Shown: in pieces, positions 1 through 64,000 of the stretch
How the letters are laid out: each line of letters opens with the position of its first letter
Numbering within the stretch: position 1 is the stretch's first letter
Origin: Armatimonas rosea
Lineage (GTDB): Bacteria; Armatimonadota; Armatimonadia; Armatimonadales; Armatimonadaceae
Assembly: GCF_014202505.1 (NCBI RefSeq)
Contig: NZ_JACHGW010000002.1
Location: 434,001 to 498,000 of the forward strand
DNA: 64,000 bases
Direction: 5' to 3'
Program-made: the position numbers and the translations under genes
The notes under the pieces: model-generated
The model's input: the letters and a program-made list of their open reading frames with translations, nothing else
The model's database searches: none
What the model was told of the DNA's origin: nothing

Positions 1-2
1 AC

Positions 3-131
3 AACCCTGCCAACGCGGGAGCGGCGCGTGCCACCAGCCCCGACTCCCTCGACCCGATCCTCTACGGCTACGCCGCGCTTGAGGGCCAGCTGGTGATCCG
101 GCTGGGCTCGCACCTCTTCTGCGTGCGCTAG
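3..131 (+). CDS. C-terminal fragment of a PQQ-like beta-propeller protein (partial)
   Basis: The frame is open from the left edge and ends at TAG 129-131, giving 42 residues. The tail, ending in LVIRLGSHLFCVR, resembles the last blade of PQQ/quinoprotein-like beta-propellers, which often finish with a 'lyiRtgthLyci' strand. Only this end is visible, so the function of the whole protein cannot be judged. Its stop codon shares a CTAG with the stop of the convergent gene to the right. The family call rests on a short pattern and is tentative. Confidence 0.5.
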   Translation, partial: NPANAGAARATSPDSLDPILYGYAALEGQLVIRLGSHLFCVR

Positions 132-799
132 CCGACTGGCACCAGTAGCTCGGCATCGTCGTTTGCCGGCGAGCCGACACGCTTGCTGACAAAGATCGCG
201 TCCATTTGATCGGCGGGAAAAGGAGAAAACAAAGGCGGGAGGTCGAGGGGCTTGTAGCGCCCCACCTCCAGCCACATCGCCTCGTCGTCGGGGTTTTGCA
301 GGATCACCGGCATGCGCTCGTGGATTGGGGCGACCAGCGCGTTGGCCTCGGTGGTGAGCACCGTGCAGGTACGCAAGGGCGAGCCATCGGGCGCGTGCCA
401 CTCTTCGTAGAGGCCCGCGAAGGCAAAGAGCTCGCCGCCGCGCACACGGAAGTGCGTGGGCTGCTTGGTCTTGCGGTCCCACTCGTAGAACCCATCGGCG
501 GGGATCAGGCACCGGCGGCGGGAGAGGGCGTGCTTGAAGCTGGGCTTCTCCTGCACGGTCTCGCTGCGGGCATTGATGAGCTTGCTGGCGATGGCTGTGT
601 CTTTCGCCCAGAACGGCACCAGCCCCCAGTGAAGCGGCTCCAGCAGGCGCTCCGCGCGCGGCCCGTGCGCCGTGACCGCCGCGACGGGCTGGGTCGGGGC
701 GATATTGTAGCGCGCGGTCGGCTCGAACAAGCTCCCCTGAATGTCGAAGCGCGCCATAAGCTCATCGGGGCCGTGGTGCATCGTGAATCGTCCACACAT
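128..799 (-). CDS. yedK: SOS response-associated peptidase / abasic-site shield protein (HMCES/YedK, SRAP family)
   Basis: A 223-residue SRAP protein. Family members form a covalent thiazolidine link between Cys2 and abasic sites in single-stranded DNA, protecting forks. The sequence shows the obligatory MCGRF start, the NIAPTQ motif near residue 38, RCLIPADGFYEW with the conserved Glu, and HERMPVIL with the active-site His. The start at 799 is fixed because catalytic Cys must be residue 2; the frame stays open 32 codons upstream but that stretch has no family similarity. A TATAAC hexamer lies six bases before the ATG, fitting a leaderless transcript. The stop overlaps the neighbour's stop in CTAG (128-131). 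Confidence 0.95.
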   Translation of the reverse strand: MCGRFTMHHGPDELMARFDIQGSLFEPTARYNIAPTQPVAAVTAHGPRAERLLEPLHWGLVPFWAKDTAIASKLINARSETVQEKPSFKHALSRRRCLIPADGFYEWDRKTKQPTHFRVRGGELFAFAGLYEEWHAPDGSPLRTCTVLTTEANALVAPIHERMPVILQNPDDEAMWLEVGRYKPLDLPPLFSPFPADQMDAIFVSKRVGSPANDDAELLVPVG

Positions 800-805
800 A
801 AGTTT

Positions 806-811
806 GTTATA
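806..811 (-). promoter_or_regulatory. -10-like element for the yedK-like gene
   Basis: TATAAC on the minus strand ends six bases before the ATG at 799, with no Shine-Dalgarno between. This matches the spacing seen at many other operon heads here. Confidence 0.45.
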
Positions 812-843
812 CCTGATGGTCCCGCCCGTTGGATCGCCCCGGG

Positions 844-985
844 TAGATCGCCCCCATGAACGGGGGCGTCTTGCTGTCGTCGCAAGCTCCGACACGAAGG
901 CCTTCGGCCATACCGAATTATGGCCGGAATGGCCTTCGTAGCCAAAGGCTCTCCAGTCCGGCCGTTCTAATCGGCCGGAGCTCCA
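844..985. repeat. Intergenic hairpin element, copy A (three-hairpin architecture)
   Basis: Three consecutive inverted repeats fill this gap. The left hairpin has arms 849-855 and 862-868. The central nested hairpin has outer arms CGAAGGCC 895-902 and 931-938, and inner arms GGCCATA 906-912 and 919-925 around the loop CCGAAT. The right hairpin has arms TCCGGCCG 957-964 and 972-979 around the loop TTCTAAT. The central and right loops recur in other gaps of the window with different but still complementary stems. No T-run follows, so this is not a classical terminator. Confidence 0.75.
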
Positions 986-995
986 ACGGGCCGGG

Positions 996-1025
996 TTGGC
1001 AATATCTCAAAAATTGAGATATGAT
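996..1025 (+). promoter_or_regulatory. padR promoter with palindromic operator
   Basis: TTGGCA (996-1001), an 18-bp spacer and TATGAT (1020-1025) make a plausible sigma-70 promoter. A perfect inverted repeat with 9-bp arms, ATATCTCAA (1002-1010) and TTGAGATAT (1014-1022), separated by AAA, fills the spacer and runs into the -10. PadR-type regulators usually repress their own promoter by binding such AT-rich dyads, so autoregulation is the likely role (inference). Confidence 0.7.
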
Positions 1026-1044
1026 GTTTTTGGAGATAACTCAA

Positions 1045-1368
1045 ATGGCATTTCGTGGGGACACCGAGGCACTTATTCTTGCGACTCTTTCCGGGGGGCC
1101 ACAGCACGGCTATGAGATCACACGGCGGGTCAATGGGCTGGACGGCATGAAGATTCAAGACGGCCAGCTCTACCCGATCCTGCACCGGCTGGAGAGCGAG
1201 GGGATGATCACGGCGGAGTGGGTGCCCCAAGAAGGTAAGCCCGCCCGCAAGGTCTACCGGCTCACGGAGGCGGGGGGGAAGAAACTGGAGGAGAAGCGCA
1301 CGGACTGGGAGACCTTCGCTAGCTCCGTCTCCGCGCTCTTGGCCAAGCCGGAGGTACGCAATGCCTAA
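1045..1368 (+). CDS. PadR-family transcriptional regulator
   Basis: A 107-residue winged-helix regulator. The run GDTEALILATLSGGPQHGYEIT, followed by QDGQLYPILHRLESEG, is the PadR DNA-binding core; a C-terminal helix (KKLEEKRTDWETF) would dimerise. The ATG at 1045 is preferred over 1021 because a GGAGAT ribosome site (1032-1037) sits eight bases upstream and family similarity begins there. The gene overlaps the following membrane-protein gene by eight bases. PadR regulators are commonly coupled to a HAAS-domain membrane partner, as here. The dyad just upstream suggests autorepression. Confidence 0.93.
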   Translation: MAFRGDTEALILATLSGGPQHGYEITRRVNGLDGMKIQDGQLYPILHRLESEGMITAEWVPQEGKPARKVYRLTEAGGKKLEEKRTDWETFASSVSALLAKPEVRNA

Positions 1369-2572
1369 GCTGAAAGCCGCGCCGGAGACTATCGCCGAGT
1401 ACAGCGATGCCCTCCGCCAGCGCCTCGCCGGAACCCTGCCTCCTGAGAAAATCGACGAAGTGGTCGCCGAGACCCAGGCACACCTGGAAGACAGCGCCGC
1501 CGACCTACGCTACCAAGCCGATATCTACGAGCGCCAGGCCATCAGTCAGTTTGTGCCCGTGGGCACGCTCTCCCAGGGAATCAGCCGCGCGTGGGCACCC
1601 ACTTTCCTGCGGCACAGCGGGACACGGCCTCTCCAGCTGGTCAGCTGCCTCCTCGCCTGCCTGGGGACTCTGGCGGGGCTGGCGGCACTCACCTGGCGGG
1701 GCTACGCAAACCCCCTCACGCTGGCGGCTGTGCTCGTCCTGCCCCTGAGCTTTCTCCTCGCAGCTCTCGCCTGCCGCCCCCAGCCGCGTCGCTTTATCCC
1801 CGGAGGAGTCGCCGCGATCCTGCTCTGTTCGGTCTGGGGCGGCTGGAAGCTCACCCTGCTCTATCCAAAGCCCATAGTTGCATTTGATCCCAGCTGGCTG
1901 GTCTCGCGCTTCGATGCGCCGGCTCAGGCCCAGCAGGCTCGCCTAGAGAGTGTCCGGACCGCCAAGCGAGTGGCCTTTCTCCATCTGGGCCTCAAGTTTA
2001 TCGGGAATGCCGTGACCGACCACGAGGTGAAAAACAGCCTTGCGAGCTACCGAAAAACCGTCTGGGGAGCGGGAGGCATCCCTATCTCCAAGGCGATCTT
2101 CAATGCGGAGAGTGCCTGGTACGGGCGCCTACGGCGTGATCCCCAGCTCAAGCTCACCCGCGAGCTTGTCAATAACGCCACCACCACGAGCTTCTCTCTT
2201 ATCGCTCGTTTCCTTCCCGCTGGCCTAAAGGCAGAGAGGAGCATTCTTGTCCCCCGTGAAGATGGTAGGGGCTATGACCGCGAGCCCTTTCCGATCGCGG
2301 CACGCGCCTACTGGCATGAGCGTGGCCCCCAAGACCTTGAGTTCACTGTCGGGGCCCGGATCATTGCTCAGGACGAGCTGGCCAAGCTAGAGCGGCTCAT
2401 GGCGGCGCCCCGTGAGCGCTTTGAGGCGCAGGCGGCACGGCAAGTCGGAGTCCTGGCGGCGGGCTATGTCGGGAGCCTCGTTCTCGCCGACCTGCTGGGG
2501 GGCTACCTGGGAATGGCACTGCTGCGCCTGAGCCGGCGGCGGCGCACGCGGCGGGTTGGGCTGGGAGCGTAG
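1361..2572 (+). CDS. Membrane protein with N-terminal HAAS-like (permease-prefix) domain
   Basis: A 403-residue protein translationally coupled to padR. Residues 1-50 form an acidic helical stretch with a HAAS/permease-prefix look (ETIAEYSDALRQRL, then VVAETQAHLEDS). Three hydrophobic segments follow at about 88-108, 113-133 and 140-160, then a long extracytoplasmic part of some 190 residues, and a last membrane helix near 368-392 before an Arg-rich tail. PadR-HAAS pairs are thought to couple membrane or drug-stress sensing to transcription. The large soluble domain is unrecognised. The pairing is solid; the molecular function is unknown. Confidence 0.75.
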   Translation: MPKLKAAPETIAEYSDALRQRLAGTLPPEKIDEVVAETQAHLEDSAADLRYQADIYERQAISQFVPVGTLSQGISRAWAPTFLRHSGTRPLQLVSCLLACLGTLAGLAALTWRGYANPLTLAAVLVLPLSFLLAALACRPQPRRFIPGGVAAILLCSVWGGWKLTLLYPKPIVAFDPSWLVSRFDAPAQAQQARLESVRTAKRVAFLHLGLKFIGNAVTDHEVKNSLASYRKTVWGAGGIPISKAIFNAESAWYGRLRRDPQLKLTRELVNNATTTSFSLIARFLPAGLKAERSILVPREDGRGYDREPFPIAARAYWHERGPQDLEFTVGARIIAQDELAKLERLMAAPRERFEAQAARQVGVLAAGYVGSLVLADLLGGYLGMALLRLSRRRRTRRVGLGA

Positions 2573-2602
2573 TGGGTATACTTGGGGTAAGGAGAACAAC
2601 CT

Positions 2603-3439
2603 ATGCCTGAGTTTGATGCCCGCTCCGAGACCAATCTCGCCACGCTACGCCCCAAGGCCCAGCCCCACTTTCGCGCGCTGCTGCGCGCCCTGAAGACCTA
2701 TGCCACGAGCCACGGCCTCGACGTGAAGATCATCAGCGCCAACCGGACCTGGGCGGAGCAGGACGCGCTCTTTGCCAAGGGGCGCACGGCACCGGGGCCG
2801 AAGGTCACCAATGCGCGTGGGGGCCAGAGCAACCACAACTTCCAGATCGCGGTGGATATTGGGCTCTTCAAAGATGGCAAGTACCTCGAGGAGTCCGTGC
2901 ACTACGATAAGATGGGGCCGCTGGGCGAGGCACTGGGCCTAGAGTGGGGCGGGAGCTGGCACGATCTCTCAGACGCGCCGCACTACCAGATCAAGACCAA
3001 TAAAAAAGTCTCCGTGCTCCGTGAGCTCGTGCGCACCCAGGGCTGGCCCGCGATCGATGCGCTCATCCCGACCTTTGTCGAGCACCCGAGCCCTGTACCT
3101 GCACCCACCCCGAGCCCTGCCCCCACTCTGGACCCGGTGACGGTCTTTCTGGACCACGGCGACGGTGCCAAGAAAATCGAGCTGGATGCCTGGTTTATCG
3201 AGAGCCGTGTCTGGGTGGCGATCCGCGACTGGACGGACTATTTTGGCGGTAGCCTGCTGGAGAAAGACGGCAAGTACTCCCTGCTCCTCAACGACCAGAG
3301 CGCGGCGATCAAGACCCAGGTGATCAACGAGCGGACCGTGGCGAAGTTTGCGGATATCAATGCCGTGCTGGGCTGGAACTTCTCCTTCAACGGTGCCGCC
3401 CGCCCAAGAACCCTCACCATCCACCCCGACAAGGACTAG
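2603..3439 (+). CDS. M15-family (VanY/Ply500-like) peptidoglycan peptidase with C-terminal stalk-like domain
   Basis: A 278-residue protein. Residues 1-155 are an M15C-type D-Ala-D-Ala carboxypeptidase / L-Ala-D-Glu endopeptidase domain: NRTWAEQDALFAKG, then SNHNFQIAVD carrying zinc ligands His78 and Asp85, and a third ligand His127 in DAPHYQ. A Pro-rich linker (about 161-178) joins a roughly 100-residue C-terminal domain resembling copper-amine-oxidase-N/stalk domains, which may bind the wall or dimerise. No signal peptide is visible, so the enzyme is cytoplasmic, lysis-released or exported by another route. A strong GGAGAA ribosome site (2591-2596) precedes the ATG. Confidence 0.88.
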   Translation: MPEFDARSETNLATLRPKAQPHFRALLRALKTYATSHGLDVKIISANRTWAEQDALFAKGRTAPGPKVTNARGGQSNHNFQIAVDIGLFKDGKYLEESVHYDKMGPLGEALGLEWGGSWHDLSDAPHYQIKTNKKVSVLRELVRTQGWPAIDALIPTFVEHPSPVPAPTPSPAPTLDPVTVFLDHGDGAKKIELDAWFIESRVWVAIRDWTDYFGGSLLEKDGKYSLLLNDQSAAIKTQVINERTVAKFADINAVLGWNFSFNGAARPRTLTIHPDKD

Positions 3440-3441
3440 CG

Positions 3442-3807
3442 GTGGTCCTTCATTGTGCTGTCTGTGGTATCGCCCTCACGCGGGAGCTGAGGGCTCTTAC
3501 CGATCTGGCACTTCTTTCCGGCCAGGAGGAGACTCCTCTTCTACCCCAGGGATACTCCTACCAGGAGCCCGAGTCTGACTTGGAAGCGTGGCATCCTGGA
3601 GAGCTCATGGTAAACCTGGCGGACCTTCTTCAGATAAGGCACCACCCTGACCGTCGTAGGCACAATGGCTGCTGCGGGCGGGATGGGCTGGATGGCATGA
3701 ACTTGGTCTGTGTCAATGGACACGAGGTAGGAACAGAGCGCTCTGACTGTTGCATGCCGCACTATGCGCATTTCCCTCCTGAGACCATACGCGTGATCGA
3801 GGACTAG
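3442..3807 (+). CDS. Small cysteine-rich protein of unknown function
   Basis: A 121-residue protein starting two bases after the peptidase stop, so probably cotranscribed. It opens with a CAVCG knuckle (residues 5-9) and has further Cys/His clusters (HNGCCGRDG near 75-83, CVNGHEVG, SDCCMPHY), which suggests one or two structural metal sites. Small proteins starting 'lhCvvCg..LT' are scattered in Planctomycetes-like genomes, but I know no function. The stop shares CTAG 3804-3807 with the convergent acyltransferase gene. Confidence 0.7.
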   Translation: MVLHCAVCGIALTRELRALTDLALLSGQEETPLLPQGYSYQEPESDLEAWHPGELMVNLADLLQIRHHPDRRRHNGCCGRDGLDGMNLVCVNGHEVGTERSDCCMPHYAHFPPETIRVIED

Positions 3808-4754
3808 CTCTGCCACTTTGCCTTGAGCGCCGCTCGGTCGTAGCCGGCGGGCCAGTGGGCGGCGTTTTTGTCGTCGAAGGCGGATTTCCAGCGGTTGTGG
3901 AGCCAGAGGTACTGCTCGGGGTAGGCACGGATGCCCTCTTCAAGCGCTACATTGATCCGCGCCATCAGGCTCGCCTCGCTCTCGCCTTCTTGCGGCCAGA
4001 GCGGGGCGTGGATGACGATCTTATAGCTGGTGTCGGGTTTCATGACACAGTAGCAGGGCATGATAGGCGCGCCTGTCTTGAGCGCGAGCGTCGCTGGGCC
4101 GCTGACCGTGCCCGCAGGAACCCCAAGAAACGGGACAAAGACATCGCCGCTGTTCTGGTCGGGGAGGATGGCGATTGCCTGCCCTTTTTTGAGGGCCACA
4201 AAGAGCTTGCGCACCGACGCGCCACCCTTGCTGACGATCTCATAGCCGCCGCTGGCGCGGATCTTCTTGACGGTCGCCCCAAAGACGGGATCGTTGGGAT
4301 CGCGGGCGACCACCGTGAGCGGGACACCGCACTTGGCGGCGTAGCGTGCGAAGATCTCAAAGTTCCCCAGGTGCCCACAGACCCCGATAATGCCTTTCCC
4401 CGCCGCGAGCGCATCTTGCGTGTGCTCCCAGCCCTCGATCTCCGTCACCATCTCAAGGATCGTGTCGTCGCCGCGCATCGCCGAGCGGTAGAAGTCCAGC
4501 GTGACCCGTCCAAAGTGCTCAAAGACCTTGCGGGTGAGCGTCAGGCGCTGCGCCTCGGTGAGGGAGTCGCCGTAGATCAGGTTCAGGTTCCGCAGTGCCG
4601 TGGTGCGAGAGCGCTTGACCGCCCGAAAGCCGAGGCGGCCCAGCCTCTCCCCGAGGCGCAGGGCTTTCTCGCGGGACATGCGGCCCACCTTATCGCCCAG
4701 ACGCTCCAAGGTGTGGGCAAGAAACCGCTGAAAGACAAGGGTCGAGCGTGTCAT
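3804..4754 (-). CDS. LpxL/HtrB-type lysophospholipid (lipid A) acyltransferase
   Basis: A 316-residue inner-membrane-associated acyltransferase. The family adds secondary acyl chains to lipid A or lyso-lipids. The HX4(D/E) catalytic motif is HLGNFE at residues 128-133, followed by the conserved ARDPNDP stretch and the LPDQNSGDVFVPFLGVPAGT acceptor-site block near 200. Length fits the family (290-330). Presence of the gene supports an outer membrane with LPS-like lipid. A TATGAT hexamer (4763-4768) lies eight bases before the ATG with AGAGGGG between, so either leaderless or SD-led translation is possible. No other lipid A gene is adjacent. Confidence 0.93.
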   Translation of the reverse strand: MTRSTLVFQRFLAHTLERLGDKVGRMSREKALRLGERLGRLGFRAVKRSRTTALRNLNLIYGDSLTEAQRLTLTRKVFEHFGRVTLDFYRSAMRGDDTILEMVTEIEGWEHTQDALAAGKGIIGVCGHLGNFEIFARYAAKCGVPLTVVARDPNDPVFGATVKKIRASGGYEIVSKGGASVRKLFVALKKGQAIAILPDQNSGDVFVPFLGVPAGTVSGPATLALKTGAPIMPCYCVMKPDTSYKIVIHAPLWPQEGESEASLMARINVALEEGIRAYPEQYLWLHNRWKSAFDDKNAAHWPAGYDRAALKAKWQS

Positions 4755-4782
4755 ACCCCTCTATCATACCGTCCCCCCGTGA

Positions 4783-4788
4783 TAGAAT
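4783..4788 (+). promoter_or_regulatory. Extended -10 (TG-N-TAGAAT) for the McsA-like gene
   Basis: TAGAAT preceded by TGA (4780-4782) forms an extended -10. It ends six bases before the ATC at 4795, the spacing used by the other predicted leaderless genes in the window. Confidence 0.5.
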
Positions 4789-4794
4789 TCAGGC

Positions 4795-5064
4795 ATCGCA
4801 ATCCGCAAAGACATCTGGCAGGGAACCACGTGCCGCCGCTGTGGCCTGACCTTTGAGGCGCTCTGTGACGAGGGGCTCTTTGGCTGTGCGCACTGCTACG
4901 TGACCTTTCGCGGGCTGATCGAAGCCGCCATCCCCGAGCTCCACGGGGTCTCCGTTCCGCTTCCCTGGGCCACGCGCCGCGCGGTGCTTCTTACGGCAGA
5001 AAACGAAACGGGCGAGCAGCCCGAAAGCCACTCGCCCGTGGTGTCTCCTCTTCCTCGTCGTTAG
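4795..5064 (+). CDS. McsA-like double CXXC zinc protein with apparent ATC start
   Basis: An 89-codon frame ending at TAG 5062-5064 that has no ATG, GTG or TTG before its conserved core. It encodes TTCRRCGLTFEALC followed by GLFGCAHCYVTF, matching the N-terminal zinc-binding pattern of McsA, the activator of the McsB arginine kinase (CPxCG..F....G.lGC..CY.tF). Cys pairs are at residues 13/16 and 31/34. An upstream in-frame TAG at 4783-4785 limits the start. A leaderless mRNA from the extended -10 would begin at ATC 4795. Either ATC is used, or the start codon is mutated and the gene decaying. The stop lies 12 bases from the convergent sigma-factor stop. Confidence 0.6.
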   Translation: MAIRKDIWQGTTCRRCGLTFEALCDEGLFGCAHCYVTFRGLIEAAIPELHGVSVPLPWATRRAVLLTAENETGEQPESHSPVVSPLPRR

Positions 5065-5076
5065 GTCTTGGACCCA

Positions 5077-5679
5077 TTAGTCCACCATGCAGGCCGTCTG
5101 GGTGACATCGGCGTAGGCCTGGCGGATGCCGCGGACGTGGTAGGCGACGTTCGCAGAGGTGCAGCCCAGCGAGTCGCCGATCTGCCGCCACGTTCGTCCC
5201 TCCAGGAGCCCGCGCAGGATCGCCCGCTGCCGGGTGTTGAGGCGCGTCTCCAGGATCTCCAGCATCAGCCGGGTCTCCACTTCATCGGCGCCGGGCAGGT
5301 TGGCCCGGGTCGCGAAGTTGTTCTGAGTGTGCTCCTCGGTCTCCACCGTCAGGTCCTCAAGCGCCTCGTGGGAGCGCTTCTTGTTCCAGCGGATGTGGTC
5401 CAAGATCTGCCAGCGAGCATGCTTGAGCAGGTACTGGGACGGGGTTCCGATGGTCATGTCAACCGTGGGCAGGACCTCGTAGACCGCGACCCAGGCCTCC
5501 TGAAGCAGGTCGTTGGCATCCATCCCGGTTCGGGAGGCGTAGTAGCCCGCCAGAGACTCCAGGCGGGGGGTGAGCGACTTGCGAAGGCGCTCTTGCGCCC
5601 GGGTGTCGCCCTGCTTGGCACGCTGTAAAGTGAGCGTGTCCTGGTGCAGTATTCCCTTATCGATAGTTGCAGTGTTCAC
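5077..5679 (-). CDS. Small sigma-70-family RNA polymerase sigma factor
   Basis: About 200 residues when read from GTG 5679, which has GGAGAG six bases upstream (5686-5691); the frame remains open to ATG 5736. Region 2 is visible as DANDLLQEAWVAVYE with the following SQYLLKHARWQILDHIRWNKKR helix pair (core binding and -10 recognition), and region 4 as a C-terminal helix-turn-helix, TWRQIGDSLGCTSANVAYHVRGI. No region 1.1 or 3 is seen, so it is ECF-like in size. No anti-sigma gene adjoins it. The roughly 500-nt hairpin-rich stretch upstream may be its leader. Confidence 0.85.
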   Translation of the reverse strand: MNTATIDKGILHQDTLTLQRAKQGDTRAQERLRKSLTPRLESLAGYYASRTGMDANDLLQEAWVAVYEVLPTVDMTIGTPSQYLLKHARWQILDHIRWNKKRSHEALEDLTVETEEHTQNNFATRANLPGADEVETRLMLEILETRLNTRQRAILRGLLEGRTWRQIGDSLGCTSANVAYHVRGIRQAYADVTQTACMVD

Positions 5680-5879
5680 GGGATTCTCTCCGTCGGACCT
5701 GCGTAGAGACACAGCTCTAGCAGGGGCGGGCAGCATAAAAAACCGGTGGCAGGCTCTGCTGAAAAACTCAGGAGACTACCACTCTGCCAGGCATAAAGCT
5801 TGAAGGCAGACCTACACAAAAGTAGGGGCTATCGCTGCGGTAAATGATGACGAATGAGCGAAAAGGCGGGATGGGTTGG

Positions 5880-6182
5880 GGCCTCGGCTGCTTTCTCTGC
5901 AGCGTATCCCCTCCTGCGCTTCGCTCTTACAGGCGCGTTTGGGGTAGATACCCTGGTGAGGCGGTTCCGACCTGGGTACTTTGTTTACCCTGAATCGAGC
6001 CTCTATCCCGCGCTGCGGAGAGTAGATGGAGTATGGGGGTTTCGCTACAGAGAAACGCCAGGCGGGCATCCATCGGCATACCATTATTTAAGAGCCAATT
6101 GTTGCTTACCATGTTAGTCGTTCCTCCTGAGCATTCTGATGAGCCGTCTTTAGGGGTGCCGTCGTTCACGCACGAGCCCATC
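5880..6182 (-). ncRNA. Candidate structured RNA or long leader upstream of the sigma factor
   Basis: From 5737 to 6329 there is no convincing gene. Downstream of the minus-strand promoter at 6189-6217 the transcript could form several hairpins: GTTTC/GAAAC (about 6038-6055), GAGGC/GCCTC enclosing GGGTA/TACCC (about 5958-6004), GGGTA/TACCC (5942-5953), and GCTGC/GCAGC (5885-5901). Short frames exist, including an 84-codon one that would begin directly at the promoter and a 61-codon one behind AGGAGG (6123-6128), but their products resemble nothing I know. I found no tmRNA, RNase P, SRP or common riboswitch signature. It may be an independent RNA or the 5' leader of the sigma gene. Confidence 0.35.
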
Positions 6183-6188
6183 GTAAGC

Positions 6189-6217
6189 ATTATACGTTCT
6201 TCTCCCCTTTCTGCTAA
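6189..6217 (-). promoter_or_regulatory. Sigma-70-type promoter reading leftwards
   Basis: On the minus strand TTAGCA (6212-6217), a 17-bp spacer and a perfect TATAAT (6189-6194) form the best canonical promoter in this gap. It would start transcription near 6182 toward the sigma-factor gene. Confidence 0.6.
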
Positions 6218-6256
6218 AGAGTTAAAAAGAAATTTATTTTTTATTTTTTCTGGCGA

Positions 6257-6310
6257 TGCCTCCCCCGGCTCGCTCAGGCTCTCCAGCGCCCCCGCTCCAA
6301 CCGGGGGGGC
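6257..6310. repeat. Intergenic hairpin element, copy B (right half only)
   Basis: The block GGCTCTCCAG is followed by a hairpin with arms GCCCCCG (6288-6294) and the C/G-run 6302-6310 around the loop CTCCAAC. The same block and loop type occur in copies A and E. The left and central hairpins of the family are not evident here. The fumarase -10 starts eight bases downstream. Confidence 0.6.
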
Positions 6311-6317
6311 TTAGGGG

Positions 6318-6323
6318 TATACT
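6318..6323 (+). promoter_or_regulatory. -10-like element for the fumarase gene
   Basis: TATACT ends six bases before the ATG at 6330; there is no Shine-Dalgarno sequence, which predicts a leaderless mRNA. Confidence 0.55.
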
Positions 6324-6329
6324 CAAGCC

Positions 6330-7253
6330 ATGAGCACAACCTTGCAAGCCAGCCTTCTGGACCTCATCCGCCGTACGTCGTCTGATCTGCCCGCCGATAT
6401 CCGCGAGGCGATGGAGAAGGGCCGCGCCAGTGAGCTAAAAGACAGCCGCGCCCTGATGGCTCTGGACACCATCGACTGCAATATCGAAACTGCCGCCGCC
6501 GAGAGCGCCCCGATCTGCCAGGACACGGGGATGATCAAGTTCTATGTCCACTACCCCATCGGCTACGATATCCTGACCTTTGAGGACGCTGCCCGCGCGG
6601 CCGTGGCGGAGGCGACCGCGATCGGCTACCTGCGCCAGAACTCCGTGGACTCGCTCACGGGCAAGAACACGGGCAACAACCTGGGGCCGGGGACACCGCA
6701 GTTCCACTTCCAGGCCTGGCGCAACCCCACGGTGGATGTGCGCCTGATGCTCAAGGGCGGCGGCTGTGAGAATGTCGGGGCGCAGTACAGCCTGCCGTTT
6801 GAGCTGAAGGAGCTGGGCAAGAAAGCCGGCCGCGATAGCGAGGGGGTCAAGCTGGCCGTGCTCGATGCGGTCTGGAAGGCGCAGGGCAAGGGCTGTGCGC
6901 CGGGCTATATCGGGGTGTGTATCGGCAGCGACCGGGCGCACGGGCTGGAACTGGCCAAGGAGCAGCTCCTGCGGGTGGTGGGCGACACCAACCCGGATGC
7001 GACACTCGCGGCACTGGAGAGCGAGATCACGCGCATCTGCAACGGCCTCGGGATCGGTCCGATGGGCTTTGGGGGAAACACCAGCCTGCTCGGCTGTAAG
7101 ATCACGTCGCAGAACCGCCTCCCCGCCAGCTTCTTTGTCTCGGTCAGCTATGCCTGCTGGGCGCACCGGCGGCGTGGGGTCACCCTAGATCCCACCACGG
7201 ATGAGATCACGGGCTGGCTCTACGAGGAGACAACTCAGGCGCTACCACACTAG
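6330..7253 (+). CDS. Class I fumarate hydratase alpha subunit (or L-tartrate dehydratase alpha)
   Basis: A 307-residue alpha subunit of the iron-sulfur fumarase/tartrate dehydratase family, which interconverts fumarate and malate in the TCA cycle. Visible motifs are PICQDTGMIKFYV (Cys63), GKNTGNNLGPGTPQ, KGGGCENVG (Cys146), GCAPGYIGVCIGSDRA (Cys189) and GFGGNTSLLGCKI (Cys256). Cys63 and Cys189 are likely cluster ligands; I cannot fix the third. Length matches two-subunit enzymes. The beta subunit that completes the active site is not next door: the following genes are unrelated. Substrate choice between fumarate and tartrate cannot be read from this subunit. Confidence 0.92.
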   Translation: MSTTLQASLLDLIRRTSSDLPADIREAMEKGRASELKDSRALMALDTIDCNIETAAAESAPICQDTGMIKFYVHYPIGYDILTFEDAARAAVAEATAIGYLRQNSVDSLTGKNTGNNLGPGTPQFHFQAWRNPTVDVRLMLKGGGCENVGAQYSLPFELKELGKKAGRDSEGVKLAVLDAVWKAQGKGCAPGYIGVCIGSDRAHGLELAKEQLLRVVGDTNPDATLAALESEITRICNGLGIGPMGFGGNTSLLGCKITSQNRLPASFFVSVSYACWAHRRRGVTLDPTTDEITGWLYEETTQALPH

Positions 7254-7263
7254 GAGGAAAGTC

Positions 7264-7524
7264 ATGACCTGGAGCGAAGCGCGCCAGCAGTTTCCTAACC
7301 GCTGGCTGGTTTTTGAGGTGATGCGTGGCCATCGCGATGCCGGATACTGGCTCGTGGATGAGCTTGCTGTTTTAGAGAACACGGATACTTCCGCTCACGT
7401 TTTCCGTCGTTATGCCGAGCTTCAGCGCACTTATCCCGGGCGAGAGTTTGGTTTCTACCATACGAGCCAAGAAGTCATCTCTTTGGAAGAGGCCACTGGT
7501 CCACGCGTTCGTCCACGCTCATGA
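7264..7524 (+). CDS. Hypothetical 86-residue protein coupled to a retropepsin
   Basis: Starts at ATG 7264 behind a strong AGGAGG site (7253-7258) and overlaps the next gene by ATGA. The product (MTWSEARQQFPNRWLVFEVM...) has an N-terminal amphipathic helix and several aromatic beta-strand-like segments, with no membrane segment or Cys motif. Such small proteins are often encoded directly before a clan AA aspartic protease, so the two may act together, but I know no function. Base composition drops from this gene onward compared with the fumarase gene. Confidence 0.65.
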   Translation: MTWSEARQQFPNRWLVFEVMRGHRDAGYWLVDELAVLENTDTSAHVFRRYAELQRTYPGREFGFYHTSQEVISLEEATGPRVRPRS

Positions 7525-7904
7525 CGGCACTACGACTGGAATCAGGCTTACTGTTTGTTTCTCTGAAACTTCGTTTTGCAGGCAGGGAAGAGATGGTATA
7601 CGGTGCACTCTTGGATACAGGTTCTGCCTCGACGGTTATCACTGCTCACGTTGCAGACCGGCTTGGGATCGAGCCTGCGTCCACAGACTCTTTACGGCGC
7701 CTCCAAGGAATTGGTGGGGCTGAGTGGGTATATACGAAACAGATAGAGAGTTTGCAAGTAGGACTACTTTTTCTAAATCTTCCAGAGATTGAAGTCAGTG
7801 GCTCCGATTATGGCTTTGGCATTGAAGCTATCCTTGGTACAGATTTTTTACTTTCTGTTGGTGCCGTGCTTGATCTGAGAAATCTGACGATTTCAGCATT
7901 ATGA
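7521..7904 (+). CDS. Single-domain retropepsin-like aspartic protease
   Basis: A 127-residue clan AA aspartic protease. The catalytic D-T-G is in ALLDTGSASTVIT (Asp32), followed by a flap-like LQGIGG and the second conserved strand EAILGTDFLL. One domain carries one catalytic Asp, so the active enzyme should be a homodimer, as in retroviral proteases. No signal peptide or membrane anchor is seen, so it is probably cytoplasmic. Its start overlaps the preceding gene's stop by four bases, indicating coupled translation. Substrate unknown. Codon use is clearly AT-richer than in flanking genes. Confidence 0.85.
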   Translation: MTALRLESGLLFVSLKLRFAGREEMVYGALLDTGSASTVITAHVADRLGIEPASTDSLRRLQGIGGAEWVYTKQIESLQVGLLFLNLPEIEVSGSDYGFGIEAILGTDFLLSVGAVLDLRNLTISAL

Positions 7905-7919
7905 GAGAGGTCAAAGAAG

Positions 7920-8576
7920 ATGGATAGTATTGCGCTCATGCAACTCATGCTTCGTGATCCGGTCTACCACAAGTTTTCGTGGCCTCGCTACCAGATGCCG
8001 CGTCGACCAACTACTTTGCAACAGGTAGAGGAAAGAGAAAAAGCTCTTGGAATTCGTTTTCCTCCGTTGCTTAAACGTATCTACTCCGAGGTTGCTAATG
8101 GGGGTATAGGGCCGGTCTATGGTTTGTTTCCATTAGAAGAATTGTGCAATAACCAAGCCCTTCCCGTGAGAGAAGATATCTTGCCAGGGATCCCTGTTTG
8201 TTTGGTTCGAAAAGCGGATCTAGTGCCTGATACTGCTGGGGATGACTACGAGTTGTCAATAGAGGAGCGCGACTGGATCTGGCTACCTGGACTCATTCAA
8301 GTGGCACATGGTGGCTGTCAGTATTGCTATTATTTTTATGCTAATAGCAAAAAATATCCGATATTGATGAATGAGGAGCCTATTTTCCCGCCGGATGCAT
8401 TATTGGATTTTCCTGGGGAGAAAGCACTTCTGGAATATTTTGGCTGTCTTGAGGCCGACAGCTTTGATACTTGGATTTCTGATTGGATTGCTACTTTTCA
8501 GAATGAGCACAAGCGTGATTATTCAAACCTGGCCGTCCTCGCCGAACTGCTTCCCGAACCGCGTTACACCAATTAG
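7920..8576 (+). CDS. SMI1/KNR4 (SUKH) family protein
   Basis: A 218-residue SUKH-superfamily protein. The core is recognisable in LQQVEEREKALGIRFPPLLKRIYSEVANGGIGPVYGLFPLEEL, then WIWLPGLIQVAHGGCQYCYYF and the later LLDFPGEKALLEYFG. Bacterial SUKH proteins are best known as immunity proteins to polymorphic or contact-dependent toxins, but many stand alone. No toxin gene is nearby, so an immunity role is only a possibility. The gene is markedly AT-rich for this window, pointing to horizontal acquisition together with the two genes before it. Confidence 0.82.
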   Translation: MDSIALMQLMLRDPVYHKFSWPRYQMPRRPTTLQQVEEREKALGIRFPPLLKRIYSEVANGGIGPVYGLFPLEELCNNQALPVREDILPGIPVCLVRKADLVPDTAGDDYELSIEERDWIWLPGLIQVAHGGCQYCYYFYANSKKYPILMNEEPIFPPDALLDFPGEKALLEYFGCLEADSFDTWISDWIATFQNEHKRDYSNLAVLAELLPEPRYTN

Positions 8577-8584
8577 ACAAAAGC

Positions 8585-8616
8585 CCTCCTCCCGTGAGCT
8601 TGCGAACAAGAGGAGG
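8585..8616. terminator. Hairpin between convergent genes
   Basis: Arms CCTCCTC (8585-8591) and GAGGAGG (8610-8616) enclose a loop containing GAGCTTGCGA. There is no long T-run, so it is at best a weak terminator. A very similar loop (TCGCAAGCTC on the other strand) occurs in the palindrome inside the cyclase gene at 44127-44224, so it may belong to the same repeat family. Confidence 0.5.
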
Positions 8617-8622
8617 AGAGGA

Positions 8623-9318
8623 CTACCGTTTTATCAGCTTGATCTCGAAGAGCTTGCTCCAGAGCTTGCCGGTCACAAAGAGCCGGTCGGCCTTGGCATC
8701 GTAGGCGATTCCGTTGAGGACATCTTCCTGGCCGGGGAGCAGGCCGGTCAGGTCGATAATCCCGGTGACCACGCCGCTGCTGGGGTTGATGCGGATGATG
8801 TAGTCGGTCTGCCAGATATTGGCGAAGATCTCGCCCTTGACCCACTCCAGCTCGTTGATCTGCGTGACGGCTCTGCCGTTGTTGGTGACACGGATGCTCT
8901 TGACACTCTTGCCGGGGGCCTTGGGATCGAAGAAGCGGATGGTCGCGGTGCCATCGCTCATGATGAGGTGCGTGTCGTTGTGGGTGAGCGCCCAGCCCTC
9001 GCCCTGGTAGCTGAAGGTTCCCAGCTCTTTGAGGGTGTTCTTGTCGCGGATAAAGCCCTTGTGGTTCTTCCAGGTGAGCTGGTAGAGCTTGTCGCCGAAG
9101 ATGGTCATGCCCTCGCCGAAGTACTGTGGGTCGATGCTGACGGTCTTCTGGTACTTGGGGTTCTCAATCGTGCGGATCCCGATCCAGGACTTGCCCTCTA
9201 GGCCCGTGCTCTCGTAGAGGAGGCCGTTGTGGAGCTCCAGCCCCTCGGTGAAGGCTGCTGTATCGTGGGGGTAGGTATTGACGACTTTAAAACCATAGAC
9301 CGGGGGCTGCTTGAACAT
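8623..9318 (-). CDS. Glutaminyl-peptide cyclotransferase (beta-propeller type)
   Basis: A 231-residue protein of the plant/bacterial glutamine cyclotransferase family, five-bladed beta-propellers that convert N-terminal Gln to pyroglutamate. The typical blocks are present: YPHDTAAFTEGLELHNGLLYESTG near the N-terminus, FGEGMTIFGDKLYQLTWKN, QGEGWALTHNDTHLIMSDGT, NELEWVKGEIFANIW and LNGIAYDAKADRLFVTGK. Many relatives are exported, but no signal peptide is visible. The start has GGAGG about nine bases upstream, five bases past the aminotransferase stop, so it is the last gene of the nucleotide-sugar operon. Confidence 0.92.
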   Translation of the reverse strand: MFKQPPVYGFKVVNTYPHDTAAFTEGLELHNGLLYESTGLEGKSWIGIRTIENPKYQKTVSIDPQYFGEGMTIFGDKLYQLTWKNHKGFIRDKNTLKELGTFSYQGEGWALTHNDTHLIMSDGTATIRFFDPKAPGKSVKSIRVTNNGRAVTQINELEWVKGEIFANIWQTDYIIRINPSSGVVTGIIDLTGLLPGQEDVLNGIAYDAKADRLFVTGKLWSKLFEIKLIKR

Positions 9319-9323
9319 CGCGA

Positions 9324-10427
9324 TTATCCTCCAAAGAAGGCGTGGATACTCTCTACTACAGAGACGCGCTGTGCTTCGGAGAGTTCCGGGAAGATCGGCA
9401 GGGAGAGAACTTCCTCACAGGCGCGCTCGGACTCAGGATGGTCGCCGAGCTTTCCACCGAAGCGCTCGGCGTAGGCGGGGGCCAGGTGCAGGGCCACCGG
9501 ATAGAAGATACCGGTCGCGATCCCACGCTCGGCGAGAAACGCCTTGAGAGGTGCACGGGTGCCGTTGGGGACACGAACGGTGTACTGGTGGAAGGTGTGG
9601 ACATTGCCCGCCCGCGTTTTAGGAAGCACGAGGCCCTCGATATCGGCGAGCGCTTGGTCGTAGAAGGCGGCATTGGTGCGGCGCGCTTCGTTCCAGGTGG
9701 CCAGGTGGGGCAGCTTGACATTGAGGATCGCCGCCTGGAGCGCATCCAGGCGCGAGCAGACCCCGACCAGGTGGTAGTCGTACTTGCCGCCGGAGCCATG
9801 GAAGTGGAGCAGCCGGAGCCGCGCCGCCAGGGCATCGTCGTTGGTGAGAATCATCCCGCCATCGCCCGCCGCGCCGAGGTTCTTGGTGGGGTAGAACGAG
9901 AGCGTGGTCAGCTCGCTCCACTGCGCGACCTCTTGGCCGTGCTGCGCCGCCCCGATTGCCTGCGCGCCATCGCCGATCAGGGGCAGGCCAAAGGCGCGGA
10001 GCCCCTCCATGTCGGCGAGCTGGCCAAAGAGGTGGACGGGGACAATGGCCTTGGTGCGGGGCGTGAGCTTCCGGGCGACATCGGCAGGGTCGAGGGTGAA
10101 GTGCACCGGGTCGATATCGGCAAAGACCGGTGTTGCTCCGAGCAAGACCACGGTCTCGACTGTCGCCACAAACGTAAAGGGCGGGGTGATGACCTCGTCG
10201 CCGGGGCCGATCCCGAGGGCCATGAGGGAGAGCAGGAGCGCATCGGTGCCATTGCCCACCCCGATCCCGTGCTTAGCCCCACAGAGGGCGGCGACCTGGG
10301 TCTCGCACGCGGTGACTGTCGGGCCGAGGATGAAGCCACCCGTGGACATCACCCGAGCGATGGCGGCATCGAGCTCGGGCTTGAGTGCGGTGTACTGAGC
10401 GGGCAGGTCCGCCATGGGAACCGTCAT
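9324..10427 (-). CDS. DegT/DnrJ/EryC1/StrS-family sugar aminotransferase
   Basis: A 367-residue PLP-dependent aminotransferase of the family that makes amino sugars from NDP-4-keto or 3-keto sugars. The cofactor Lys is Lys182 in SFYPTKNLGAAGDGG; the PLP-binding Asp is in the IGDGAQAIGA segment (Asp153), and the TPPFTFVAT block is intact. It follows two nucleotidyltransferase genes with ATGA coupling, so it should act on an activated sugar made by them. The dehydratase or oxidase that would provide the keto-sugar is not in this operon. Confidence 0.93.
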   Translation of the reverse strand: MTVPMADLPAQYTALKPELDAAIARVMSTGGFILGPTVTACETQVAALCGAKHGIGVGNGTDALLLSLMALGIGPGDEVITPPFTFVATVETVVLLGATPVFADIDPVHFTLDPADVARKLTPRTKAIVPVHLFGQLADMEGLRAFGLPLIGDGAQAIGAAQHGQEVAQWSELTTLSFYPTKNLGAAGDGGMILTNDDALAARLRLLHFHGSGGKYDYHLVGVCSRLDALQAAILNVKLPHLATWNEARRTNAAFYDQALADIEGLVLPKTRAGNVHTFHQYTVRVPNGTRAPLKAFLAERGIATGIFYPVALHLAPAYAERFGGKLGDHPESERACEEVLSLPIFPELSEAQRVSVVESIHAFFGG

Positions 10428-11518
10428 TCGATACGTGTCCCCTTACGCAAGACTGTTCCCGAAGCCAGCACCGACGGGACCGTGACCACCGTCTCCGCCT
10501 CGACATGGCAGCCATCGTCCAGGATCACCCCGGAGAGCTGTGCCCCTTGCCCGACAATGACCCCTTCTTGCAGGATGCAGTCGGTGAGGGTGGCGTTGGC
10601 CTTGATGCAGCAGCCCGGCCCGATCACGGTCTTGCCCGAGAGCGAGACACCGGGGCCGATCTTACTGCCGGCTCCGAGGTGCACGGTGGGGGCGATATGC
10701 GCCGTGGGGTCGACCTGGACATTCTCCATCGCCCAGTAGCCCAGCGCGGTCCACTCCCCGGCGACCTCGACCGCGATATCCCGGGACAGGATGGCCTGGG
10801 TGGCCTGGCGGTACTGCTCGGGGCGGCCGATATCCAGCCAGAATCCGCGCCGTGCGACCGCAAAGATCGGCTTGCCATCGGCGAGGAACTGCGGGTAGGT
10901 CTCGCGCTCGATGGAGACCGGGCGGCCCGTGGGGATGGCATCGAGCGCCTCGGGCTCCATGATGTAGATTCCGGCGTTGATGTAGTCCACCCCCGTGGTC
11001 TCGATATGGGGGTTGGTCGCCAGCGCCTTTTTCTGCGCCTCGCTGGGCTCGCGGAACTCCCGCACCCGGCCGTCGTCATCGGTGACAATCACGCCGTAGG
11101 GGGAGGGGGAGGGGACATCTTTGAGGGTGAGGGTGACCAGGGCGTTCTTGCTCTGGTGGAAGGCGATGATCGACGAGAGATCAAAATCGGTGAGGATATC
11201 GCCGTTGAGCACGACAAGGGTCTCCCGGCCCGCGACGGTCTGTGCGTTTTTAATGGCACCGGCGGTTCCAAGGGGAGTCTCTTCGTTGACGAACTGCATC
11301 TTTACTCCGAAACGTGACCCGTCGCCAAAGTGTGACGCGATCTGCTCGGACATGTAGTTGGTACAGAAGATGATTTCGTCGATACCGTGGCGCTTCAGCA
11401 GCGCCACTTGGTACTCCAGAAAAGGCCGGTTGACCACGGGGATCAGGGGCTTGGGGCGGGTGTAGGTCAGGGGGCGCAGGCGGGTGCCGGCTCCTCCTGC
11501 GATAATGATACCCTTCAT
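10424..11518 (-). CDS. Sugar-1-phosphate nucleotidylyltransferase with left-handed beta-helix (GMPP/GlmU-like)
   Basis: A 364-residue nucleotidyltransferase. Residues 1-235 carry the Rossmann-type catalytic domain with IIAGGAGTRLRPLTYTRPKPL and the metal-binding GDILTDFD; residues about 250-364 consist of hexapeptide repeats (ENVQVDPTAHIAPTVHLG... SKIGPGV) forming a left-handed beta-helix. This layout is typical of mannose-1-phosphate guanylyltransferases and archaeal-type bifunctional sugar-1-P transferases. The exact sugar and nucleotide are not decidable. It overlaps both neighbours by four bases (ATGA), so it is in the middle of an operon. Confidence 0.9.
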   Translation of the reverse strand: MKGIIIAGGAGTRLRPLTYTRPKPLIPVVNRPFLEYQVALLKRHGIDEIIFCTNYMSEQIASHFGDGSRFGVKMQFVNEETPLGTAGAIKNAQTVAGRETLVVLNGDILTDFDLSSIIAFHQSKNALVTLTLKDVPSPSPYGVIVTDDDGRVREFREPSEAQKKALATNPHIETTGVDYINAGIYIMEPEALDAIPTGRPVSIERETYPQFLADGKPIFAVARRGFWLDIGRPEQYRQATQAILSRDIAVEVAGEWTALGYWAMENVQVDPTAHIAPTVHLGAGSKIGPGVSLSGKTVIGPGCCIKANATLTDCILQEGVIVGQGAQLSGVILDDGCHVEAETVVTVPSVLASGTVLRKGTRIE

Positions 11519-12312
11519 AGTTGCAGCGTCTCTTTCAGATAAGTGCGCAACGCTGCGCCGTACTCGGGATCGTTCATGGCAAATGTGACAAAGGCCTTGA
11601 AGTAGGTCTCAAAGCCGCCAATGTCGTGACGTGTCTCTCCTGGCAAAAGTGGCACCGCGCTCCCCGGAACCCCTGCACGAAGCAAGAGCTGGAGGGCATC
11701 GGTGAGCTGAACCTCCCCGTTCTTTGCGGGCGGTGTCTTCTCAAGTGTCTCAAAGAGGGTATCGGGCAGGACGTAGCGGGCCGTTACCGCAAAATCACTA
11801 GGAGCCTGGTCGGGAGCGGGTTTTTCCACGATATCTTGGATACGAAAGGTGCTCCCCTCGGTTCCCGCTTTCGGTGCGACAACCCCGTACTTGGAGAGGC
11901 GCTCACGAGGCACTTGCTGGACGGCTATCGAGATCGGGGAGTCAGTGGCGAGGACGCGGCGGGTGAGGCCTCCCAGCTCTGGCTCCTCAAAGACCGCATC
12001 GCCCAGCGCAACTAAGAGGCGGGAGGCGCCGCTTGCAAGAGCACGCGCCTGGAGGATCGCATCCCCGAGGCCGCGCATCTCGGGCTGGAGGGCGTAGCCG
12101 AAGCTCTCGCCGAAGTGCTTCCGAAGAAACGCCTCTTTTTGGGGCGAGACCACAAAGACAATGCGCTCTACCCCCGCAGCATGAAGCTCGGCGACAATGC
12201 GCTCCAGTGCGAGCGCGCGTCCCACAGGAAGCATTTCCTTAGGAATAGCATCGCTCAGCGGCCTCAGGCGGGTGCCCAGACCGGCGGCGGGGACGATGGC
12301 GACCACAGACAT
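11515..12312 (-). CDS. galU: UTP-glucose-1-phosphate uridylyltransferase (GalU-like)
   Basis: A 265-residue nucleotidyltransferase. The start AIVPAAGLGTRLRPLSDAIPKEMLPV is the GalU signature, and the shape (one catalytic domain, no beta-helix) fits GalU, though it is slightly shorter than the usual 280-300. UDP-glucose would feed cell-surface glycan synthesis. It is the first gene of a four-gene minus-strand operon (GalU-like, beta-helix nucleotidyltransferase, DegT aminotransferase, glutaminyl cyclase) with two ATGA overlaps. Assignment to glucose rests on family resemblance alone. Confidence 0.85.
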   Translation of the reverse strand: MSVVAIVPAAGLGTRLRPLSDAIPKEMLPVGRALALERIVAELHAAGVERIVFVVSPQKEAFLRKHFGESFGYALQPEMRGLGDAILQARALASGASRLLVALGDAVFEEPELGGLTRRVLATDSPISIAVQQVPRERLSKYGVVAPKAGTEGSTFRIQDIVEKPAPDQAPSDFAVTARYVLPDTLFETLEKTPPAKNGEVQLTDALQLLLRAGVPGSAVPLLPGETRHDIGGFETYFKAFVTFAMNDPEYGAALRTYLKETLQL

Positions 12313-12437
12313 AGCGACAATAAAAACACCGCACCGATAGCGCGGCGCGGCGTGAAACCTTCAGGAAAGAATACCTCAACTTCTGCGCCCTGTCAAAAAT
12401 AACCCCCTCTTAACCTCAAGGCCGAGCGAATTTTGCG

Positions 12438-12443
12438 TAGAAT
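12438..12443 (+). promoter_or_regulatory. -10-like element for the YVTN/phosphoesterase gene
   Basis: TAGAAT ends six bases before the ATG at 12450, with no Shine-Dalgarno; predicts a leaderless mRNA. Confidence 0.55.
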
Positions 12444-12449
12444 AGGGGC

Positions 12450-14981
12450 ATGAAGAAACCACTCGCCTCGCTGCTCGCTCTTGGCCTCGCTGGAGGAGGG
12501 CTCTGGCTCGCCCGGGCCCGCCAGGCCAATCCCACGACTGCCTCTCCCCTGCCGCTCTCCAATGGCAAGCGCATCACCCCGCTGGGGGAGCAGGTCAATG
12601 TCGGCTCGTTCCCCACGACCTTGCTGCCCTCCCCTGATGGAAAGTATGTCGTGGTCAGTAGCCTGGGAGCACGCTCGCAGCTCACGGTACTGGACGCCAA
12701 GACCGGCAAAGTGGTCAGCACGCTCACCCCCGAGGCGATCGGTAAGAAGAAGCCGGGGCTGTACTACGGGCTGGCCTTTGCTGGAAATACCCTCTACGCC
12801 GCGCGCGGCTCCGACGATGTGGTGAGTACCTACACGCTCTCCGACGACGGCCAGCTGAGCAAGGGGGCACTCGCCTTTGAGGCCCCCAATGCGGCAGGGG
12901 TCGCGGTGAGCACGGACCACAACCAGCTCTATGTCACCCGCAGCTACGGCGACCCGAAAGACAAGCTAAAAGGCGAGCTGCTGATCTTCGATACCAAGAC
13001 GGGGGCGCTGAAAAAGAAAGTGACTCTGGCGGGCTACCCCCTCGATATCGCGGTTCTTCGTGAGAAAGTCTATGTCACCAGCGAGCAGGCGGGCGGCGTG
13101 GATGTCCTGAATGCCGAGACGGGGGCGCTGCTCCACCGGATCGAGACCGGCGCTCAGACCACCAAGCTGCTACGGGTGGGAGGGAACAAGCCGTATTTAC
13201 TCGTGGCGAATGCGGGCTCGGACACGGTGAGCGTGATCGATATTATTAATGACACCGTCACCAAGACCATCCTCCTGCGCCCCGCCGAGGCACGCGGGAT
13301 TCCCGGTGTCACCCCGATGGGCATGACCGTCGCCCCCCCTGCCCCCACCCGTGGGGGAGCCTCGCTTCTGTATGTCGCCTGCGCCGATCTCAATGCCGTG
13401 GCGGTGGTCGATCTGACCAGTGGAAACCTGCGGGGCTACCTGCCCGCCGGCTGGTACCCGACTGCTGTCGCACTGACCGAGGGGGGATTATTGGTTGCCA
13501 ATGCCAAGGGAGTCAATGCACGCAATCCCAATGGCAAGCCCGCCGAGATCGCCAAGGGGGTGCAGCCGCAGTACATCCAGAACATTATCGAGGGGACGGT
13601 CAGCCGGATCGCGAGCCCTATGGCGACCAAGCAGACCACGGGCCAGGTGCTGACCAACAACGCGCTGAGCCAGGCGCGTGCGACTCTCAAGAACCCGGGG
13701 ATCGAGCACGTGATCTATATTGTCAAGGAGAACCGCACCTACGACCAGGTGCTGGGCGACCTGGGCAAGGGCAACGGCGATCCCAGCCTGACCCTCTTTG
13801 GCCGCGAGGTCACTCCCAACCTCCACGCCCTCGCGGAGCGCTTTGTGCTGCTGGATAATTTCTACTGTGCCGCCGAGGTCTCGGGCGATGGCTGGAACTA
13901 CTCGGTGAGCGGGATGGCGAGCGAGTACGTGGCGCGCAATGTGCCCTACGGCTACACCGGAAAGACCCGCCCCTACGACTACGAAGGCACCAACAATGGG
14001 GGAGTTCCGGATCGGCTGGGGGTCAGAGATGTCGCGACCGCACCGGGGGGCTACCTCTGGGATAAGGCGATCGAGAAGAAGGTCTCGCTCCGCAACTTTG
14101 GAATGTTCACCGACTCGCTCACCGCGCCCCGCACGACCGCGGAGGAAGGGACCACCGACGAGCGCACGGTGCCGGTGAAGAATGCTCTGCTGGGCGTCAC
14201 CAGCGATGAGTTCCGGGTCTACGACACGAGCTATGCGGACTCCGAGGCATGGGTGAAGCACGGGCTCGCTCCCGCGCCCAAGCAAAAGCCGGTCTACGGC
14301 AAGAAGGGCGATAAGTCGCGCATCTCGGCGTGGCGGCGCGAGTACAGCGAGCTGCTGGCCACCAATAAGATGCCCAAGCTGATGCTCGTGCGCCTCGGCC
14401 GCGACCACACGGCGGGCACGGCGGCGGGGCAGTCCAGCCCCCGCGCGATGGTCGCCGACAACGACTACGCGGTGGGCCAGCTGGTGGAGACCGTCAGCCA
14501 TAGCCCGCTCTGGAAGAAGACCGCGATCTTTATCCTTGAAGACGATGCCCAGAACGGCTACGACCATGTCGATGCACACCGCTCGATTGGCTTTGTGATC
14601 AGCCCGTTTGTTCCCAAGGCCAGCCACGATAGCCGCTTCTTCAACACGGACTCGGTGCTGCGGACCATGGAGCTGCTGCTGGGGCTGAACCCGATGACCC
14701 TCTACGATGCCACGGCACCCGCGCTGACGGTCTTTGGCGCAAGGCCCGACAACGATGCGCCCTACACCGCGATCCTGCCGCGCAAGGAGATTATCGGGGA
14801 GGTGAACGGGCGCACGGCCTACCGTGCTAAGGACAGCGAGCGCCTGCTCAACCCGCTCGCGGAGGAGTCCGAGGCCGATGAGGAGCTCAATGAGATCCTC
14901 TGGCGCTCGATCAAGGGGGTTAAGAGCACGCCGCCCGCCCGGCGCTACGGCCCCCTCGCCGCCGTCCACGAGAGAGACTAG
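12450..14981 (+). CDS. Exported YncE-like beta-propeller fused to a phosphoesterase/alkaline phosphatase-superfamily domain
   Basis: An 843-residue protein with an N-terminal signal sequence (KKPLASLLALGLAGGGLWL). Residues about 45-400 are YVTN-type propeller repeats (for example ANAGSDTVSVIDIINDTV and LYVACADLNAVAVVDL). From about 425 the phosphoesterase domain begins, HVIYIVKENRTYDQVLGDLG, with metal-site-like FILEDDAQNGYDHVDAHRS near 690. Fusions of this kind occur in Acidobacteria, Armatimonadota and Planctomycetes and are presumed periplasmic phosphodiesterases or phospholipase C-like enzymes; the substrate is unknown. The stop shares CTAG 14978-14981 with the convergent flavodoxin gene. 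Confidence 0.9.
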   Translation: MKKPLASLLALGLAGGGLWLARARQANPTTASPLPLSNGKRITPLGEQVNVGSFPTTLLPSPDGKYVVVSSLGARSQLTVLDAKTGKVVSTLTPEAIGKKKPGLYYGLAFAGNTLYAARGSDDVVSTYTLSDDGQLSKGALAFEAPNAAGVAVSTDHNQLYVTRSYGDPKDKLKGELLIFDTKTGALKKKVTLAGYPLDIAVLREKVYVTSEQAGGVDVLNAETGALLHRIETGAQTTKLLRVGGNKPYLLVANAGSDTVSVIDIINDTVTKTILLRPAEARGIPGVTPMGMTVAPPAPTRGGASLLYVACADLNAVAVVDLTSGNLRGYLPAGWYPTAVALTEGGLLVANAKGVNARNPNGKPAEIAKGVQPQYIQNIIEGTVSRIASPMATKQTTGQVLTNNALSQARATLKNPGIEHVIYIVKENRTYDQVLGDLGKGNGDPSLTLFGREVTPNLHALAERFVLLDNFYCAAEVSGDGWNYSVSGMASEYVARNVPYGYTGKTRPYDYEGTNNGGVPDRLGVRDVATAPGGYLWDKAIEKKVSLRNFGMFTDSLTAPRTTAEEGTTDERTVPVKNALLGVTSDEFRVYDTSYADSEAWVKHGLAPAPKQKPVYGKKGDKSRISAWRREYSELLATNKMPKLMLVRLGRDHTAGTAAGQSSPRAMVADNDYAVGQLVETVSHSPLWKKTAIFILEDDAQNGYDHVDAHRSIGFVISPFVPKASHDSRFFNTDSVLRTMELLLGLNPMTLYDATAPALTVFGARPDNDAPYTAILPRKEIIGEVNGRTAYRAKDSERLLNPLAEESEADEELNEILWRSIKGVKSTPPARRYGPLAAVHERD

Positions 14982-15505
14982 AGGCGGGCTAGCTCTGCGA
15001 GGAGCTGGTCTGCCCAGGTGGAGAGACGCGTGCGGGTCGTGGTCCAGCTATCGTCGGTGTCGAGGGCGAGCCCTAAAAAGTGGCCGTCCTCGACACCGCG
15101 CGATGCCGTGAAGGTGTAGCCGTCGGTGGGCCAGTGGCCGATCAGGCGAGCCCCGCGTGCGCGCAGCTCCGCCCCAAGAATCCCCTGGGCGTCTTGGAAC
15201 GTGTCCGGGTAGCAGAGCGCATCGCCCGAGCCAAAGAGCGCCACGGGCTTGCCCTCCAGCCGTAGCTTCCCGACCCGGCGCAACAGACACTCCCAGTCCC
15301 GCTGGAGCTCGCCTTCGTCCCAGGTAGGGCACCCCACGACCAGCGCATCGAACTCCAGGAGCCGCGCCGGGTCGATCCCGCTCACCGAGATCGCCCGCAC
15401 CTGGGCATCGCTGCGCCCACAAAGAACCCGTGTGAGCTCCTCCGCAGCCTCTTCCGTATTGCCGGTCGTGCTACCGTAAAACACCCCAATGGAACGTACT
15501 TGCAT
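14978..15505 (-). CDS. Long-chain flavodoxin
   Basis: About 175 residues. The FMN phosphate-binding loop GSTTGNTEEAA lies at the N-terminus (IGVFYGSTTGNTEEAAEEL), followed by VVGCPTWDEGELQRDWE and FGSGDALCYPDTF, which are characteristic flavodoxin isoalloxazine-binding loops. The extra strand region near 125-150 makes it long-chain. It is a low-potential electron carrier that can replace ferredoxin under iron limitation. I prefer ATG 15505 over GTG 15511 because TACTCT (15512-15517) lies exactly six bases before it. Three DnaA boxes sit 60-90 bases upstream of the start. Confidence 0.93.
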   Translation of the reverse strand: MQVRSIGVFYGSTTGNTEEAAEELTRVLCGRSDAQVRAISVSGIDPARLLEFDALVVGCPTWDEGELQRDWECLLRRVGKLRLEGKPVALFGSGDALCYPDTFQDAQGILGAELRARGARLIGHWPTDGYTFTASRGVEDGHFLGLALDTDDSWTTTRTRLSTWADQLLAELARL

Positions 15506-15511
15506 GCGCAC

Positions 15512-15517
15512 AGAGTA
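15512..15517 (-). promoter_or_regulatory. -10-like element for the flavodoxin gene
   Basis: TACTCT on the minus strand ends six bases before ATG 15505. The match to TATAAT is modest, but the spacing repeats the window-wide pattern. Confidence 0.35.
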
Positions 15518-15565
15518 GCCGCGAGAGGGCAGAGGCGGCGTCCTCTAAATGGCAGATTTTGTGAG

Positions 15566-15597
15566 TTATCCACAGGTTATCCACAGGCTGTGGATAA
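15566..15597. promoter_or_regulatory. Cluster of three perfect DnaA boxes
   Basis: TTATCCACA occurs at 15566-15574 and 15577-15585 on the plus strand, and its reverse complement TGTGGATAA at 15589-15597. All three match the consensus exactly. The first two are 11 bp apart (one helical turn). The cluster straddles the stop codon of the MFS gene and lies upstream of the flavodoxin gene. No dnaA, dnaN or obvious AT-rich unwinding tract is adjacent, so a DnaA-regulated promoter or a DnaA-titration/reactivation site is at least as likely as an origin. Confidence 0.85.
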
Positions 15598-16782
15598 CTT
15601 TTTGGCAAAGAGCACCGCTGCCACCATTAGAAAGGCGACCGACCCAAAGAGCACGGGGCGTGGCCCGAGCGTGTCCCCGAGGGCGCCGGCGAGCAGGGTG
15701 CCCACGAGGCTCGCGCCCAGCCCTCCTACCTTGGTCACCGCGTTGATGCGGCTCAGGAGCTGCTCGGGGGCGAGCTGCTGGCGCAGGGTGGTCTGGTGGA
15801 TATCGAAGATTGTCCAGCCAGGGTCGGTGAGGAGCTGGTTGCCCGCCAGAAAGACATAGCTCAGGGCGCTCCGAGCGGGGGCAAGGGGGACCAGGAGCAT
15901 TCCTAGGGGGATGGTCGCAAAGCCCAGCACGGTGGCACGGGGCACCCCAAGGCGCTTGGCCAGCGGCTCGGCGAGGGTTGCGCCCAGCAGCGAGGTGACC
16001 CCGCCGATAGCAAAGACCATCCCCAGGTACTTGGGCTCCAGCGCCAGGGTGCGGGTCATGAAGAGCAGGATCAGCGGCCCCATGAGGGAGAACCCCAGCG
16101 AGAGCGCCACTTGGGCCAGGGCCAGGGCACGCAATGTCGGCTCGCCCTGCACGAAGCGCAGCCCCTCCGTCGCCTCGTGGAAGAGACCCAGCCCCTCGCT
16201 CTGGTCGGTGGGCGCAAGGACTCTATCGGGCTGGCGGATCAGGGCCAGGGAGACAGCGCTCACCAGAAAGGTCGCGGCATCGATCAGGAGCGCTTGGGGG
16301 CCGCCTAGGGTCTGCACCAGCCAGCCCGATGCCGAGAACGCGCAGATCTCCGCCACCGATGCGCTGGCGGAGAGGCGGCTATTGGCGCGGCCCAGCCCCT
16401 CGCTCTCGACCAGTTCGGGGAGGTAGGACTGGTAGGCGATCTCAAAGACCGTCGAGAGGGCACCCATGAGCGGCGCGACCGCAAAGAGATAGCCGAGGGA
16501 GAGCCTGCCCGTCAGCGCGAGCGCGGGAATGCTCGCCACCAGGAGAAAGCGCAGGATATCCGAGAGGATCATCACCGGGCGCTTGGTGCGCTTGTCTAGC
16601 CAGGCCCCCGCAAAGAGCCCGAGCAAAAAGCCGGGGAGCAGGTCGGCCAGCACCAGAAAGGCCATGTCGAGCGCCCGCGCGTGGAGAAAGAGCAGGGCGC
16701 ACCAGGGCAGTGCGGTCCGGGTGATCAGTGAGCCAAAGACCGAGACCGCCTGCCCCACCCAGAGTTTTTGAAAGTCACTCAC
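15577..16782 (-). CDS. Major facilitator superfamily transporter
   Basis: A 401-residue, about 12-helix MFS protein of the EntS/MFS_3-like group. Charged loop A motif GAWLDKRTKRPVMILSD lies between helices 2 and 3, and the N-terminus FQKLWVGQAVSVFGSLITRTALPWCALLF is typical of this branch. Substrate unknown; drug or siderophore export is a guess. The start is GTG 16782 with GATACT six bases upstream, fitting a leaderless transcript. The last codons and stop are formed by DnaA-box DNA (15577-15597), so the C-terminal STACG is probably dictated by that site rather than by function. Confidence 0.9.
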   Translation of the reverse strand: MSDFQKLWVGQAVSVFGSLITRTALPWCALLFLHARALDMAFLVLADLLPGFLLGLFAGAWLDKRTKRPVMILSDILRFLLVASIPALALTGRLSLGYLFAVAPLMGALSTVFEIAYQSYLPELVESEGLGRANSRLSASASVAEICAFSASGWLVQTLGGPQALLIDAATFLVSAVSLALIRQPDRVLAPTDQSEGLGLFHEATEGLRFVQGEPTLRALALAQVALSLGFSLMGPLILLFMTRTLALEPKYLGMVFAIGGVTSLLGATLAEPLAKRLGVPRATVLGFATIPLGMLLVPLAPARSALSYVFLAGNQLLTDPGWTIFDIHQTTLRQQLAPEQLLSRINAVTKVGGLGASLVGTLLAGALGDTLGPRPVLFGSVAFLMVAAVLFAKKLSTACG

Positions 16783-16788
16783 ACCGGC

Positions 16789-16794
16789 AGTATC
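16789..16794 (-). promoter_or_regulatory. -10-like element for the MFS gene
   Basis: GATACT on the minus strand ends six bases before the GTG start at 16782; no Shine-Dalgarno is present. Confidence 0.45.
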
Positions 16795-16820
16795 GCCTGG
16801 GTAGGGCGGCGCTGTAAAGT

Positions 16821-16935
16821 GGCGGGGATTGGAAATCCCCGCCTCGGGTTTAGGAGCGTCCCGAGGACGCGCAGAGAGCCGTGCTCTCCGCGCCCACGGG
16901 GCGCTTCCTACGGGAGACGGGGATTTCCAATCCCT
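16821..16935. repeat. Intergenic hairpin element, copy D, with terminal inverted repeats
   Basis: A run of five hairpins: arms 16821-16828/16836-16843 (loop TTGGAAA), 16842-16848/16860-16866, GAGAGC 16874-16879/16883-16888, GCGCCC 16890-16895/16899-16904, and 16919-16923/16931-16935 (loop TTTCCAA). The two ends are inverted copies of one another over about 20 bp (GGGATTGGAAATCCCCG, with one later mismatch), like the ends of a MITE. The terminal loop TTTCCAA is shared with copy C. It lies between the divergent MFS and ECF sigma genes. Confidence 0.75.
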
Positions 16936-16949
16936 GGAGGTTGTAACGA

Positions 16950-17525
16950 ATGGTCGTGCTGGCTTGTACTAGGGGTGTCATGCAGCAGGAGGCGTCCGAT
17001 GAAGCGCTGATGGAGAGGGCGCAGAGCGGGGATCGTGAGGCGTTTGCCACGCTCTACGTGCGGCATCGTCCGGCGCTGGCGGCGTTTCTGACGCGCTTCA
17101 CGGGGAGTGCGACTCTGGCGGAGGACCTAGCCCAAGAGAGCTTTGTGCGCCTCTGGGAGGCGCGGGCGCGCTTTGAGACGCGGCGCAAGTTTCGAGTCTG
17201 GCTCTATGTTGCGGCGAAGAACCTGGCCCTCAATGCCCTCAAGGCACGGCAGACCCAGGCGCTCCCGGACAACTATGAGTCGGGGGAGCCGCCGCGCACG
17301 AGCCTGCTGGGTGAGGCGGTGGCCGAGGCGCTGCAAGCCCTGCCCGAGCCCCAGCGGCTGGTCTTGGTGCTGACGGTCTACGAGCAGTTTTCGCACAAAG
17401 AGGCGGCGGAGGCACTGGGCTGCACCGAGGTCAGCGCCCGCGTCCTGGCGTTCCGTGCGCGGCAGGCACTGAAGAAGCGGCTCGCGCCGCTGCTGGAGGG
17501 AGAGTATGAGACCGAGAGTATCTGA
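16950..17525 (+). CDS. ECF-type RNA polymerase sigma factor
   Basis: A 191-residue ECF sigma factor (182 if ATG 16980 is used). Region 2 reads DEALMERAQSGDREAFATLY ... AEDLAQESFVRLWEARARF, and region 4 is ALPEPQRLVLVLTVYEQFSHKEAAEALGCTEVSARVLAFRARQALKK with a clear helix-turn-helix. GGAGG (16936-16940) nine bases upstream supports ATG 16950, although it overlaps the right end of repeat D. The gene overlaps the following one-pass protein by 20 bases, so the partner is probably its anti-sigma factor or transducer. A third gene encodes an STN-domain protein. Confidence 0.93.
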   Translation: MVVLACTRGVMQQEASDEALMERAQSGDREAFATLYVRHRPALAAFLTRFTGSATLAEDLAQESFVRLWEARARFETRRKFRVWLYVAAKNLALNALKARQTQALPDNYESGEPPRTSLLGEAVAEALQALPEPQRLVLVLTVYEQFSHKEAAEALGCTEVSARVLAFRARQALKKRLAPLLEGEYETESI

Positions 17526-18132
17526 GGATGCCCTAGAGGCACTTCTGCACGAAGGCGATCCGGCACCAGCCCTAAATCCCGTCTCGGAAACGGAGAGAGT
17601 GGCGCTGCTTGCCCGCCTTTCGGAGGGGGATTGTGTGGGCGCTGCGCCTCGTCGCCGTCGGAGCGGGGCACCGGCAGTCGGGTTTATGCTCGTGTCGGCG
17701 CTGTCCCTTGCGATTTTTTGGCCGAGAGAGTCTCCTCATGTCGTGTCATCGCCTGTTTCGCCGAGCCCATCGCCTGCTTCTAGTACATCATCGTCTGGTT
17801 TTAAGTCAGCATCGTCTGATCACAAAGCTCCGATGTCTGATTTTATCGCTTCCTCATCTGCTCACAAGTTATCATCGTCTGATTTTGTTGCTTCATCGTC
17901 TGTTTCTCATACGTCATCCTCCGTTCGGAATCCATCATCACCCTCTCCCCAGCGTCAGAGAGAGGCACATGAGGCCCACTTGGTGATTGTCGCCGACGAT
18001 ACCTGCACGGTGGAGACACCTGTGCCGGTGACCGAGCACGTGACGATTATGGGGGATGAGACTAGTGTCGTTGCCGTTACAGAATCCATTGCCCCTACAT
18101 CTAATGAAAAAACGAGAGAGGTTTCCCTATGA
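17506..18132 (+). CDS. Single-pass Ser-rich protein, candidate anti-sigma factor or transducer
   Basis: A 208-residue protein overlapping the ECF sigma gene by 20 bases. The N-terminal 50 residues are cytoplasmic and acidic with a small helical segment; one membrane helix, APAVGFMLVSALSLAIFW, lies at about 55-72. The outside part starts with a Ser-rich region of ten 7-residue tandem repeats (about 81-150), then a 55-residue tail rich in Val and Thr. No zinc-binding anti-sigma motif is present, so the anti-sigma role is inferred only from gene order and topology. The next gene starts within its stop (ATGA). Confidence 0.7.
   Translation: MRPRVSEDALEALLHEGDPAPALNPVSETERVALLARLSEGDCVGAAPRRRRSGAPAVGFMLVSALSLAIFWPRESPHVVSSPVSPSPSPASSTSSSGFKSASSDHKAPMSDFIASSSAHKLSSSDFVASSSVSHTSSSVRNPSSPSPQRQREAHEAHLVIVADDTCTVETPVPVTEHVTIMGDETSVVAVTESIAPTSNEKTREVSL
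17747..17956 (+). repeat. Ten tandem 21-bp repeats encoding heptapeptides
   Basis: A 9-mer of type CATCGTCTG recurs exactly every 21 bases, at 17747, 17768, 17789, 17810, 17831, 17852, 17873, 17894, 17915 and 17936; the 12 bases between are variable, with related pairs (for example 17840 and 17903). Encoded heptads begin with SS or a close variant (SSSGFKS, SSSAHKL, SSSDFVA). The tract is AT-richer than its surroundings. Copy number could change by slippage without breaking the frame. Confidence 0.9.
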
Positions 18133-19262
18133 TCTATCCTCCTGCTGCTATCGCGGCTTATGTACTGACCCTGCCCCTGCAAAAGGCAGAGCAGCTGATC
18201 AGTACGGATTTCAATAACACACCGCTCCGCTCCGCCCTAGAGACTCTGTTTAAGAGTGCAGGTATCAAGAACTATGTGATCGATAACAAGGTGACGGGCA
18301 CGGTGACACTCAAGTCGAGGGAGCAGCCCTTCGATAAGCTCATGGTGCTGCTGCAGCGGGCGGCGACCCAGCCTTTTCTCTACCAAACAAGCAACGGTGT
18401 GGTGATTGTCAAGCCCTCTGTACAGACAAGCGCTGGTGGGGGAGGAGGGGGCGGTCAAGGGAGACTACCCACTATTCCTGAGGGGCCACTCTATCCCATC
18501 ACCGTGCGCTATCGAACTCTGGAGGAGCTGGAGGCGGTTCTCGGGGGGATCGTTCGGCTCGCCGACTCCGATCCCCTCTCGGAGAAGCCTGCTCCGGTTG
18601 CGAAGGCTCCGGCGGGAATAAATCCGATGGCAAATCTGGGCGGCGGCTTCGGCCCCGGCTTTGGTGGCGGGGGGGGCTTTGGTGGTGGTGGGCTCTCCGC
18701 GCGCCAGAGACGGCAGCTTAGCGGTGGGGGCTCGGGCGCGCTTCGGCCACCCGGGGTCGATGCCATCTATGCACTGGCCAATGGAACCCTCTTGGTGCAG
18801 GGAGACAAGGCGGAGATCGAGGAGCTTGCACGACGCCTGAAGACCATTGATGTTCCTACCCCAACCCTGGAGTGCCGGATTGAGGTGGTGGCTGTGGGGA
18901 CAGGCAAGGGACGACGCACCACGCTGCTCTCGGCGGTGGAGTCGGGCAAGTGTGGTAGGGAGATCACGGCGCTGAGCAAGTTCTCCGGGACACCCGCGCA
19001 GACATCACGGATCGAGGTGGCCCTTGTGGCGACACCGCTTGGCGATAACTACTTCGAGGTGGAGTCGCGCTGGGAGGCATCGGTTCCGCTCCTCGGGCCC
19101 CAGAAAGGCCAGCTCATTCGGCTGGAGAAGAGCTTCAGCAATACACGTCGGGTCCGGGCAGGCGAGATCGTGATGTTTGGTGGGGTGGTACTTAAGGAAG
19201 AACAAGGCGCGGTCAAAGGCGGGCAAGAGGTGCTCTTTTTTCTGACGCTCAAGCCGCTCTAA
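18129..19262 (+). CDS. STN-domain, secretin-like protein with Gly-rich insert
   Basis: A 377-residue protein. Residues about 18-95 form a secretin/TonB short N-terminal (STN) domain: ISTDFNNTPLRSALETLFKSAGIKNYVID ... VTLKSREQPFDKLMVLLQRA. A secretin N1/NolW-like unit follows (about 120-245), interrupted by a Gly-rich insert (160-200, GGGFGPGFGGGGGFGGGG). The C-terminal part, ending EVLFFLTLKPL, resembles the last strands of the secretin domain but is much shorter than in PilQ/GspD. The N-terminus may be a weak signal sequence. STN domains in FecA-type receptors talk to FecR-like regulators, so here it may signal to the upstream one-pass protein and the ECF sigma factor. Confidence 0.75.
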   Translation: MIYPPAAIAAYVLTLPLQKAEQLISTDFNNTPLRSALETLFKSAGIKNYVIDNKVTGTVTLKSREQPFDKLMVLLQRAATQPFLYQTSNGVVIVKPSVQTSAGGGGGGGQGRLPTIPEGPLYPITVRYRTLEELEAVLGGIVRLADSDPLSEKPAPVAKAPAGINPMANLGGGFGPGFGGGGGFGGGGLSARQRRQLSGGGSGALRPPGVDAIYALANGTLLVQGDKAEIEELARRLKTIDVPTPTLECRIEVVAVGTGKGRRTTLLSAVESGKCGREITALSKFSGTPAQTSRIEVALVATPLGDNYFEVESRWEASVPLLGPQKGQLIRLEKSFSNTRRVRAGEIVMFGGVVLKEEQGAVKGGQEVLFFLTLKPL

Positions 19263-19266
19263 CTGC

Positions 19267-19272
19267 TACAAT
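19267..19272 (+). promoter_or_regulatory. -10-like element for the BPL_N-like gene
   Basis: TACAAT ends six bases before ATG 19279 and begins five bases after the upstream stop; predicts a leaderless mRNA. Confidence 0.55.
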
Positions 19273-19278
19273 AGGCTC

Positions 19279-19977
19279 ATGTGGCGATGGCAACAGAAAC
19301 TGATCCGGGTGGCGGTCTACACCGACACCGGCACGAGCAAGGACCTCTCGGCGGTGCTCAAGGCGCTGGCGGCGTTCCCCGAGCTGGCGGTAGAGACTCT
19401 CAAGGTCAAGGATATTCAGGCTGGGCGGCTCTCTGAGTTTGCGCTGGTGGTCTTCCCCGGCGGCTCGGGCGGCGGGGAGGGCAAGGCACTCGGGGACGAG
19501 GGGCGGGAAAAAGTGCGGCAGTTTGTCCGTGAGGGCAAGGGCTATATCGGGATCTGCGCGGGGGCGTATCTTGCCAGCAGCGACTATCCCTGGTCGCTGA
19601 ACCTGCTCAATGCCAAGGTCCTGGACAAGCAGCACTGGGCACGGGGCAATGGGACGGTCGAGATTCGCCTCTCCGACGACGGCAAGACGGTGCTCAAGCG
19701 TCCCGAGAGCGCGTCAGTGCGTATCGCCTACCGCCAGGGGCCGCTGCTGGCACCGGCGGGGAAGCCCGGTCTGCCGCCTTATAAAGAGCTGGCGACCTAT
19801 GTCGGGGAGGTGGCGCTCAAGGGCGCACCCAAGGGAGTCATGCCCGGCACGACGGCGATCGCGGCGGGGGAGTTTGGCAAGGGGCGCGTGCTCTGCTTCA
19901 GCCCGCACCCGGAGAAGACCCCCGGGCTAGAGGACTTCTTGCGCCACGCCATCGCCTGGATCCAGCAGGCTCCGTAG
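19279..19977 (+). CDS. BPL_N-type class I glutamine amidotransferase-like protein
   Basis: A 232-residue protein of the biotin-protein-ligase N-terminal family (class I GATase-like fold). The nucleophile elbow is GYIGICAGAYLAS with Cys93, the oxyanion strand is VVFPGGSGGG, and a C-terminal FSPHPEKTPG supplies a His/Glu pair as in GATases. No ligase or synthase domain is attached. Members are often annotated as hypothetical hydrolases; the substrate is unknown. The 3' end overlaps the convergent gene by 51 bases, a larger overlap than is usual here. Confidence 0.85.
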   Translation: MWRWQQKLIRVAVYTDTGTSKDLSAVLKALAAFPELAVETLKVKDIQAGRLSEFALVVFPGGSGGGEGKALGDEGREKVRQFVREGKGYIGICAGAYLASSDYPWSLNLLNAKVLDKQHWARGNGTVEIRLSDDGKTVLKRPESASVRIAYRQGPLLAPAGKPGLPPYKELATYVGEVALKGAPKGVMPGTTAIAAGEFGKGRVLCFSPHPEKTPGLEDFLRHAIAWIQQAP

Positions 19978-20556
19978 GTGCACGATCTGCGGTGTCTGCG
20001 GGAGCTGGGCGAGCTGCTGCCGTAGCTCCGGGCTCTGGCTGTCCAAGGCACGAGCGAGGCGGGCGAGGGCGCGGAAGTGCCGGTGCCAGCCGTCGAAGGC
20101 TAGCCGCCGCAAGAGAACGCCACAGACACGGTCTTGCTGGCTCGGGGAGAGCGCTCCGGCGCGGAGGAGCTGCCGCAGCAGGTGCGCGACATGGGGGCGG
20201 AACTTGAGCTGGGTCTCCAGCTCCTCCACCAAGGGCTCAGGATCGACCGGCTTGCCGTCTTTGTGGCGCTGGAGCGCGAGGGAGAGCTCGGTGGAGGGCA
20301 TGCCGATATGGCGGAAGAGGTCCCAGTAGCTGCGGTGCACCGCCTCAAAGTGCGTGTAGGCAGCGTCGGAGTCGAGGCGGTGGAGGGTGGCGTTGCGCCA
20401 CTCGTGGTAGAGCGCTTTTCCCCGGTCGTGCTGTGCCAGCCACGCCTCCCGCCGGCCGAGGGCCTGCTCGCGATCTAGGGCGTGGCGGTCTCGGTCGGCG
20501 GCAAGGCGCTCTTTCTTCTGGCTACGACTCTCCGGAAGGCGTTTCTTTAGCTTCAC
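19927..20556 (-). CDS. Hypothetical charged helical protein downstream of a YcxB-like pair
   Basis: About 209 residues if GTG 20556 is used; the frame stays open to 20616. The sequence is Arg/His/Leu-rich and predicted almost entirely helical, with a coiled-coil-like N-terminus (SQKKERLAADRDRHALDREQALGRR). No membrane segment or recognisable motif. It overlaps the preceding gene by about 35 bases on the same strand and the convergent amidotransferase gene by 51 bases. Its assignment as a gene rests on the long frame, operon position and consistent codon bias. Confidence 0.55.
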   Translation of the reverse strand: MKLKKRLPESRSQKKERLAADRDRHALDREQALGRREAWLAQHDRGKALYHEWRNATLHRLDSDAAYTHFEAVHRSYWDLFRHIGMPSTELSLALQRHKDGKPVDPEPLVEELETQLKFRPHVAHLLRQLLRAGALSPSQQDRVCGVLLRRLAFDGWHRHFRALARLARALDSQSPELRQQLAQLPQTPQIVHLRSLLDPGDGVAQEVL

Positions 20557-21073
20557 CCACCGGTAGTTTACCCCGAAGCTCGGCCACAAAGGTAGTGTAG
20601 TCGTCGGGGGAGGCAAACGCGCGCCGAGGGATAAGGAGGCTCTCTATCCCCAGCTTGCCAAGGCGCACCACCAGCACCCGCTCCAGCTCGATCAGCTCGG
20701 TGAGGGAGTCCCAGTAGTGGAGAATCTCGCGCTTGGCAGAGGGCTCGGCGACCCGTAGGCCGCCCAGCTCCAGGGTGACGGTCTTGAGCTGGCGCAGCTC
20801 CTCGGGCACCTGCTCTCCCGCCTTCTCCGACATCTCCAGGCGCCGACGCCATGTCGCACGCTGCCAGGGCTCTAGAAGCGGCCCGGCGGCGAGCGAGATC
20901 GCGATGGCGATCAGCACCCACGCGATCGCGTCTTGGCCGCGCTGCAAGAAGCCGTAGCCGATAATCACCAGGGTGATGATCGCCCGGAGCGGGTACTCCC
21001 GCTTGCGCTTGCTGCGCTGGTGCTCGATCCAGTCGTAGATATCCTGGAGGTTCTGCTCAAAGGTGACGGTCAT
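20522..21073 (-). CDS. YcxB-like membrane protein (second copy)
   Basis: A 183-residue protein with two adjacent membrane helices (about 31-66, IITLVIIGYGFL and AWVLIAIAISLAAGPLL), then a cytoplasmic YcxB-like domain with ELGGLRVAEPSAKREILHYWDSLTELIELERVLVVRL and the closing IPRRAF motif followed by a short helix. It overlaps the upstream paralogue by ATGA (21070-21073). YcxB-like proteins are widespread and uncharacterised. The two copies differ enough to be an old duplication. Confidence 0.78.
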   Translation of the reverse strand: MTVTFEQNLQDIYDWIEHQRSKRKREYPLRAIITLVIIGYGFLQRGQDAIAWVLIAIAISLAAGPLLEPWQRATWRRRLEMSEKAGEQVPEELRQLKTVTLELGGLRVAEPSAKREILHYWDSLTELIELERVLVVRLGKLGIESLLIPRRAFASPDDYTTFVAELRGKLPVGEAKETPSGES

Positions 21074-21609
21074 GCCTCAGCCTCCTCCCCGATTCCTTGG
21101 GTGGCCTGTGCGGCGGTCTGGCGGGCCTTGAGCTCGGCGAGAAACGCGACCTTGGTATCGGGGCTCTCGAACGCGCGGGCGGGGATCACCACGACCTCCA
21201 GCATCCCAAAGGGCAGGAACAGATGGGTCTCGGCCTCGATCACCTCGCTAAAGCTGGCCCAGTAGATCAGGCGCTCGCCACGGGTGCTGACCACGCGCAG
21301 GCCGCTGTCCTCAATGGTCACGGTCCGCGAGCCCAGCCACTGCTGGAAGCCATCGGAGTTGACCCACTTCTTGCCCTTGTTCTCCCGCAGGCGGGGTAGC
21401 GACTGGAGCAGCGCGAGCCCAATCGCCAGCGCGACCAGCAGCCCCAGGCTCCCCGATGCGCGGGAGACCAGCATCCAGATCACCACGGCGAAGGCCACCG
21501 CAATCGTGTCGTTCTCCTTGCGCTCCTGATGACGTCGCTCCGGCCGCTGCCACAGGTACTTCATCAGGGCGACGCCATCATCTTTTGTTAGTTCATACGA
21601 AATGCTCAT
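21070..21609 (-). CDS. YcxB-like membrane protein (first copy)
   Basis: A 179-residue paralogue of the next gene. An N-terminal 30-residue charged segment precedes two membrane helices (about 38-72, TIAVAFAVVIWMLV and GLLVALAIGLALLQ), then the YcxB-like domain: VTIEDSGLRVVSTRGERLIYWASFSEVIEAETHLFL and VVIPARAFESPDTKVAFLAELK. The shared W-x-S-x-x-E and IP-x-R-A-F signatures support common ancestry. First gene of a three-gene minus-strand operon. Function unknown; small membrane partners of this type may scaffold lipid or protein complexes. Confidence 0.78.
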   Translation of the reverse strand: MSISYELTKDDGVALMKYLWQRPERRHQERKENDTIAVAFAVVIWMLVSRASGSLGLLVALAIGLALLQSLPRLRENKGKKWVNSDGFQQWLGSRTVTIEDSGLRVVSTRGERLIYWASFSEVIEAETHLFLPFGMLEVVVIPARAFESPDTKVAFLAELKARQTAAQATQGIGEEAEA

Positions 21610-21669
21610 GGTTGGATTCCTTGTACCCCCAAGGATAACGCCCGAGCGGATTTGGTTACGCGCGAAACA

Positions 21670-22293
21670 TCACTTCGCTATCGCCGAGTGCACCCCCATC
21701 TCTGGGGTGCCGCTCCCATCACGGAGCGCATCTAGTAGCTGGTGATCTTTCTTGTAGGTCCATGCCTTTGTCTGTGGGTTTGCGCCCTGCGCCAACAAGA
21801 ACGCAACCGCCTCGGTCTTTCCATCCATCGCGGCACGCCAGAGCGCACCGCTGCCATTCGACGTGTCGTTCACTCTTGCCCCGCGCTGGATCAAGAGGCG
21901 CATCATGGGGAGATTGTTCTTTGCCGCCGCCGCCGCTAGGGGACTCTCATGCCAGCCGTCGCCCTGGTTGGGGTCGGCGTGGTAGTCCAGCAAGGCCTTG
22001 ACAACAGCTTCGTTGCCTTCGTCCACGGCACAGTTCAGTACCGAATAATCGGCCTCTGCTTGAATCGAATCGGGATCATCGGGGAACTTGTTGGGATCGG
22101 TGCCCTGCGCCAGAAGCTGCCGTACCTGCTTGGCATCGTGCTTGTCCACCGCCGCCATCAGCGCATCGTAGGCAGGGTAGCGTGGGCGAGTAACCGGGTT
22201 GCCAAAGAGCGCGGAGAGCCCGATAAAGCAAATCCCCGCCAGCCCCAACACAACAGAAACAACGATAAGGAACACTTTGGCGACAGGGTTCAT
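21670..22293 (-). CDS. Membrane-anchored ankyrin-repeat protein
   Basis: A 207-residue protein with an N-terminal membrane anchor (VAKVFLIVVSVVLGLAGICFIGLSALF, in part) followed by four or five ankyrin repeats: DALMAAVDKHDAKQVRQLLAQG, YSVLNCAVDEGNEAVVKALLDY, SPLAAAAAKNNLPMMRLLIQRG and ALWRAAMDGKTEAVAFLLAQG. It presumably presents a protein-binding surface on one side of the membrane. The start is directly preceded by TAGAAT at six-base spacing, and that hexamer includes the stop codon of the upstream gene. Confidence 0.88.
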   Translation of the reverse strand: MNPVAKVFLIVVSVVLGLAGICFIGLSALFGNPVTRPRYPAYDALMAAVDKHDAKQVRQLLAQGTDPNKFPDDPDSIQAEADYSVLNCAVDEGNEAVVKALLDYHADPNQGDGWHESPLAAAAAKNNLPMMRLLIQRGARVNDTSNGSGALWRAAMDGKTEAVAFLLAQGANPQTKAWTYKKDHQLLDALRDGSGTPEMGVHSAIAK

Positions 22294-22299
22294 GTTCGT

Positions 22300-22305
22300 A
22301 TTCTA
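22300..22305 (-). promoter_or_regulatory. -10-like element overlapping an upstream stop codon
   Basis: TAGAAT on the minus strand ends six bases before ATG 22293; its TAG is the stop codon of the 22303-24213 gene. Confidence 0.5.
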
Positions 22306-24213
22306 CGGCCAGAAGGCGTAGGTGGGGACTTCGCGGGCGATTCCGGTGAGGTTCCAGAAGCCGCCCATGAGGCACTCCCCGAGGATCACGCCCAAGAAAA
22401 ACGGGACACACTTGCGGTAGAGCCCGAGGCCGCCGTAGCGCAGGATCAGAATCTTCAGCACCCACGCGATAAGCATGGGGACCCACAGGACGCTCATTCC
22501 CCAGCTCGATGCGATGGCGTAGCCGACCGGGTGGAAGGGGAAGCCGATCCAGCGCCCACGGATCATGTTGAGAACCAGTGTAAAGCCCAGCCCGCCAAGC
22601 ACCGCGGCGCCCTCGCGGTAGTGGGGCGGCTCGGGGATTCCGGTCCAGTTGTTGTAGCGGTTCCACGCCTCGCGACCAAAGATCTCCATGACATTGGGCG
22701 GGGCGATTGCCCCCGCCGCGCCGTAGGCATACGAGAGGTGCAGGAGCGCCCAGAACGCGCAGAGCGGCCCGAGAATGGCGGCGGCGCAGAGAGCAAAGAA
22801 CATCCCGCGTGTCCCCAGCTTGCCCTGCTCCGCCATCTTGAGCGACTCGATCCCGATGGGCATGGTGTGGCCACGGTAGGCGCGGTTGAAACCCCACCAG
22901 AAACTCAGCCCAATGTGCTCGTCGCGGGAGAACGCCGTGGGGCCGAAGATCTTGGGGAGCATCGTGTCCGCACCCGCGTGGTGCAGGTCATGAACGGGCG
23001 GCCCCAGCTCGGCGCGCATGCGGGTGATGGCGATCGCGATCCCGAGATAGATCACCAGCCCCGCCCCGATCACCAGAAAGCTCAGCCCCGAGAGGCGGAA
23101 GAAGGTCACCAGGAGGGTCAGGCAGATCAGGACGCCCCAGACTGCGGTGCGCTGGGGGATCGGGTCGTTGGGGTCGGGAGTCTCTTTCTCCTCGTTGAAG
23201 AAGACCCGCGCTAGCCAGGAAAAGTGCCGCCGCGCCGCCCAGAGCGCCCCAAACCCAATCCCCAGGTACGCCCCGAGCGCCTGGGCATCGGTGTAGGGGA
23301 AGTTGGGCTCCTGGTCCCAGGCCATCCACGCGGAGACAATCAGCTGGACTTTGTAGAACAGAAAGAAAAACCACGACGAGAAGATCAGGTCCACGGGGAG
23401 CAGCACGCCCAGCGCGATCCCAAAGGGGTAGAAGCCCACCGGGAGCCAGCCCATCGCGCTCCAGGGACGGTTGGGGAAGTTCGCCGGCCCCTGATCGACA
23501 TACTTGAGCTGGATCAGCGGCACCTGGGGGTTGAGCACCGCCACCCCGTTCCAGAGCTGGAGCACCACCGAGATCGCCACGCCCGCCCAGAGGACTTTGT
23601 TCTTCAGCAGCGGTGCCCCCGGCGCGGTGAGCTCCAGCGGGAGCTGGATCAGCGGAAAGGCCAGCTTCTCGCTCTCGGTCCAGCGGCGGCGCAGCAGGAC
23701 ATTGAGAAACATAAACAAGATCATCAGGGTGGTCAAGAACCCGCACCAGCAGAGGGTGGGCACGAGCCAGGCCTGAAGATGGCTCGCTTCGTAGAGGCTG
23801 GAGTGGCCCTCGAAGTACGGCTTGAGCGCGTCTTTGTCCGTGACCACCAGGTGCTTGGGGAGCCGCGGAATGAGGTTTTGGTCCCAGTTGTTGGTGGCGT
23901 TGGCGCGGTAGAGCGGGTAGGCCAGGATGGGCAGGAGCACCTCGATGCTATCGTGGCCTGCGATCCCGGTGCAGATATTGAGCATCCCGTAGAGGGTGAG
24001 CATCTCCAGCCGCGAGAAGGTCGCCTTGGGGAAGAAGCGCCCGACCAGGCCATTGATCGCCAGCAGTACGCAGAGCCAGAAGATCGTGTTGTAGAACAGC
24101 GAGATCGTGGTGGGGTGCCCGGCGTAGCGCATCACCTCCGACTGGATAATCCAGAAGGCATTGATGGGGATAAGCAACGTCGCTGCAAAAAAGAACCGTC
24201 CTCGAAGACGCAT
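22303..24213 (-). CDS. Multi-pass membrane protein of the DUF6785/DUF6784 (OPT-like) type
   Basis: A 636-residue protein with about 14 hydrophobic helices. It starts MRLRGRFFFAATLLIPINAFWII, and contains ADYP-free but characteristic blocks such as LEMLTLYGMLNICTGIAGHD, ESEKLAFPLIQLPLELT, GWLPVGFYPFGIALG and FWWGFNRAYRGH. The layout resembles the DUF6785/6784 proteins common in Planctomycetes, Verrucomicrobia and Armatimonadota, distantly like oligopeptide transporters. Transport substrate unknown. The start at 24213 is chosen because upstream frame would run into the divergent glycosyltransferase gene and shows no membrane-protein character. Confidence 0.82.
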   Translation of the reverse strand: MRLRGRFFFAATLLIPINAFWIIQSEVMRYAGHPTTISLFYNTIFWLCVLLAINGLVGRFFPKATFSRLEMLTLYGMLNICTGIAGHDSIEVLLPILAYPLYRANATNNWDQNLIPRLPKHLVVTDKDALKPYFEGHSSLYEASHLQAWLVPTLCWCGFLTTLMILFMFLNVLLRRRWTESEKLAFPLIQLPLELTAPGAPLLKNKVLWAGVAISVVLQLWNGVAVLNPQVPLIQLKYVDQGPANFPNRPWSAMGWLPVGFYPFGIALGVLLPVDLIFSSWFFFLFYKVQLIVSAWMAWDQEPNFPYTDAQALGAYLGIGFGALWAARRHFSWLARVFFNEEKETPDPNDPIPQRTAVWGVLICLTLLVTFFRLSGLSFLVIGAGLVIYLGIAIAITRMRAELGPPVHDLHHAGADTMLPKIFGPTAFSRDEHIGLSFWWGFNRAYRGHTMPIGIESLKMAEQGKLGTRGMFFALCAAAILGPLCAFWALLHLSYAYGAAGAIAPPNVMEIFGREAWNRYNNWTGIPEPPHYREGAAVLGGLGFTLVLNMIRGRWIGFPFHPVGYAIASSWGMSVLWVPMLIAWVLKILILRYGGLGLYRKCVPFFLGVILGECLMGGFWNLTGIAREVPTYAFWP

Positions 24214-24273
24214 AGCTCTATAATTCACCAGCCCCGAGGGATTTCCTGCCAGTGATACAATAGAGGCAACTCC

Positions 24274-25029
24274 ATGCAGCTCTCCATCGTGATTCCTGCC
24301 TACAACGAAGCCCAGCGCCTGCCGCGTACTCTGGAGGCGACTCTGGGCTATCTTCGCACGCGCGGCCTTAGCTCCCAAGCGGAGGTGCTGGTGGTCGATG
24401 ACGGCTCGCGTGACGAGACCACGGCCGTGGCGGCGGGATTTCCCGGCGTGACGGTCCTGAGCTACGGTGGCAACCGGGGCAAGGGCTACGCCGTGCGCTA
24501 CGGCGTGCTCCGCGCTGCGGGAGAGCGGGTGCTCTTCATGGACGCCGACCTCGCGACCCCTATCGAGGAGCTTGTCAAGCTGGAAGCGGCGCTCGATTCG
24601 GGCGCGGCCTATGCGATCGGCTCCCGGCCCCTGCGCGAGTCCGAGCTCACCGTCCGCCAGCCGCTGCTGCGGGAGCTCTGTGGGCGGGCATTCAATAAAA
24701 TCGTCCAGGTGGCGGCCACCCCCGGAATTGAAGATACCCAGTGCGGTTTCAAGCTTCTGACCCGCGATGCCGCTCAGGCGATCTTCTCCCGCTGCCAGCT
24801 CGATGGCTTTAGCTTCGATGTCGAGGCGCTCTTTCTGGCGCGGCGGCTGGGGCTTAAGATCGCGGAGATTCCTGTGCGCTGGGCACACCAAGAGGGAGCG
24901 GCGGCATTCCCCACCCGCGCGGCCTACCTCAAGGCGGGCCTGCGGATGCTGCGGGATGTCGTGAAGATTCGGACACTCCATGCCCGTGTGGAGCCCGTGA
25001 GCGCGGCGGCGGCGCCGCTCTCGCGATGA
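24274..25029 (+). CDS. Family 2 glycosyltransferase (dolichyl-phosphate mannose/glucose synthase-like)
   Basis: A 251-residue GT2 enzyme. The nucleotide-binding start QLSIVIPAYNEAQRLPRTL, the VLVVDDGSRDETT motif, the DXD-type FMDADLATP, and a later EDTQCGFKLLTRDAAQAIFSRCQLDGFSFDVE are typical of polyprenyl-phosphate glycosyltransferases of the DPM1/ALG5 type, and the protein ends without a membrane anchor. The acceptor is likely a polyprenyl phosphate on the cytoplasmic side. TACAAT at 24256-24261 lies 12 bases before the ATG. It is coupled to the phosphoesterase gene by ATGA (25026-25029). Confidence 0.9.
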   Translation: MQLSIVIPAYNEAQRLPRTLEATLGYLRTRGLSSQAEVLVVDDGSRDETTAVAAGFPGVTVLSYGGNRGKGYAVRYGVLRAAGERVLFMDADLATPIEELVKLEAALDSGAAYAIGSRPLRESELTVRQPLLRELCGRAFNKIVQVAATPGIEDTQCGFKLLTRDAAQAIFSRCQLDGFSFDVEALFLARRLGLKIAEIPVRWAHQEGAAAFPTRAAYLKAGLRMLRDVVKIRTLHARVEPVSAAAAPLSR

Positions 25030-25907
25030 GCAGGAAAGGGCTAGGACTGGCGGCAGGGGCCGCGGCAGGGCTGGCGGTCTACGCCCTCAAGATCGAGCCG
25101 ATGCTGGTCGAGGTCACCCACCCCGAGCTCTTCTTGCCGCGCCTGCCCGCCGCCTGGGATGGGGTCTCGATTCTCTTTCTCTCGGACCCGCATGTCTGGG
25201 AGTTCGGGGAGCGCGAGCGGCGCGTGGTGGAGCTCTGCGCAGGGCTGGAGCCACCCGACCTGATCCTCTGGGGCGGCGACTTCCTCGGCAGCTACCGGGG
25301 CGTGGTCCACGCGGTTCGTCTTGTCAAGGAACTCGCGGAGCTCTTTCCCGGCACGCCGACCTTCTCGGTCTGGGGCAATGCGGAGCACAAGATTCGCCCC
25401 GAGCGTCGCGCCTGGCTCGAAGCACTCCTCGCCGATGTGGGGGTCTGCACGCTCACCAACGAGAGCCTGCCGCTGACCCTGCGCGGGGAGACCATCACAC
25501 TGGCGGGTTGCGACGATCCCTACTATGGGTTTGCGGACCTGGAGGCCACCTTTGCCGCGCTCACCCTGGAGCGCTTCACGCTCTTTCTTGCCCACTCGCC
25601 CCAAGTCGCGGCGCTGGCGGCACGGGCGGGTGTCGATCTGATGCTCTCGGGCCACACGCACGGCGGGCAGGTGCGCTTCCCGTTTGTCGGGCCGTGGAAG
25701 ACCCAGAACCCCCTCAGCCGCCTGCTGGACTGCGGCGCGTTCGACCACGCCCGGCTCACCAAGATCCTCGGCTACGATCCGGGGGGCAACCTGACCACCT
25801 ACATCTCCCGCGGCATTGGCCTCGCCTTCCTACCCTACATGCCCTGGCTTGCCCCCCGCTTCGCCTGCCGCCCCGAGGTGGCACGATTGACGCTACGGGT
25901 GGGATAG
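25026..25907 (+). CDS. Calcineurin-like metallophosphoesterase (YaeI/YkuE-type)
   Basis: A 293-residue protein with an N-terminal hydrophobic anchor (GLAAGAAAGLAVYAL) and a metallophosphatase fold: LFLSDPHVW, ILWGGDFLGS, VWGNAEHK, FLAHSPQ and SGHTHGGQVRFPF. The usual GNHD/E is GNAEH, so the His-Asp pair normally contributing to the active site is altered by one residue shift. Relatives act on UDP-diacylglucosamine-like or lipid phosphates at the membrane, which fits its coupling to a polyprenyl glycosyltransferase. Substrate not determinable. Confidence 0.87.
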   Translation: MSRKGLGLAAGAAAGLAVYALKIEPMLVEVTHPELFLPRLPAAWDGVSILFLSDPHVWEFGERERRVVELCAGLEPPDLILWGGDFLGSYRGVVHAVRLVKELAELFPGTPTFSVWGNAEHKIRPERRAWLEALLADVGVCTLTNESLPLTLRGETITLAGCDDPYYGFADLEATFAALTLERFTLFLAHSPQVAALAARAGVDLMLSGHTHGGQVRFPFVGPWKTQNPLSRLLDCGAFDHARLTKILGYDPGGNLTTYISRGIGLAFLPYMPWLAPRFACRPEVARLTLRVG

Positions 25908-26164
25908 GCACTACGCCGGGCAACTCCCCCCGCATACATACACTCCCCCCGCATACCCCACGAGTGGGGCCCCTGCGACCCCCTCTCCCTCTGGCTCCGC
26001 GTTCCGCGGGAGGAGAGGGGGTGCCGAGGGACGAGGCGGGAGTGGCACCACCCCCTCGGACTCCCCCTCCCTTCGTCCCCGCGAAGCGGGAAACAGAGCG
26101 AAGGGAGGGGGCCGGGGGGAGGGATGCCCGAGGGATGCCGGAGGGATGCCACCCACAAATGCTG
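25908..26164. repeat. Intergenic hairpin and direct-repeat cluster (F)
   Basis: The 260-bp gap before the GHMP kinase gene has no gene. It holds a 15-bp direct repeat ACTCCCCCCGCATAC at 25923-25937 and 25942-25956, a hairpin with 11-bp perfect arms 25978-25988/26012-26022, a second with 13-bp perfect arms CCCCCTCCCTTCG 26063-26075/26099-26111, and three spaced copies of GGGATGCC (26121-26150). The loops (GGCTCCGCGTTCC, CCCCGCGAAGCGGG) resemble those in copy E and the palindrome in the cyclase gene. No T-run, no spacers of CRISPR type. Confidence 0.7.
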
Positions 26165-26170
26165 TAAAAT
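26165..26170 (+). promoter_or_regulatory. -10-like element for the GHMP kinase gene
   Basis: TAAAAT ends six bases before ATG 26177; the intervening GCCTCC is not a ribosome site. Predicts a leaderless mRNA. Confidence 0.55.
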
Positions 26171-26176
26171 GCCTCC

Positions 26177-27178
26177 ATGATCGTGGCAACTGCGCCCGGA
26201 CGCTGTGGCGTCTTGGGCAACCCGACCGACATGTACGGCGGCTCCGTTATCTCCTGCTCCCTCTCCGAGCGTGCAACCTGCACCCTCACCGACTCCGATT
26301 CCCTGATCCTTGAAGCCGACAACGGCGAGAGCCAAGTGATTCATGCACTGGCGGACTTGGAGCCCTCTGCGGAGTTTCCGCGCCTGGATTTAGCCAAGGC
26401 CGTGCTCAAGGGGATGGGGATTGTCCCGGGGACGGTTGGGTTTCACCTGACCACGAGCACCGAGATTCCCATGCAGGCGGGGCTGGCCGGCTCGACCGCG
26501 CTCATGGCCGCGGTCTACGGTGCGGTCTCCAAGAAGATCGGGCGGGTGGAGCACAAGCACGCCATCGCCGCCGCGATCCGCAAGATTGAGTACGAGATTC
26601 TGGGGGTGATCTGCGGCTTCCAGGACCAGCACATGGCGGTCTTCGGGGGCCTCAACTACATGGACTTCCGCGACAAAGGTAGCCATATCGCCATGGACGC
26701 CCAGCCCTACGCGACCGTCGAGCCGCTGATCGAGCTGGTGCCCCAGCCCCTGCCCTTTGTCTTAGCGCACACGGGGGTTAAGCACCACTCCGGCGCGGCC
26801 CACAAGCCCGTCCGCCAGCGCTGGCTCGACAACGACCCCGAGGTGCGCGAGCTCTACGACAACGTCGTCCCGCGTTTAGCACGCAACGGGAAGAAGGCGA
26901 TACTGGAAGGCGACTGGGAGACAATCGCCGCCCTCATGAACCAGAACCAAGAGGTACAGTTTCGCCTGGGAGCGAGCGGTGCCGCCGTGGACAAGCTGGT
27001 AGAGGTCGCGCTGGCAAACGGGGCAATCGGAGCCAAGCTGGCTGGCGCGGGGCAGGGGGGAACTGTCCTCTGCCTCACTTTTGAGCCTGAGCGGACCATC
27101 GCCGCGCTCAAGGAGGCCGGCGCGGGACGGATCATCCGCCCCGTGCCCTCGCAAGGACTGACCGTGACCCAAGAATAA
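26177..27178 (+). CDS. GHMP-family sugar kinase
   Basis: A 333-residue GHMP kinase. N-terminal APGRCGVLGNPTDMYGG is the sugar-binding motif 1, the ATP-binding motif 2 is IPMQAGLAGSTALMAA (97-111), and motif 3 is KLAGAGQGGTVLCL near the C-terminus. The D/G-rich motif 1 is closer to glucuronokinase and heptose-7-phosphate or fucose-type kinases than to homoserine or mevalonate kinase. It follows a glycosyltransferase and a phosphoesterase, so a role in activating a sugar for envelope glycans is reasonable. The precise sugar is unknown. Confidence 0.85.
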   Translation: MIVATAPGRCGVLGNPTDMYGGSVISCSLSERATCTLTDSDSLILEADNGESQVIHALADLEPSAEFPRLDLAKAVLKGMGIVPGTVGFHLTTSTEIPMQAGLAGSTALMAAVYGAVSKKIGRVEHKHAIAAAIRKIEYEILGVICGFQDQHMAVFGGLNYMDFRDKGSHIAMDAQPYATVEPLIELVPQPLPFVLAHTGVKHHSGAAHKPVRQRWLDNDPEVRELYDNVVPRLARNGKKAILEGDWETIAALMNQNQEVQFRLGASGAAVDKLVEVALANGAIGAKLAGAGQGGTVLCLTFEPERTIAALKEAGAGRIIRPVPSQGLTVTQE

Positions 27179-27185
27179 AAAATTT

Positions 27186-27202
27186 CCCCCGTTCAAAGGG
27201 GG
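27186..27202. repeat. Small hairpin with YTYYAA-like loop
   Basis: Arms CCCCC (27186-27190) and GGGGG (27198-27202) enclose GTTCAAA, similar to the right-hand loops of the larger elements. It sits between the GHMP kinase stop and the M48 gene start; possibly a stripped-down copy or a simple attenuator. Confidence 0.4.
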
Positions 27203-27218
27203 CTAGGGAGTAGGCCCG

Positions 27219-29078
27219 ATGGCAAAAAAGTGGACGAATGAAGAGTTTGAGGCCTATGTGCATCGCTTGGAGACCCAGGCGCAGCGCGATCCGGCAGCCT
27301 ATCGAAAAAAGATTGTCGGCTGGATCGCTCTGGGCTATGGCTTTATTGCCCTCCTGCTACTGGGGACACTCGCCCTGCTGGCACTGGTGGTAAGTGCCAT
27401 GATCTCGGGGCGCTTCTCAGGGGGGCTCATCAAGGTCGCGATTATCCTGCTGGCCTTTGCCGGGACACTGCTACGCTCGCTCTGGATCACGGTGACCGAG
27501 CCCGAGGGCGTGCCTCTCACACGCGACGATGCCCCGCAGCTCTTTGAGATGGTCGAGCGCCTGCGCCAGAAAACGGGGGCACCGGCGTTCTCCAAGCTCC
27601 TGCTCACCACGGAGTACAACGCCGCCGCGGCACAGCTCCCCCGCCTGGGAATCCTGGGCTGGCCGAAGAACTACCTGATTGTGGGCCTTCCGCTCATGCA
27701 GGCACTCTCCCCGCAGGAGTTTGAGTCCGTGATCGCCCACGAGCTAGGCCACCTGCGTAGCGGCCACGCCCACTTTGGGAGCAAGGTCTACCGCATCTTT
27801 GAGACCTGGGAGCGGCTGGCGGAGTCTGGGAAGGGCATGCTGGCGAGCTTTGCCCACTGGTACCTTCCCCACCTGAATGCCTACACGTTCCCACTGCGCC
27901 GCCAGGACGAGTACGAGGCCGATAAGATCGCGGCGGAGGCGGTGGGCGCGCGGGTGGCCGCCGATGCGCTCTGTGCCGGACGGGTGCGCTCCAGTCTCCT
28001 CACCAAAAATCTCTGGGAGCCCCTGCAAAAGCGGCTTTCGCAGGAGAGTGAGGCACCGCGGCATATCTTCCTGGAGCAAGGCCGCATCCTGCGTCAGGAG
28101 AGCTCCGATCCGACGACCGATGCCCGCACGCTACGTATCGCGCTGCTGGAAGACACCAGTTTTGTCAACTCTCACCCCGCCCTCAAGGACCGCTTGGCGG
28201 CACTGGGCGAGGAGGCACGTGTCCCCGAGAAGCCGACGCGCTCGGCGGCGGAGGCGTTCTTTGGCAACAACCTCGCTCGCCTCACGGAGATCCTGGACGG
28301 CATCTGGTACCGGTCGGCCTCTGTGGGCTGGCGCAAGGGGCACGAAGAGGCGCTGGCAGCGCGCAATAAGTTCGATGTGCTCGCCACACGCCGCGGCAAT
28401 GGGGCTGTCTTCACCGACGAAGAGGCCTATGAGTACGCATCGGGGGTGGAGGAGTATGAGAGTGAGGACGCTGCCTTGCCGCTCTACCAGGCACTCTTTG
28501 ACTCGGAGAAAGTGGGCAATCAGGCGCGCTTCGATGTGGGCCGGATTCTGATCGAGCGCGACGAGCCCGAGGGCGCGGCACTCCTTGAGGAGCTCAGCCA
28601 GCGCTGGCCCCTGGCCACAGGGGCGGCGATGCGCCTCCTGCGGAACTACCACAAGCGGGTCGGTGACGAAGACGCGGCGCGGCAGGCCTACACCCGCGCG
28701 CTCCGTCACGCTGACCAGGTGCAAGACTGGAACCAAGAGCGGAGCCGGCTTACCTCGAAAGACACCCTGATCGCCCATGGGCTGAGCGCCGAAAAGGTGG
28801 TCGAGCTTCGGGAGACGCTGGCGCAGTTCGAGGACCTGGGCAAGGCGTATTTAGTGCAGAAACAGGTGGTGAACTTCGCCGAGGACACGGAGTTTCTGAT
28901 CCTAGTAGTGCAGCTGAAAAAGAAGTCGATGCGGATGAACGAGGAGGGGGACTGGAGAAAGCTCCTCACGGCTGTGGATGAGGCCGTCCCCATGATGGTT
29001 GTTCCGATCTATAGTAGCTACTCGTGGATTCGCAAGGCCGTCGAGGCGATCCCGAGCGCCCTTATCTACGCGGCATAG
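27219..29078 (+). CDS. M48-family membrane metalloprotease with C-terminal TPR-like region
   Basis: A 619-residue protein. Two N-terminal membrane helices (about 33-62 and 70-91) precede an M48 peptidase domain with VIAHELGHLRSGH (zinc ligands His174, His178; catalytic Glu175) and the third-ligand helix QDEYEADKIAAEAVG near 230. The C-terminal half (about 345-619) has helical repeats resembling TPRs (EDAALPLYQALFDSEK, AMRLLRNYHKRVGDEDAARQAYTRAL). Similar proteins are thought to process or monitor envelope proteins. It overlaps the convergent GH30 gene by 17 bases. Confidence 0.88.
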   Translation: MAKKWTNEEFEAYVHRLETQAQRDPAAYRKKIVGWIALGYGFIALLLLGTLALLALVVSAMISGRFSGGLIKVAIILLAFAGTLLRSLWITVTEPEGVPLTRDDAPQLFEMVERLRQKTGAPAFSKLLLTTEYNAAAAQLPRLGILGWPKNYLIVGLPLMQALSPQEFESVIAHELGHLRSGHAHFGSKVYRIFETWERLAESGKGMLASFAHWYLPHLNAYTFPLRRQDEYEADKIAAEAVGARVAADALCAGRVRSSLLTKNLWEPLQKRLSQESEAPRHIFLEQGRILRQESSDPTTDARTLRIALLEDTSFVNSHPALKDRLAALGEEARVPEKPTRSAAEAFFGNNLARLTEILDGIWYRSASVGWRKGHEEALAARNKFDVLATRRGNGAVFTDEEAYEYASGVEEYESEDAALPLYQALFDSEKVGNQARFDVGRILIERDEPEGAALLEELSQRWPLATGAAMRLLRNYHKRVGDEDAARQAYTRALRHADQVQDWNQERSRLTSKDTLIAHGLSAEKVVELRETLAQFEDLGKAYLVQKQVVNFAEDTEFLILVVQLKKKSMRMNEEGDWRKLLTAVDEAVPMMVVPIYSSYSWIRKAVEAIPSALIYAA

Positions 29079-30405
29079 CGCCGGTCCAGGTCACGACGGA
29101 GCGGGGGGGCACCTGGAGCGCTTGCTGGGCACTCCCCAGCTCCAGAGTCTGGGTGTCACGGGTCGTGTAGGGGGTCAAGAGCACGGGCTCGCTTGGCTCT
29201 AGCGTGTGCGCGTGGTCGCTGGTGTTGACCGTCACCAGCGCCAGGCTCTCACCCGCAGGATCGCACCAGACGGAGGCATAGAGTCCGGTGGCCTCGCTCT
29301 CCGGGGGGAGTGCGGCGTCGATGCGCCGCCAGCCGGGGCGGAGAAAGCGCGCAAAGTTCCCCAGCACCCAAAGGGTCTTGCTGGTCTCGTAGGTCTGGTC
29401 GGGGCCGAGGTAGATCAGGCCGTCTTTGTAGTCGTAGGGGGAGAGCGCGAGCCACCAGAACCAGGCAGTCGCATCGGCGTGGACAAAGTCCTGGTGCACC
29501 ATACGTGCCACCCGGAGCGCGGTCTCCATCCCCAGGTCGCGGCCGGGCTCCATGATACAGACCTCCGACTGCCAGAAACGGCCCCCGGGGACGTGCTTGG
29601 CAACTGTCTCCCGCACGGCCTCGCGCAGGCGCCGGCTCTCGTCTTGCGGGTCGTAGGTCCAGTAGCCGTGCCCACAGAGCTTCCCCTCACAGACCGCCGC
29701 GAGCGCCTCGGCTTGTCCGTCGATCAGGAAGCGCAGGTCGGCGGCCTCGGGCAGGTCGAGCTCGATAGAGAGCCCCCGGCGGTCCAGCACGGCACGGAGC
29801 GCGTGGGCAACCGCGAGAATGTCCAAGTTGCTGAAGCGGCAGCCCTCTTGCGTGCCATCTTCCCACGCCCACTGCGGCTCGTTGACCGGGCTGAGAGCGG
29901 TGAAGGGGAGCCCGATGCTCTCAAAGTGCGCCACGACCTCGGCGAGAAACTCCGCAAACGCCTCTTCAGCGCCGGGCAATAGGTTGGTGGTCAGGCCCTG
30001 CTGGCTCTTGTCGTGGGTGGCGCGTCCGTTCTGGGTGAGCCAGCACGGCGGGCTATTGGCAAACGCGACCCGGCAGCTCGCCCCGCGCTCGGCGGCGGCG
30101 CGCAGGAACCACTGCTGGCCGGCGTGGCAGCTCGGGTCGAAGGGGGAATCGGCGGTTCGCTGGAAGCACTTCGGGTGGCGCCACGGGTCCGCAGGGCTCT
30201 CTTCCACCCAGGCACCCCCCGCCCCGATATTGAAGCGCACCCCGGAGAGCCCCGCCCCGCGCTCGGGGCAGAAGAGCAGGTCCGCGAGTGCGGTCTTGGT
30301 CGCCAAGGGCCAGCTCTCGCCGACGGGGTCGCCGCTCCAGGCGAGCGAGGCCCCGATTCCCTCTAGGGTCTGGAAGGTCTGGCTTGGGTCGAGAGTGAGC
30401 GTCAT
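29062..30405 (-). CDS. Glycoside hydrolase family 30-like enzyme
   Basis: A 447-residue (beta/alpha)8 enzyme plus beta-sandwich. The start FQTLEGIGASLAWSGDP matches the GH30 opening 'GfGgsl.w'. The acid/base is Glu176 in LSPVNEPQWAWE and the likely nucleophile is Glu281 in FWQSEVCIME. GH30 enzymes include endo-beta-1,6-galactanases, xylanases and glucosylceramidases; the VNEPQWAWEDG block is closest to the galactanase-type branch (inference). No signal peptide is visible, so it may be cytoplasmic or exported otherwise. Last gene of the LacI-led operon, overlapping its upstream neighbour by ATGA. Confidence 0.9.
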   Translation of the reverse strand: MTLTLDPSQTFQTLEGIGASLAWSGDPVGESWPLATKTALADLLFCPERGAGLSGVRFNIGAGGAWVEESPADPWRHPKCFQRTADSPFDPSCHAGQQWFLRAAAERGASCRVAFANSPPCWLTQNGRATHDKSQQGLTTNLLPGAEEAFAEFLAEVVAHFESIGLPFTALSPVNEPQWAWEDGTQEGCRFSNLDILAVAHALRAVLDRRGLSIELDLPEAADLRFLIDGQAEALAAVCEGKLCGHGYWTYDPQDESRRLREAVRETVAKHVPGGRFWQSEVCIMEPGRDLGMETALRVARMVHQDFVHADATAWFWWLALSPYDYKDGLIYLGPDQTYETSKTLWVLGNFARFLRPGWRRIDAALPPESEATGLYASVWCDPAGESLALVTVNTSDHAHTLEPSEPVLLTPYTTRDTQTLELGSAQQALQVPPRSVVTWTGAMPRR

Positions 30406-32051
30406 GGGGTCTCTTTCACGGGGTTGTAGCGATTCAGTGCGGCACCGGTGACTGTCTGGGTGACCCCCGAGGGCCAGAGGATGCTGATTTTCTCAACTGT
30501 GGTGGCCGCGCCCAGCCCGACGTGGACGCGCTTATCCGATGCCGAGAGGTAGGAGCCGTCGGTGTGGCAGTGGCGCACGTAGGTCTTGCCGCCCGCTGTG
30601 ACCGTCACCCGGGCTCCGTAGCCGTTGCGGTTGCTCTTGCTCCCCTCCAGCACGAACCCGATCCAGCTCTTCTGGGGGCTCTCGTTATGCAGGAGCAGGG
30701 GCGTTCCCTCGATATCGCCGATCAGCACGTCCACGCGCCCGTCGTTGTCGTAGTCCCCGACCGCGAGGCCGCGCCCGACAAGGGGCTTGGTCAGTGCCGC
30801 GCTCACGGCCTTGGAGAGATCGGTGAAGCGCGTGCCGCTGTCGTTGTGGAGAAAGACGGTCGGCTGGCGGTAGCTCTGCGACGGGTCGATCTGGGCGATA
30901 TTGTCCTGGACATGGCCGTTGGCAAAGAGCAGGTCCAGAAAACCGTCGTTGTCGGCATCGAAGAACTTCACCCCAAACGAGACATAGGGCAGGAGCGCCA
31001 GGCTCGTCCCGGCAGCCTGTGCCTGGTCGGTGAAGAGCCCCTTGCCCTCGTTGTGGTAGAGCGACTTGGGCTCGTTGTTGAACGTGGCGACCACCAGGTC
31101 CAGCTTGCCGTCGTTGTCGTAGTCGCCCCAGTCTGCGCCCATCCCGCCGTGGACATTGCCATCGCGGTCGGTGTGGACCCCGGCATCGGGGGCGTGGTTG
31201 ACCAGCTTTTCGCCCTCGCGCTGGAGCAAGTCCCCCTCGATCTCATCGTTGGCGAGCGCGAGCTGCTGCTGGCCCGTGCCCTCGGGATCGGCGGCGGCGG
31301 CACCGAGGCCACGGCCTGTCGTGGGGGTGGGCTCGGCCCGAAAGTGCCCCTTGCCGTCGTTGCGAAACAGCACTGCGGGAAGCGGTGGGTACTGGCGCGG
31401 CGGGCACGACGTCTGTATCGGCTTGCCGTCGCTACTCTTGGCATCGCAGAGCAGGGGCTGGCCCTGATCGGCACCAAAGCGGGCGTAGTTGGCGACAAGG
31501 AGATCGAGCTTCCCGGAGCCCTTGACACTCTCCACCCAGACACAGGCCGTGCCAAAGGGCTGCGCGGCCAGCCCACTGCCCGCCGTGACATCTTTAAAGC
31601 CCTTTCCCGTCTCATTGTGGAGCAGGACGCCCCCGCGGTAGGCCGAGAGGTAGAGATCGTCGTAGCCGTCGCCGTCGTAGTCCCCCACCGCGCAGCCGAT
31701 AAAGCGTGCGCTCAAGTGGGGGAGGAGTGCCACGCGGGTGAACTTGCCCGTCCCCTCGCCCAGAAAGAGCTGCGGCGTCTCCGCGATCAGCAGAACATCC
31801 AGGTTGCCGTCGGCGTTGGCATCGAGAAACGCACAGCCGCTCCCGATTGTCTGGAGCGCGTTGAGCGGGCGCGTGCCGGGAAGCTCCGCCTTAAAGTCGA
31901 GCGCACCCACCACCTCCTGAAAGCGCACGGGCGCCTCAGGAGGCTTGGGGCTCTCGGACGATGGCGCACTGGGATGGCACCCGCTGAGTGCGAGTGTCAA
32001 GAACGCCAGAGGGAGCGACGTGCGGCAAGCCCGCACGCTAGCGACCGCCAT
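30402..32051 (-). CDS. CRTAC1-type FG-GAP/VCBS lipoprotein with ASPIC/UnbV domain
   Basis: About 549 residues from ATG 32051 (frame open to 32090). A lipoprotein signal with lipobox LSGC is present. Residues about 60-450 contain repeated FG-GAP units with calcium-loop DxDxDG motifs (DANADGNLDVLL, DYDGDGYDDLYL, DYDNDGKLDLVV, DADNDGFLDLLF, DYDNDGRVDVLI). The C-terminal ASPIC/UnbV domain shows WIGFVLEGSKSNRNGYGARVTV and SILWPSGVTQ. Such proteins are surface-exposed and probably bind or scaffold glycans. It overlaps both its neighbours in the operon. Confidence 0.9.
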   Translation of the reverse strand: MAVASVRACRTSLPLAFLTLALSGCHPSAPSSESPKPPEAPVRFQEVVGALDFKAELPGTRPLNALQTIGSGCAFLDANADGNLDVLLIAETPQLFLGEGTGKFTRVALLPHLSARFIGCAVGDYDGDGYDDLYLSAYRGGVLLHNETGKGFKDVTAGSGLAAQPFGTACVWVESVKGSGKLDLLVANYARFGADQGQPLLCDAKSSDGKPIQTSCPPRQYPPLPAVLFRNDGKGHFRAEPTPTTGRGLGAAAADPEGTGQQQLALANDEIEGDLLQREGEKLVNHAPDAGVHTDRDGNVHGGMGADWGDYDNDGKLDLVVATFNNEPKSLYHNEGKGLFTDQAQAAGTSLALLPYVSFGVKFFDADNDGFLDLLFANGHVQDNIAQIDPSQSYRQPTVFLHNDSGTRFTDLSKAVSAALTKPLVGRGLAVGDYDNDGRVDVLIGDIEGTPLLLHNESPQKSWIGFVLEGSKSNRNGYGARVTVTAGGKTYVRHCHTDGSYLSASDKRVHVGLGAATTVEKISILWPSGVTQTVTGAALNRYNPVKETP

Positions 32052-32235
32052 TGGGGGCTTGCTGGCCGTTTTGTTGCATCTGCTGGACATAGTGCGCGCC
32101 CTCGCTGGGGACGTTCTGGCCGTTGACCTTCATGGCCGGCGGCGGGGTCGGGGCACCTGCATCCTCGGGCTTGTTGGAGCAGCCGGTGAGGGTGGCAAGT
32201 AGCGCAAGAGCGGCAAAGAGAGAGAGAGTTTTCAT
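32038..32235 (-). CDS. Small lipoprotein
   Basis: A 65-residue lipoprotein: KTLSLFAALALLATLTGC is a signal with lipobox LTGC, leaving a 47-residue Pro/Gln-rich mature part (PTPPPAMKVNGQNVPSEG ... NGQQAPNGGR). It sits three bases after the TPR gene and overlaps the CRTAC1-type gene, inside the LacI operon. Function unknown; it may be an accessory to the surface complex. Confidence 0.8.
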   Translation of the reverse strand: MKTLSLFAALALLATLTGCSNKPEDAGAPTPPPAMKVNGQNVPSEGAHYVQQMQQNGQQAPNGGR

Positions 32236-32238
32236 GGT

Positions 32239-34146
32239 CTAGGGTTTCCTTTGGGTGAGAAGATCGAGCTGTTTCCGGGCGTTGGCCTCGGTGGTGGAAT
32301 CGCCTGCTTGCTGCGCGGCCTCGATAAGCTTGGCAAAGACGGCGCGCGACTCGGGGTCAAGCTGGGCGGACTTGGTGAGATAGACAAGAGCATCCTTGGG
32401 CTGTTTCCGAGCCAGCGCAAAGAGCCCACGACCGTAGAGGAGGGTGGGCGTGGCTCCCCCGCTTACCTCGGCGCGGTCGAGCAGGGCGCTGATCTGGAGG
32501 GTACGGTCCTCGGTCAGGGGCTCGCGCAGCAGGATCAGCGCCGCAAACAAGCTTCCTTTGCTATCGTCGGGGAGGAGCGCCAGCAAGCGCCGGGCATCCG
32601 TGAGGGCGGGCTCGGGCTGGCCAAGGCGGTAGTAGAGCTCCATGCGGGTGCGCAGGCTCTCCACGTGCGCCTGGTCGGCGTCCAGCGCCTTCCCGAGCTC
32701 CGCGAGGGCCTCGGTATCGCTGGGGGCGCTCTGGGCGGCGAGGAGGTGCTTCCAGGCGGGAGTCGGGTGCGCCTGCCGGTTGGCCACTGCCTCGGCGAGA
32801 CGCTTTTTATAGAGCTCGCGCTGGCGGGGGGCACCATTGGTCGCCGACTGGAACGCGACCGCAGCCTCATGGATCCAGTCACGGGCGAGGTAGGCATCTC
32901 CCAGGGCCTCGTAGGCGGCGACATTGTTGGGCGCACTGCTGATGGCCTGTCGCGCGAGGGGGATCGCTGCGGCGGGAAAGCCTCCCGCGGTCAGCGATCG
33001 GGCGGCGGCGGTCAGCACCGACGGCTCATCGGGGCGCTGGCGGAGGGCGCGTGCCCACTCCTGAACCGTGCCCTCGACACTGCCGGTCTGCCCGATCAGC
33101 CCCGCGAGCTCCCGGCGGAGCGCACTGTCTTGTGGGGTGACCTTGAGCTGACTCTCCAGCTTTCGCCGGGTGCTCTGGTAGCTCTGGCGGCGCTCGTACT
33201 CGGCGCGCCAGTGCGTCTCGGTCGCGGTGTCTTGCGCGTGACTGGCGATCAGGCGCAGCTCCTGGGCCGGCAGGGGGTTGAGCGGGGCGAGGGCGGCGGC
33301 GCGCTCCAGCTCCGGTCGTGCCGCGGCTTCGTCGCCGCTTTGAAGCAGGCCCCGGCCCAGGACATAGTGGTTCTGTGCCTCCTCCGGGGCCAGCGCGACC
33401 GCTTTTTGGGCCCGCTCGACGGCTTTCTTGGCCTCACCGCGCCCCAGGCAGAAGTTGGCCCAGGCACGGTAGCTCTCGGCGTGGGCGGGAAGGAGCTGGG
33501 TGGCCTTTTGAAACTCCGTCTCGGCGCGGGCGGGGTTGCGGCTGGCCTCCAGGAGCGCGAGCTGGAGGTGGTCGAGGGCGGCGTAGGGACGGGCCTGCAG
33601 GGCGCGCTCTAGGTAGGTGCGGCCTTGGTCGATAAACTGCTGCTGAAGGCAGACATTGGCGAGCAGGGAGAGCGCTTGCCCGTAGTCCGGGCGAAGTGCG
33701 ACCGCTTGCTCCAGCGCTTTCTGGGCGAGAGGCCAAGCTTTCTGGGTGAGGTGGTAGCTTCCCAGGAGATAGTGGGCCTCGGCGAGGCGGGGGTTGGTAC
33801 CTGCGAACTGCTTGAGCTGGCCAAAGGCGGCCGAGACCTGCCCCGAGCCTAGGAGCGCCTGCGCCCAGGCCTCCCGGATGCGCGGCGAGCCGGGGTCGAA
33901 GCCCGCGGCCTGCTCCAGAAACGGGGCGGCCTCGGTGAAGCGACCTTGTTCGTTGAGGCGCCGGCCCAGGTAGTACAGGAAGACTGGGTCGGAGGCGCTT
34001 GTTTTTTGTTGCGGGGCGAGCTGGGCGAGCGAGAGGGCACGCCAGCGCTGGTCACGAAACCTGCCTGTCAGAGAGGGGGCTACCGCCGCCGCGAGGGCGG
34101 CGACGGCAACCCAGAGGACTACCCACGTTCGTCGTGTTGTCTTCAA
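32239..34146 (-). CDS. Membrane-anchored TPR-repeat protein
   Basis: A 635-residue protein with an N-terminal signal/anchor (TWVVLWVAVAALAAAVAPSL) and at least a dozen TPR-type units, for example PVFLYYLGRRLNEQGRFTEAAPFLEQAA, AEAHYLLGSYHLTQKAWPLAQKALEQAV and QNHYVLGRGLLQSGDEAAARPELERAA. Probably a periplasmic scaffold. It begins one base after the pseudopilin stop and ends three bases before the lipoprotein gene, so it is certainly cotranscribed. TPR and FG-GAP/UnbV proteins often co-occur in glycan-related clusters of Planctomycetes and Armatimonadota. Confidence 0.88.
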   Translation of the reverse strand: MKTTRRTWVVLWVAVAALAAAVAPSLTGRFRDQRWRALSLAQLAPQQKTSASDPVFLYYLGRRLNEQGRFTEAAPFLEQAAGFDPGSPRIREAWAQALLGSGQVSAAFGQLKQFAGTNPRLAEAHYLLGSYHLTQKAWPLAQKALEQAVALRPDYGQALSLLANVCLQQQFIDQGRTYLERALQARPYAALDHLQLALLEASRNPARAETEFQKATQLLPAHAESYRAWANFCLGRGEAKKAVERAQKAVALAPEEAQNHYVLGRGLLQSGDEAAARPELERAAALAPLNPLPAQELRLIASHAQDTATETHWRAEYERRQSYQSTRRKLESQLKVTPQDSALRRELAGLIGQTGSVEGTVQEWARALRQRPDEPSVLTAAARSLTAGGFPAAAIPLARQAISSAPNNVAAYEALGDAYLARDWIHEAAVAFQSATNGAPRQRELYKKRLAEAVANRQAHPTPAWKHLLAAQSAPSDTEALAELGKALDADQAHVESLRTRMELYYRLGQPEPALTDARRLLALLPDDSKGSLFAALILLREPLTEDRTLQISALLDRAEVSGGATPTLLYGRGLFALARKQPKDALVYLTKSAQLDPESRAVFAKLIEAAQQAGDSTTEANARKQLDLLTQRKP

Positions 34147-35049
34147 CTAGTTGGTGTAGTTGTGCCAGATGTCATCGGCGGAGCCGACCTTTGCGCGGAG
34201 GGAGTTGGCATTGACTGCCTTGGCATGCCCATCCGCGAAGACACAGTTGATCTTGTTCATGTGGCGACCGTAGGGGCGGCGTCCACGGCCGTAGTCGCCG
34301 TTGCCGGTGTTGTTTCCGGGAACGTCGAAGTCCCATGCCGCGGCGCGGTCCGAGATCGGCTTCCAGGCCTCGGGGGTGAGGTTGTTGAAGGGGCCACAGT
34401 TGGCAGAGGCATCGCTGGCAGACTGCGAGGCGCAGGCACCGCCACCCTGGGCCGTGACATTGCCCGCCTGAATCACGGCGGAGTCGGCGAAGGCGACCAG
34501 GCTCGCGGGCTGGTTGAGCGACGAGAGAGAGACGGGCATGAACAGGTTGAGGTTCGAGCCATCGCTCTGCCGGATGCTGGTCCAGGCATTGCCGGTGAGC
34601 GCGGACTTGTTCATCGAGTAGGACTGGCCGATCAGGTTCGCCGGGCTAAAGGGGTTGCCATCGGGGTTCTTGTTGGGCTTCCCTGCCGAGGGACAGACAA
34701 AGATCGAGCCCGTGGTCAGGCCACTATTGACCACATCCGAGCCGACCGCACCGAGCTTCTGCAGGTAGGGTCCCAGGGAGATTGTGTACATCGTCCCGCC
34801 CCACTCGCTATCACTGCCGCCGTCTTTCCAGACATAGCCTAGCGGGTAGGTCTCGTCGTAGTCCTGGATATACTGCATGGTCGCCATGCCGATCTGGCGC
34901 AGGTTCGACAGGCAGGAGATCGCGCGGGCCTTCTCACGGGCTTGGGCAAAGACCGGGAAGAGGATGGCTGCCAAGATAGCAATAATAGCAATCACGACAA
35001 GAAGCTCAATGAGGGTAAAGACGTGCTTTGTGCTCCGTTGATTTTTCAT
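34147..35049 (-). CDS. DUF1559-type pseudopilin (type II/IV N-terminal methylation motif, H-X9-DG tail)
   Basis: A 300-residue pseudopilin. Residues 10-34 give the prepilin helix [20 protein letters not shown], followed by the DUF1559 pattern [17 protein letters not shown], and a C-terminal [18 protein letters not shown], the H-X9-DG motif. The residue before the usual Phe+1 is Val instead of Gly or Ala, which may affect processing. AGAGGTGA upstream is a ribosome site inside the lacI 3' end, and the ATG overlaps the LacI stop (ATGA). Family members are very abundant in Planctomycetes and Armatimonadota and may build carbohydrate-binding pseudopili. Confidence 0.92.
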
Positions 35050-36125
35050 GGATTCACCTCTGAATAGCGGGGACCGGGTGTCGTGTTGTGCTGAGAAGCA
35101 GCCCCGGTCGGTACTGCTCCTAGCGTCGTTCCCGCGAGGAAGCTCGTGGGGAGGTACTGGACTTGAGGGAGAGGGCTCTCGCCTTGGACCAGCGCCACAG
35201 CCTGCGCGATCGCGGCCTCGGCGAGCGCCTCGATATCTACCTTGACCGATGCCACGGTGTGCCCGCTCTGCGTCTCCCACGGGAGGCCGTCGTAGCCCAC
35301 CAGGCTGAGCTGCTCGGGGATGCGGATGCCGTGCTCGGTGCACTGGTCCAGCAGGAGATAGGCCAGGCGGTCACGGGGGCAGAAGAGGGCGGTGGGCGCT
35401 GTCTTGGCCTCTAGGTGCGCGGCGAGCTCCGCAAAGTCGGTGATACAGGTCTCCGGCAGAGCGACTCCCTGGCGGGCCAGCTCCTGGCGCAGGAACCCGA
35501 CACGCTGCGGAAAGTCCGGGCTCTTGCTATCGTCGAAGAGCACCCCAATCTCCCGGTGCCCTGCCTTGAGGAGCTGCTGCGCCACCTGCTGCATCCCACC
35601 TTCGACATCCTCGACGACTTGTGGCAGGCTTCCCTCGACCTGGCCTCCGATCAGCACGGTCTTGAGGCGCGAGTTCTTGAGTAGTGCCAGCAGGGGATCG
35701 TCGGGCTGGGGCGCGAAGAACAAGACCGCATCGGCGATCCCGCCATTGAGGTGCTGGTAGATCTCCTGTGGGGAGCGTGAGAAGTCGCAGTGGATCAGCA
35801 GATCGTAGCCCAGGCGTCCCGCGGCCCGCTCCAGCGCGGTTCCCAGGGTGTTCATGTAGAGGTCCTGCGGGGTACGCGTGCGGTAGCCGTTGAAGAAGCT
35901 CAGGATATGGGTTCCCCGGCCCTGCATCGAGCGTACCAGGCGGTTGGGGGAGTAGTCTAGCTCTTGAGCCGTCTGCCGCACCCGCTCGATCACATCGGTG
36001 GAGATGCGGTACTGGCCCGATTTCTCGCTCAGCGCCTGCGAGGCTGTGGCGACCGAGACCCCGGCCTGACGTGCGACATCTTCCAGGCGGATTCGGCGAG
36101 AGGCGGGCGTTGCTACTCTGCTCAT
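35046..36125 (-). CDS. LacI-family transcriptional regulator
   Basis: A 359-residue LacI/PurR-type repressor. The N-terminal helix-turn-helix and hinge read [30 protein letters not shown] and [21 protein letters not shown]; the periplasmic-binding-protein fold follows, with [20 protein letters not shown] and [12 protein letters not shown]. The effector should be a sugar, likely from the polysaccharide attacked by GH30 and GH29. It is the first gene of a six-gene minus-strand operon, and a perfect dyad over its own -10 indicates autorepression that would control the whole operon. Confidence 0.93.
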
Positions 36126-36129
36126 CGTT

Positions 36130-36169
36130 GTTGCTAAAGTATTTTAGCAACGTTTTCTACTTTATGCAA
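36130..36169 (-). promoter_or_regulatory. LacI operon promoter with overlapping operator
   Basis: On the minus strand TTGCAT (36164-36169), a 17-bp spacer and TAAAAT (36141-36146) form the promoter. A perfect inverted repeat, GTTGCTAAA (36130-36138) and TTTAGCAAC (36143-36151) with a 4-bp centre, covers the -10 and start region. Its size and TA-centred form fit a LacI-family operator. It lies in the divergent region with the GH29 gene and may regulate both. Confidence 0.75.
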
Positions 36170-36230
36170 GTTTTAACAATACCCAGGGTTTTCGCAGGAA
36201 ATTGCGGAGGGGGTAGCGAACCCAAGGAGC

Positions 36231-37526
36231 ATGTCACAGACGATTCCACAACCCGAGCCGACTCCCGGCGATACGTCCTGGTTTACCCACGACCGCTTTG
36301 GTATGTTTATCCACTGGGGCCTCTACGCCCTGGGCGCGCGCCACGAGTGGCTCAAGAACCAGGAGCAGCTCACCGACGAGCGCTACGAGCGGTACTTTAA
36401 GTTCTTCGACCCCGATCTCTACGACCCCGAGGTTTGGGCGAGCGCCGCCGAGAACGCGGGGATGAAGTACTTTGTCATCACCACCAAGCACCACGAGGGG
36501 TTCTGTCTCTGGGACTCGAAGCTGACCGACTACAAGGCCACCAACACGCCCTACGGCAAAGATCTCTTGCGCCCGATGGTCGATGCCTTCCGGGGCCACG
36601 GCCTCAAGACGGGCTTCTACCACTCGCTGATCGACTGGCACCACCCGGACTTCGTGGTCGATCATATCCACCCGATGCGCAACTCCCCGGATAAAGACAA
36701 GCTCAACGAGGGCCGCGACCAGAGCCGCTACGCCAAGTACCTGCACGGCCAGGTGCGCGAGATTCTCTCCGAGTTTGGAAAAATCGACATCCTCTGGTGC
36801 GACTTCTCCTACCCGCCTGCCAAGGGCCGCGCGGACTGGGACAGCGAGAACCTCTACAAGCTCATCCGCGAGCTCCAGCCCGGCATCATCCTCAACGACC
36901 GCCTCGACCTCGACGCTGGCTGGGATATCAAGACCCCCGAGCAGTTCCAGCCGCGCCAGTGGGTGCAGTTCCAGGGCAAGCCGGTCACCTGGGAGGCCTG
37001 CCAGACCTTCTCCGGCTCCTGGGGCTACCACCGGGACGAGTCCAGCTGGAAGTCGCTGGAGATGCTGGTGCAGATGCTGATCGACACGGTGAGCAAGGGC
37101 GGCAACCTCCTGCTCAATGTCGGCCCCACCGGGCGCGGCGAGTTCGATGCCCGCGCGCTGGACCGTCTCCAGGGCATGGGCGAGTGGATGAAGCGCCACT
37201 CCCGCTCGATCTACGGCTGCACCCAAGCCCCCGCCGAGCTGGGCGACGCCCCCCGCGACTGCCGCTACACCTACAACCCGACTACCAACCGGCTCTATGT
37301 CCATGTCCTCGCCTGGCCCTTCGGACAGCTCTACCTCGATGGCCTCGACCCCGCCCGGGTGGAGTACGCCCAGCTCCTCAACGATGCGTCGGAGGTGCTC
37401 ATGAAAGATATCGAGCCCTGGCAGCACGACTTCTCGGGCGACAACAAGCGCGCCTCGCTGGCCCTGCGCCTCCCGATCCAGAAGCCCAATGTGGCGGTCC
37501 CGGTAATTGAGATTTTTCTAAAATAA
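36231..37526 (+). CDS. Alpha-L-fucosidase (GH29)
   Basis: A 431-residue GH29 enzyme. Diagnostic blocks: WFTHDRFGMFIHWGLYALGARHEW, KYFVITTKHHEGFCLWDS, LKTGFYHSLIDWHHPDF, and the nucleophile region KIDILWCDFSYP (Asp after Cys), then GGNLLLNVGPTGRGEFD. It hydrolyses alpha-fucosyl residues from glycans. No signal peptide is visible, so it probably acts in the cytoplasm on imported oligosaccharides. AAGGAG (36224-36229) precedes the ATG. It is divergent from the LacI-led operon and likely part of the same sugar regulon. Confidence 0.95.
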   Translation: MSQTIPQPEPTPGDTSWFTHDRFGMFIHWGLYALGARHEWLKNQEQLTDERYERYFKFFDPDLYDPEVWASAAENAGMKYFVITTKHHEGFCLWDSKLTDYKATNTPYGKDLLRPMVDAFRGHGLKTGFYHSLIDWHHPDFVVDHIHPMRNSPDKDKLNEGRDQSRYAKYLHGQVREILSEFGKIDILWCDFSYPPAKGRADWDSENLYKLIRELQPGIILNDRLDLDAGWDIKTPEQFQPRQWVQFQGKPVTWEACQTFSGSWGYHRDESSWKSLEMLVQMLIDTVSKGGNLLLNVGPTGRGEFDARALDRLQGMGEWMKRHSRSIYGCTQAPAELGDAPRDCRYTYNPTTNRLYVHVLAWPFGQLYLDGLDPARVEYAQLLNDASEVLMKDIEPWQHDFSGDNKRASLALRLPIQKPNVAVPVIEIFLK

Positions 37527-37584
37527 CCCGATGATTTGGGAACGAACGACTTTTAATTCACGTTTCTGAATACGGAGGTTGTTG

Positions 37585-38373
37585 ATGAAACGTCGTTTAT
37601 TTGTCTTTGGGTTTGCTGCCTCGGTCCTTATGCTCGCGGGCTGTGGGGGTGGAGGAAGTGTCTCGTCTACGCCGGCGGGGACACGTGTCACCAAGCAGGA
37701 GATTCTGACCGCGGTCGAGCAAGGGTTCGCGTCGAAGCAGCAGGGGCAGAGCGGTGTCGCGGGTGCCTCCGGTGCCTCTCGCGCAACCCGCGCCGAGAGC
37801 CTCGCGGTCTACAATGAGTTCTACGAGCTCTGGGTTCTCCCCGTGGACGGTGGCGAGGACTTCTTCGCCGATGCCGCGCTGACCCAGCCGGCGGGGAAGA
37901 TGCGCTACTTCTACACTCCCGGCGAGCAGGGGCAGTTCTCGAAGGGCTCGACGGTCGAGATCACGGCGGGGCCACAGAAGGGCTACAACGCCACCTACAG
38001 CGTGATCCTCGATAGCACCGGCCTGCGCTACGACTTCCAGGGAACCAGCCCGGAGTTTGGCCCTTTTAGCACGGTGGGCTCCAGTATCAACGGGGTGACC
38101 ATTGTCAAGAATGGCTTCCGCGACCCCCAGGGCAACATGCGCTACTACGATATCGAGTACGGCACCGATAGCACGACCAAGGTGCGCTACAACAACGACA
38201 AGCTCTTCAATATCGAGCTGAGCTACACCGCAGAGGGCACCGGCACCGGAACCGTCACCGGCTCGTCGGAGCTGCTTCCTGCCACGGTCATCTGGGATCG
38301 GGATGGCACTGGAACCATCACGTTTAAGGATGGCTCCACCCAGAGCTTCACCGACTTCCGCTTCGATATCTAG
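37585..38373 (+). CDS. Hypothetical lipoprotein
   Basis: A 262-residue lipoprotein from ATG 37585, which has GGAGG (37574-37578) six bases upstream; TTG codons just before are unlikely starts. The signal RRLFVFGFAASVLMLAGC carries a lipobox LAGC followed by a Gly run. The mature part is beta-rich with repeated acidic turns (YNEFYELWVLPVDGGEDFF, ATVIWDRDGTGTITFKDGSTQSFTDF). No known domain. The downstream esterase promoter begins four bases after its stop. Confidence 0.8.
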   Translation: MKRRLFVFGFAASVLMLAGCGGGGSVSSTPAGTRVTKQEILTAVEQGFASKQQGQSGVAGASGASRATRAESLAVYNEFYELWVLPVDGGEDFFADAALTQPAGKMRYFYTPGEQGQFSKGSTVEITAGPQKGYNATYSVILDSTGLRYDFQGTSPEFGPFSTVGSSINGVTIVKNGFRDPQGNMRYYDIEYGTDSTTKVRYNNDKLFNIELSYTAEGTGTGTVTGSSELLPATVIWDRDGTGTITFKDGSTQSFTDFRFDI

Positions 38374-38376
38374 CGG

Positions 38377-38382
38377 TACAAT
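38377..38382 (+). promoter_or_regulatory. -10-like element for the esterase gene
   Basis: TACAAT ends six bases before ATG 38389 and starts four bases after the lipoprotein stop; predicts a leaderless mRNA. Confidence 0.55.
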
Positions 38383-38388
38383 GGCGGC

Positions 38389-39240
38389 ATGATCTTTCAG
38401 GATGTTGTCATTCAGCGCGAGGTCGCGTTTCTTACTCCCGACCGGAAAGAGAAGCTCGACCTCTACCTCCCGCCCGGGCGCACACCGGGGACACGCTCGC
38501 CGGGCATCGTGATTATCCACGGGGGCGGCTGGACGGGCGGGAGCAAGTCCGCGGGGCGAGAGCTCAATATCGGCACCACTCTCGCCAAGGCGGGCTATGT
38601 CTGTGTCAGTATCGACTACCGCCTGGATGCCAATGGGCGCTGGCCAACCAATGTCTGGGACTGTAAGAACGCGGTGCGCTACCTAAGAGTCAACGCCGAG
38701 AAGCTGGGGATCGATGCCGCTCATATCGGGGTGATTGGTGGCTCCGCCGGCGGGCATCTGGCGCTCATGCTGGGAGTCACCGACGGTGTCAAAGAGCTGG
38801 AGCCGCCCACCCCCTACCCCGGAGTCTCCAGCCGAGTGCAGGCCGTGGTCGATCTCTACGGGGTCTCGGATATTCGGAGCCGCAAGCAGATCTCGCCGGA
38901 TGGGACGCCGCTAGAGAAACGTGTGCCGTCGGATGCTGTCTTTGGCGACAAGCCCACGCTCTCGGAGGCCGACCGCGCCCTCGCCTCGCCGATCACGCAC
39001 CTCAAGAAGGGCATTCCCCCGATCCTCATCCTCCACGGCGACCGCGACACCACGGTGGATATCGATCAATCCCGTGACCTCGACAAGCGCCTCACCGAGC
39101 TCAAGCTAGAGCACCAGCTGATCGTTGTCCCCGGCGCAGGCCATACCTTTGACCTCCAGACCTGGAATAAAAAGCCCCTCGCGATGGACCTCCGCCCAAT
39201 TGTCACGGGTTTCTTCGACAAACACCTCAAGACCAAGTAG
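38389..39240 (+). CDS. Alpha/beta-hydrolase esterase (BD-FAE/HSL-like)
   Basis: A 283-residue serine hydrolase. The oxyanion motif is VIIHGGGWTGGS, the nucleophile elbow VIGGSAGGHLAL, the acid LILHGDRDTTVDIDQS, and the base His is in VPGAGHTFDL. These match bifunctional feruloyl/acetyl-xylan esterase-like proteins that deacylate plant polysaccharides. No signal peptide is seen. Neighbouring fucosidase and sialidase genes suggest a role in glycan degradation. The G of its TAG stop is the first base of hairpin element C. Confidence 0.9.
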   Translation: MIFQDVVIQREVAFLTPDRKEKLDLYLPPGRTPGTRSPGIVIIHGGGWTGGSKSAGRELNIGTTLAKAGYVCVSIDYRLDANGRWPTNVWDCKNAVRYLRVNAEKLGIDAAHIGVIGGSAGGHLALMLGVTDGVKELEPPTPYPGVSSRVQAVVDLYGVSDIRSRKQISPDGTPLEKRVPSDAVFGDKPTLSEADRALASPITHLKKGIPPILILHGDRDTTVDIDQSRDLDKRLTELKLEHQLIVVPGAGHTFDLQTWNKKPLAMDLRPIVTGFFDKHLKTK

Positions 39241-39373
39241 CCGCCCAATCGAATTGGGCGGCTGCAATAGCCTGCGGCTACGAAGCCCGTACCGGGCTAC
39301 CGAATTCGAGCCCGGCACGGGCTTTGCGGCGGAGAGACGACGCCATTGCAGCCGCCGATTTCCAATCGGCGGC
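39240..39373. repeat. Intergenic hairpin element, copy C, filling a convergent gap exactly
   Basis: Left hairpin arms 39240-39249/39253-39262 (10 bp, loop CGA); central hairpin GCCCGT 39285-39290/39317-39322 and CCGGGCT 39292-39298/39309-39315 around ACCGAATTCG; right hairpin GCCGCCGA 39351-39358/39366-39373 around TTTCCAA. Both ends are inverted copies extended by GGCTGCAAT. The element starts on the last base of the esterase stop and ends on the first base of the dioxygenase stop. Its order and loops match copy A, with different stems. It may serve as a bidirectional terminator without T-runs. Confidence 0.8.
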
Positions 39374-40005
39374 TACTCCGGCGTGATGCCCAGCACGATA
39401 TCAAAGCCCGCGGTAAGCTCGCCGATCTTGGAGCCCTTGAGCGGCTTAAACGTCGACTCGACCAGCTTGCGCTGCGCTACGGGGATGCCCTTGAAGACAC
39501 CGTCGGTGGCGTTCTGTGCCTCGCCCGCGATGTAGCACTGGGTGATGAGCTCTTTCTTGCCCTTGAGCTTGACCGCGACATGGATGTGCGGAGCGCGGCC
39601 GGGGTAGGGGACGGGCTTGATCGTGCGGAAGAGGTATCCGCCCGTGGAGCCCGTGACAAAGCGCCCAAAGCCCTGGAAGTTCTTGTCTTGCTTGTCTTTC
39701 TTGGGCTCGCTGTCCTTGCTGTGGATATAGACCCCGTTGTTGTCGCACTGCCAGATCTCGACCGTGGCGTTGCGCACCGGGTTACCGCGACTATCCAGAA
39801 TGCGCCCCGAGAGGTAGGTCACGACTCCGACCGCGGGGGTGAGGGCATCGTTGACCTGTAAGAGATCGTTGTCGGTGTCCAGCGGGAGCTTGTCGGGGTA
39901 GAACGGCCCCTCGGTCTGCTTGGGCGTGCGCGCAAGCTCGTCGGCGAACGCGCCCGGGGTGGTGAGGAGCAGGCTCCCTAGCGTGAGAAAACTTCGTCGT
40001 TGCAT
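39373..40005 (-). CDS. Exported intradiol ring-cleavage dioxygenase-like protein
   Basis: A 210-residue protein from ATG 40005. The N-terminus MQRRSFLTLGSLLLTTPGAFA is a Tat-type signal (RRSFL). The dioxygenase core shows QTEGPFYPDKLPLDTDND, ATVEIWQCDNNGVYIHS (first Tyr ligand) and GRAPHIHVAVKLKG (His ligands), with a later ITQCYIAGEA. Intradiol enzymes use Fe(III) to cleave catechols; exported versions such as those in other soil bacteria may attack lignin- or humic-derived aromatics. The second Tyr ligand is probably in GRFVTGSTGGYLFRTIKP. Confidence 0.88.
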   Translation of the reverse strand: MQRRSFLTLGSLLLTTPGAFADELARTPKQTEGPFYPDKLPLDTDNDLLQVNDALTPAVGVVTYLSGRILDSRGNPVRNATVEIWQCDNNGVYIHSKDSEPKKDKQDKNFQGFGRFVTGSTGGYLFRTIKPVPYPGRAPHIHVAVKLKGKKELITQCYIAGEAQNATDGVFKGIPVAQRKLVESTFKPLKGSKIGELTAGFDIVLGITPE

Positions 40006-40042
40006 CGTAGGAAAAGCGTACCATAAAGCCGAATCTGTGGCC

Positions 40043-41101
40043 ATGCAAGTTTCACGTGGCTACTCGATTCCTCTGGTCGATCTCAGTGACGATAAAAAGC
40101 GCCAGTTTTTAGTGGACCGGGAGCCGGGGCAGTATCTAGGGCACCCCACAACAGTGCTCCTCGACGATAAAAAAACGATTCTTTGTGTCTATCCCAAGGG
40201 TCATGGCAAGGGGCCGATTGTCTATAAAAAGAGCCTCGATGGCGGCAAGACCTGGAGCGAGCGCCTCCCGACCCCACCCAACTGGGTGACGAGCCAGGAG
40301 TGCCCGACACTCTTTCGGACTACAGATAAGACTGGAAAGAAGCGCGTCCTGCTGATCTGCGGGCTCTACCCGATTCGCCAGGCGATCTCCGAGGATGAAG
40401 GCGCGACCTGGAGCGAGCTGGCACCGATCGGGGACTACGGTGGGATTGTCCCGATGGGCTCGATGGTGCGGCTGGCCAACGGCGACTACCTCGCCTTCTT
40501 CCACGATGACGGCCGCTTCTACGCCAACTCAGGAAAAGCGACCGGCAAGTTCACTGTCTACTCCGTGCGCTCCGCCGATGGGGGTGTCACCTGGAGCAAC
40601 CCCACCGTGATCGCGCACCTGCCCGATGCACACTTGTGTGAGCCGGGGACACTGCGCTCGCCCGATGGCAAACAAATCGCGGTGCTACTGCGCGAGAACT
40701 CCCGCAAGCACAACTCCTACGTGATCTTCTCCAACGACGAAGGCGTCACCTGGACCAAGCCGCGCGAGCTTCCGGGCGCACTCACGGGCGACCGGCACAC
40801 GGGGGTCTATGCGCCCGATGGGCGGCTCTTTATCTCGTTTCGCGACATGTGCCACGAGTCTCCCACCAAAGGCGACTGGGTGGCCTGGGTGGGCACCTAC
40901 GACGATATCGTCCACGGCCGGGAGGGGCAGTGCCGGGTGCGCCTGATGCACAACACCAATGGCTCGGACTGCGCCTACCCCGGTGTTCTCTGCCTCAAGG
41001 AGGGGACGATTGTTACGACCACCTACGGCCACTGGGCCCAGGGCGAGCCGCCCTACATCATGACGGTCCGCCTGAAGCTCACCGAGCTACTTGCCCGCTA
41101 G
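40043..41101 (+). CDS. Sialidase/BNR-repeat glycosidase-like protein
   Basis: A 352-residue six-bladed beta-propeller. Asp-box repeats are clear: SLDGGKTWS, SEDEGATWS, SADGGVTWS and SNDEGVTWT. An Arg in the early GHPTTV/ICGLYPIRQAIS segment and a Glu in HLCEPGTLRSPDG could serve the active site, but the triarginyl cluster of true sialidases is not certain. No signal peptide is seen. It may be an exo-sialidase or another BNR-type hydrolase for glycan side chains. It overlaps the convergent glycosyltransferase gene by 15 bases. Confidence 0.82.
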   Translation: MQVSRGYSIPLVDLSDDKKRQFLVDREPGQYLGHPTTVLLDDKKTILCVYPKGHGKGPIVYKKSLDGGKTWSERLPTPPNWVTSQECPTLFRTTDKTGKKRVLLICGLYPIRQAISEDEGATWSELAPIGDYGGIVPMGSMVRLANGDYLAFFHDDGRFYANSGKATGKFTVYSVRSADGGVTWSNPTVIAHLPDAHLCEPGTLRSPDGKQIAVLLRENSRKHNSYVIFSNDEGVTWTKPRELPGALTGDRHTGVYAPDGRLFISFRDMCHESPTKGDWVAWVGTYDDIVHGREGQCRVRLMHNTNGSDCAYPGVLCLKEGTIVTTTYGHWAQGEPPYIMTVRLKLTELLAR

Positions 41102-42211
41102 CTCCTGGTAGAGGGTGTAGTAGGCGCTGGCGATCTTCTCCCAGGTGTACTGCGCCGAGTCCGCATGGGCCGCGCGGGACATCTGCTGGAGCCGCTCCGG
41201 GCTTGCAGTGAGCTCGCGCATCGCGGCGGAGAGGGCGGCGATATCCTCGGTGTCTTTGAGGCGAATCCCGGTCTTGGGGGTGACCACCTCCGCGCCGCCC
41301 GTGGTCTCGGCGGTGATGATGGGCAGCCCCGACGAGAGCGCCTCCACCAAGACAAGGGCGCAGGCTTCGTAGCGCGACGGAAAGACAAAGAAGTCGCAGG
41401 CGCGCATGATCGCGGCGATATCCCGGCGGAAGTCTAGGAAGTGCACGCGGCCGGCGACCCCAAGCTGCTCGGCGAGGGCGGGGAAGGGGCTCTCGGCCTT
41501 CTTGCCGACGACTGCCAGGTGGAGCCCCGGGGCATCGACCAGGGCCTTGAGCACGGAGTCCAGGTTCTTGCGACCCGTGCGAATATCGCCCGCAAAGAGC
41601 GCCAAGGGAACCCCGACCGGCAGGCCGAGCGCCCCGCGGTCCTCGGTGCCGGGGTGGAACTCGGTGGGCTCGGCACCATTGAGGATCACCCGCATCTTCG
41701 ACTCGGGGACCCCAAGCTCGTCATGCAGCTCACGGCGCACGGTATTGGACGCGGGCACGACAAAGCGCGCATTGCGGTACGATGTCCGCTCAATGGCCGA
41801 GTTGACCCGCGAGTAGGTGCTCTGGTAGAGGCCGTAGAAGCCCTTGTTGGTCCGCGACGGGTGCATGGCGTTCTTGAGCCAGGCGGTGTGGACAAACTGC
41901 GACGTGTTGAGCGTGTGCGGAACCGTTAGGCAGCCACCGTAGGCGTGGATGATATCGAAGTCCTTGCGGAGCCGGTTGACCAAGGGGTTTGCCTTGAGCA
42001 GAAACTCCGTGCCGTGCATCAGCCAGTTGCTCCGAATCTTGGGCTGGATCTTGATCCACTCCACCCCGTCCTGGAGCACTTCGTCGTCGACGCGGTCTGA
42101 GATCAGGGTGATCCTTGCGCCCTGCTGGCGGGCGTAGCGGACAATCTCCAGGTTCGCCCGGCCCTGACCATCTCCGCGGACGACATTATGAGTGACAACG
42201 GCTATTCGCAT
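41087..42211 (-). CDS. Family 4 glycosyltransferase
   Basis: A 374-residue GT4/GT-B enzyme from ATG 42211. The N-terminal domain begins MRIAVVTHNVVRGDGQGRANLEI; the C-terminal nucleotide-sugar domain shows VILNGAEPTEFHPG, LFAGDIRTGRKNLDSVLKAL and the E-x7-E motif SRYEACALVLVEALSSGLPIITAETTGGAEVV. It probably adds hexoses to a cell-surface glycan. The start is favoured by a perfect TATAAT seven bases upstream. The neighbour homoserine kinase ends 30 bases away and is a separate unit. Confidence 0.92.
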   Translation of the reverse strand: MRIAVVTHNVVRGDGQGRANLEIVRYARQQGARITLISDRVDDEVLQDGVEWIKIQPKIRSNWLMHGTEFLLKANPLVNRLRKDFDIIHAYGGCLTVPHTLNTSQFVHTAWLKNAMHPSRTNKGFYGLYQSTYSRVNSAIERTSYRNARFVVPASNTVRRELHDELGVPESKMRVILNGAEPTEFHPGTEDRGALGLPVGVPLALFAGDIRTGRKNLDSVLKALVDAPGLHLAVVGKKAESPFPALAEQLGVAGRVHFLDFRRDIAAIMRACDFFVFPSRYEACALVLVEALSSGLPIITAETTGGAEVVTPKTGIRLKDTEDIAALSAAMRELTASPERLQQMSRAAHADSAQYTWEKIASAYYTLYQELAGK

Positions 42212-42218
42212 CGCGGCC

Positions 42219-42224
42219 ATTATA
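42219..42224 (-). promoter_or_regulatory. -10 element for the GT4 gene
   Basis: A perfect TATAAT on the minus strand ends seven bases before ATG 42211; predicts a leaderless mRNA. Confidence 0.6.
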
Positions 42225-42241
42225 CCCACATCACTTTCGGC

Positions 42242-43147
42242 TCAAGCACGGGCGATGACCACGGCACCGTCGGGGTCCAGCGCGAGGGGCATCCACTGGG
42301 CCAGGACCCCGGCCTCGCGGATCGCGCCGGCCATCGCCTCCCCGATCTGCTCCTCATGGGCCTCGGTGAGGGCAAGGAGGGCGCTCCCACTGCCCGAGAG
42401 CGCGGCCCCGTAGGCTCCCGCAGCGAGTGCGGCATCGAGTGCGGCACGGAAGCCGGGGATGAGCTTCTCGCGGTAGGGCTGGTGTAGGCGGTCGTCCATG
42501 CCCACTCGCAGGAGCTCCCAGCGCCGGGAGAGCAGCGCGGTCATCAGCACCGCCACCCGCCCGAGGTTGGCGACTGTCTCCGCCCGTGTCCAGGACTCCG
42601 GGAGGGCCGCGCGCGCCTGCTCGGTGGGCAGGATCAGCTCGGGGATGCAGACCACGGCCTTCAAGCCCTCTGGCGCGGGCACCGAGACCCGGGTGATGGT
42701 TCCATCGGGCTCGCGCACCGCGATCTGGAAGCCCCCAAAGAGTGCGGGAGCGACATTGTCGGGGTGCCCCTCGATCTCCAGGGCAAGGGCGAGGATCTCC
42801 TCCCGATCCAGCGGGTCCCCTAGGAGCGCATTACCACCCAAAAGCCCCCCGACAACGGCTGTCGAGCTACTGCCAAGGCCGCGCGAGAAGGGGATATTGG
42901 CCTCGGTCTGCACAAAGAGCCTGGGGCGGGTCTTCCCAAGCCGCTCGTAGAGCCGGTTGAGGGCAAGGTGCGCGAGGCTATCCTCGCCCAGCACCAGGGT
43001 GCGGGGCCGAAGCGGCGGGGCCTTTCCCTCCACCAAGACATCGAAGTGGAAGACATTGTGCAGGTCCAGGGCCAGCCCGATGGTATCAAAACCGGGGCCG
43101 ATATTGGCCGAGGTGGCGGGGACACGAACGGAGACGGAGTTACTCAA
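42242..43147 (-). CDS. thrB: Homoserine kinase
   Basis: A 301-residue GHMP kinase that phosphorylates homoserine on the way to threonine. The N-terminal VRVPATSANIGPGFDTIGLAL and the ATP loop IPFSRGLGSSSTAVVGGLLGGN (85-106) with the adenine-side EGHPDNVAPALFGG are the classical ThrB signatures; motif 3 is GAALSGSGSALLAL. Length is normal. It overlaps the preceding cyclase gene by eight bases, so it is the tail of the RapZ-YvcK-cyclase operon. Neither thrA nor thrC adjoins it. Confidence 0.95.
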   Translation of the reverse strand: MSNSVSVRVPATSANIGPGFDTIGLALDLHNVFHFDVLVEGKAPPLRPRTLVLGEDSLAHLALNRLYERLGKTRPRLFVQTEANIPFSRGLGSSSTAVVGGLLGGNALLGDPLDREEILALALEIEGHPDNVAPALFGGFQIAVREPDGTITRVSVPAPEGLKAVVCIPELILPTEQARAALPESWTRAETVANLGRVAVLMTALLSRRWELLRVGMDDRLHQPYREKLIPGFRAALDAALAAGAYGAALSGSGSALLALTEAHEEQIGEAMAGAIREAGVLAQWMPLALDPDGAVVIARA

Positions 43148-44759
43148 GGTGTTTTCTCAGGTAGTTTTCATAGAGTGGGCAGCGTAGGTGCGCCGTGGTC
43201 GCGCTCTCACCCACGAGGACCCCTGCGGCACGTAGGCGAAAGAACGCCTCCACCGACGGTGCCTTGCCTGCGAGGACCTGCCGAGTCGCCTCGCGGAGCA
43301 GGGGCTCCTGGCTCAAGGAAAAGAGTAGCCGCTCCAGGTGGTCGTCGAAGGTGTGGGTCGCCTCCAGGGTACCACCTGCCGCGAGCACTTCCAAGCCCCG
43401 CCGTGTCAGAAAGGGGTGGCCGGCGAGGAGGTCATAGACAGGCTGGCTCTGCGCGATCCCAAAGCGCGCGGCAAGCTCCGCGACCTCGTCGACGCTAAAG
43501 TCTGTCAGGAGCAAGCGCACCCCCACATTAAAGGGCGACTGGTTGGGATCGGTGATAAAGAGGTGCGCCTCGGTGGCGTAGGTGAGTGTCATGGTCAGGC
43601 GGCTCCATGGCCCCGCGGGGTCCAGGGTTCGGCGGTTGTGCCAGGAGCGCAGGAGCCCGAAGACCTCGCTCCCAAAGCTCAGCGGAAAGAGCCGGTCGGC
43701 CTCGTCCATGCCCCAGACCAGCGCTCGCTCGCTCGCGGCAAAGACCACGCGCCGCAGGTAGCGCTCCAGGTTCGCCGCCCCCGAGCGGCTCGCGCTCCAG
43801 TGGCTCTCGGGGGGAGTCTCCAGCTCCAGTTGCTCACAAAGCGCTTCTGCTAGGGCGCGGTAGAGGCTCTCCGCGGAGGTCAGCACCTCGCTCCCCAGGC
43901 TCTGGAAGTCCACGATCACCACCTGAGCGCCCCGCTCGCGCGCCGCCTGGAGCCCGCGTGCCAGGAGGCTGGTCTTGCCCACCTGGCGTGCGCCTTTGAG
44001 CAGCACGATCGCCTCTTGCCGCTCAAGAGCCGCATGGAATGCGCCGTCCACGGCGCGTGTGATGTAGTGCTCCGAGCGCAGCGGGACCGCTCCGCCTGGA
44101 GTCGAGGGGGGGGGCATCTCCCCGCTGGCCATCTCCCTGCCGCTGAGACGGCTTCCCTCTTCCCCTGATGGCTCGCAAGCTCGCCGGGAAGAGGGGAAGC
44201 GCTCTAAGGCGCGGGGAGATGGCCCGAAGCTGGCCAGATCTCTCCCCTGCACCTCCCAGACCCGCACCCGCTCGCCGTGCTTGGTGGCGCGCTCGCCCAC
44301 GAAGCGCAGGCGCTCTCGCCAGGTATCGTGGTCTTTTACCAGCGCCATGGCCGCCTCGCTGAGAAGCACCTGGCCGGTCGTGGCGAGGTCCATCACGCGC
44401 TTGGCGGTGTTGATGCCGCTCCCGGTGACACTCACCGCGCCGTTGATATCGCTCACCCGGGTCACCGGGCCGACATGGATTCCCAGGCGCAAGGGGAGCT
44501 GTGGGCGGTGCTGGAGCAGCTGGTCGGCGCACTCCAGCGGGGCCGTGGGGTAGCGCAGGAAGACCAGCGCGACTCCGTCGCCAGTGGCAATGGGAATCAG
44601 CTCGCCCGCCTGCTCCGCCCGCTGAAACGCCGCTGTCGCGCGCACGGCCTCCAGGAGCTCCGTGACACGAGCCGCTTGGGCCTCTTGGGAGAGGAGCGAG
44701 TAGCCGACCAGGTCCAGAAAGAGAACATGGCCGGTTTCCGACGGAGAGGGCAGGGACAT
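43140..44759 (-). CDS. Class III nucleotidyl cyclase domain fused to an AAA/STAND-type ATPase
   Basis: A 539-residue fusion. Residues 1-175 are a class III adenylate/guanylate cyclase domain: VLFLDLVGYSLLSQEAQ with a metal-binding Asp, LIPIATGDGVALVF with the second, and LGIHVGPVTRVSDINGAVSVTGSGINTAKRVMDLA. A linker (about 180-230) follows, encoded by a large palindrome. The ATPase part has Walker A LLKGARQVGKTSLL and Walker B ALVWGMDEADRLF, then a winged helix-like tail, as in AAA-like domains often joined to cyclases or DNA-binding modules. ATG 44759 lies one base after the yvcK stop. Second-messenger production is likely but not proven. Confidence 0.82.
   Translation of the reverse strand: MSLPSPSETGHVLFLDLVGYSLLSQEAQAARVTELLEAVRATAAFQRAEQAGELIPIATGDGVALVFLRYPTAPLECADQLLQHRPQLPLRLGIHVGPVTRVSDINGAVSVTGSGINTAKRVMDLATTGQVLLSEAAMALVKDHDTWRERLRFVGERATKHGERVRVWEVQGRDLASFGPSPRALERFPSSRRACEPSGEEGSRLSGREMASGEMPPPSTPGGAVPLRSEHYITRAVDGAFHAALERQEAIVLLKGARQVGKTSLLARGLQAARERGAQVVIVDFQSLGSEVLTSAESLYRALAEALCEQLELETPPESHWSASRSGAANLERYLRRVVFAASERALVWGMDEADRLFPLSFGSEVFGLLRSWHNRRTLDPAGPWSRLTMTLTYATEAHLFITDPNQSPFNVGVRLLLTDFSVDEVAELAARFGIAQSQPVYDLLAGHPFLTRRGLEVLAAGGTLEATHTFDDHLERLLFSLSQEPLLREATRQVLAGKAPSVEAFFRLRAAGVLVGESATTAHLRCPLYENYLRKHLE
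44127..44224. repeat. Palindromic element inside the cyclase-AAA coding sequence
   Basis: Outer arms GGCCATCTCCC (44127-44137) and their complement (44214-44224) and inner arms 44151-44165/44186-44200 (one unpaired base) form a near-100-bp palindrome encoding the domain linker in frame. The central loop GGCTCGCAAGCTCGCC resembles the hairpin at 8585-8616. It appears to be an insertion tolerated between two domains. Confidence 0.7.
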
Positions 44760-44760
44760 C

Positions 44761-46152
44761 TTATTTCCGGGGTTTAGGGCGCTTGGGCTTGATAAGGCCC
44801 TTCGAGTGCTCCTGCCAGAGGTGGAAGATCGCACGGGAGAGGCGCTCGGGGTCGTGGCGCACGAGCTGGGTCTCGGAGAGGAACTTGCCCGTGATGGGGT
44901 GGTAGCCCATGGTTTGCAGGACATCGGTATCGGCGGCGACCACCTCGGCGCCGGTCTTGGCATAGCGCTCCATGGCGTCCAGCGACGGCCGGGCGTCGTT
45001 GACCAGGACATAGTCTACGATCTTTTTGCCGGGGGGGAGCTGCGGCAGGTGCTTCTCGATCGCGGCGAGGTGCTGCGACGCCGAGAAGCCATCGGTCTCC
45101 CCGGGCTGGGTCATGACATTGCAGATGTACATCCGCAGCGCGCGGCTCTTAGCCAGCTCCTGGGCGATCGGGCCGACCAGCAGGTTGGGGATCACCGATG
45201 TAAACACGCTCCCCGGGCCCAGCACGACAATATCGGCATCCCGGATGGCCTCCAGGACCTCTTGGGGCGGGGCAGGGGCCTCGGGGCAGAGCTTGATCTG
45301 CTCGATCGCGGCGGGGTCCTTGACAATCCGGGTCTCCCCCGTGACCTCGCGGCCATCGGCGAGGAGCCCCACCAGCGCGACCGACTCCACGGTCGAGGGC
45401 AGGACCCGGCCACGGATCGCCAGAATCTCACTGGTCTTCTGGACTGCGGTCTCAAAGTCACCGGTGATCTGGGTCATGGCGGCGATCAGCAGGTTGCCAA
45501 AACTATGCCCGCTCAGGCCGTCGTCGCCCGCCCGTGTCTCAAACCGAAACTGAAAGAGCTCCTGCATCAGCGGCTCGGCATCGGCTAGGGCGACCAGGCA
45601 GTTGCGGATATCCCCGGGGGGAGGCATGCCGCCCAGCTGCTGCTGGAGCAACCCCGACGAGCCCCCGTCGTCGGTCATGGTCACCACGGCGGTCAGGTTC
45701 GACGAGTACTGCTTCAGGCCGCGCAGAAGCGTGGAGAGGCCCGTCCCCCCGCCGATTACGACAATCCGTGCGCCTTGGTTGAGGGTTCGCTTACGCTGGA
45801 TCACCTCCGGCAGCGACTCCAGGTTCTCGGGCGAGATCACCCCGACAATGCTCCGGTTGATGGCGATAAGAGCGCTTAAGATCAGCAAGAGCCCCAGCGC
45901 GATCAGGGCGAGCCCCACGGGGAGGTAGAAGTGGGAGTCGGCGATATCGACATGCAGGTGGGTGAGGATCTGCCGGTCCAGCCAGTCGTAGTAGTCCGTG
46001 TTGCGGATATTGATGAGGAGCGCGACCCCGATCACCACAGGGATGAGCCCAATGGGGATAAGAAAGAGAAAGCGCTTGACCTTGAGGCCTGGTGTCAGCC
46101 ACTTGACACCACTCACCACCATCTTACGCGGACTCGACAGGGGGGTGGCCAC
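44761..46152 (-). CDS. yvcK: YvcK/CofD-like gluconeogenesis factor with N-terminal membrane helices
   Basis: A 463-residue protein. The YvcK domain starts at about 128: RIVVIGGGTGLSTLLRGLKQYSSNLTAVV, TDDGGSSGLLQQQLGGMPPPGDIRNCL, and VLGPGSVFTSVIPNLLV. YvcK binds UDP-GlcNAc in Firmicutes and controls carbon flow to the cell wall. Two N-terminal membrane helices (about 27-47 and 75-98) precede it, a layout seen in several phyla. The start is GTG 46152, two bases after the rapZ stop; ATG 46122 is an alternative. Middle of the operon. Confidence 0.92.
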   Translation of the reverse strand: MATPLSSPRKMVVSGVKWLTPGLKVKRFLFLIPIGLIPVVIGVALLINIRNTDYYDWLDRQILTHLHVDIADSHFYLPVGLALIALGLLLILSALIAINRSIVGVISPENLESLPEVIQRKRTLNQGARIVVIGGGTGLSTLLRGLKQYSSNLTAVVTMTDDGGSSGLLQQQLGGMPPPGDIRNCLVALADAEPLMQELFQFRFETRAGDDGLSGHSFGNLLIAAMTQITGDFETAVQKTSEILAIRGRVLPSTVESVALVGLLADGREVTGETRIVKDPAAIEQIKLCPEAPAPPQEVLEAIRDADIVVLGPGSVFTSVIPNLLVGPIAQELAKSRALRMYICNVMTQPGETDGFSASQHLAAIEKHLPQLPPGKKIVDYVLVNDARPSLDAMERYAKTGAEVVAADTDVLQTMGYHPITGKFLSETQLVRHDPERLSRAIFHLWQEHSKGLIKPKRPKPRK

Positions 46153-46154
46153 GC

Positions 46155-46997
46155 CTAGCGCCTCTCCACATCGCGGTGCTGGGTCAGGACACGGTAGCCC
46201 TGGCTGCGCAGGAAGACTGAGAGCCGCTCCGCGACAACCACGGAGCGGTGCTTGCCCCCGGTGCAGCCGATCCCAATCGTGAGGTAGGCCTTGCCCTCGG
46301 CGATATAGTGGGGAAGCGACCAGCCCACCAGCTCGGAGAGGCGCGTGAGGAACTCCGCCGTGCGCGGGTCGGACTCCACAAAGGCCTGCACCTCCGGGCC
46401 GCGGCCGTCTTTCTCCCGGAGCGCATGGTTGTAGTAGGGGTTCTTCAAGAAGCGCACATCGAACAAGAGATCTGCGTCCGAGGGCGTCCCGTGCTTAAAC
46501 CCAAACGAGGCCACGGTGACCGTGATGGGCTGCTGCTGGTGCTGGGGCGCGGCAAAGCGCTCACGGAGAAACGCCCGCAGCTCGGTGGTGCTCATCCCCG
46601 AGGTGTCCACGACCAGCTCGGCCTGCTCTTTTAGCTCCGCCAGCCGCTCCCGCTCTAGGGCGATCGCGGGCAGGATTCCCCCGGCATCGAAGAAAAACGG
46701 GTGCGGCCGCCGGGTCTCTTTGAAGCGCCGCACGAGAATCTCGTCGGTGGAGTCCAGAAATACCAGGGTCGGGGTGACCGGGAGCGAGAGAATCCCCGCC
46801 GCCAGCATGTCAAACTCCCCCGTGCGCACATCGTTGACAATGCACAGGGGCTCGTCCTTGGGCAGCCCCGAGAGCAGGGGCGCGAAGAGGCGCGGCGGGA
46901 TGTTCTCCACCACCTGCCAGCCCATGTCTTCAAAACAGCGTGCCGCAGTCTGCTTGCCCGCGCCGCTCATTCCGGTCAGAACCACCACAGAGGCCAT
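46155..46997 (-). CDS. rapZ: RNase adapter protein RapZ / YvcJ-like nucleotide-binding protein
   Basis: A 280-residue P-loop protein. Walker A is VLTGMSGAGKQTAARCFEDMG, the DSTDE and RRPHP blocks follow, and the C-terminal half contains the RapZ signature FGFKHGTPSDADLLFDVRFLKNPYYNHALREKDGRG and TIGIGCTGGKHRSVV. RapZ regulates glucosamine-6-phosphate synthase through sRNAs in enterics; YvcJ binds nucleotides in Bacillus. AAGGAG precedes the ATG. It is the first gene of the rapZ-yvcK operon, but the usual third gene (whiA) is replaced by a cyclase-AAA fusion. Confidence 0.95.
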   Translation of the reverse strand: MASVVVLTGMSGAGKQTAARCFEDMGWQVVENIPPRLFAPLLSGLPKDEPLCIVNDVRTGEFDMLAAGILSLPVTPTLVFLDSTDEILVRRFKETRRPHPFFFDAGGILPAIALERERLAELKEQAELVVDTSGMSTTELRAFLRERFAAPQHQQQPITVTVASFGFKHGTPSDADLLFDVRFLKNPYYNHALREKDGRGPEVQAFVESDPRTAEFLTRLSELVGWSLPHYIAEGKAYLTIGIGCTGGKHRSVVVAERLSVFLRSQGYRVLTQHRDVERR

Positions 46998-47010
46998 CTT
47001 CGTTGTCTCC

Positions 47011-47397
47011 TTAGTCCTTGTCCTTGGGGATCAGCAGGTCCAGCAGCCCCGAGAGGATCGAGAGCGCAACAGAGCCGTAGAGCGCGGGCAGGAAGCCCTG
47101 CACGGAGAGCCCGAGCCCCAGCGAACCGGCGATCCAGAAGAGGAGCGCATTGACCACAAAGCGCATGAGCCCCATGGTCAGGCAGTTGAGGGGAGCGGCT
47201 AGCAGGCGTAAGATCGGCCCTACAAAGGCATTGACCAGGGTGACAACGGCGATGGAGAAAAACGCCCCGATTGGCCCATCGAGCGCCAAGCCTCTCTTCC
47301 CGCCCAGGAACGGTGCCATCGGCTGGACATAGCTCCAGGAAAACACCGTCAGGTAGAGCGCCACCGCTCCCACAATCCACCGAATGATCCAGGTCAT
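47011..47397 (-). CDS. Phage-holin-family-4-like small membrane protein
   Basis: A 128-residue protein with four hydrophobic helices (about 1-22, 45-68, 72-96 and 98-122). The sequence fits the superfamily-4 holin-like (PF04020) pattern, with VNAFVGPILRLLAAPLNCLTMGL as its hallmark. Such proteins are common chromosomal membrane proteins with no proven holin activity. It has its own promoter in the divergent palindrome (TATAAT 47421-47426 reading left) and an AGGAGG site. It ends 13 bases before rapZ, so rapZ may be partly cotranscribed. Confidence 0.85.
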   Translation of the reverse strand: MTWIIRWIVGAVALYLTVFSWSYVQPMAPFLGGKRGLALDGPIGAFFSIAVVTLVNAFVGPILRLLAAPLNCLTMGLMRFVVNALLFWIAGSLGLGLSVQGFLPALYGSVALSILSGLLDLLIPKDKD

Positions 47398-47420
47398 CTT
47401 TTTTATCCTCTCCTCCTCGC

Positions 47421-47460
47421 ATTATACGGCGTCTGTGGGGCGGGAAAGACGCCGTACAAT
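47421..47460. promoter_or_regulatory. Palindromic divergent promoter region
   Basis: Arms TACGGCGTC (47425-47433) and GACGCCGTA (47448-47456) are perfect complements, and symmetry continues to the edges with ATTA on the left and CAAT on the right. The left edge reads TATAAT leftwards (47421-47426) for the holin-like gene; the right edge reads TACAAT rightwards (47455-47460) for tauE, five bases before its ATG. Both promoters thus share one dyad, a natural place for a common repressor. Confidence 0.65.
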
Positions 47461-47465
47461 ACCGT

Positions 47466-48194
47466 ATGACCTTCTTGCCAGTGCTGATCTTTATCGCGGC
47501 GTTTCTCTACGCAGCGGTGGGGCACGCGGGGGCATCGGGCTATCTGGCTGCGATGGCCCTGGTGGGGCTCCCTGAGAGTGTCATGAAGCCCACGGCCTTG
47601 GTGCTGAACCTGCTTGTCTCGAGCATTGGGACCGTGCTCTTTGCCCGCGCCAAGGCGTTCTCGTGGACCTTGTTCTGGCCGTTTGCGCTTGGGGCGGTTC
47701 CTCTGGCCTACTTTGGTGGGGCGATCAAGCTGGAGGGGGGCTGGTACAAGCCACTGGTGGGGCTAGTGCTACTCTTTGCCGCCGTACGCCTGCTTGTCGG
47801 AAAGCTCACTGATGTCGAGAGCCCCACGCCACCACCGGTCTGGGTGCGCGTGCTGATCGGGGCGGGGATTGGTTTTCTGGCGGGGCTGACAGGGACGGGC
47901 GGGGGCATTTTTTTAACCCCCCTGTTGCTGCTCATGGGCTGGGCAAGGGCCAAAGAGGCCGCGGGGACATCGGTGGCCTTTATCTTGGTCAACTCCCTGG
48001 CGGGGCTCGCTGCCAAACCGGGTAGCCTGGCACACCTGCCTCACAACCTCTGGCTCTGGGCACTCGCGGCGGTCGCGGGCGGCTCCCTGGGCGCGGCGCT
48101 CGGCAGCAAGCGTCTCCCGCCCCCGAGCCTGCGCCGCCTCCTTGCCCTCGTCTTGCTGATCGCCGCCGTCAAGCTCCTCTTTGCGATAAAATAG
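47466..48194 (+). CDS. TauE/SafE-family sulfite or sulfonate exporter-like protein
   Basis: A 242-residue membrane protein with seven to eight helices. The typical N-terminal AFLYAAVGHAGASGYLAAMALVG and the repeated second-half motif GIGFLAGLTGTGGGIFLTPLLLLMGWARAKEAAGTSVAFILVNSLAG are diagnostic. It likely moves sulfite, sulfoacetate or a related anion. The stop TAG overlaps the -10 of the next gene (48187-48192). Transport substrate not determined. Confidence 0.92.
   Translation: MTFLPVLIFIAAFLYAAVGHAGASGYLAAMALVGLPESVMKPTALVLNLLVSSIGTVLFARAKAFSWTLFWPFALGAVPLAYFGGAIKLEGGWYKPLVGLVLLFAAVRLLVGKLTDVESPTPPPVWVRVLIGAGIGFLAGLTGTGGGIFLTPLLLLMGWARAKEAAGTSVAFILVNSLAGLAAKPGSLAHLPHNLWLWALAAVAGGSLGAALGSKRLPPPSLRRLLALVLLIAAVKLLFAIK
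48179..48193 (+). repeat. Direct repeat left of the toxin-antitoxin pair
   Basis: CTTTGCGATAAAATA is present here and again at 48894-48908, 715 bp apart. The copies flank the two small genes of the DUF433/PIN-like pair, and each contains a TAAAAT -10-like hexamer. Confidence 0.7.
48187..48192 (+). promoter_or_regulatory. -10-like element for the DUF433 gene
   Basis: TAAAAT ends six bases before ATG 48199; its last base is the first base of the tauE stop codon. Confidence 0.55.
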
Positions 48195-48198
48195 TCCC

Positions 48199-48486
48199 AT
48201 GGAAATCGTCACGGAGACCTTGGGTGGAGAGCTGTATCAGTATGTTCCGCTGGGGGAGTATGTTGTTCGCGCTCTGGGAGTCTGTGGCGGACGACCGACG
48301 TTTAAATACACGCGAATTGAGGTTGCCGGCGCTCTCAGCCGGTTGGCTACGGGAGAGGCGATGTCGCAGATTGTGGAAGGCTACGGTGGTCGTGTCTCTC
48401 GGGAGGCCATGCAAGAAGCCGTGGATATTGCGGTGGGACGGCTTTTGGACTCTCTCCCCACAATGCCCGAAGCTACGCAGGTATGA
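48199..48486 (+). CDS. DUF433-type antitoxin-like protein
   Basis: A 95-residue protein. The segment GGRPTFKYTRIEVAGALSRLATGEAMSQIVEGYGGRVSREAMQEAVDIA is a DUF433 pattern (helix-turn-helix-like, usually DNA-binding). DUF433 proteins are usually encoded before a DUF5615 PIN-like protein, as here, and are taken as antitoxins. The next gene starts inside its stop (ATGA at 48483). It is transcribed from the -10 embedded in the tauE stop. Confidence 0.8.
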   Translation: MEIVTETLGGELYQYVPLGEYVVRALGVCGGRPTFKYTRIEVAGALSRLATGEAMSQIVEGYGGRVSREAMQEAVDIAVGRLLDSLPTMPEATQV

Positions 48487-48887
48487 TCGTTCTCGACGAG
48501 CAGCTTCTGGGACGTGGGATTGAGACCGCGATTGCAGAGTGGTATCCCGGCACGGTGTGCTTTATCACCGAACTTCGGCCGGGGACGATCATCAAAGACG
48601 AAGCGATCCCTGCTCTTTTGGGCCAGGCCCAACAACCTCTCTTTGTGACAATCAATGTCACCGATTTCTGGCAACGGGCTGAGCTGACCCCCCGGTACTG
48701 TCTTGTCTGTGTGGCTCTCACGGACGCTCAAGCCGCACAGATCCCGGAGCTACTTCGTCGCTTGTTTCGTCACCCTGAGTTTCATACCCGAGCCGCTCGG
48801 CTGGGAAAGGCAGTGCGCCTCACACCGACACAAGCACTGTGGTACCGAAGAGAGAATTTAGTCCCACAAGCTCTGACTGACTGGTAG
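48483..48887 (+). CDS. DUF5615-like PIN-domain protein (putative toxin)
   Basis: A 134-residue protein. DUF5615/PIN-like features: a starting VLDEQLLGRGIETAI with an acidic Asp, LRPGTIIKDEAIPALL with further acidic residues, and VTINVTDFWQRAEL. The usual 'fLaDEn' and 'D.di' motifs are recognisable but diverged, so nuclease activity is uncertain. Coupled to the DUF433 gene, it makes a type II toxin-antitoxin-like pair. Unlike most PIN proteins it ends with a 25-residue extension. Confidence 0.72.
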   Translation: MIVLDEQLLGRGIETAIAEWYPGTVCFITELRPGTIIKDEAIPALLGQAQQPLFVTINVTDFWQRAELTPRYCLVCVALTDAQAAQIPELLRRLFRHPEFHTRAARLGKAVRLTPTQALWYRRENLVPQALTDW

Positions 48888-48893
48888 AGCTGG

Positions 48894-48908
48894 CTTTGCG
48901 ATAAAATA
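48894..48908 (+). repeat. Direct repeat right of the toxin-antitoxin pair
   Basis: Second copy of CTTTGCGATAAAATA (first at 48179-48193). It supplies the -10-like TAAAAT (48902-48907) for the WecG-like gene, eight bases before ATG 48916. Confidence 0.7.
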
Positions 48909-48915
48909 AACGTCT

Positions 48916-49659
48916 ATGGCTGAGCTTCCTCCGCGCGAATCCATCACCTTGCATGGGATGCGCATTGATCGTGTGACCATGGAGGGGACCCTAGAGTGTG
49001 TTGCCTCTTATATCGCCTCGGGTCGGCCCCATCACATTGTGACGGCGGATGCATCGATGGTGATGACCTACCGTGAGGACAAAGAGTTTGCCGCGATTGT
49101 CGATCAGGCCGCGCTGATCACCTCCGACGGAGCGGGGGTTCTCTGGGCCTGCAAGCGCCTCAACCTGCCCGTCCCGCCCAAGGTCAGTGGGGTCGATCTC
49201 TCCGCGATGCTGGTCGAGCTCTCGGGCAAGAAGGGCTGGCGGGTGTTTTTCTTTGGCGGTGCTCCGGGGGTGGCGGAGGCGGCGGCGCAGAAAATGCGGG
49301 AGAGGTTCCCGGATGCCAATATCTGCGGCTTTCGTGATGGCTACTACAAGCCCGACGAAGAAAATACGGTCGCGGAGCAGATCGCGGCCACGAAGCCCGA
49401 TATCTTGTTGGTGGCGATGGGAATCCCACGCCAGGAAAAATTTATTCTTCGCCAGAAGGAGCGTGTGGGAGCAAAGGTCTATATCGGGGTTGGGGGGACA
49501 CTGGATGTGTTCTCGGGGACTGTCAAGCGCGCCCCGGTCTGGATGCAGAGGTCCGGGCTGGAGTGGTTCTACCGGATCGCATCCAACCCCAACGCCGCTC
49601 GGCTGAAAAAACTCGCCGCCCTCCCACGGTTTGCCCTACTCACCCTCACAAAAAAATGA
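48916..49659 (+). CDS. WecG/TagA/CpsF-family glycosyltransferase
   Basis: A 247-residue GT26 enzyme that transfers an N-acetylmannosaminuronic-acid-type or similar sugar to a polyprenyl-linked intermediate. Motifs: HHIVTADASMVMTYREDKEFAAI, ALITSDGAGVLWACKRLNLP, VFFFGGAPGVAEAAA, DILLVAMGIPRQEKFI and VYIGVGGTLDVFSGTVKRAPVWMQRSGLEWFYRI. Length is normal. The start of the following ArgS-like gene overlaps the stop (ATGA at 49656). Confidence 0.95.
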   Translation: MAELPPRESITLHGMRIDRVTMEGTLECVASYIASGRPHHIVTADASMVMTYREDKEFAAIVDQAALITSDGAGVLWACKRLNLPVPPKVSGVDLSAMLVELSGKKGWRVFFFGGAPGVAEAAAQKMRERFPDANICGFRDGYYKPDEENTVAEQIAATKPDILLVAMGIPRQEKFILRQKERVGAKVYIGVGGTLDVFSGTVKRAPVWMQRSGLEWFYRIASNPNAARLKKLAALPRFALLTLTKK

Positions 49660-50720
49660 ACATCTGTCTTGAATATGTCTCCGCTAATCCCAATAGCCCC
49701 ATCACGATCCAGCACGCACGTGCCGCGGTTGTGGGGGATATTCTCTCCCGTGTCTTCGCCGAGGCGGGCCACACGGTCACCCGAGAGTTCTATGTCAACG
49801 ATGCGCCGGGCACAACCCTGACGGCCTTTGCGCGCCATGTCGCCGCCGAGACCGAGCCCTTTGCCGCCGAGATCGCCAAGGCAGCGCGGGGCGCGACCCT
49901 CTCGGATATCCTGGCCGCGGTCCGCACTCGCCAGACCACCAGCCTCGCCGAGCTCGGGGTCGCCTTCGACTCATTTATCTCCGAGGCGGAGCTGCTGCGC
50001 TCCGGCGAGGTCGACCGGCTCCTGACAGACCTCACCGCTAGTGGCCACACGACGTGGCGCGGCGGGGCACTCTGGCTTAAGAGCGGCGAGCAGGACTGGC
50101 CCCTGGTGCGCACACAAGGCGGCCCCACCTACCTGGCGAGCGACCTGGCCTACCACCGCCAGAAGCTCGCACGGGGCTTCGAGCTGCTCGTGGATCTCTG
50201 GGACGACGACCACGGGGCCTATGTGGGGCGGACACGCGCCGGGCTGAGTGCGCTGGGCTGTGCACCCGAGGCGCTGAAGATTGGGCTGGTCGCGCCGGTA
50301 AGAATTTTGAAGGATGGCCAGGAAAGAAGGGTCGGAAGGTACGGTGCATCGCTGACGTTGGAGGAGACTCTGACGCTAACGACGCCCCAGCAGCTGCGCT
50401 GGTGGTTTGCCGAAGCGGATCCGAGTACCCCGCAAAACATAAACCTGGATGTGCCCACACAGGCCCCCGCGCAGCTGCATGCGGCACTTGCTCCCTTGCC
50501 GGGGGGGCAGGACGAGCAGGGGAGCGCGGCGCTCCGCGCGGCGTGTGCGGCGGTTGCTCCTGCTCTGGAGCTCGCCCGGCAGACGCTCTCTCCAAGGCCC
50601 GTGGCCGAGGCCGCACTGGGGCTGGCCACCGCGCTCACACAACACACCGACGCTTCCCCCGAGGCTGCTCTGGAGGCGCGTGAGGCGCTCCAAAAACTAC
50701 GGACGATCCTGGGGTTCTGA
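49656..50720 (+). CDS. Degenerate arginyl-tRNA synthetase paralogue lacking HIGH and KMSKR motifs
   Basis: A 354-residue relative of ArgS. The catalytic core is recognisable by LEYVSANPNSPITIQHARAAVVGDILSRV, corresponding to the ArgS HIGH block, and by GGPTYLASDLAYHRQKL and VDLWDDDHGAYVGRTRAGL, matching ArgS 'tlYatrDLAy... ViyvvgadHhgh'. But the HVGHGR signature is replaced by TIQHAR, and the KMSKR region reads VGRYGASLTLEE. The N-terminal tRNA D-loop domain is missing and the DALR domain is short. It is probably a pseudo-enzyme or a repurposed ligase-like protein. Coupled to WecG by ATGA. Confidence 0.8.
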   Translation: MNICLEYVSANPNSPITIQHARAAVVGDILSRVFAEAGHTVTREFYVNDAPGTTLTAFARHVAAETEPFAAEIAKAARGATLSDILAAVRTRQTTSLAELGVAFDSFISEAELLRSGEVDRLLTDLTASGHTTWRGGALWLKSGEQDWPLVRTQGGPTYLASDLAYHRQKLARGFELLVDLWDDDHGAYVGRTRAGLSALGCAPEALKIGLVAPVRILKDGQERRVGRYGASLTLEETLTLTTPQQLRWWFAEADPSTPQNINLDVPTQAPAQLHAALAPLPGGQDEQGSAALRAACAAVAPALELARQTLSPRPVAEAALGLATALTQHTDASPEAALEAREALQKLRTILGF

Positions 50721-50721
50721 C

Positions 50722-53241
50722 ATGCTCAATATCATCGCACTTCTGGCGCTCTCTGGCCCAGCCACCTCTGGCGGGGTCTACACCGATGGGACCGGGGAGA
50801 AGCATCCCTGGCGGGTCTCCGAGAACCACACGCTTCTCTGGGACGGCAAGCCCTTTGTTCCTGTCGGCGGGCTGTTCCAGGTGCGCTCGTGGGCTCCCGG
50901 AGCGACCGAGGCCGACTTCGCCGACGATGTCGCGGCGCTGCGGCGCCTCAAGGCCGCGGGAATCACCGATATCTACCTCCAGCCCCTCAAGGGGGGAATC
51001 ACCCTGATCAAGCCCGCCGCGATCCAGCGGGTGATCGATGCCGCGGAGACCGAGGGCTTCACCTATGGCCTCTCCCTGGCCGATGGCCCCCGGACACCGC
51101 TGATTGGCTACCAGATCCTGCCGGGGCGCTACCTCCAGGACGCGCCCGCCCGCGGGGGGCTGGTGCGCTTCCCGATCAAGGGGCTCAAGGAGGCGCTCTG
51201 GTTCCTCGCCGACCCCGGGACCCGGCAGATCCTGGACTCAGGGCGCGCGGATGTGGTCGCCGAGGGGGCACGGGCATCGGTGCCCGGCAAGGAGGGGCGC
51301 AACCGCCTGGTCCTCTATCCCGAGCGGCTCTTTCTCCCCGGCATGAGCGATGTCGGGCTACCCAATGTCTGGGAGGGGTTTGATAAGTACCGCGATGAGC
51401 TGCTCACTCTCTTTGGTCAGGTGAAGCTGGGCAAGGGCTTTCGCTTCTTCTCCGATCCCTTGAGCCTCTCGCTCTCCCTGGCCGGCGAGGCGCGGCAGGT
51501 TGTTCCCTCCGGCACGGCGTTTCAGAGCGAGTGGGCGCTCTACCTCTCCCACCACTACGCGACTATCGCGAGCCTGGAGGAGAAGTGGGGCCTCACCGAG
51601 CGTGGCTCCCTCAAGGACTTCAACGATGCCGCGCTCCTCGTGCCGCTCTGGTGGGCCGAGAAGGGGCTGCCCCAGTTCTTCCATACCGGGAGCAAGTCCC
51701 TGTTCCCCGCCAAAGACGCCGCATCGAGCTTCTGGCAGGACCTAGAGAACTTCAAGACCGAGTCGCTCCGGGGCTACATGAACCAGCTCGCGATCGCCCT
51801 CAAGCGAGGGGTTGCGGAGGTGCCGGTGGTCTACCGCTCCCGTGGGTTCTCGCCGCTCTTTAGCCGGATCGACCCGCGTGCCGGCTTTGATGGGGTGGGG
51901 GTTGAGGCCTACGGTAAGGGAGTCGAGATGGTGGCCTATGCGGGGGCAGAGACCTACGCCCAGCTCACCGATGCCCCCCGTGCGCTCTGGCTGCCGGTGC
52001 TCTCGACCCAAGAGGCGCGGGTGCCCCAGACCACCCAGCCGGGCTTTGCGAGCAAGCGCCTGCTCTTCTCCGTGCTGGATGCCCTGCGCGAGACCGGCGC
52101 TCGGGGGTTCTACGTGGACGGTGCCCGGATGGCCGAGACCGCCCGCCTCCCCTACGACCTCTCCCAGCAGCCCGAGCAGCTCGGCTGGCTCGGGGACTAT
52201 GCGCGCCAGCTGAGCGTGATGGGGATCGCCTCCGCGGCTCCTCCCCGTGCCCGCGCGGTCTTCTACCCCCGCACGTATCGTCCGCTCCAGCCACGCCCCC
52301 TCCAAGACGGGAGCTGGTGGCTTCCCACCGACCGGGAGTACGCCCTCTACAACTTTGGAGCCGCCGGGCGTGCCTACAGCCTGAGCGAGCCGGAGGGCCC
52401 GGTCTTCTATCTCTGGAACCCCACCGAGACCCGGCAGATCAAGCTTAAGATTCCCAAGCAGGCCTCGCTGGCAGGCGCTCCGCCGCTTGCCTGGCTCCCC
52501 GCCGAGCGCGGTGTCCGCACCAAAGACACCCTGACCCTCACCATCGGCCCTGAGCCCGTGCGCCTCTATAACTTCCCGTCGCTGCCCCTTCCTCAGGAGG
52601 CCTTCCCGGAGCTCATGGCCCGCGCCGAGACCTTGGTCGCGGCACTCAACAAGCGCAAGCTCAACGAGGCCGCGCTCTTCACCATTGAGCTCCACAACCT
52701 CAAGCAGCGCTACAAGAGCAAGAGCGATATCACCACGACCGCCTACCAGTCGCTGGTCGAGCTTCAGGGCAAGGTCGACCGGATGAACCTGCTGCTGCGG
52801 CCCTACCTTTGGATTGAGGCGGAGGATATCACCGGCTACACCTTCGACATGATCGACGAGCGCGTGGGAGCGAGTGGCGGCCGGGTCCTGGTCAGTACGA
52901 GTCGCCCCACGGACGCTACCTTCCCCGCCGCGACATTCCCGATCTCGATCAATGCGGAGAACTCTCTGCGGCTCTATATCGCCGCCACACCGGGTGCGAA
53001 CTTTCGGGTCCTGCTCGATGGCCAGCCCTACGGCGGGACCGATGCGCCCGTCCCACGGCCTATCGGTGAGCCTTTTGCCGTCGGCACACTTGTCTGGTAC
53101 GATTGTGGTGCGGTTGTGATGCCACGTGGCGCACATCAATTGGAGATCCGTGCCGAGGGAGCTCTCTCTCTGGACGCCATGTTGCTGACGCCTCCAGGAT
53201 ACGTGCCTCGTGGTCCCATGCCGCCGCCCTTCCTGCCATAA
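50722..53241 (+). CDS. Large TIM-barrel glycoside-hydrolase-like protein
   Basis: An 839-residue protein starting one base after the ArgS-like stop, so cotranscribed. A short hydrophobic N-terminus (MLNIIALLALSGPATSG) may be a signal. The N-terminal part (LLWDGKPFVPVGGLFQVRSW... and DVAALRRLKAAGITDIYLQPL) resembles the opening strands of beta-galactosidase/GH42-like barrels; the middle has GFDGVGVEAYGKGVE and GFYVDGARMAETA. The C-terminal third is beta-rich with a carbohydrate-binding-module look (YLWIEAEDITGYTFDMIDERVGASGG). Catalytic acids cannot be assigned; no family number is proposed. Confidence 0.7.
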   Translation: MLNIIALLALSGPATSGGVYTDGTGEKHPWRVSENHTLLWDGKPFVPVGGLFQVRSWAPGATEADFADDVAALRRLKAAGITDIYLQPLKGGITLIKPAAIQRVIDAAETEGFTYGLSLADGPRTPLIGYQILPGRYLQDAPARGGLVRFPIKGLKEALWFLADPGTRQILDSGRADVVAEGARASVPGKEGRNRLVLYPERLFLPGMSDVGLPNVWEGFDKYRDELLTLFGQVKLGKGFRFFSDPLSLSLSLAGEARQVVPSGTAFQSEWALYLSHHYATIASLEEKWGLTERGSLKDFNDAALLVPLWWAEKGLPQFFHTGSKSLFPAKDAASSFWQDLENFKTESLRGYMNQLAIALKRGVAEVPVVYRSRGFSPLFSRIDPRAGFDGVGVEAYGKGVEMVAYAGAETYAQLTDAPRALWLPVLSTQEARVPQTTQPGFASKRLLFSVLDALRETGARGFYVDGARMAETARLPYDLSQQPEQLGWLGDYARQLSVMGIASAAPPRARAVFYPRTYRPLQPRPLQDGSWWLPTDREYALYNFGAAGRAYSLSEPEGPVFYLWNPTETRQIKLKIPKQASLAGAPPLAWLPAERGVRTKDTLTLTIGPEPVRLYNFPSLPLPQEAFPELMARAETLVAALNKRKLNEAALFTIELHNLKQRYKSKSDITTTAYQSLVELQGKVDRMNLLLRPYLWIEAEDITGYTFDMIDERVGASGGRVLVSTSRPTDATFPAATFPISINAENSLRLYIAATPGANFRVLLDGQPYGGTDAPVPRPIGEPFAVGTLVWYDCGAVVMPRGAHQLEIRAEGALSLDAMLLTPPGYVPRGPMPPPFLP

Positions 53242-53309
53242 GATGAAACTCTTTATCGGATGGTTTGTCTAAACGGGCACACCCTAACTCCCTGAAAAGG
53301 AAAGAAGCA

Positions 53310-53543
53310 ATGATCAACCTCAACCGGATCGTCCTGGCGACCCTTGCTCTCACGCTGGCGAGTAGCGCCTTCGCTCTGCCAAAGTACGCACAAAAAGAAA
53401 ATAAGAAGTGTGGCTTCTGTCATGTCAACGCAGCAGGCGCGGGTAAGCGCACTGCGGCGGGCGAGTGGTACAAGTCCCACGACCACAGCCTCAAGGGCTT
53501 CAAAGAGCCCGCTCCGACCAAGCCTGCTCCCAAGAAGAAGTAG
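53310..53543 (+). CDS. Small exported monoheme cytochrome c-like protein
   Basis: A 77-residue protein from ATG 53310, behind a GGAAAG site. Signal peptide NRIVLATLALTLASSAFA; the mature part carries one heme motif CGFCH (KKCGFCHVNAAGAG) and ends in a Lys/Pro-rich tail (PTKPAPKKK). The axial second ligand could be the His in SHDHSLKG. It starts an operon with a carrier-like protein and a porin, which suggests periplasmic electron transfer. The nine-residue spacing and the very short size are atypical of c-type cytochromes. Confidence 0.8.
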   Translation: MINLNRIVLATLALTLASSAFALPKYAQKENKKCGFCHVNAAGAGKRTAAGEWYKSHDHSLKGFKEPAPTKPAPKKK

Positions 53544-53551
53544 TAGGAGCT

Positions 53552-54232
53552 ATGCAGACACCGCAGAAACCTCCTCAGGCCTCTCCCGAGGTGCCCGCTA
53601 CCGATAAGATCAAGGATCTCTCGGTAGCGCTGCGGATTGTCCATGAAGAGACCAACTACGACGAGCTTAAAAAGATCGGGGGGGCTTTTGCCACCTCGTA
53701 TCGTGTCCCGACCTACGAGATAACCTACAAGTGGCCGGGCAAGCTCCGTGTCGAAGGAAAAGCAGGGCCGCTCTCGGCCCTGCTGATCTATGTCGGCGAT
53801 ACCAAGCTGTTTCGCGTGGGGCTGATCAAAAAGACACAGGATGTCCACGGCAACCCTGGCCAGAAACAGAGCTTGATGGACGTGGGGATCTTCTCCAAGG
53901 ACTGGCTCAGCACCGACTACCAGGCAGTCTTTCAAAAGCGCGAGGGGCCACTGCTGGTCTACAAGCTCGTGCAGCGCAACACGGATAACAAGAGCTACGA
54001 GCTCGCCTGGGTGAACCCCAAGACCTTTATCACCGAGAAGCGCCAGAGCCACAACACCGAGGGAGAGCTCCAAAAAGAGATTCGCTACCTCAAGCCCCGT
54101 GAGCTCCGCCCAGGGATCTTCTTGCCCTCGCGTGTGGAGATCTACAACCAGTTTGGCAAGCTCGGGGCGGTGCAGACGGTCGAAGAGGTGCGGGTCAATA
54201 CAGGGATTGCGGAGAGCGTGTTCCAGCTATGA
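53552..54232 (+). CDS. Outer-membrane lipoprotein-sorting (LolA-like) protein
   Basis: A 226-residue protein starting eight bases after the cytochrome gene with an AGGAGC site. No signal peptide is obvious at the chosen ATG. The beta-strand series YEITYKWPGKLRVEGKAGPLSALLIYVGDTKLFRVG, then DYQAVFQKREGPLLVYKLVQRN and SYELAWVNPKTFITEKRQSHNTEG is reminiscent of LolA/LppX-like lipid-binding halves of beta barrels. It overlaps the porin gene by ATGA (54229-54232). Function inferred from fold resemblance only. Confidence 0.6.
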   Translation: MQTPQKPPQASPEVPATDKIKDLSVALRIVHEETNYDELKKIGGAFATSYRVPTYEITYKWPGKLRVEGKAGPLSALLIYVGDTKLFRVGLIKKTQDVHGNPGQKQSLMDVGIFSKDWLSTDYQAVFQKREGPLLVYKLVQRNTDNKSYELAWVNPKTFITEKRQSHNTEGELQKEIRYLKPRELRPGIFLPSRVEIYNQFGKLGAVQTVEEVRVNTGIAESVFQL

Positions 54233-55395
54233 GGGGCTTGCTGGGCCTTTCGTGTGTCGTCCTGGCACTGCCTGCAGGGGCACAGCCGCAGCAGTCTACC
54301 GAGCGCCCTGATTTTTTTGCGATCTATCCCCCCGCCCCCCGTGGAACCTTCCAGCCCACTCGGCCCCCTGCCTCGACCGCCTCGCGTGACCCCGATCTGA
54401 TTGGCCCCAAGCCTTTCTACCGGGACCCCGCGACCTGGCTCTTTGGCGGTGCCCTGGACTGGCGCTACCGCAATGGAAGCAACGATACCCGGGGCGGCTA
54501 TATCGCGTCGGGGCGCTACACCCTCGACTACATCCGGGCCAACCCCAAGGACGGTGACGAGCGCGGGGGGGTGCGGCTTCAGGTGGTGAGTGAGTCCGAG
54601 GGACCACGGGGTACCGCCCTAAACCGGCTCCATGCGTCAGAGGCCTATGTCTTCTACCGGTTCCTACTGCCCGGTGTCGATGCCACTGTCCGCGCCGGGC
54701 AGTTTGTGATTCCCTTTGGCCTCGCCGCGGTCTACGACACGCCCTTGCAGCCGATCCAGCCGCTCTATGAAAAGTCTTTGGGCCTCCGGATCGACACGGG
54801 GGCGATGCTCGAAGGGCGCTACGGCCCCTACCGCTACTATGTGGCCGCGACAACCGGCTCGGGGCCGAACCGCTCGGACTTCGATGGCAATAAAGTGGTG
54901 ATGATGCGCCTGGAGAGCACGTTTCGCACCCAGGCCGAGAGCGGTCGTCTCCAGCTAGGAGGCTCCTTGCTCACCGGGCGTGGCCCCGTGACTACTTTTG
55001 ACACCCAGCTTCCGGCATCGGGGATCTCCAGCGCCCGGGACTTTATCGACAAGACCCGCATGGCCGCCGATGCGATCTACCGCCTAGAGAAGCTCGAAGC
55101 ACGCGGCGAGGTTGTCTTTGGTGCCGATGGCCAGAACCCGGTCTGGGGCTACTTTGGCGAGGCGAACCTGGCAGTCGCCCGAAAGACCACGGCGGTGGGG
55201 ATGCTCAAGAGCTGGAAGTTTGGCGACAAGCCCCAGTCTGCCACCGCGGTGGGCCTGGGAGCCAACTACGCGCTCACCAAAGGCCTCACGGTCCGTGCCC
55301 TCTACGAGTACGAGCGTGATGTCCCCAGCAAGACCGCCGGGGGCAAGCCGACCATCGAGCAGCGTTTTACCCTCCAGACCCGCCTGAACTTCTAG
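54229..55395 (+). CDS. Porin (phosphate-selective porin-like outer-membrane beta-barrel)
   Basis: A 388-residue barrel with signal peptide RGLLGLSCVVLALPAGAQ. Alternating amphipathic strands run to a C-terminal FTLQTRLNF with terminal Phe, as in outer-membrane barrels recognised by BamA. Blocks such as YVFYRFLLPGVDATVRAGQFVIPFGLAAVYDTPLQP and LGLRIDTGAMLEGRYGPYRYYVAAT match OprO/OprP-type porins. Together with the cytochrome and LolA-like genes it could form an electron conduit or a nutrient channel. Ends seven bases before the convergent FGE-like gene. Confidence 0.85.
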   Translation: MRGLLGLSCVVLALPAGAQPQQSTERPDFFAIYPPAPRGTFQPTRPPASTASRDPDLIGPKPFYRDPATWLFGGALDWRYRNGSNDTRGGYIASGRYTLDYIRANPKDGDERGGVRLQVVSESEGPRGTALNRLHASEAYVFYRFLLPGVDATVRAGQFVIPFGLAAVYDTPLQPIQPLYEKSLGLRIDTGAMLEGRYGPYRYYVAATTGSGPNRSDFDGNKVVMMRLESTFRTQAESGRLQLGGSLLTGRGPVTTFDTQLPASGISSARDFIDKTRMAADAIYRLEKLEARGEVVFGADGQNPVWGYFGEANLAVARKTTAVGMLKSWKFGDKPQSATAVGLGANYALTKGLTVRALYEYERDVPSKTAGGKPTIEQRFTLQTRLNF

Positions 55396-55402
55396 CCGCT
55401 CC

Positions 55403-56950
55403 CTACTCCCGCACAAGGCGAAAGCCGACATAGGGGCTCTTGAAGCCAGGGAGGTTGCCGCCGCGCTGCCCGACACGCTGCTTGGCGGGATCGAGGGCGA
55501 AGCAGCCCCCGCGGAGCACCCGCTCTGTGGCGCTGGGATCGCGCGCGAGCGGGTCGGTGAGGGGGCCGGTGGCGTAGAAGTTTTGGACATAGCTGTCCTC
55601 GCACCACTCCCAGACATTCCCACAGACATCAAAGAGCCCCCAGACATTGGCGGCTTTCTTTCCCACGGGATGCGTTCTCTGCCCCGCATTGGCAAAGACC
55701 CACGCGAGCTGCGGGAGAGTCTCTAGAGTCGCCTCGCCGGTCTTGGTGGCGGGGAAGAGCCCCGTGCTGCCCGCACGCGCGGCGTACTCCCACTCCGCCT
55801 CGGTGGGGAGGCGGAAGCGGGCACCGCCGCTGCGCTTGCTGAGCCACTGGCAGTAGGCCCTTGCCTCGTCCCAGCTCACGGAGTCCACGGGAAGGGTCTC
55901 GCCCTTAAACGCCGACGGATTGGCGCGAAACTTCCTCCACTGGCCCTGGGTTACCTCGGTCTCGGAGATAAAGAAGGGCTTGCTGATGCGGATCGGACGG
56001 GCGGGCTGCTCCTCTTGCGCGAGCCGTGTCCAGAGCCCCGCTTTCTGCAAGAGTGCCTTCTGCGGCTCGGTCAGGCCACGGGTAAAAGTCCCCGCCGGAA
56101 TCTTCACAAACCAGATCCCCCCAAAGCGTGCTCGCCCAAAGTCGGGGATGCGTGCCGGGTCGTCGTCGGCGGCATCCAGCACGAGTCCCGGCGGCGGTGG
56201 GCTCGGTGTCCCCTCCACCAGGGTCACGTTGCTGATCCAGAGCACGGGGTTCTCGGGCGTGGTCTTGGCGATCGAGAAAAGCAGGAGGTTCTTCTCGGGG
56301 TCGGGGCTGCTGGCGGTGAACTGGATCGCAAAGGGCCGGTCCTCCGTCGTCAGCTTGAAGCTCTCCTCGAGCCCGATATTGCGCACGACTCCTTGGCTAT
56401 CGGCGGTCGTGGTGGCGGTGAGGGGAAGCACATACGGCTGGCTCGCCCGAGCGGTGAACCAGAGCGTGTAGGTCTGGCCGTCTTTGAGCCCTTCGAGTCG
56501 GTGGCTGAGCCGCGCGACCGTCCCCGGGCGACGGGCCAGGTACTCCAGGCGCATGGTCTCGCCTTCGTAGGTCACCGACGGCCCATCGCCCACTTTCTTG
56601 GGCGTTACCTCCCACCCCGAGCCCGTGCGGTCCCGCAGGTCCGAGAGCAGGCCGCGCTTGGCGTAGCCCTGTAGCGCGTGGGCAGGCAGGGCGGCGAGCA
56701 GGCAGATCCCGCCGATCAGAACGGCGGGCCATGCCTCCCCCTGGCGGGACAGCCCGCCGACCCCCTCCGGCTTCGCGAAGGGGGTATGGGCGGCACGCCC
56801 TTCGTAGCGCGTAGCGCTCTCCAGCCCCCCCGCTCTAACCGGGGGGGACTTAAAGCGAGAAGGTCTGGTAGTCGCTCTGGTCGGGGGGGCCGTCGGTGAG
56901 GTGAAGAACCCGTGCATCCAGGTCCATAACAGCGCTGGTAACCGTGACAT
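55403..56950 (-). CDS. FGE-sulfatase-type (SUMF1) domain protein with disturbed 5' end
   Basis: Up to 515 codons. Residues about 260-515 form an SUMF1/formylglycine-generating-type domain: GGIWFVKIPAGTFTRG, FFISETEVTQGQWRKF, LPVDSVSWDEARAYCQWLSKRSG, FRLPTEAEWEYAARAG, GLFDVCGNVWEWCEDSY and VLRGGCF. A beta-sandwich-like region precedes it (about 110-220). A signal-like stretch AVLIGGICLLAALPAHA begins near 56728, but no ATG, GTG or TTG lies in frame between it and 56917, and the intervening DNA is hairpin element E overlapping the upstream gene. An ATG at 56732 is in the wrong frame by one. A frameshift or element insertion is likely. Confidence 0.75.
   Translation of the reverse strand: MSRLPALLWTWMHGFFTSPTAPPTRATTRPSRFKSPPVRAGGLESATRYEGRAAHTPFAKPEGVGGLSRQGEAWPAVLIGGICLLAALPAHALQGYAKRGLLSDLRDRTGSGWEVTPKKVGDGPSVTYEGETMRLEYLARRPGTVARLSHRLEGLKDGQTYTLWFTARASQPYVLPLTATTTADSQGVVRNIGLEESFKLTTEDRPFAIQFTASSPDPEKNLLLFSIAKTTPENPVLWISNVTLVEGTPSPPPPGLVLDAADDDPARIPDFGRARFGGIWFVKIPAGTFTRGLTEPQKALLQKAGLWTRLAQEEQPARPIRISKPFFISETEVTQGQWRKFRANPSAFKGETLPVDSVSWDEARAYCQWLSKRSGGARFRLPTEAEWEYAARAGSTGLFPATKTGEATLETLPQLAWVFANAGQRTHPVGKKAANVWGLFDVCGNVWEWCEDSYVQNFYATGPLTDPLARDPSATERVLRGGCFALDPAKQRVGQRGGNLPGFKSPYVGFRLVRE
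56743..56847. repeat. Intergenic hairpin element, copy E, at the start of the FGE-like gene
   Basis: Hairpins: GGCGGG 56743-56748/56753-56758, ACCCCCT 56760-56766/56779-56785, and the right-hand hairpin CCCCCCCG 56825-56832/56840-56847 with the loop CTCTAAC. The block CTTCGTAGC ... GCTCTCCAG before the last hairpin matches copy A closely. It ends two bases before the C45 gene's stop and occupies the region where the FGE-like gene should start. Confidence 0.75.
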
Positions 56951-57938
56951 AGTGTTGCTCCGGGGGCTCTGCTAGGTTTCGGTGGCGGCAGAGGCCAAAG
57001 GGATCGTCCTGGGTATCGCGCAGCGCGGTCTGGATCGACTCAAGCGTGGTGGGCCGGGCGGCAAGGAGCAGCTCGGCGAGGCGGGCTTCGCGGCGGCGCG
57101 AGTAGATGCGGCGCGGGTTGGGCGGCTCAGCGACCCCCAGCTCCGCGGGATTGACAAAGTGGTTGGCGTGGGTCAGCACCCCCTCGACCGGCGCGAGAAA
57201 GCCCTCGGTGTCGGGGGCGGCCTCGATATCCAGCACAAAGCCGGGGGGCTGCGCGATCAGGAAGTTGGTCGAGCAGGCGCGTGGCTCGCCGGTGATGACC
57301 TTGACCGCATCGTTGAAGTCCCGCTGGCGCAGGATCTCGTAGAAGCGCACGTGGGCCGGGCGGGAGAAGCGCGACCAGTCGTCGTCGGTGGTGGTAATCC
57401 CATTGATCGCCAGCCCGACTCCTGCGGAGTTAAAGCCCACCTTCGCCCCGACAATCCCAGACTCCGTGAAGGCTAGGGTCTCAAGGCCATCGGGCTCATG
57501 AGTGTGCAGGACCGCGCCCTGGACCTCGGGAATCCAGTCCCAGTTCTGCCCGATAATCAGGTGCTTCTCGGTAGTCACCTCGGGGAGGAGCGCAAAGAGC
57601 GTGCAGCCATCGGCCTGGGCCTCGCGCGCCATCGCCATCTTCCCAAACTGGTAGTAGAGGATCTCGTAGCGGACATTCAGCGCGACAATATCCAGAAAGT
57701 CGAACCCACCGCCCTCCGCGACACCCTGCATCCCGGCGAAGTACTCCGGGCTCTGGCGCTCGATATGACCGGCGTACTGCGCCGCGATCTCGTGCACTTG
57801 CTCGCGCTCTAGGAGCGTCTCACGCAAGAAACGGTCAAAGTACACCGCGATATTGGCCGCGACCCGGTCTTTGAGCTGTGCGCCGTGCTGGCGGCCTTGC
57901 TCAAGCGGCGTGCCACGAAGGGTTACAAGAGGAAGCAT
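56850..57938 (-). CDS. C45-family autoproteolytic acyltransferase/hydrolase
   Basis: A 362-residue N-terminal-nucleophile protein of the peptidase C45 family (isopenicillin-N acyltransferase/acid ceramidase-like). Motifs: LRGTPLEQGRQHGAQLKDRV, ADGCTLFALLPEVTTEKHLIIGQNWDW with the nucleophile Cys exposed after G, and AKVGFNSAGVGLAINGI. Activation occurs by self-cleavage before the Cys. It probably hydrolyses amide bonds of N-acyl compounds. TACAAT ends seven bases before the ATG. It ends right beside hairpin element E. Confidence 0.9.
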   Translation of the reverse strand: MLPLVTLRGTPLEQGRQHGAQLKDRVAANIAVYFDRFLRETLLEREQVHEIAAQYAGHIERQSPEYFAGMQGVAEGGGFDFLDIVALNVRYEILYYQFGKMAMAREAQADGCTLFALLPEVTTEKHLIIGQNWDWIPEVQGAVLHTHEPDGLETLAFTESGIVGAKVGFNSAGVGLAINGITTTDDDWSRFSRPAHVRFYEILRQRDFNDAVKVITGEPRACSTNFLIAQPPGFVLDIEAAPDTEGFLAPVEGVLTHANHFVNPAELGVAEPPNPRRIYSRRREARLAELLLAARPTTLESIQTALRDTQDDPFGLCRHRNLAEPPEQHYVTVTSAVMDLDARVLHLTDGPPDQSDYQTFSL

Positions 57939-57943
57939 TGTCG

Positions 57944-60412
57944 CTATTGTAGCATGGCGTAGCGGTAGATCGTGCGCTTCCCATCGAAGAGGCAGAGCGT
58001 CTGCCCCTCGTCGGTGAGGAAGGGAAGGGCCTCGGGAAAGGGGAGCGGCGCTTGCCAGCGAGGCTCGCCCGTCGCGGTGTAGCAGACGAGCGCCTTGTCT
58101 CCGGCAACCACGACATGTTTTCCGTCGTAGGCGAGCTCGGGATAGTCGCCGAGATTGTCGGGGAGGGGAAACTGCCGCAGAGGCTCTCGGGCTGGCGTGT
58201 AGAGACAGACCTGCTTGTCGTCCAGCAGAGCCAGCGAGCCGTCTCTTGCCACGGCCCCAGGAGCAAGACGCAGACGAATCCTATCCAGCCACCGCCCGTC
58301 GGGGCGGCGCTCCAGGGGGCGACGGTAGGGTAGCTTGGGGCGTGGGATTGGCTTGCCACGAAGATCGAACCACTCATCTTCGATCCTAAAGGTGTCGCTG
58401 GGGCCAAACGTGAGGGCAGTGCCCAGAAAAGAACGAAACGAGCTCTGTGGCTTCATCGGTCGGTAGCGTGTGCGCCAGGTTCCGTCTGCCGCGAAGAGGT
58501 GCGCGGTGGAGGTGCGCTTGTCCACCGCGAGGATGCGCCCATCGGGGTGGATCGTCAGGTCCGAGATCGCTGTCAGCGAGCGGGTATCAGGCGGCGTCCC
58601 GAGCAGTCGAACCGGGCGGCCCTTCTGATTCTGCTGCAGGAGGCAGTAGTCATCGCTCACCCAGAGGTTGCCACTCGTGGTGATGGTTGGCTGAGGGAAC
58701 TCGATCGCCTGCCCTGCCAGATCGTGCGGAGTCGCCTCGGCCAGCACCCTCCCGGTCTTCGTCATCCAGATCAGCGAAGGCTCGCTGTTGAAGTCATGGA
58801 TCAGAAAACCGCCGTCGGGAGTCGCACGAATATCGTTGGGGTAGCGGGGCTCACGCTTCCAGGCCTTTTGGAGCGAGATTGTCTTGAACCAGTGCCCTGC
58901 TTCGGTATAGAGATGAACCGTTTTCTGAGTGACGTCCAGCACCGCGACGGTTCCGTCTCGAAGGACGGTCGCCGACTCGGGGCTGAGAAGTGCCCGAGGT
59001 TTCTCACTGTCTCGGTAGCCATCGACGATCAGCTCCCAGCGTTTTTTGAGAGCTCCGTCGTAGGCAACAAGGGCATGAGAGATGGTATAGCGCTGGTGGA
59101 TCGAGCCCAGGGTGATAAAGCCACCTCTTGGCAGGGCTGCGGCAGCTTGAAGCAAGGTCTCTTCCGAGCGGAGCGGTTTTCCAACTGTCTTCGTCCGAGC
59201 ATCCACAGGGTAGGTATGGAGGAAGCGCTTTCCCTCCTTCTCGCGTTCCACAAAGACCAGAAACTGCTCGCTGTTGCGCCAGAGAAGCTGACTGAAGCGG
59301 TCCTTCTCTCTCTCCAGAGCGATGGGGGCGAGGGAGATGGTAGAGAGAAGCTTTCCCTGCTCACTGACCACAACCAGGTCTTTGTCCTCACGAAGGAACG
59401 CCAGACGGCCCGGCCCGGCGGCGATGAGGTTGCGAATCTCTCGGATCGGGTGGGCGGCTTGTGTGCTCGGGGAGCGCAGGGTGAGCGTGCCTTGGTGCGT
59501 GAGGGCGACCGTCGGGGCGGTAAAGACGAGGGGAGGCGGCTTTGGGACGACATAGGGCTCGCGGCCAGCCTCCATGACGCGCCAGGCGCCGTCAGGCTCT
59601 TTTGCGACCGTGAAGGTCACCCGCTGCTTCTCGCGCACGAAGCGCAGGGTGAACTCTCCTGGTTTCGTCGTCTCCAAGATCGCTCCGTCTCGACGAATCT
59701 CGTTGCGAAGGGAGTCTTGTGCGTCTTCATCGTGGGGGATGTCGTAGTCGGTGGGAAGCGCTTGTTTCCAGACACTCTTGCCGTTCAGGTCAATGAGGGT
59801 GAAGCGTGCGCCGGTGTGCCAGGGATCTCCGTCGGTGAAGAGCCACTGGTGAAGGAGAAAAAGGGGTGTTCCCGCAACCGACTTGGCCTTCAGAATACTG
59901 ACGTGCTCCTCGTTGAAAACGAGGTCTTTGAGCCGCTTGCCGGTGCTCAGGGCATAGACAAACCACCTCTCTTCGCGCTGTTGACGGGCGTTGCCAGTAA
60001 GGATGAAGAGGCGGTCGGTGGTCTCGCTTGCCAGCACGCCCTCGCCCCAGGGACTCGGAAGCCCGTGCAGGTAGCCGGACTCGCGCGGCACGGAGGTGCG
60101 AAGCCGGGTCGTGCCATCGGGGGTGAGGATAACGACATCGAGCGTCCCATAGCCGCGTGATTGGCGTAGGCCCCAGAAACCCTCTTCGCCCTGCGAGTAG
60201 GCGTAGCCCGCCAGCGTCCCCGAGTCGGTGAGGTCGGCTTCCCAGAGGGTGAAGGGGCGTTTCCCTTCCCAGAGAACCGTCTGCCCCCGCTTGACCCGGT
60301 AGTGGGCGGGGCCGCCGCCCTCGCGGTTGGTGGGATTGACCAGCGCGGTGTACTCCCCCGACGGCGACACGTAGGTGCGTGGCTGCAAGACGGAGGGGAG
60401 GCGCTGTTTCAT
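57944..60412 (-). CDS. Large beta-propeller protein of unknown function
   Basis: An 822-residue protein without signal peptide or membrane helix. Repeated four-stranded patterns (GYLHGLPSPWGEGVLASETTDRLFILTGN, GGFITLGSIHQRYTISHALVAYDG, DIRATPDGGFLIHDFNSEPSLIWMTKTGRVLAEATP, DLTIHPDGRILAVDKRTSTAHLFAADGTW) suggest two stacked propellers of WD/NHL/PQQ-like type. It begins three bases after the Rel gene stop and ends five bases before the C45 start. Possible role in sensing or scaffolding; no function assigned. Confidence 0.75.
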   Translation of the reverse strand: MKQRLPSVLQPRTYVSPSGEYTALVNPTNREGGGPAHYRVKRGQTVLWEGKRPFTLWEADLTDSGTLAGYAYSQGEEGFWGLRQSRGYGTLDVVILTPDGTTRLRTSVPRESGYLHGLPSPWGEGVLASETTDRLFILTGNARQQREERWFVYALSTGKRLKDLVFNEEHVSILKAKSVAGTPLFLLHQWLFTDGDPWHTGARFTLIDLNGKSVWKQALPTDYDIPHDEDAQDSLRNEIRRDGAILETTKPGEFTLRFVREKQRVTFTVAKEPDGAWRVMEAGREPYVVPKPPPLVFTAPTVALTHQGTLTLRSPSTQAAHPIREIRNLIAAGPGRLAFLREDKDLVVVSEQGKLLSTISLAPIALEREKDRFSQLLWRNSEQFLVFVEREKEGKRFLHTYPVDARTKTVGKPLRSEETLLQAAAALPRGGFITLGSIHQRYTISHALVAYDGALKKRWELIVDGYRDSEKPRALLSPESATVLRDGTVAVLDVTQKTVHLYTEAGHWFKTISLQKAWKREPRYPNDIRATPDGGFLIHDFNSEPSLIWMTKTGRVLAEATPHDLAGQAIEFPQPTITTSGNLWVSDDYCLLQQNQKGRPVRLLGTPPDTRSLTAISDLTIHPDGRILAVDKRTSTAHLFAADGTWRTRYRPMKPQSSFRSFLGTALTFGPSDTFRIEDEWFDLRGKPIPRPKLPYRRPLERRPDGRWLDRIRLRLAPGAVARDGSLALLDDKQVCLYTPAREPLRQFPLPDNLGDYPELAYDGKHVVVAGDKALVCYTATGEPRWQAPLPFPEALPFLTDEGQTLCLFDGKRTIYRYAMLQ
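57946..57951 (-). promoter_or_regulatory. -10-like element for the C45 gene
   Basis: TACAAT on the minus strand ends seven bases before ATG 57938 and overlaps the stop of the upstream propeller gene by one base. Confidence 0.5.
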
Positions 60413-60415
60413 GGC

Positions 60416-62692
60416 TTAGCTACGCTCGACGGGCTTAGGGTCCTCGGCACCGACTCCGAGTCGATGAACGGCGAGCAGGTCTTCCAGGGAGTGGAGCTTG
60501 CGCACGAGGGTCTCGACATACTCCGCCGACGGTGCCTCGAAGTCCAGGCGCAGGACGGCGGTGTTCTTGGCGCGGTCGGAGCGGGTGTTGATGCCCAGGA
60601 TGAAGACCTTGTTCTCGGAGAAGAGGTCGGTGACATCGCGCAGGAGGCCGTGGCGGTCGAAGGTCTCGATAATCACGCCGGTCTCGAAGCGCTCGGTGTC
60701 CGACGGGTGCCAGTCGATGGGGCTGAGGCGCTCGGCTTCGTAGGCCGCCACATTCGGGCAGCCATCGCGGTGGAGGATCATCCCCCGGCCACGGGAGACA
60801 TAGCCCAGAATCTCATCGCCGGGTAGCGGCAGGCAGCAGCGCCCCCGGGTGACCGCGACCCCATCGACCCCGCCGGGAGCCAGCGCCAGCTTCTCTTTAT
60901 TCCGGCGCCGCGAGAAGTCTTCGTCGGGCTTTTTCTTCTCTTTCTCCAGCTCGGGGCGCAGGCGGTTGACCACCATCCCCAGCGCCACATCGCCAAAACC
61001 CAGCGCCGCAAAGAGGTCCTCGACACTCTCTTTATTGAGCTGGTTGGCCAGTGGGAGCATCTTCTTGTTGTCGCGCAGGATCGCGGTGGAGAGCTGGAGG
61101 CGCTCTAGCTCCTCCATCAGCACCTCACGGCCCTGGATGACGTTGTCGTCGTACTTGAGCTTGCGGAAGTAGTTCTTGATCTTGCCACGCGCGTGGCCGG
61201 ACTTGGAGTAGGTGAGCCAGTCCAGCGACGGCGTGGCCTGCGGGCGGGTGAGCACCTGGCAGATATCGCCGTTCTGGAGCTTGTAGGAGAGGTTCACGAC
61301 CCGCCCGTTCACCTTCGCCTGCACGAGATGGTCGCCCACATCGGAGTGCACCCGGTAGGCAAAGTCGATCGGAGTCGCGCCCGCAGGCAGGTCGAGCACA
61401 TCGCCCTTGGGGGTAAAGACAAAGACCTGGTCGGCGAAGAGATCGGTGCTGGCGCGGGAGAGAAACTCCCCGGGGTTGGCCTCGGCCTGCTGGGCATCGA
61501 AGAGCTGGGCGCGCAGGAAGGCCATCTTGCGCTCAAAGACATCCTTGCCCGCCCGTGCCGCCTCGCCGCGCTCCTTGTACGCCCAGTGCGCCGCGACCCC
61601 AAACTCGGCGGTCTTGTGCATGTCCCAGGTCCGAATCTGCACCTCCAGCGGCTCGCCCCGGGGGCCGTAGACCTTGGTGTGCAGGCTCTGGTAGAGGTTG
61701 GCCTTGCGCTTGGCGATGTAGTCGTCGAACTTGCCGGGGATGGGAAGATAGGTCTCGTGGACCACGCCGAGGGCGGTGTAGCACTCGGGGACCGTGGGGA
61801 CAATCACGCGCAGAGCGATCAGGTCGTAGATATCGGTGAGCTCCAGCTCCTGCTTGATCATCTTGTTGTAGATGCTCCAGAGGTGCTTGGGACGGCCCTG
61901 GATATCCGGCGTGAGGCCTGCGCGCTCGAAGCCCTCCCGGAGCTTTTGGAGCGCATCGCGGATGTCCTCTTCGCGCTCGACCCGGGTGCGGGCGATCCGC
62001 TCGCTGAGCTCTTTGTACTCGGTGGGGTAGAGGTACTTAAAGGCCAGGTCTTCGAGCTGCCACTTTACCTGCCAGATCCCAAGGCGGTGGGCCAGCGGCG
62101 CGAAGATCTGCATGGTCTCCTCCGCGACCCGCTGCTGGCGCTCGGGGCGCAGGCCCTGGAGGGTGCGCATGTTGTGGAGCCGGTCCGCCAGCTTGATGAC
62201 CATCACGCGAAAGTCTCGGGCGGTGGCCAGCAAGATCTTGCGCAGGTTCTCCGCCGACGAGCGGGTCTCGAGGCGCTTGCGGCGGCGTGAGTCCACTTTT
62301 CCGGTCTCCGCCTCTTTTGCTGCGGCCTCTTTTGCGGCGGCGGCCAGCTCGGGGGCGAGGCGCTCAAAGTCGGCGAGCTTGAGCTTGGTGACTCCATCGA
62401 CCAGCTGCGCGATCTCCTCGGAGAAAGTCTCTTTGATCTCGTCGCGCGTCACCCCGCAGTCCTCGACCACATCGTGGAGGAAGCCCGCCGAGATACTGGC
62501 CTCGTCCATCTCCAGCTCCGCGAGGATCTGGGCGACCGCGACCGGGTGGATAATGTAGGGCTCGCCGCTCTTGCGGAGCTGGCCATCGTGTTTCTGTGTC
62601 GCAAAGTCGTGGGCGCGGCGGAGCAAGGCTATATCCGCGTGAGGGTTATAGCGAGCAACACGCTCTAGAATGCTCTCCAGACTTGCTGTCAT
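60416..62692 (-). CDS. rel: Bifunctional (p)ppGpp synthetase/hydrolase (Rel/SpoT)
   Basis: A 758-residue long RSH. The HD hydrolase is intact: IIHPVAVAQILAELEMDEASISAGFLHDVVED (His50, His73-Asp74, Glu78-Asp79). An Ala/Glu-rich insert (about 111-140) follows LVDGVTKL. The synthetase has RPKHLWSIYNKMIKQ, KFDDYIAKRKANLYQSLHT and LEVQIRTWDMH; the TGS domain (DQVFVFTPKGDVLDLPAGATPIDFAYRVHSDVG) and a C-terminal ACT domain close the protein. The charge motif reads K-F-D-D, closer to the RelA-type E-F-D-D than to the R-F-K-D of bifunctional enzymes. TATAAT lies 11 bases before the ATG. Confidence 0.95.
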   Translation of the reverse strand: MTASLESILERVARYNPHADIALLRRAHDFATQKHDGQLRKSGEPYIIHPVAVAQILAELEMDEASISAGFLHDVVEDCGVTRDEIKETFSEEIAQLVDGVTKLKLADFERLAPELAAAAKEAAAKEAETGKVDSRRRKRLETRSSAENLRKILLATARDFRVMVIKLADRLHNMRTLQGLRPERQQRVAEETMQIFAPLAHRLGIWQVKWQLEDLAFKYLYPTEYKELSERIARTRVEREEDIRDALQKLREGFERAGLTPDIQGRPKHLWSIYNKMIKQELELTDIYDLIALRVIVPTVPECYTALGVVHETYLPIPGKFDDYIAKRKANLYQSLHTKVYGPRGEPLEVQIRTWDMHKTAEFGVAAHWAYKERGEAARAGKDVFERKMAFLRAQLFDAQQAEANPGEFLSRASTDLFADQVFVFTPKGDVLDLPAGATPIDFAYRVHSDVGDHLVQAKVNGRVVNLSYKLQNGDICQVLTRPQATPSLDWLTYSKSGHARGKIKNYFRKLKYDDNVIQGREVLMEELERLQLSTAILRDNKKMLPLANQLNKESVEDLFAALGFGDVALGMVVNRLRPELEKEKKKPDEDFSRRRNKEKLALAPGGVDGVAVTRGRCCLPLPGDEILGYVSRGRGMILHRDGCPNVAAYEAERLSPIDWHPSDTERFETGVIIETFDRHGLLRDVTDLFSENKVFILGINTRSDRAKNTAVLRLDFEAPSAEYVETLVRKLHSLEDLLAVHRLGVGAEDPKPVERS

Positions 62693-62899
62693 AGGTAGGG
62701 GTTATTATAGTCTATCTGACGCTTCTTGCCCAGAGAGGCCTGGTACTCTGCATTTTGGTCTAGGATGATAAATTTTTCTTCTGTTGATAATTTTATAAGG
62801 CTGATTATCGCAAAGTGCTAAAATTTCTGGTAGAATTGGACGATTACCTGGCATAGTGATCCAAAATTAACTCTTGCCAGAAGAGAAGAGAGAGAAAAT
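62693..62899. promoter_or_regulatory. AT-rich divergent promoter region
   Basis: The 207-bp gap between Rel (leftward) and the small basic protein (rightward) has no gene. On the minus strand, TATAAT at about 62704-62709 serves rel. On the plus strand, TGGTAGAAT (an extended -10, about 62830-62838) can serve the 62900 gene, preceded by several A/T runs (62765-62825). AGAGAAGAGAGAG before ATG 62900 is a weak ribosome site. Confidence 0.45.
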
Positions 62900-63277
62900 A
62901 TGGGACGAAGACCAAAGGTTTTAACTGAAGGAACAGAAACCGCCACACCCGCACCTGTAGTGCGCCGCCGCCGCCGATCGACGGTAGATCATGGGGCTCA
63001 GGGGCAGATTCTCGTGGCCTCGTTGCTTAAATCGCGCGGTGAGCGTGGTGCAACGCAGGAAGAAGCGCTTGCTGTGGTGATGTGGGCTCGGGGAATTCAC
63101 GAAGAGGCTGCGGAACTAAAGGCACTCTCCACCCGTGTTCGCCGTGCTAAGACCGAGAACGCCGCCGAGCGACAGGTTGCGCTGATGCTGAACCAGGCGC
63201 TCCTCGACGGAGTGCTCTCGGGCGCGCTGGCAGTCGATGTCAGCGAGTCGGGTGCGATCACCTTCAGCCAGGCCTAA
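62900..63277 (+). CDS. Small basic protein of unknown function
   Basis: A 125-residue protein. The N-terminus is basic and flexible with a PVVRRRRRSTVDHG patch, followed by three helices (GQILVASLLKSRGERGATQEEALAVVMWARGIHEEAAELKALSTRVRRA, in part). The opening resembles nucleoid-associated or DNA-binding proteins, but no defined helix-turn-helix was found. It is followed immediately by a strong terminator. Possibly a regulator; unassigned. Confidence 0.6.
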   Translation: MGRRPKVLTEGTETATPAPVVRRRRRSTVDHGAQGQILVASLLKSRGERGATQEEALAVVMWARGIHEEAAELKALSTRVRRAKTENAAERQVALMLNQALLDGVLSGALAVDVSESGAITFSQA

Positions 63278-63289
63278 GTGCCAAAAAAA

Positions 63290-63316
63290 GCCTCCCCGGC
63301 ATGTCGCCGGGGAGGC
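63290..63316. terminator. Bidirectional rho-independent terminator
   Basis: Perfect 11-bp arms GCCTCCCCGGC (63290-63300) and their complement (63306-63316) with a 5-base loop, flanked by an A-run on the left (63283-63289) and a T-run on the right. It can stop both the 62900 gene and the convergent GH51 gene. Confidence 0.93.
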
Positions 63317-63327
63317 TTTTTACTTTT

Positions 63328-64000
63328 CTAGAGCTTCAGCCGAATGACGTTCCACGAGGCGGCAGGGAGTGTCGCCGTGAGCGTCTCGCCGCTCACGACG
63401 GCGCCCGTCGCCTGCTGGGGCACGACATTCTCGGGGTTGGTCTCGGTATTGACGGCCTTAAGATCGGCGTGGTGCATCGTGGTCCACTCGATCACCTCGG
63501 CCTTACCAAAGCCCCGGAGCGTCGTGGTGAGCTCCAGCGGCTCGGTGAGGCTGCGGTTGATCGCAAAGATCGTCAGCGCATCGCCCGACTCACTGATAAC
63601 CGCACTTGTTGCGAGGTACGGAGCCTTATCGCGAGTCGCACAGTCGTAGGTGGGGGAGCTGACTGCCGTTCGAAGCGCGGTGCCACGGCCGTACTGCGAG
63701 CACTGCTGGAGCGGGTAGAAGATGGTCTGCCGCCACGCGCCGCCACCGGGGCGAGTCATGATCGGCGCAATGACGTTCACAATCTGCGCGATACAGCCGA
63801 TCTTGAGGCGATCCGCATACTGGAGCATCGCCAGCAGCATCCCGCCGACCACCAGCACGTCCTCCATGTTGTAGATGTCTTCCAGCTGCGGCCGGACCTC
63901 GTCCCAGCGCGCCCCGAGCTGGCCCCAGTCGCCGCTGTGGTACCAGACATTCCACTCATCGAAGCTGAGATTGATGGTCTTCTTGCTCTTCTTGGCTGCC
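63328..64000 (-). CDS. Alpha-L-arabinofuranosidase (GH51), C-terminal part
   Basis: The frame continues beyond the right edge; about 223 residues are visible. The core ISFDEWNVWYH-type block reads INLSFDEWNVWYHSGD, where the Glu is a catalytic acid, then QLEDIYNMEDVLVVGGMLLAMLQYADRLKIGCIAQIVNVIAPIMT, and the C-terminal beta-sandwich closes with ETLTATLPAASWNVIRLKL. These are clear GH51 signatures; the enzyme removes arabinofuranosyl side chains from arabinoxylan, arabinan or pectin. The N-terminal barrel and possible signal peptide lie outside the window. Confidence 0.92.
   Translation of the reverse strand, partial: AAKKSKKTINLSFDEWNVWYHSGDWGQLGARWDEVRPQLEDIYNMEDVLVVGGMLLAMLQYADRLKIGCIAQIVNVIAPIMTRPGGGAWRQTIFYPLQQCSQYGRGTALRTAVSSPTYDCATRDKAPYLATSAVISESGDALTIFAINRSLTEPLELTTTLRGFGKAEVIEWTTMHHADLKAVNTETNPENVVPQQATGAVVSGETLTATLPAASWNVIRLKL

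Follow-up and report, generated by a model that had tools for sequence, protein, structure and literature searches.

We found a set of three overlapping genes in DNA of Armatimonas rosea (phylum Armatimonadota) encoding an ECF sigma factor, a probable anti-sigma factor with a single membrane pass, and a protein derived from a secretin, and we consider it probable (roughly 0.6) that these genes form a signalling set in which the barrel-less, secretin-derived protein controls the anti-sigma. The set lies within the window, by which we mean the whole stretch of 64,000 nucleotides that was analysed. Comparable sets recur in the phylum, and their recurrence suggests a previously undescribed family of cell-envelope sensors; a literature search, with most subscription papers outside its reach, returned no description of such sets. 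STN domains are found in secretins and TonB transducers alike, and to our knowledge the relation between their signalling and secretion uses has been left open so far. We also know of almost no studied regulation in Armatimonadota. The arrangement places secretin parts in the circuit of a sigma factor where no iron receptor is present, and does so in a little-studied phylum.

The three open reading frames, all on the forward strand (Table 1), were present as the original prediction had described them, with an overlap of 20 bp between the sigma and one-pass genes and an ATGA overlap between the one-pass and third genes, and the claimed order of sigma factor, one-pass protein and STN/secretin protein was borne out in the window. 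A fourth gene, BPL_N/ThuA-like and in the same direction, follows and possibly shares an operon with the set. Immediately 5' of the sigma gene lies an inverted repeat, imperfect and about 115-130 bp long (16815-16945); dozens of copies are dispersed through the genome (68 matches, both orientations counted). An Rfam scan of the region, this repeat included, gave no match.

Table 1. Features of the three-gene set and the gene that follows it, with positions in the window.
Feature	Position	Strand	Basis or remark
ECF sigma factor, 191 aa	16950..17525	+	Pfam and NCBIfam matches
Sigma region 2 (residues 35-101) and region 4 (residues 122-174)			
Single-pass membrane protein, 208 aa, probable anti-sigma	17506..18132	+	ORF, 20-bp overlap
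Predicted transmembrane segment, residues 53-71	17662..17718	+	Hydropathy, sequence
Ser-rich heptad repeat (21 nt), about 8 degenerate units, low GC3	17779..17946	+	Codon shuffles
Val/Thr-rich, beta-prone periplasmic tail, without the relatives' tail motif	17968..18090	+	Sequence, tail profile
N0-N1-reduced-secretin-domain protein, 377 aa	18129..19262	+	ORF, profile alignment, structure model
N0 / STN-fold domain, residues 23-96	18195..18416	+	PilQ matches, structure model
N1 domain, halves (residues 121-143 and 206-243) around a Gly-rich insert	18489..18857	+	PilQ alignments
Reduced secretin-type beta domain, residues 247-376	18867..19256	+	Alignments, model strands, RcpA match
BPL_N/ThuA-like glutamine-amidotransferase-fold gene	19279-19977	+	16 bp downstream of third gene

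The first gene encodes an ECF sigma factor as claimed. Its product matched Sigma70_r2 (PF04542; E 1e-17, 64 bits) and Sigma70_r4_2 (PF08281; E 8e-14, 52 bits) in Pfam and exceeded the cut-off of TIGR02937 in NCBIfam, and it is a small protein containing only sigma-70 regions 2 and 4, as expected of the ECF group.

The second protein is probably the anti-sigma factor. It gave no significant family match in Pfam or NCBIfam, and a structure model of the protein alone (mean pLDDT 45) was too poor for use. We observed a single hydrophobic segment with a mean Kyte-Doolittle value of 1.80, and the N-terminus is probably cytoplasmic because RRRR precedes this segment. The Cys/His zinc-finger motif of zf-HC2 was absent from the N-terminus, and no FecR domain was matched in this protein or in the anti-sigmas of four scanned relatives. 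The repeat-based outside part that had been predicted proved real: the 21-nt autocorrelation was 0.55 versus 0.34 in codon shuffles, with none of 20,000 shuffles as high, and peaks were observed at 21, 42 and 63 nt. GC3 was 0.49 for the whole gene versus 0.81 for the sigma gene, and in the repeat part (17737-17955) it fell to 0.36 versus 0.81-0.84 for the neighbouring genes, a composition that suggests a recent or unusual origin for this part.

The product of the third gene is a secretin paralogue of the PilQ type. Against a profile built from 40 Armatimonadota secretins (PilQ), residues 20-260 aligned with 98.4% probability, and a probability of 73% was obtained for the match of the last 47 residues to the closing strands of the secretin domain; in the secretin profile comparison the C-terminal part outscored all 200 shuffles. 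The predicted structure (mean pLDDT 60, with N0 and some strands at 70-90) shows N0, N1 and beta domains. Against known structures, the model matched the N0 domain of PilQ (Z 10.3), a Bacteroidetes anti-sigma (Z 9.6), the FecA signalling domain and PupR (Z 8.8 each), and secretin C-domains (Z about 8; the RcpA secretin at Z 7.8 over residues 244-377), although the C-domain match does not count as fully independent because the predictor's alignment contained three PilQ sequences. An STN domain had been claimed, and this held at the level of an N0/STN fold, seen in the FecA match and in weak matches to PF21305 (E 0.013) and the PilQ model TIGR02515 (E 2e-6), but Pfam STN itself was not reported even at E 10. 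There was also no Pfam match to the Secretin domain or to a TonB receptor, the C-terminal part being secretin-like. The signal peptide is weak, with no basic residue within the first 17 residues.

Alignment with the genome's own PilQ revealed that the third protein lacks three segments, namely the gate hairpin, the lip signature VP-LG and a stretch of early barrel strands (about 35 residues), leaving a beta domain of 133 residues versus about 235 in PilQ. The PilQ profile comparison and the N0 structure matches therefore show the label of a shortened secretin to be right, and because the gate and lip segments are absent the protein is probably not a pore. Were it instead a small outer-membrane secretin ring, serving like FecA as a receptor for a ligand or for pilus passage, the retention of N0, N1 and both ends of the beta domain and the model's matches to secretin C-domains would be expected. 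We consider this very unlikely given the missing gate and lip and the short beta domain, and some N0 proteins of other sets carry Gly-rich or zinc-ribbon tails and no secretin domain.

No relatives emerged when contigs were first scanned with the window protein. Comparable sets were observed at 15 other loci in six families of Armatimonadota, many of them in draft genomes. The window's order was kept in 12 of these (G037, G050, G141, G161, G124, G177, G061, G129, G145, G165, G042 and G055; the sigma gene is off the contig in G177 and was read at its end only in G165), while in three (G023, G006, G137) the N0 gene comes first, followed by the sigma and a zf-HC2-like anti-sigma. In G037 and G050 the gene order is that of the window, accompanied by N0, N1 and a shortened beta domain; searches in which this beta domain was the query added G141, G161, G177, G061, G129, G145, G124 and G165, and the neighbourhoods of N0 genes yielded G042 and G055 and the three N0-first loci. 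The sigma and anti-sigma genes abut or overlap in G129, G145, G124, G042 and G161. Both the order and the N0-N1-short beta architecture are common to the window and loci L222, L232, L257, L259 and L260. The third proteins of relatives that were scanned passed the Pfam STN cut-off, and two also passed that of Secretin_N. The zf-HC2 motif was present in the anti-sigmas of G042, G055, G023, G006 and G137 and absent from the one-pass proteins of L222, L232 and L259. Two further loci with a sigma gene near an N0 gene and no recognised anti-sigma (L050, L054) were excluded from the 15 sets. Sigma genes accounted for 9/319 at one to two genes from N0 genes (L050 included) versus 3/432 further away (p = 0.023), so the enrichment is only modest, and we give more weight to the tail motif described next.

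A periplasmic motif at the C-terminus, approximately YxYxxxDxxTGxxTxC followed by a strand, is common to the anti-sigmas of eight sets; it was absent from G006 and G137. A tail profile built from seven sequences gave 12 matches in 291 genomes, 11 of them beside an N0 gene. Five matches were outside the building set, and four of these adjoin an N0 gene, the fifth being an unrelated pilin-like protein. The pairing is near-exclusive, and because each genome holds tens of sigma candidates it is far from chance. This suggests that the tail and the N0 protein work together, and it makes a concrete binding prediction in nearly a dozen genomes.

We also observed in the phylum a large family of secreted N0 proteins that are short (about 250 residues) and have Gly/Met-rich tails (for example L040:8442-9137, L046:7193-7951, L048:7933-8685). 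Among the short N0 genes examined, 47 of 124 sit just upstream of a gene for a full PilQ-type secretin, so N0 proteins have a pilus-linked role without a sigma factor; the short protein is a possible pilus accessory, and we know of no pilus accessory of this type. The abundance of these proteins gives some room to the idea that the N0 protein of the sets is an output, a type IV pilus or secretin accessory switched on by the sigma factor and placed in the operon as its target. We judge this unlikely: no pilus genes lie beside the set at the sigma-linked N0 loci examined (G145 has a secretin nearby, on the other strand), and co-expression alone does not predict the pairing of tail motif and N0 gene.

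Several N0 loci had unusual contents. The N0 proteins of two sigma-linked sets (L107:6301-6930, L173:4184-6293) end in zinc-ribbon-like Cys motifs, which is unusual behind a signal peptide, and in L173 a pair of such genes lies in tandem. A secreted protein with three tandem N0 domains is encoded at L050:5804-7036, downstream of a sigma gene at a distance of about 430 bp. Genes for proteins with apparent TPR-like repeats, judged from sequence only, follow the anti-sigma gene in two sets of the N0 / sigma / anti-sigma order, each from a different family (L157:1954-2673, L191:779-2593).

The window set stands somewhat apart from these relatives. In the sigma tree, one clade (100/100) united eight sets having the shortened beta domain, and all 13 sigmas included from other sets grouped weakly (81/81), with the window sigma outside and paired (support 99/97) with a sigma whose gene lacks an N0 gene beside it; the window sigma thus belongs to a different ECF branch. 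No close relative of it was present in the single available genome of the same genus, and the tail profile did not match the window's one-pass protein. Homology of the window C-domain to that of the relatives was unsupported (hhalign 0.6-2.7%, HMM 2.4 bits), so we claim only the same architecture for both; the relatives' C-terminal part gave no significant match to the PilQ beta domain (3.7%). Given the other sigma branch, the missing tail motif and a C-domain whose homology could not be demonstrated, the window set is an independent or strongly diverged case of this arrangement, which weakens the window case more than the general phenomenon. The original prediction was staked in part on conservation of the gene order in relatives. 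The outcome was mixed: this stood for the 12 loci that keep the order, in other families, but not for the three N0-first loci, and the divergence of the window sigma and the lack of a close relative of it in the same-genus genome also count against it.

The same divergence, the low GC3 of the one-pass gene and the dispersed repeat directly upstream would fit three chance neighbours, or a recent shuffling, that form no single system in the window while real sets exist elsewhere. The 20-bp and ATGA overlaps argue against this, as does the match of gene order and N0-N1-short-beta architecture to sets with unrelated sigmas; sigma genes also make up only about 1% of same-strand genes further from N0 genes. 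We regard chance as quite improbable.

By its position and architecture, the third protein is best explained as a putative periplasmic regulator of the anti-sigma. We infer the sigma binding, the contact of N0 with the tail, the direction of control, the proteolysis and the signal as parts of one candidate mechanism. The cytoplasmic N-terminus of the one-pass protein would probably hold the ECF sigma inactive, and the repeat region may act as a flexible spacer across the periplasm, leaving the tail positioned for contact with the third protein. The latter, as a periplasmic secretin paralogue, would have kept N0 and N1 as docking domains and lost the pore gate and lip. The most likely partner of its N0 domain is the periplasmic part of the anti-sigma, whose proteolysis N0 may thereby control, a step modelled on the STN domains of TonB-dependent transducers and on the position of RseB. 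This genome, like all the control genomes, encodes a site-2 protease, whose presence allows regulated proteolysis and does not show it.

The predicted signalling built from secretion parts was upheld in part, by the recurring sets in six families and the tail motif beside N0 genes, while the other branch of the window sigma spoke against it. The separately grouping sigma with no close same-genus relative, the one-pass protein lacking the tail motif, the C-domain outside the relatives' profile, the weak signal peptide and the VreA deletion result given below all count against control of the anti-sigma by the third protein. More tentatively, and with doubt prevailing, secretin-derived barrel-less N0 proteins may form a phylum-wide ECF class, assembled more than once from different sigma lineages, in which they gate the anti-sigma and couple the state of the envelope or pilus to transcription.

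Comparison with known systems places the set between secretins and cell-surface signalling. PilQ and GspD are homologous to the third protein in N0, in N1 and in parts of the beta domain, but the gate hairpin and VP-LG signature of a complete secretin beta domain are absent, and the third protein is linked to a sigma factor rather than to pilus genes. The rpoE-rseA-rseB genes of Escherichia coli have the order sigma factor, one-pass anti-sigma and periplasmic regulator of the anti-sigma. This is the order of the window, with RseB in the position of the third protein, but the RseB fold is unrelated and no RseA or RseB family match was observed in the window. In Fec-type signalling, the STN domains of receptors bind the periplasmic domain of the anti-sigma (PMC7186176) and shield it from proteolysis when the signal is absent (PMC11637429). 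FecI-FecR-FecA and PupI-PupR-PupB resemble the window in having a sigma factor, a one-pass regulator and an STN-fold partner, but the window proteins are not FecR or FecA, and many relatives have a zf-HC2-like anti-sigma. The periplasmic part of the window regulator is a repeat with a short tail, whereas that of the Fec and Pup regulators is an STN-containing domain. With neither a FecR-type anti-sigma nor a TonB-dependent receptor bearing an N-terminal STN domain, the set is not of the Fec type. In the PUMA3 system of Pseudomonas aeruginosa (VreA/VreI/VreR), a barrel-less periplasmic STN protein, VreA, is encoded in a sigma/anti-sigma operon (PMC2729926), and its deletion left the regulon unchanged under phosphate starvation (PMC4971064). 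PUMA3 and the window share an ECF sigma, an anti-sigma and an STN protein without a TonB beta-barrel (PMC2729926, PMC4971064). VreA has a TolA/TonB-like second domain and is first in its operon, whereas the window partner, with its N1 and secretin-type domains, is last, and no FecR-type anti-sigma is beside it. VreA is the closest precedent for a barrel-less STN partner.
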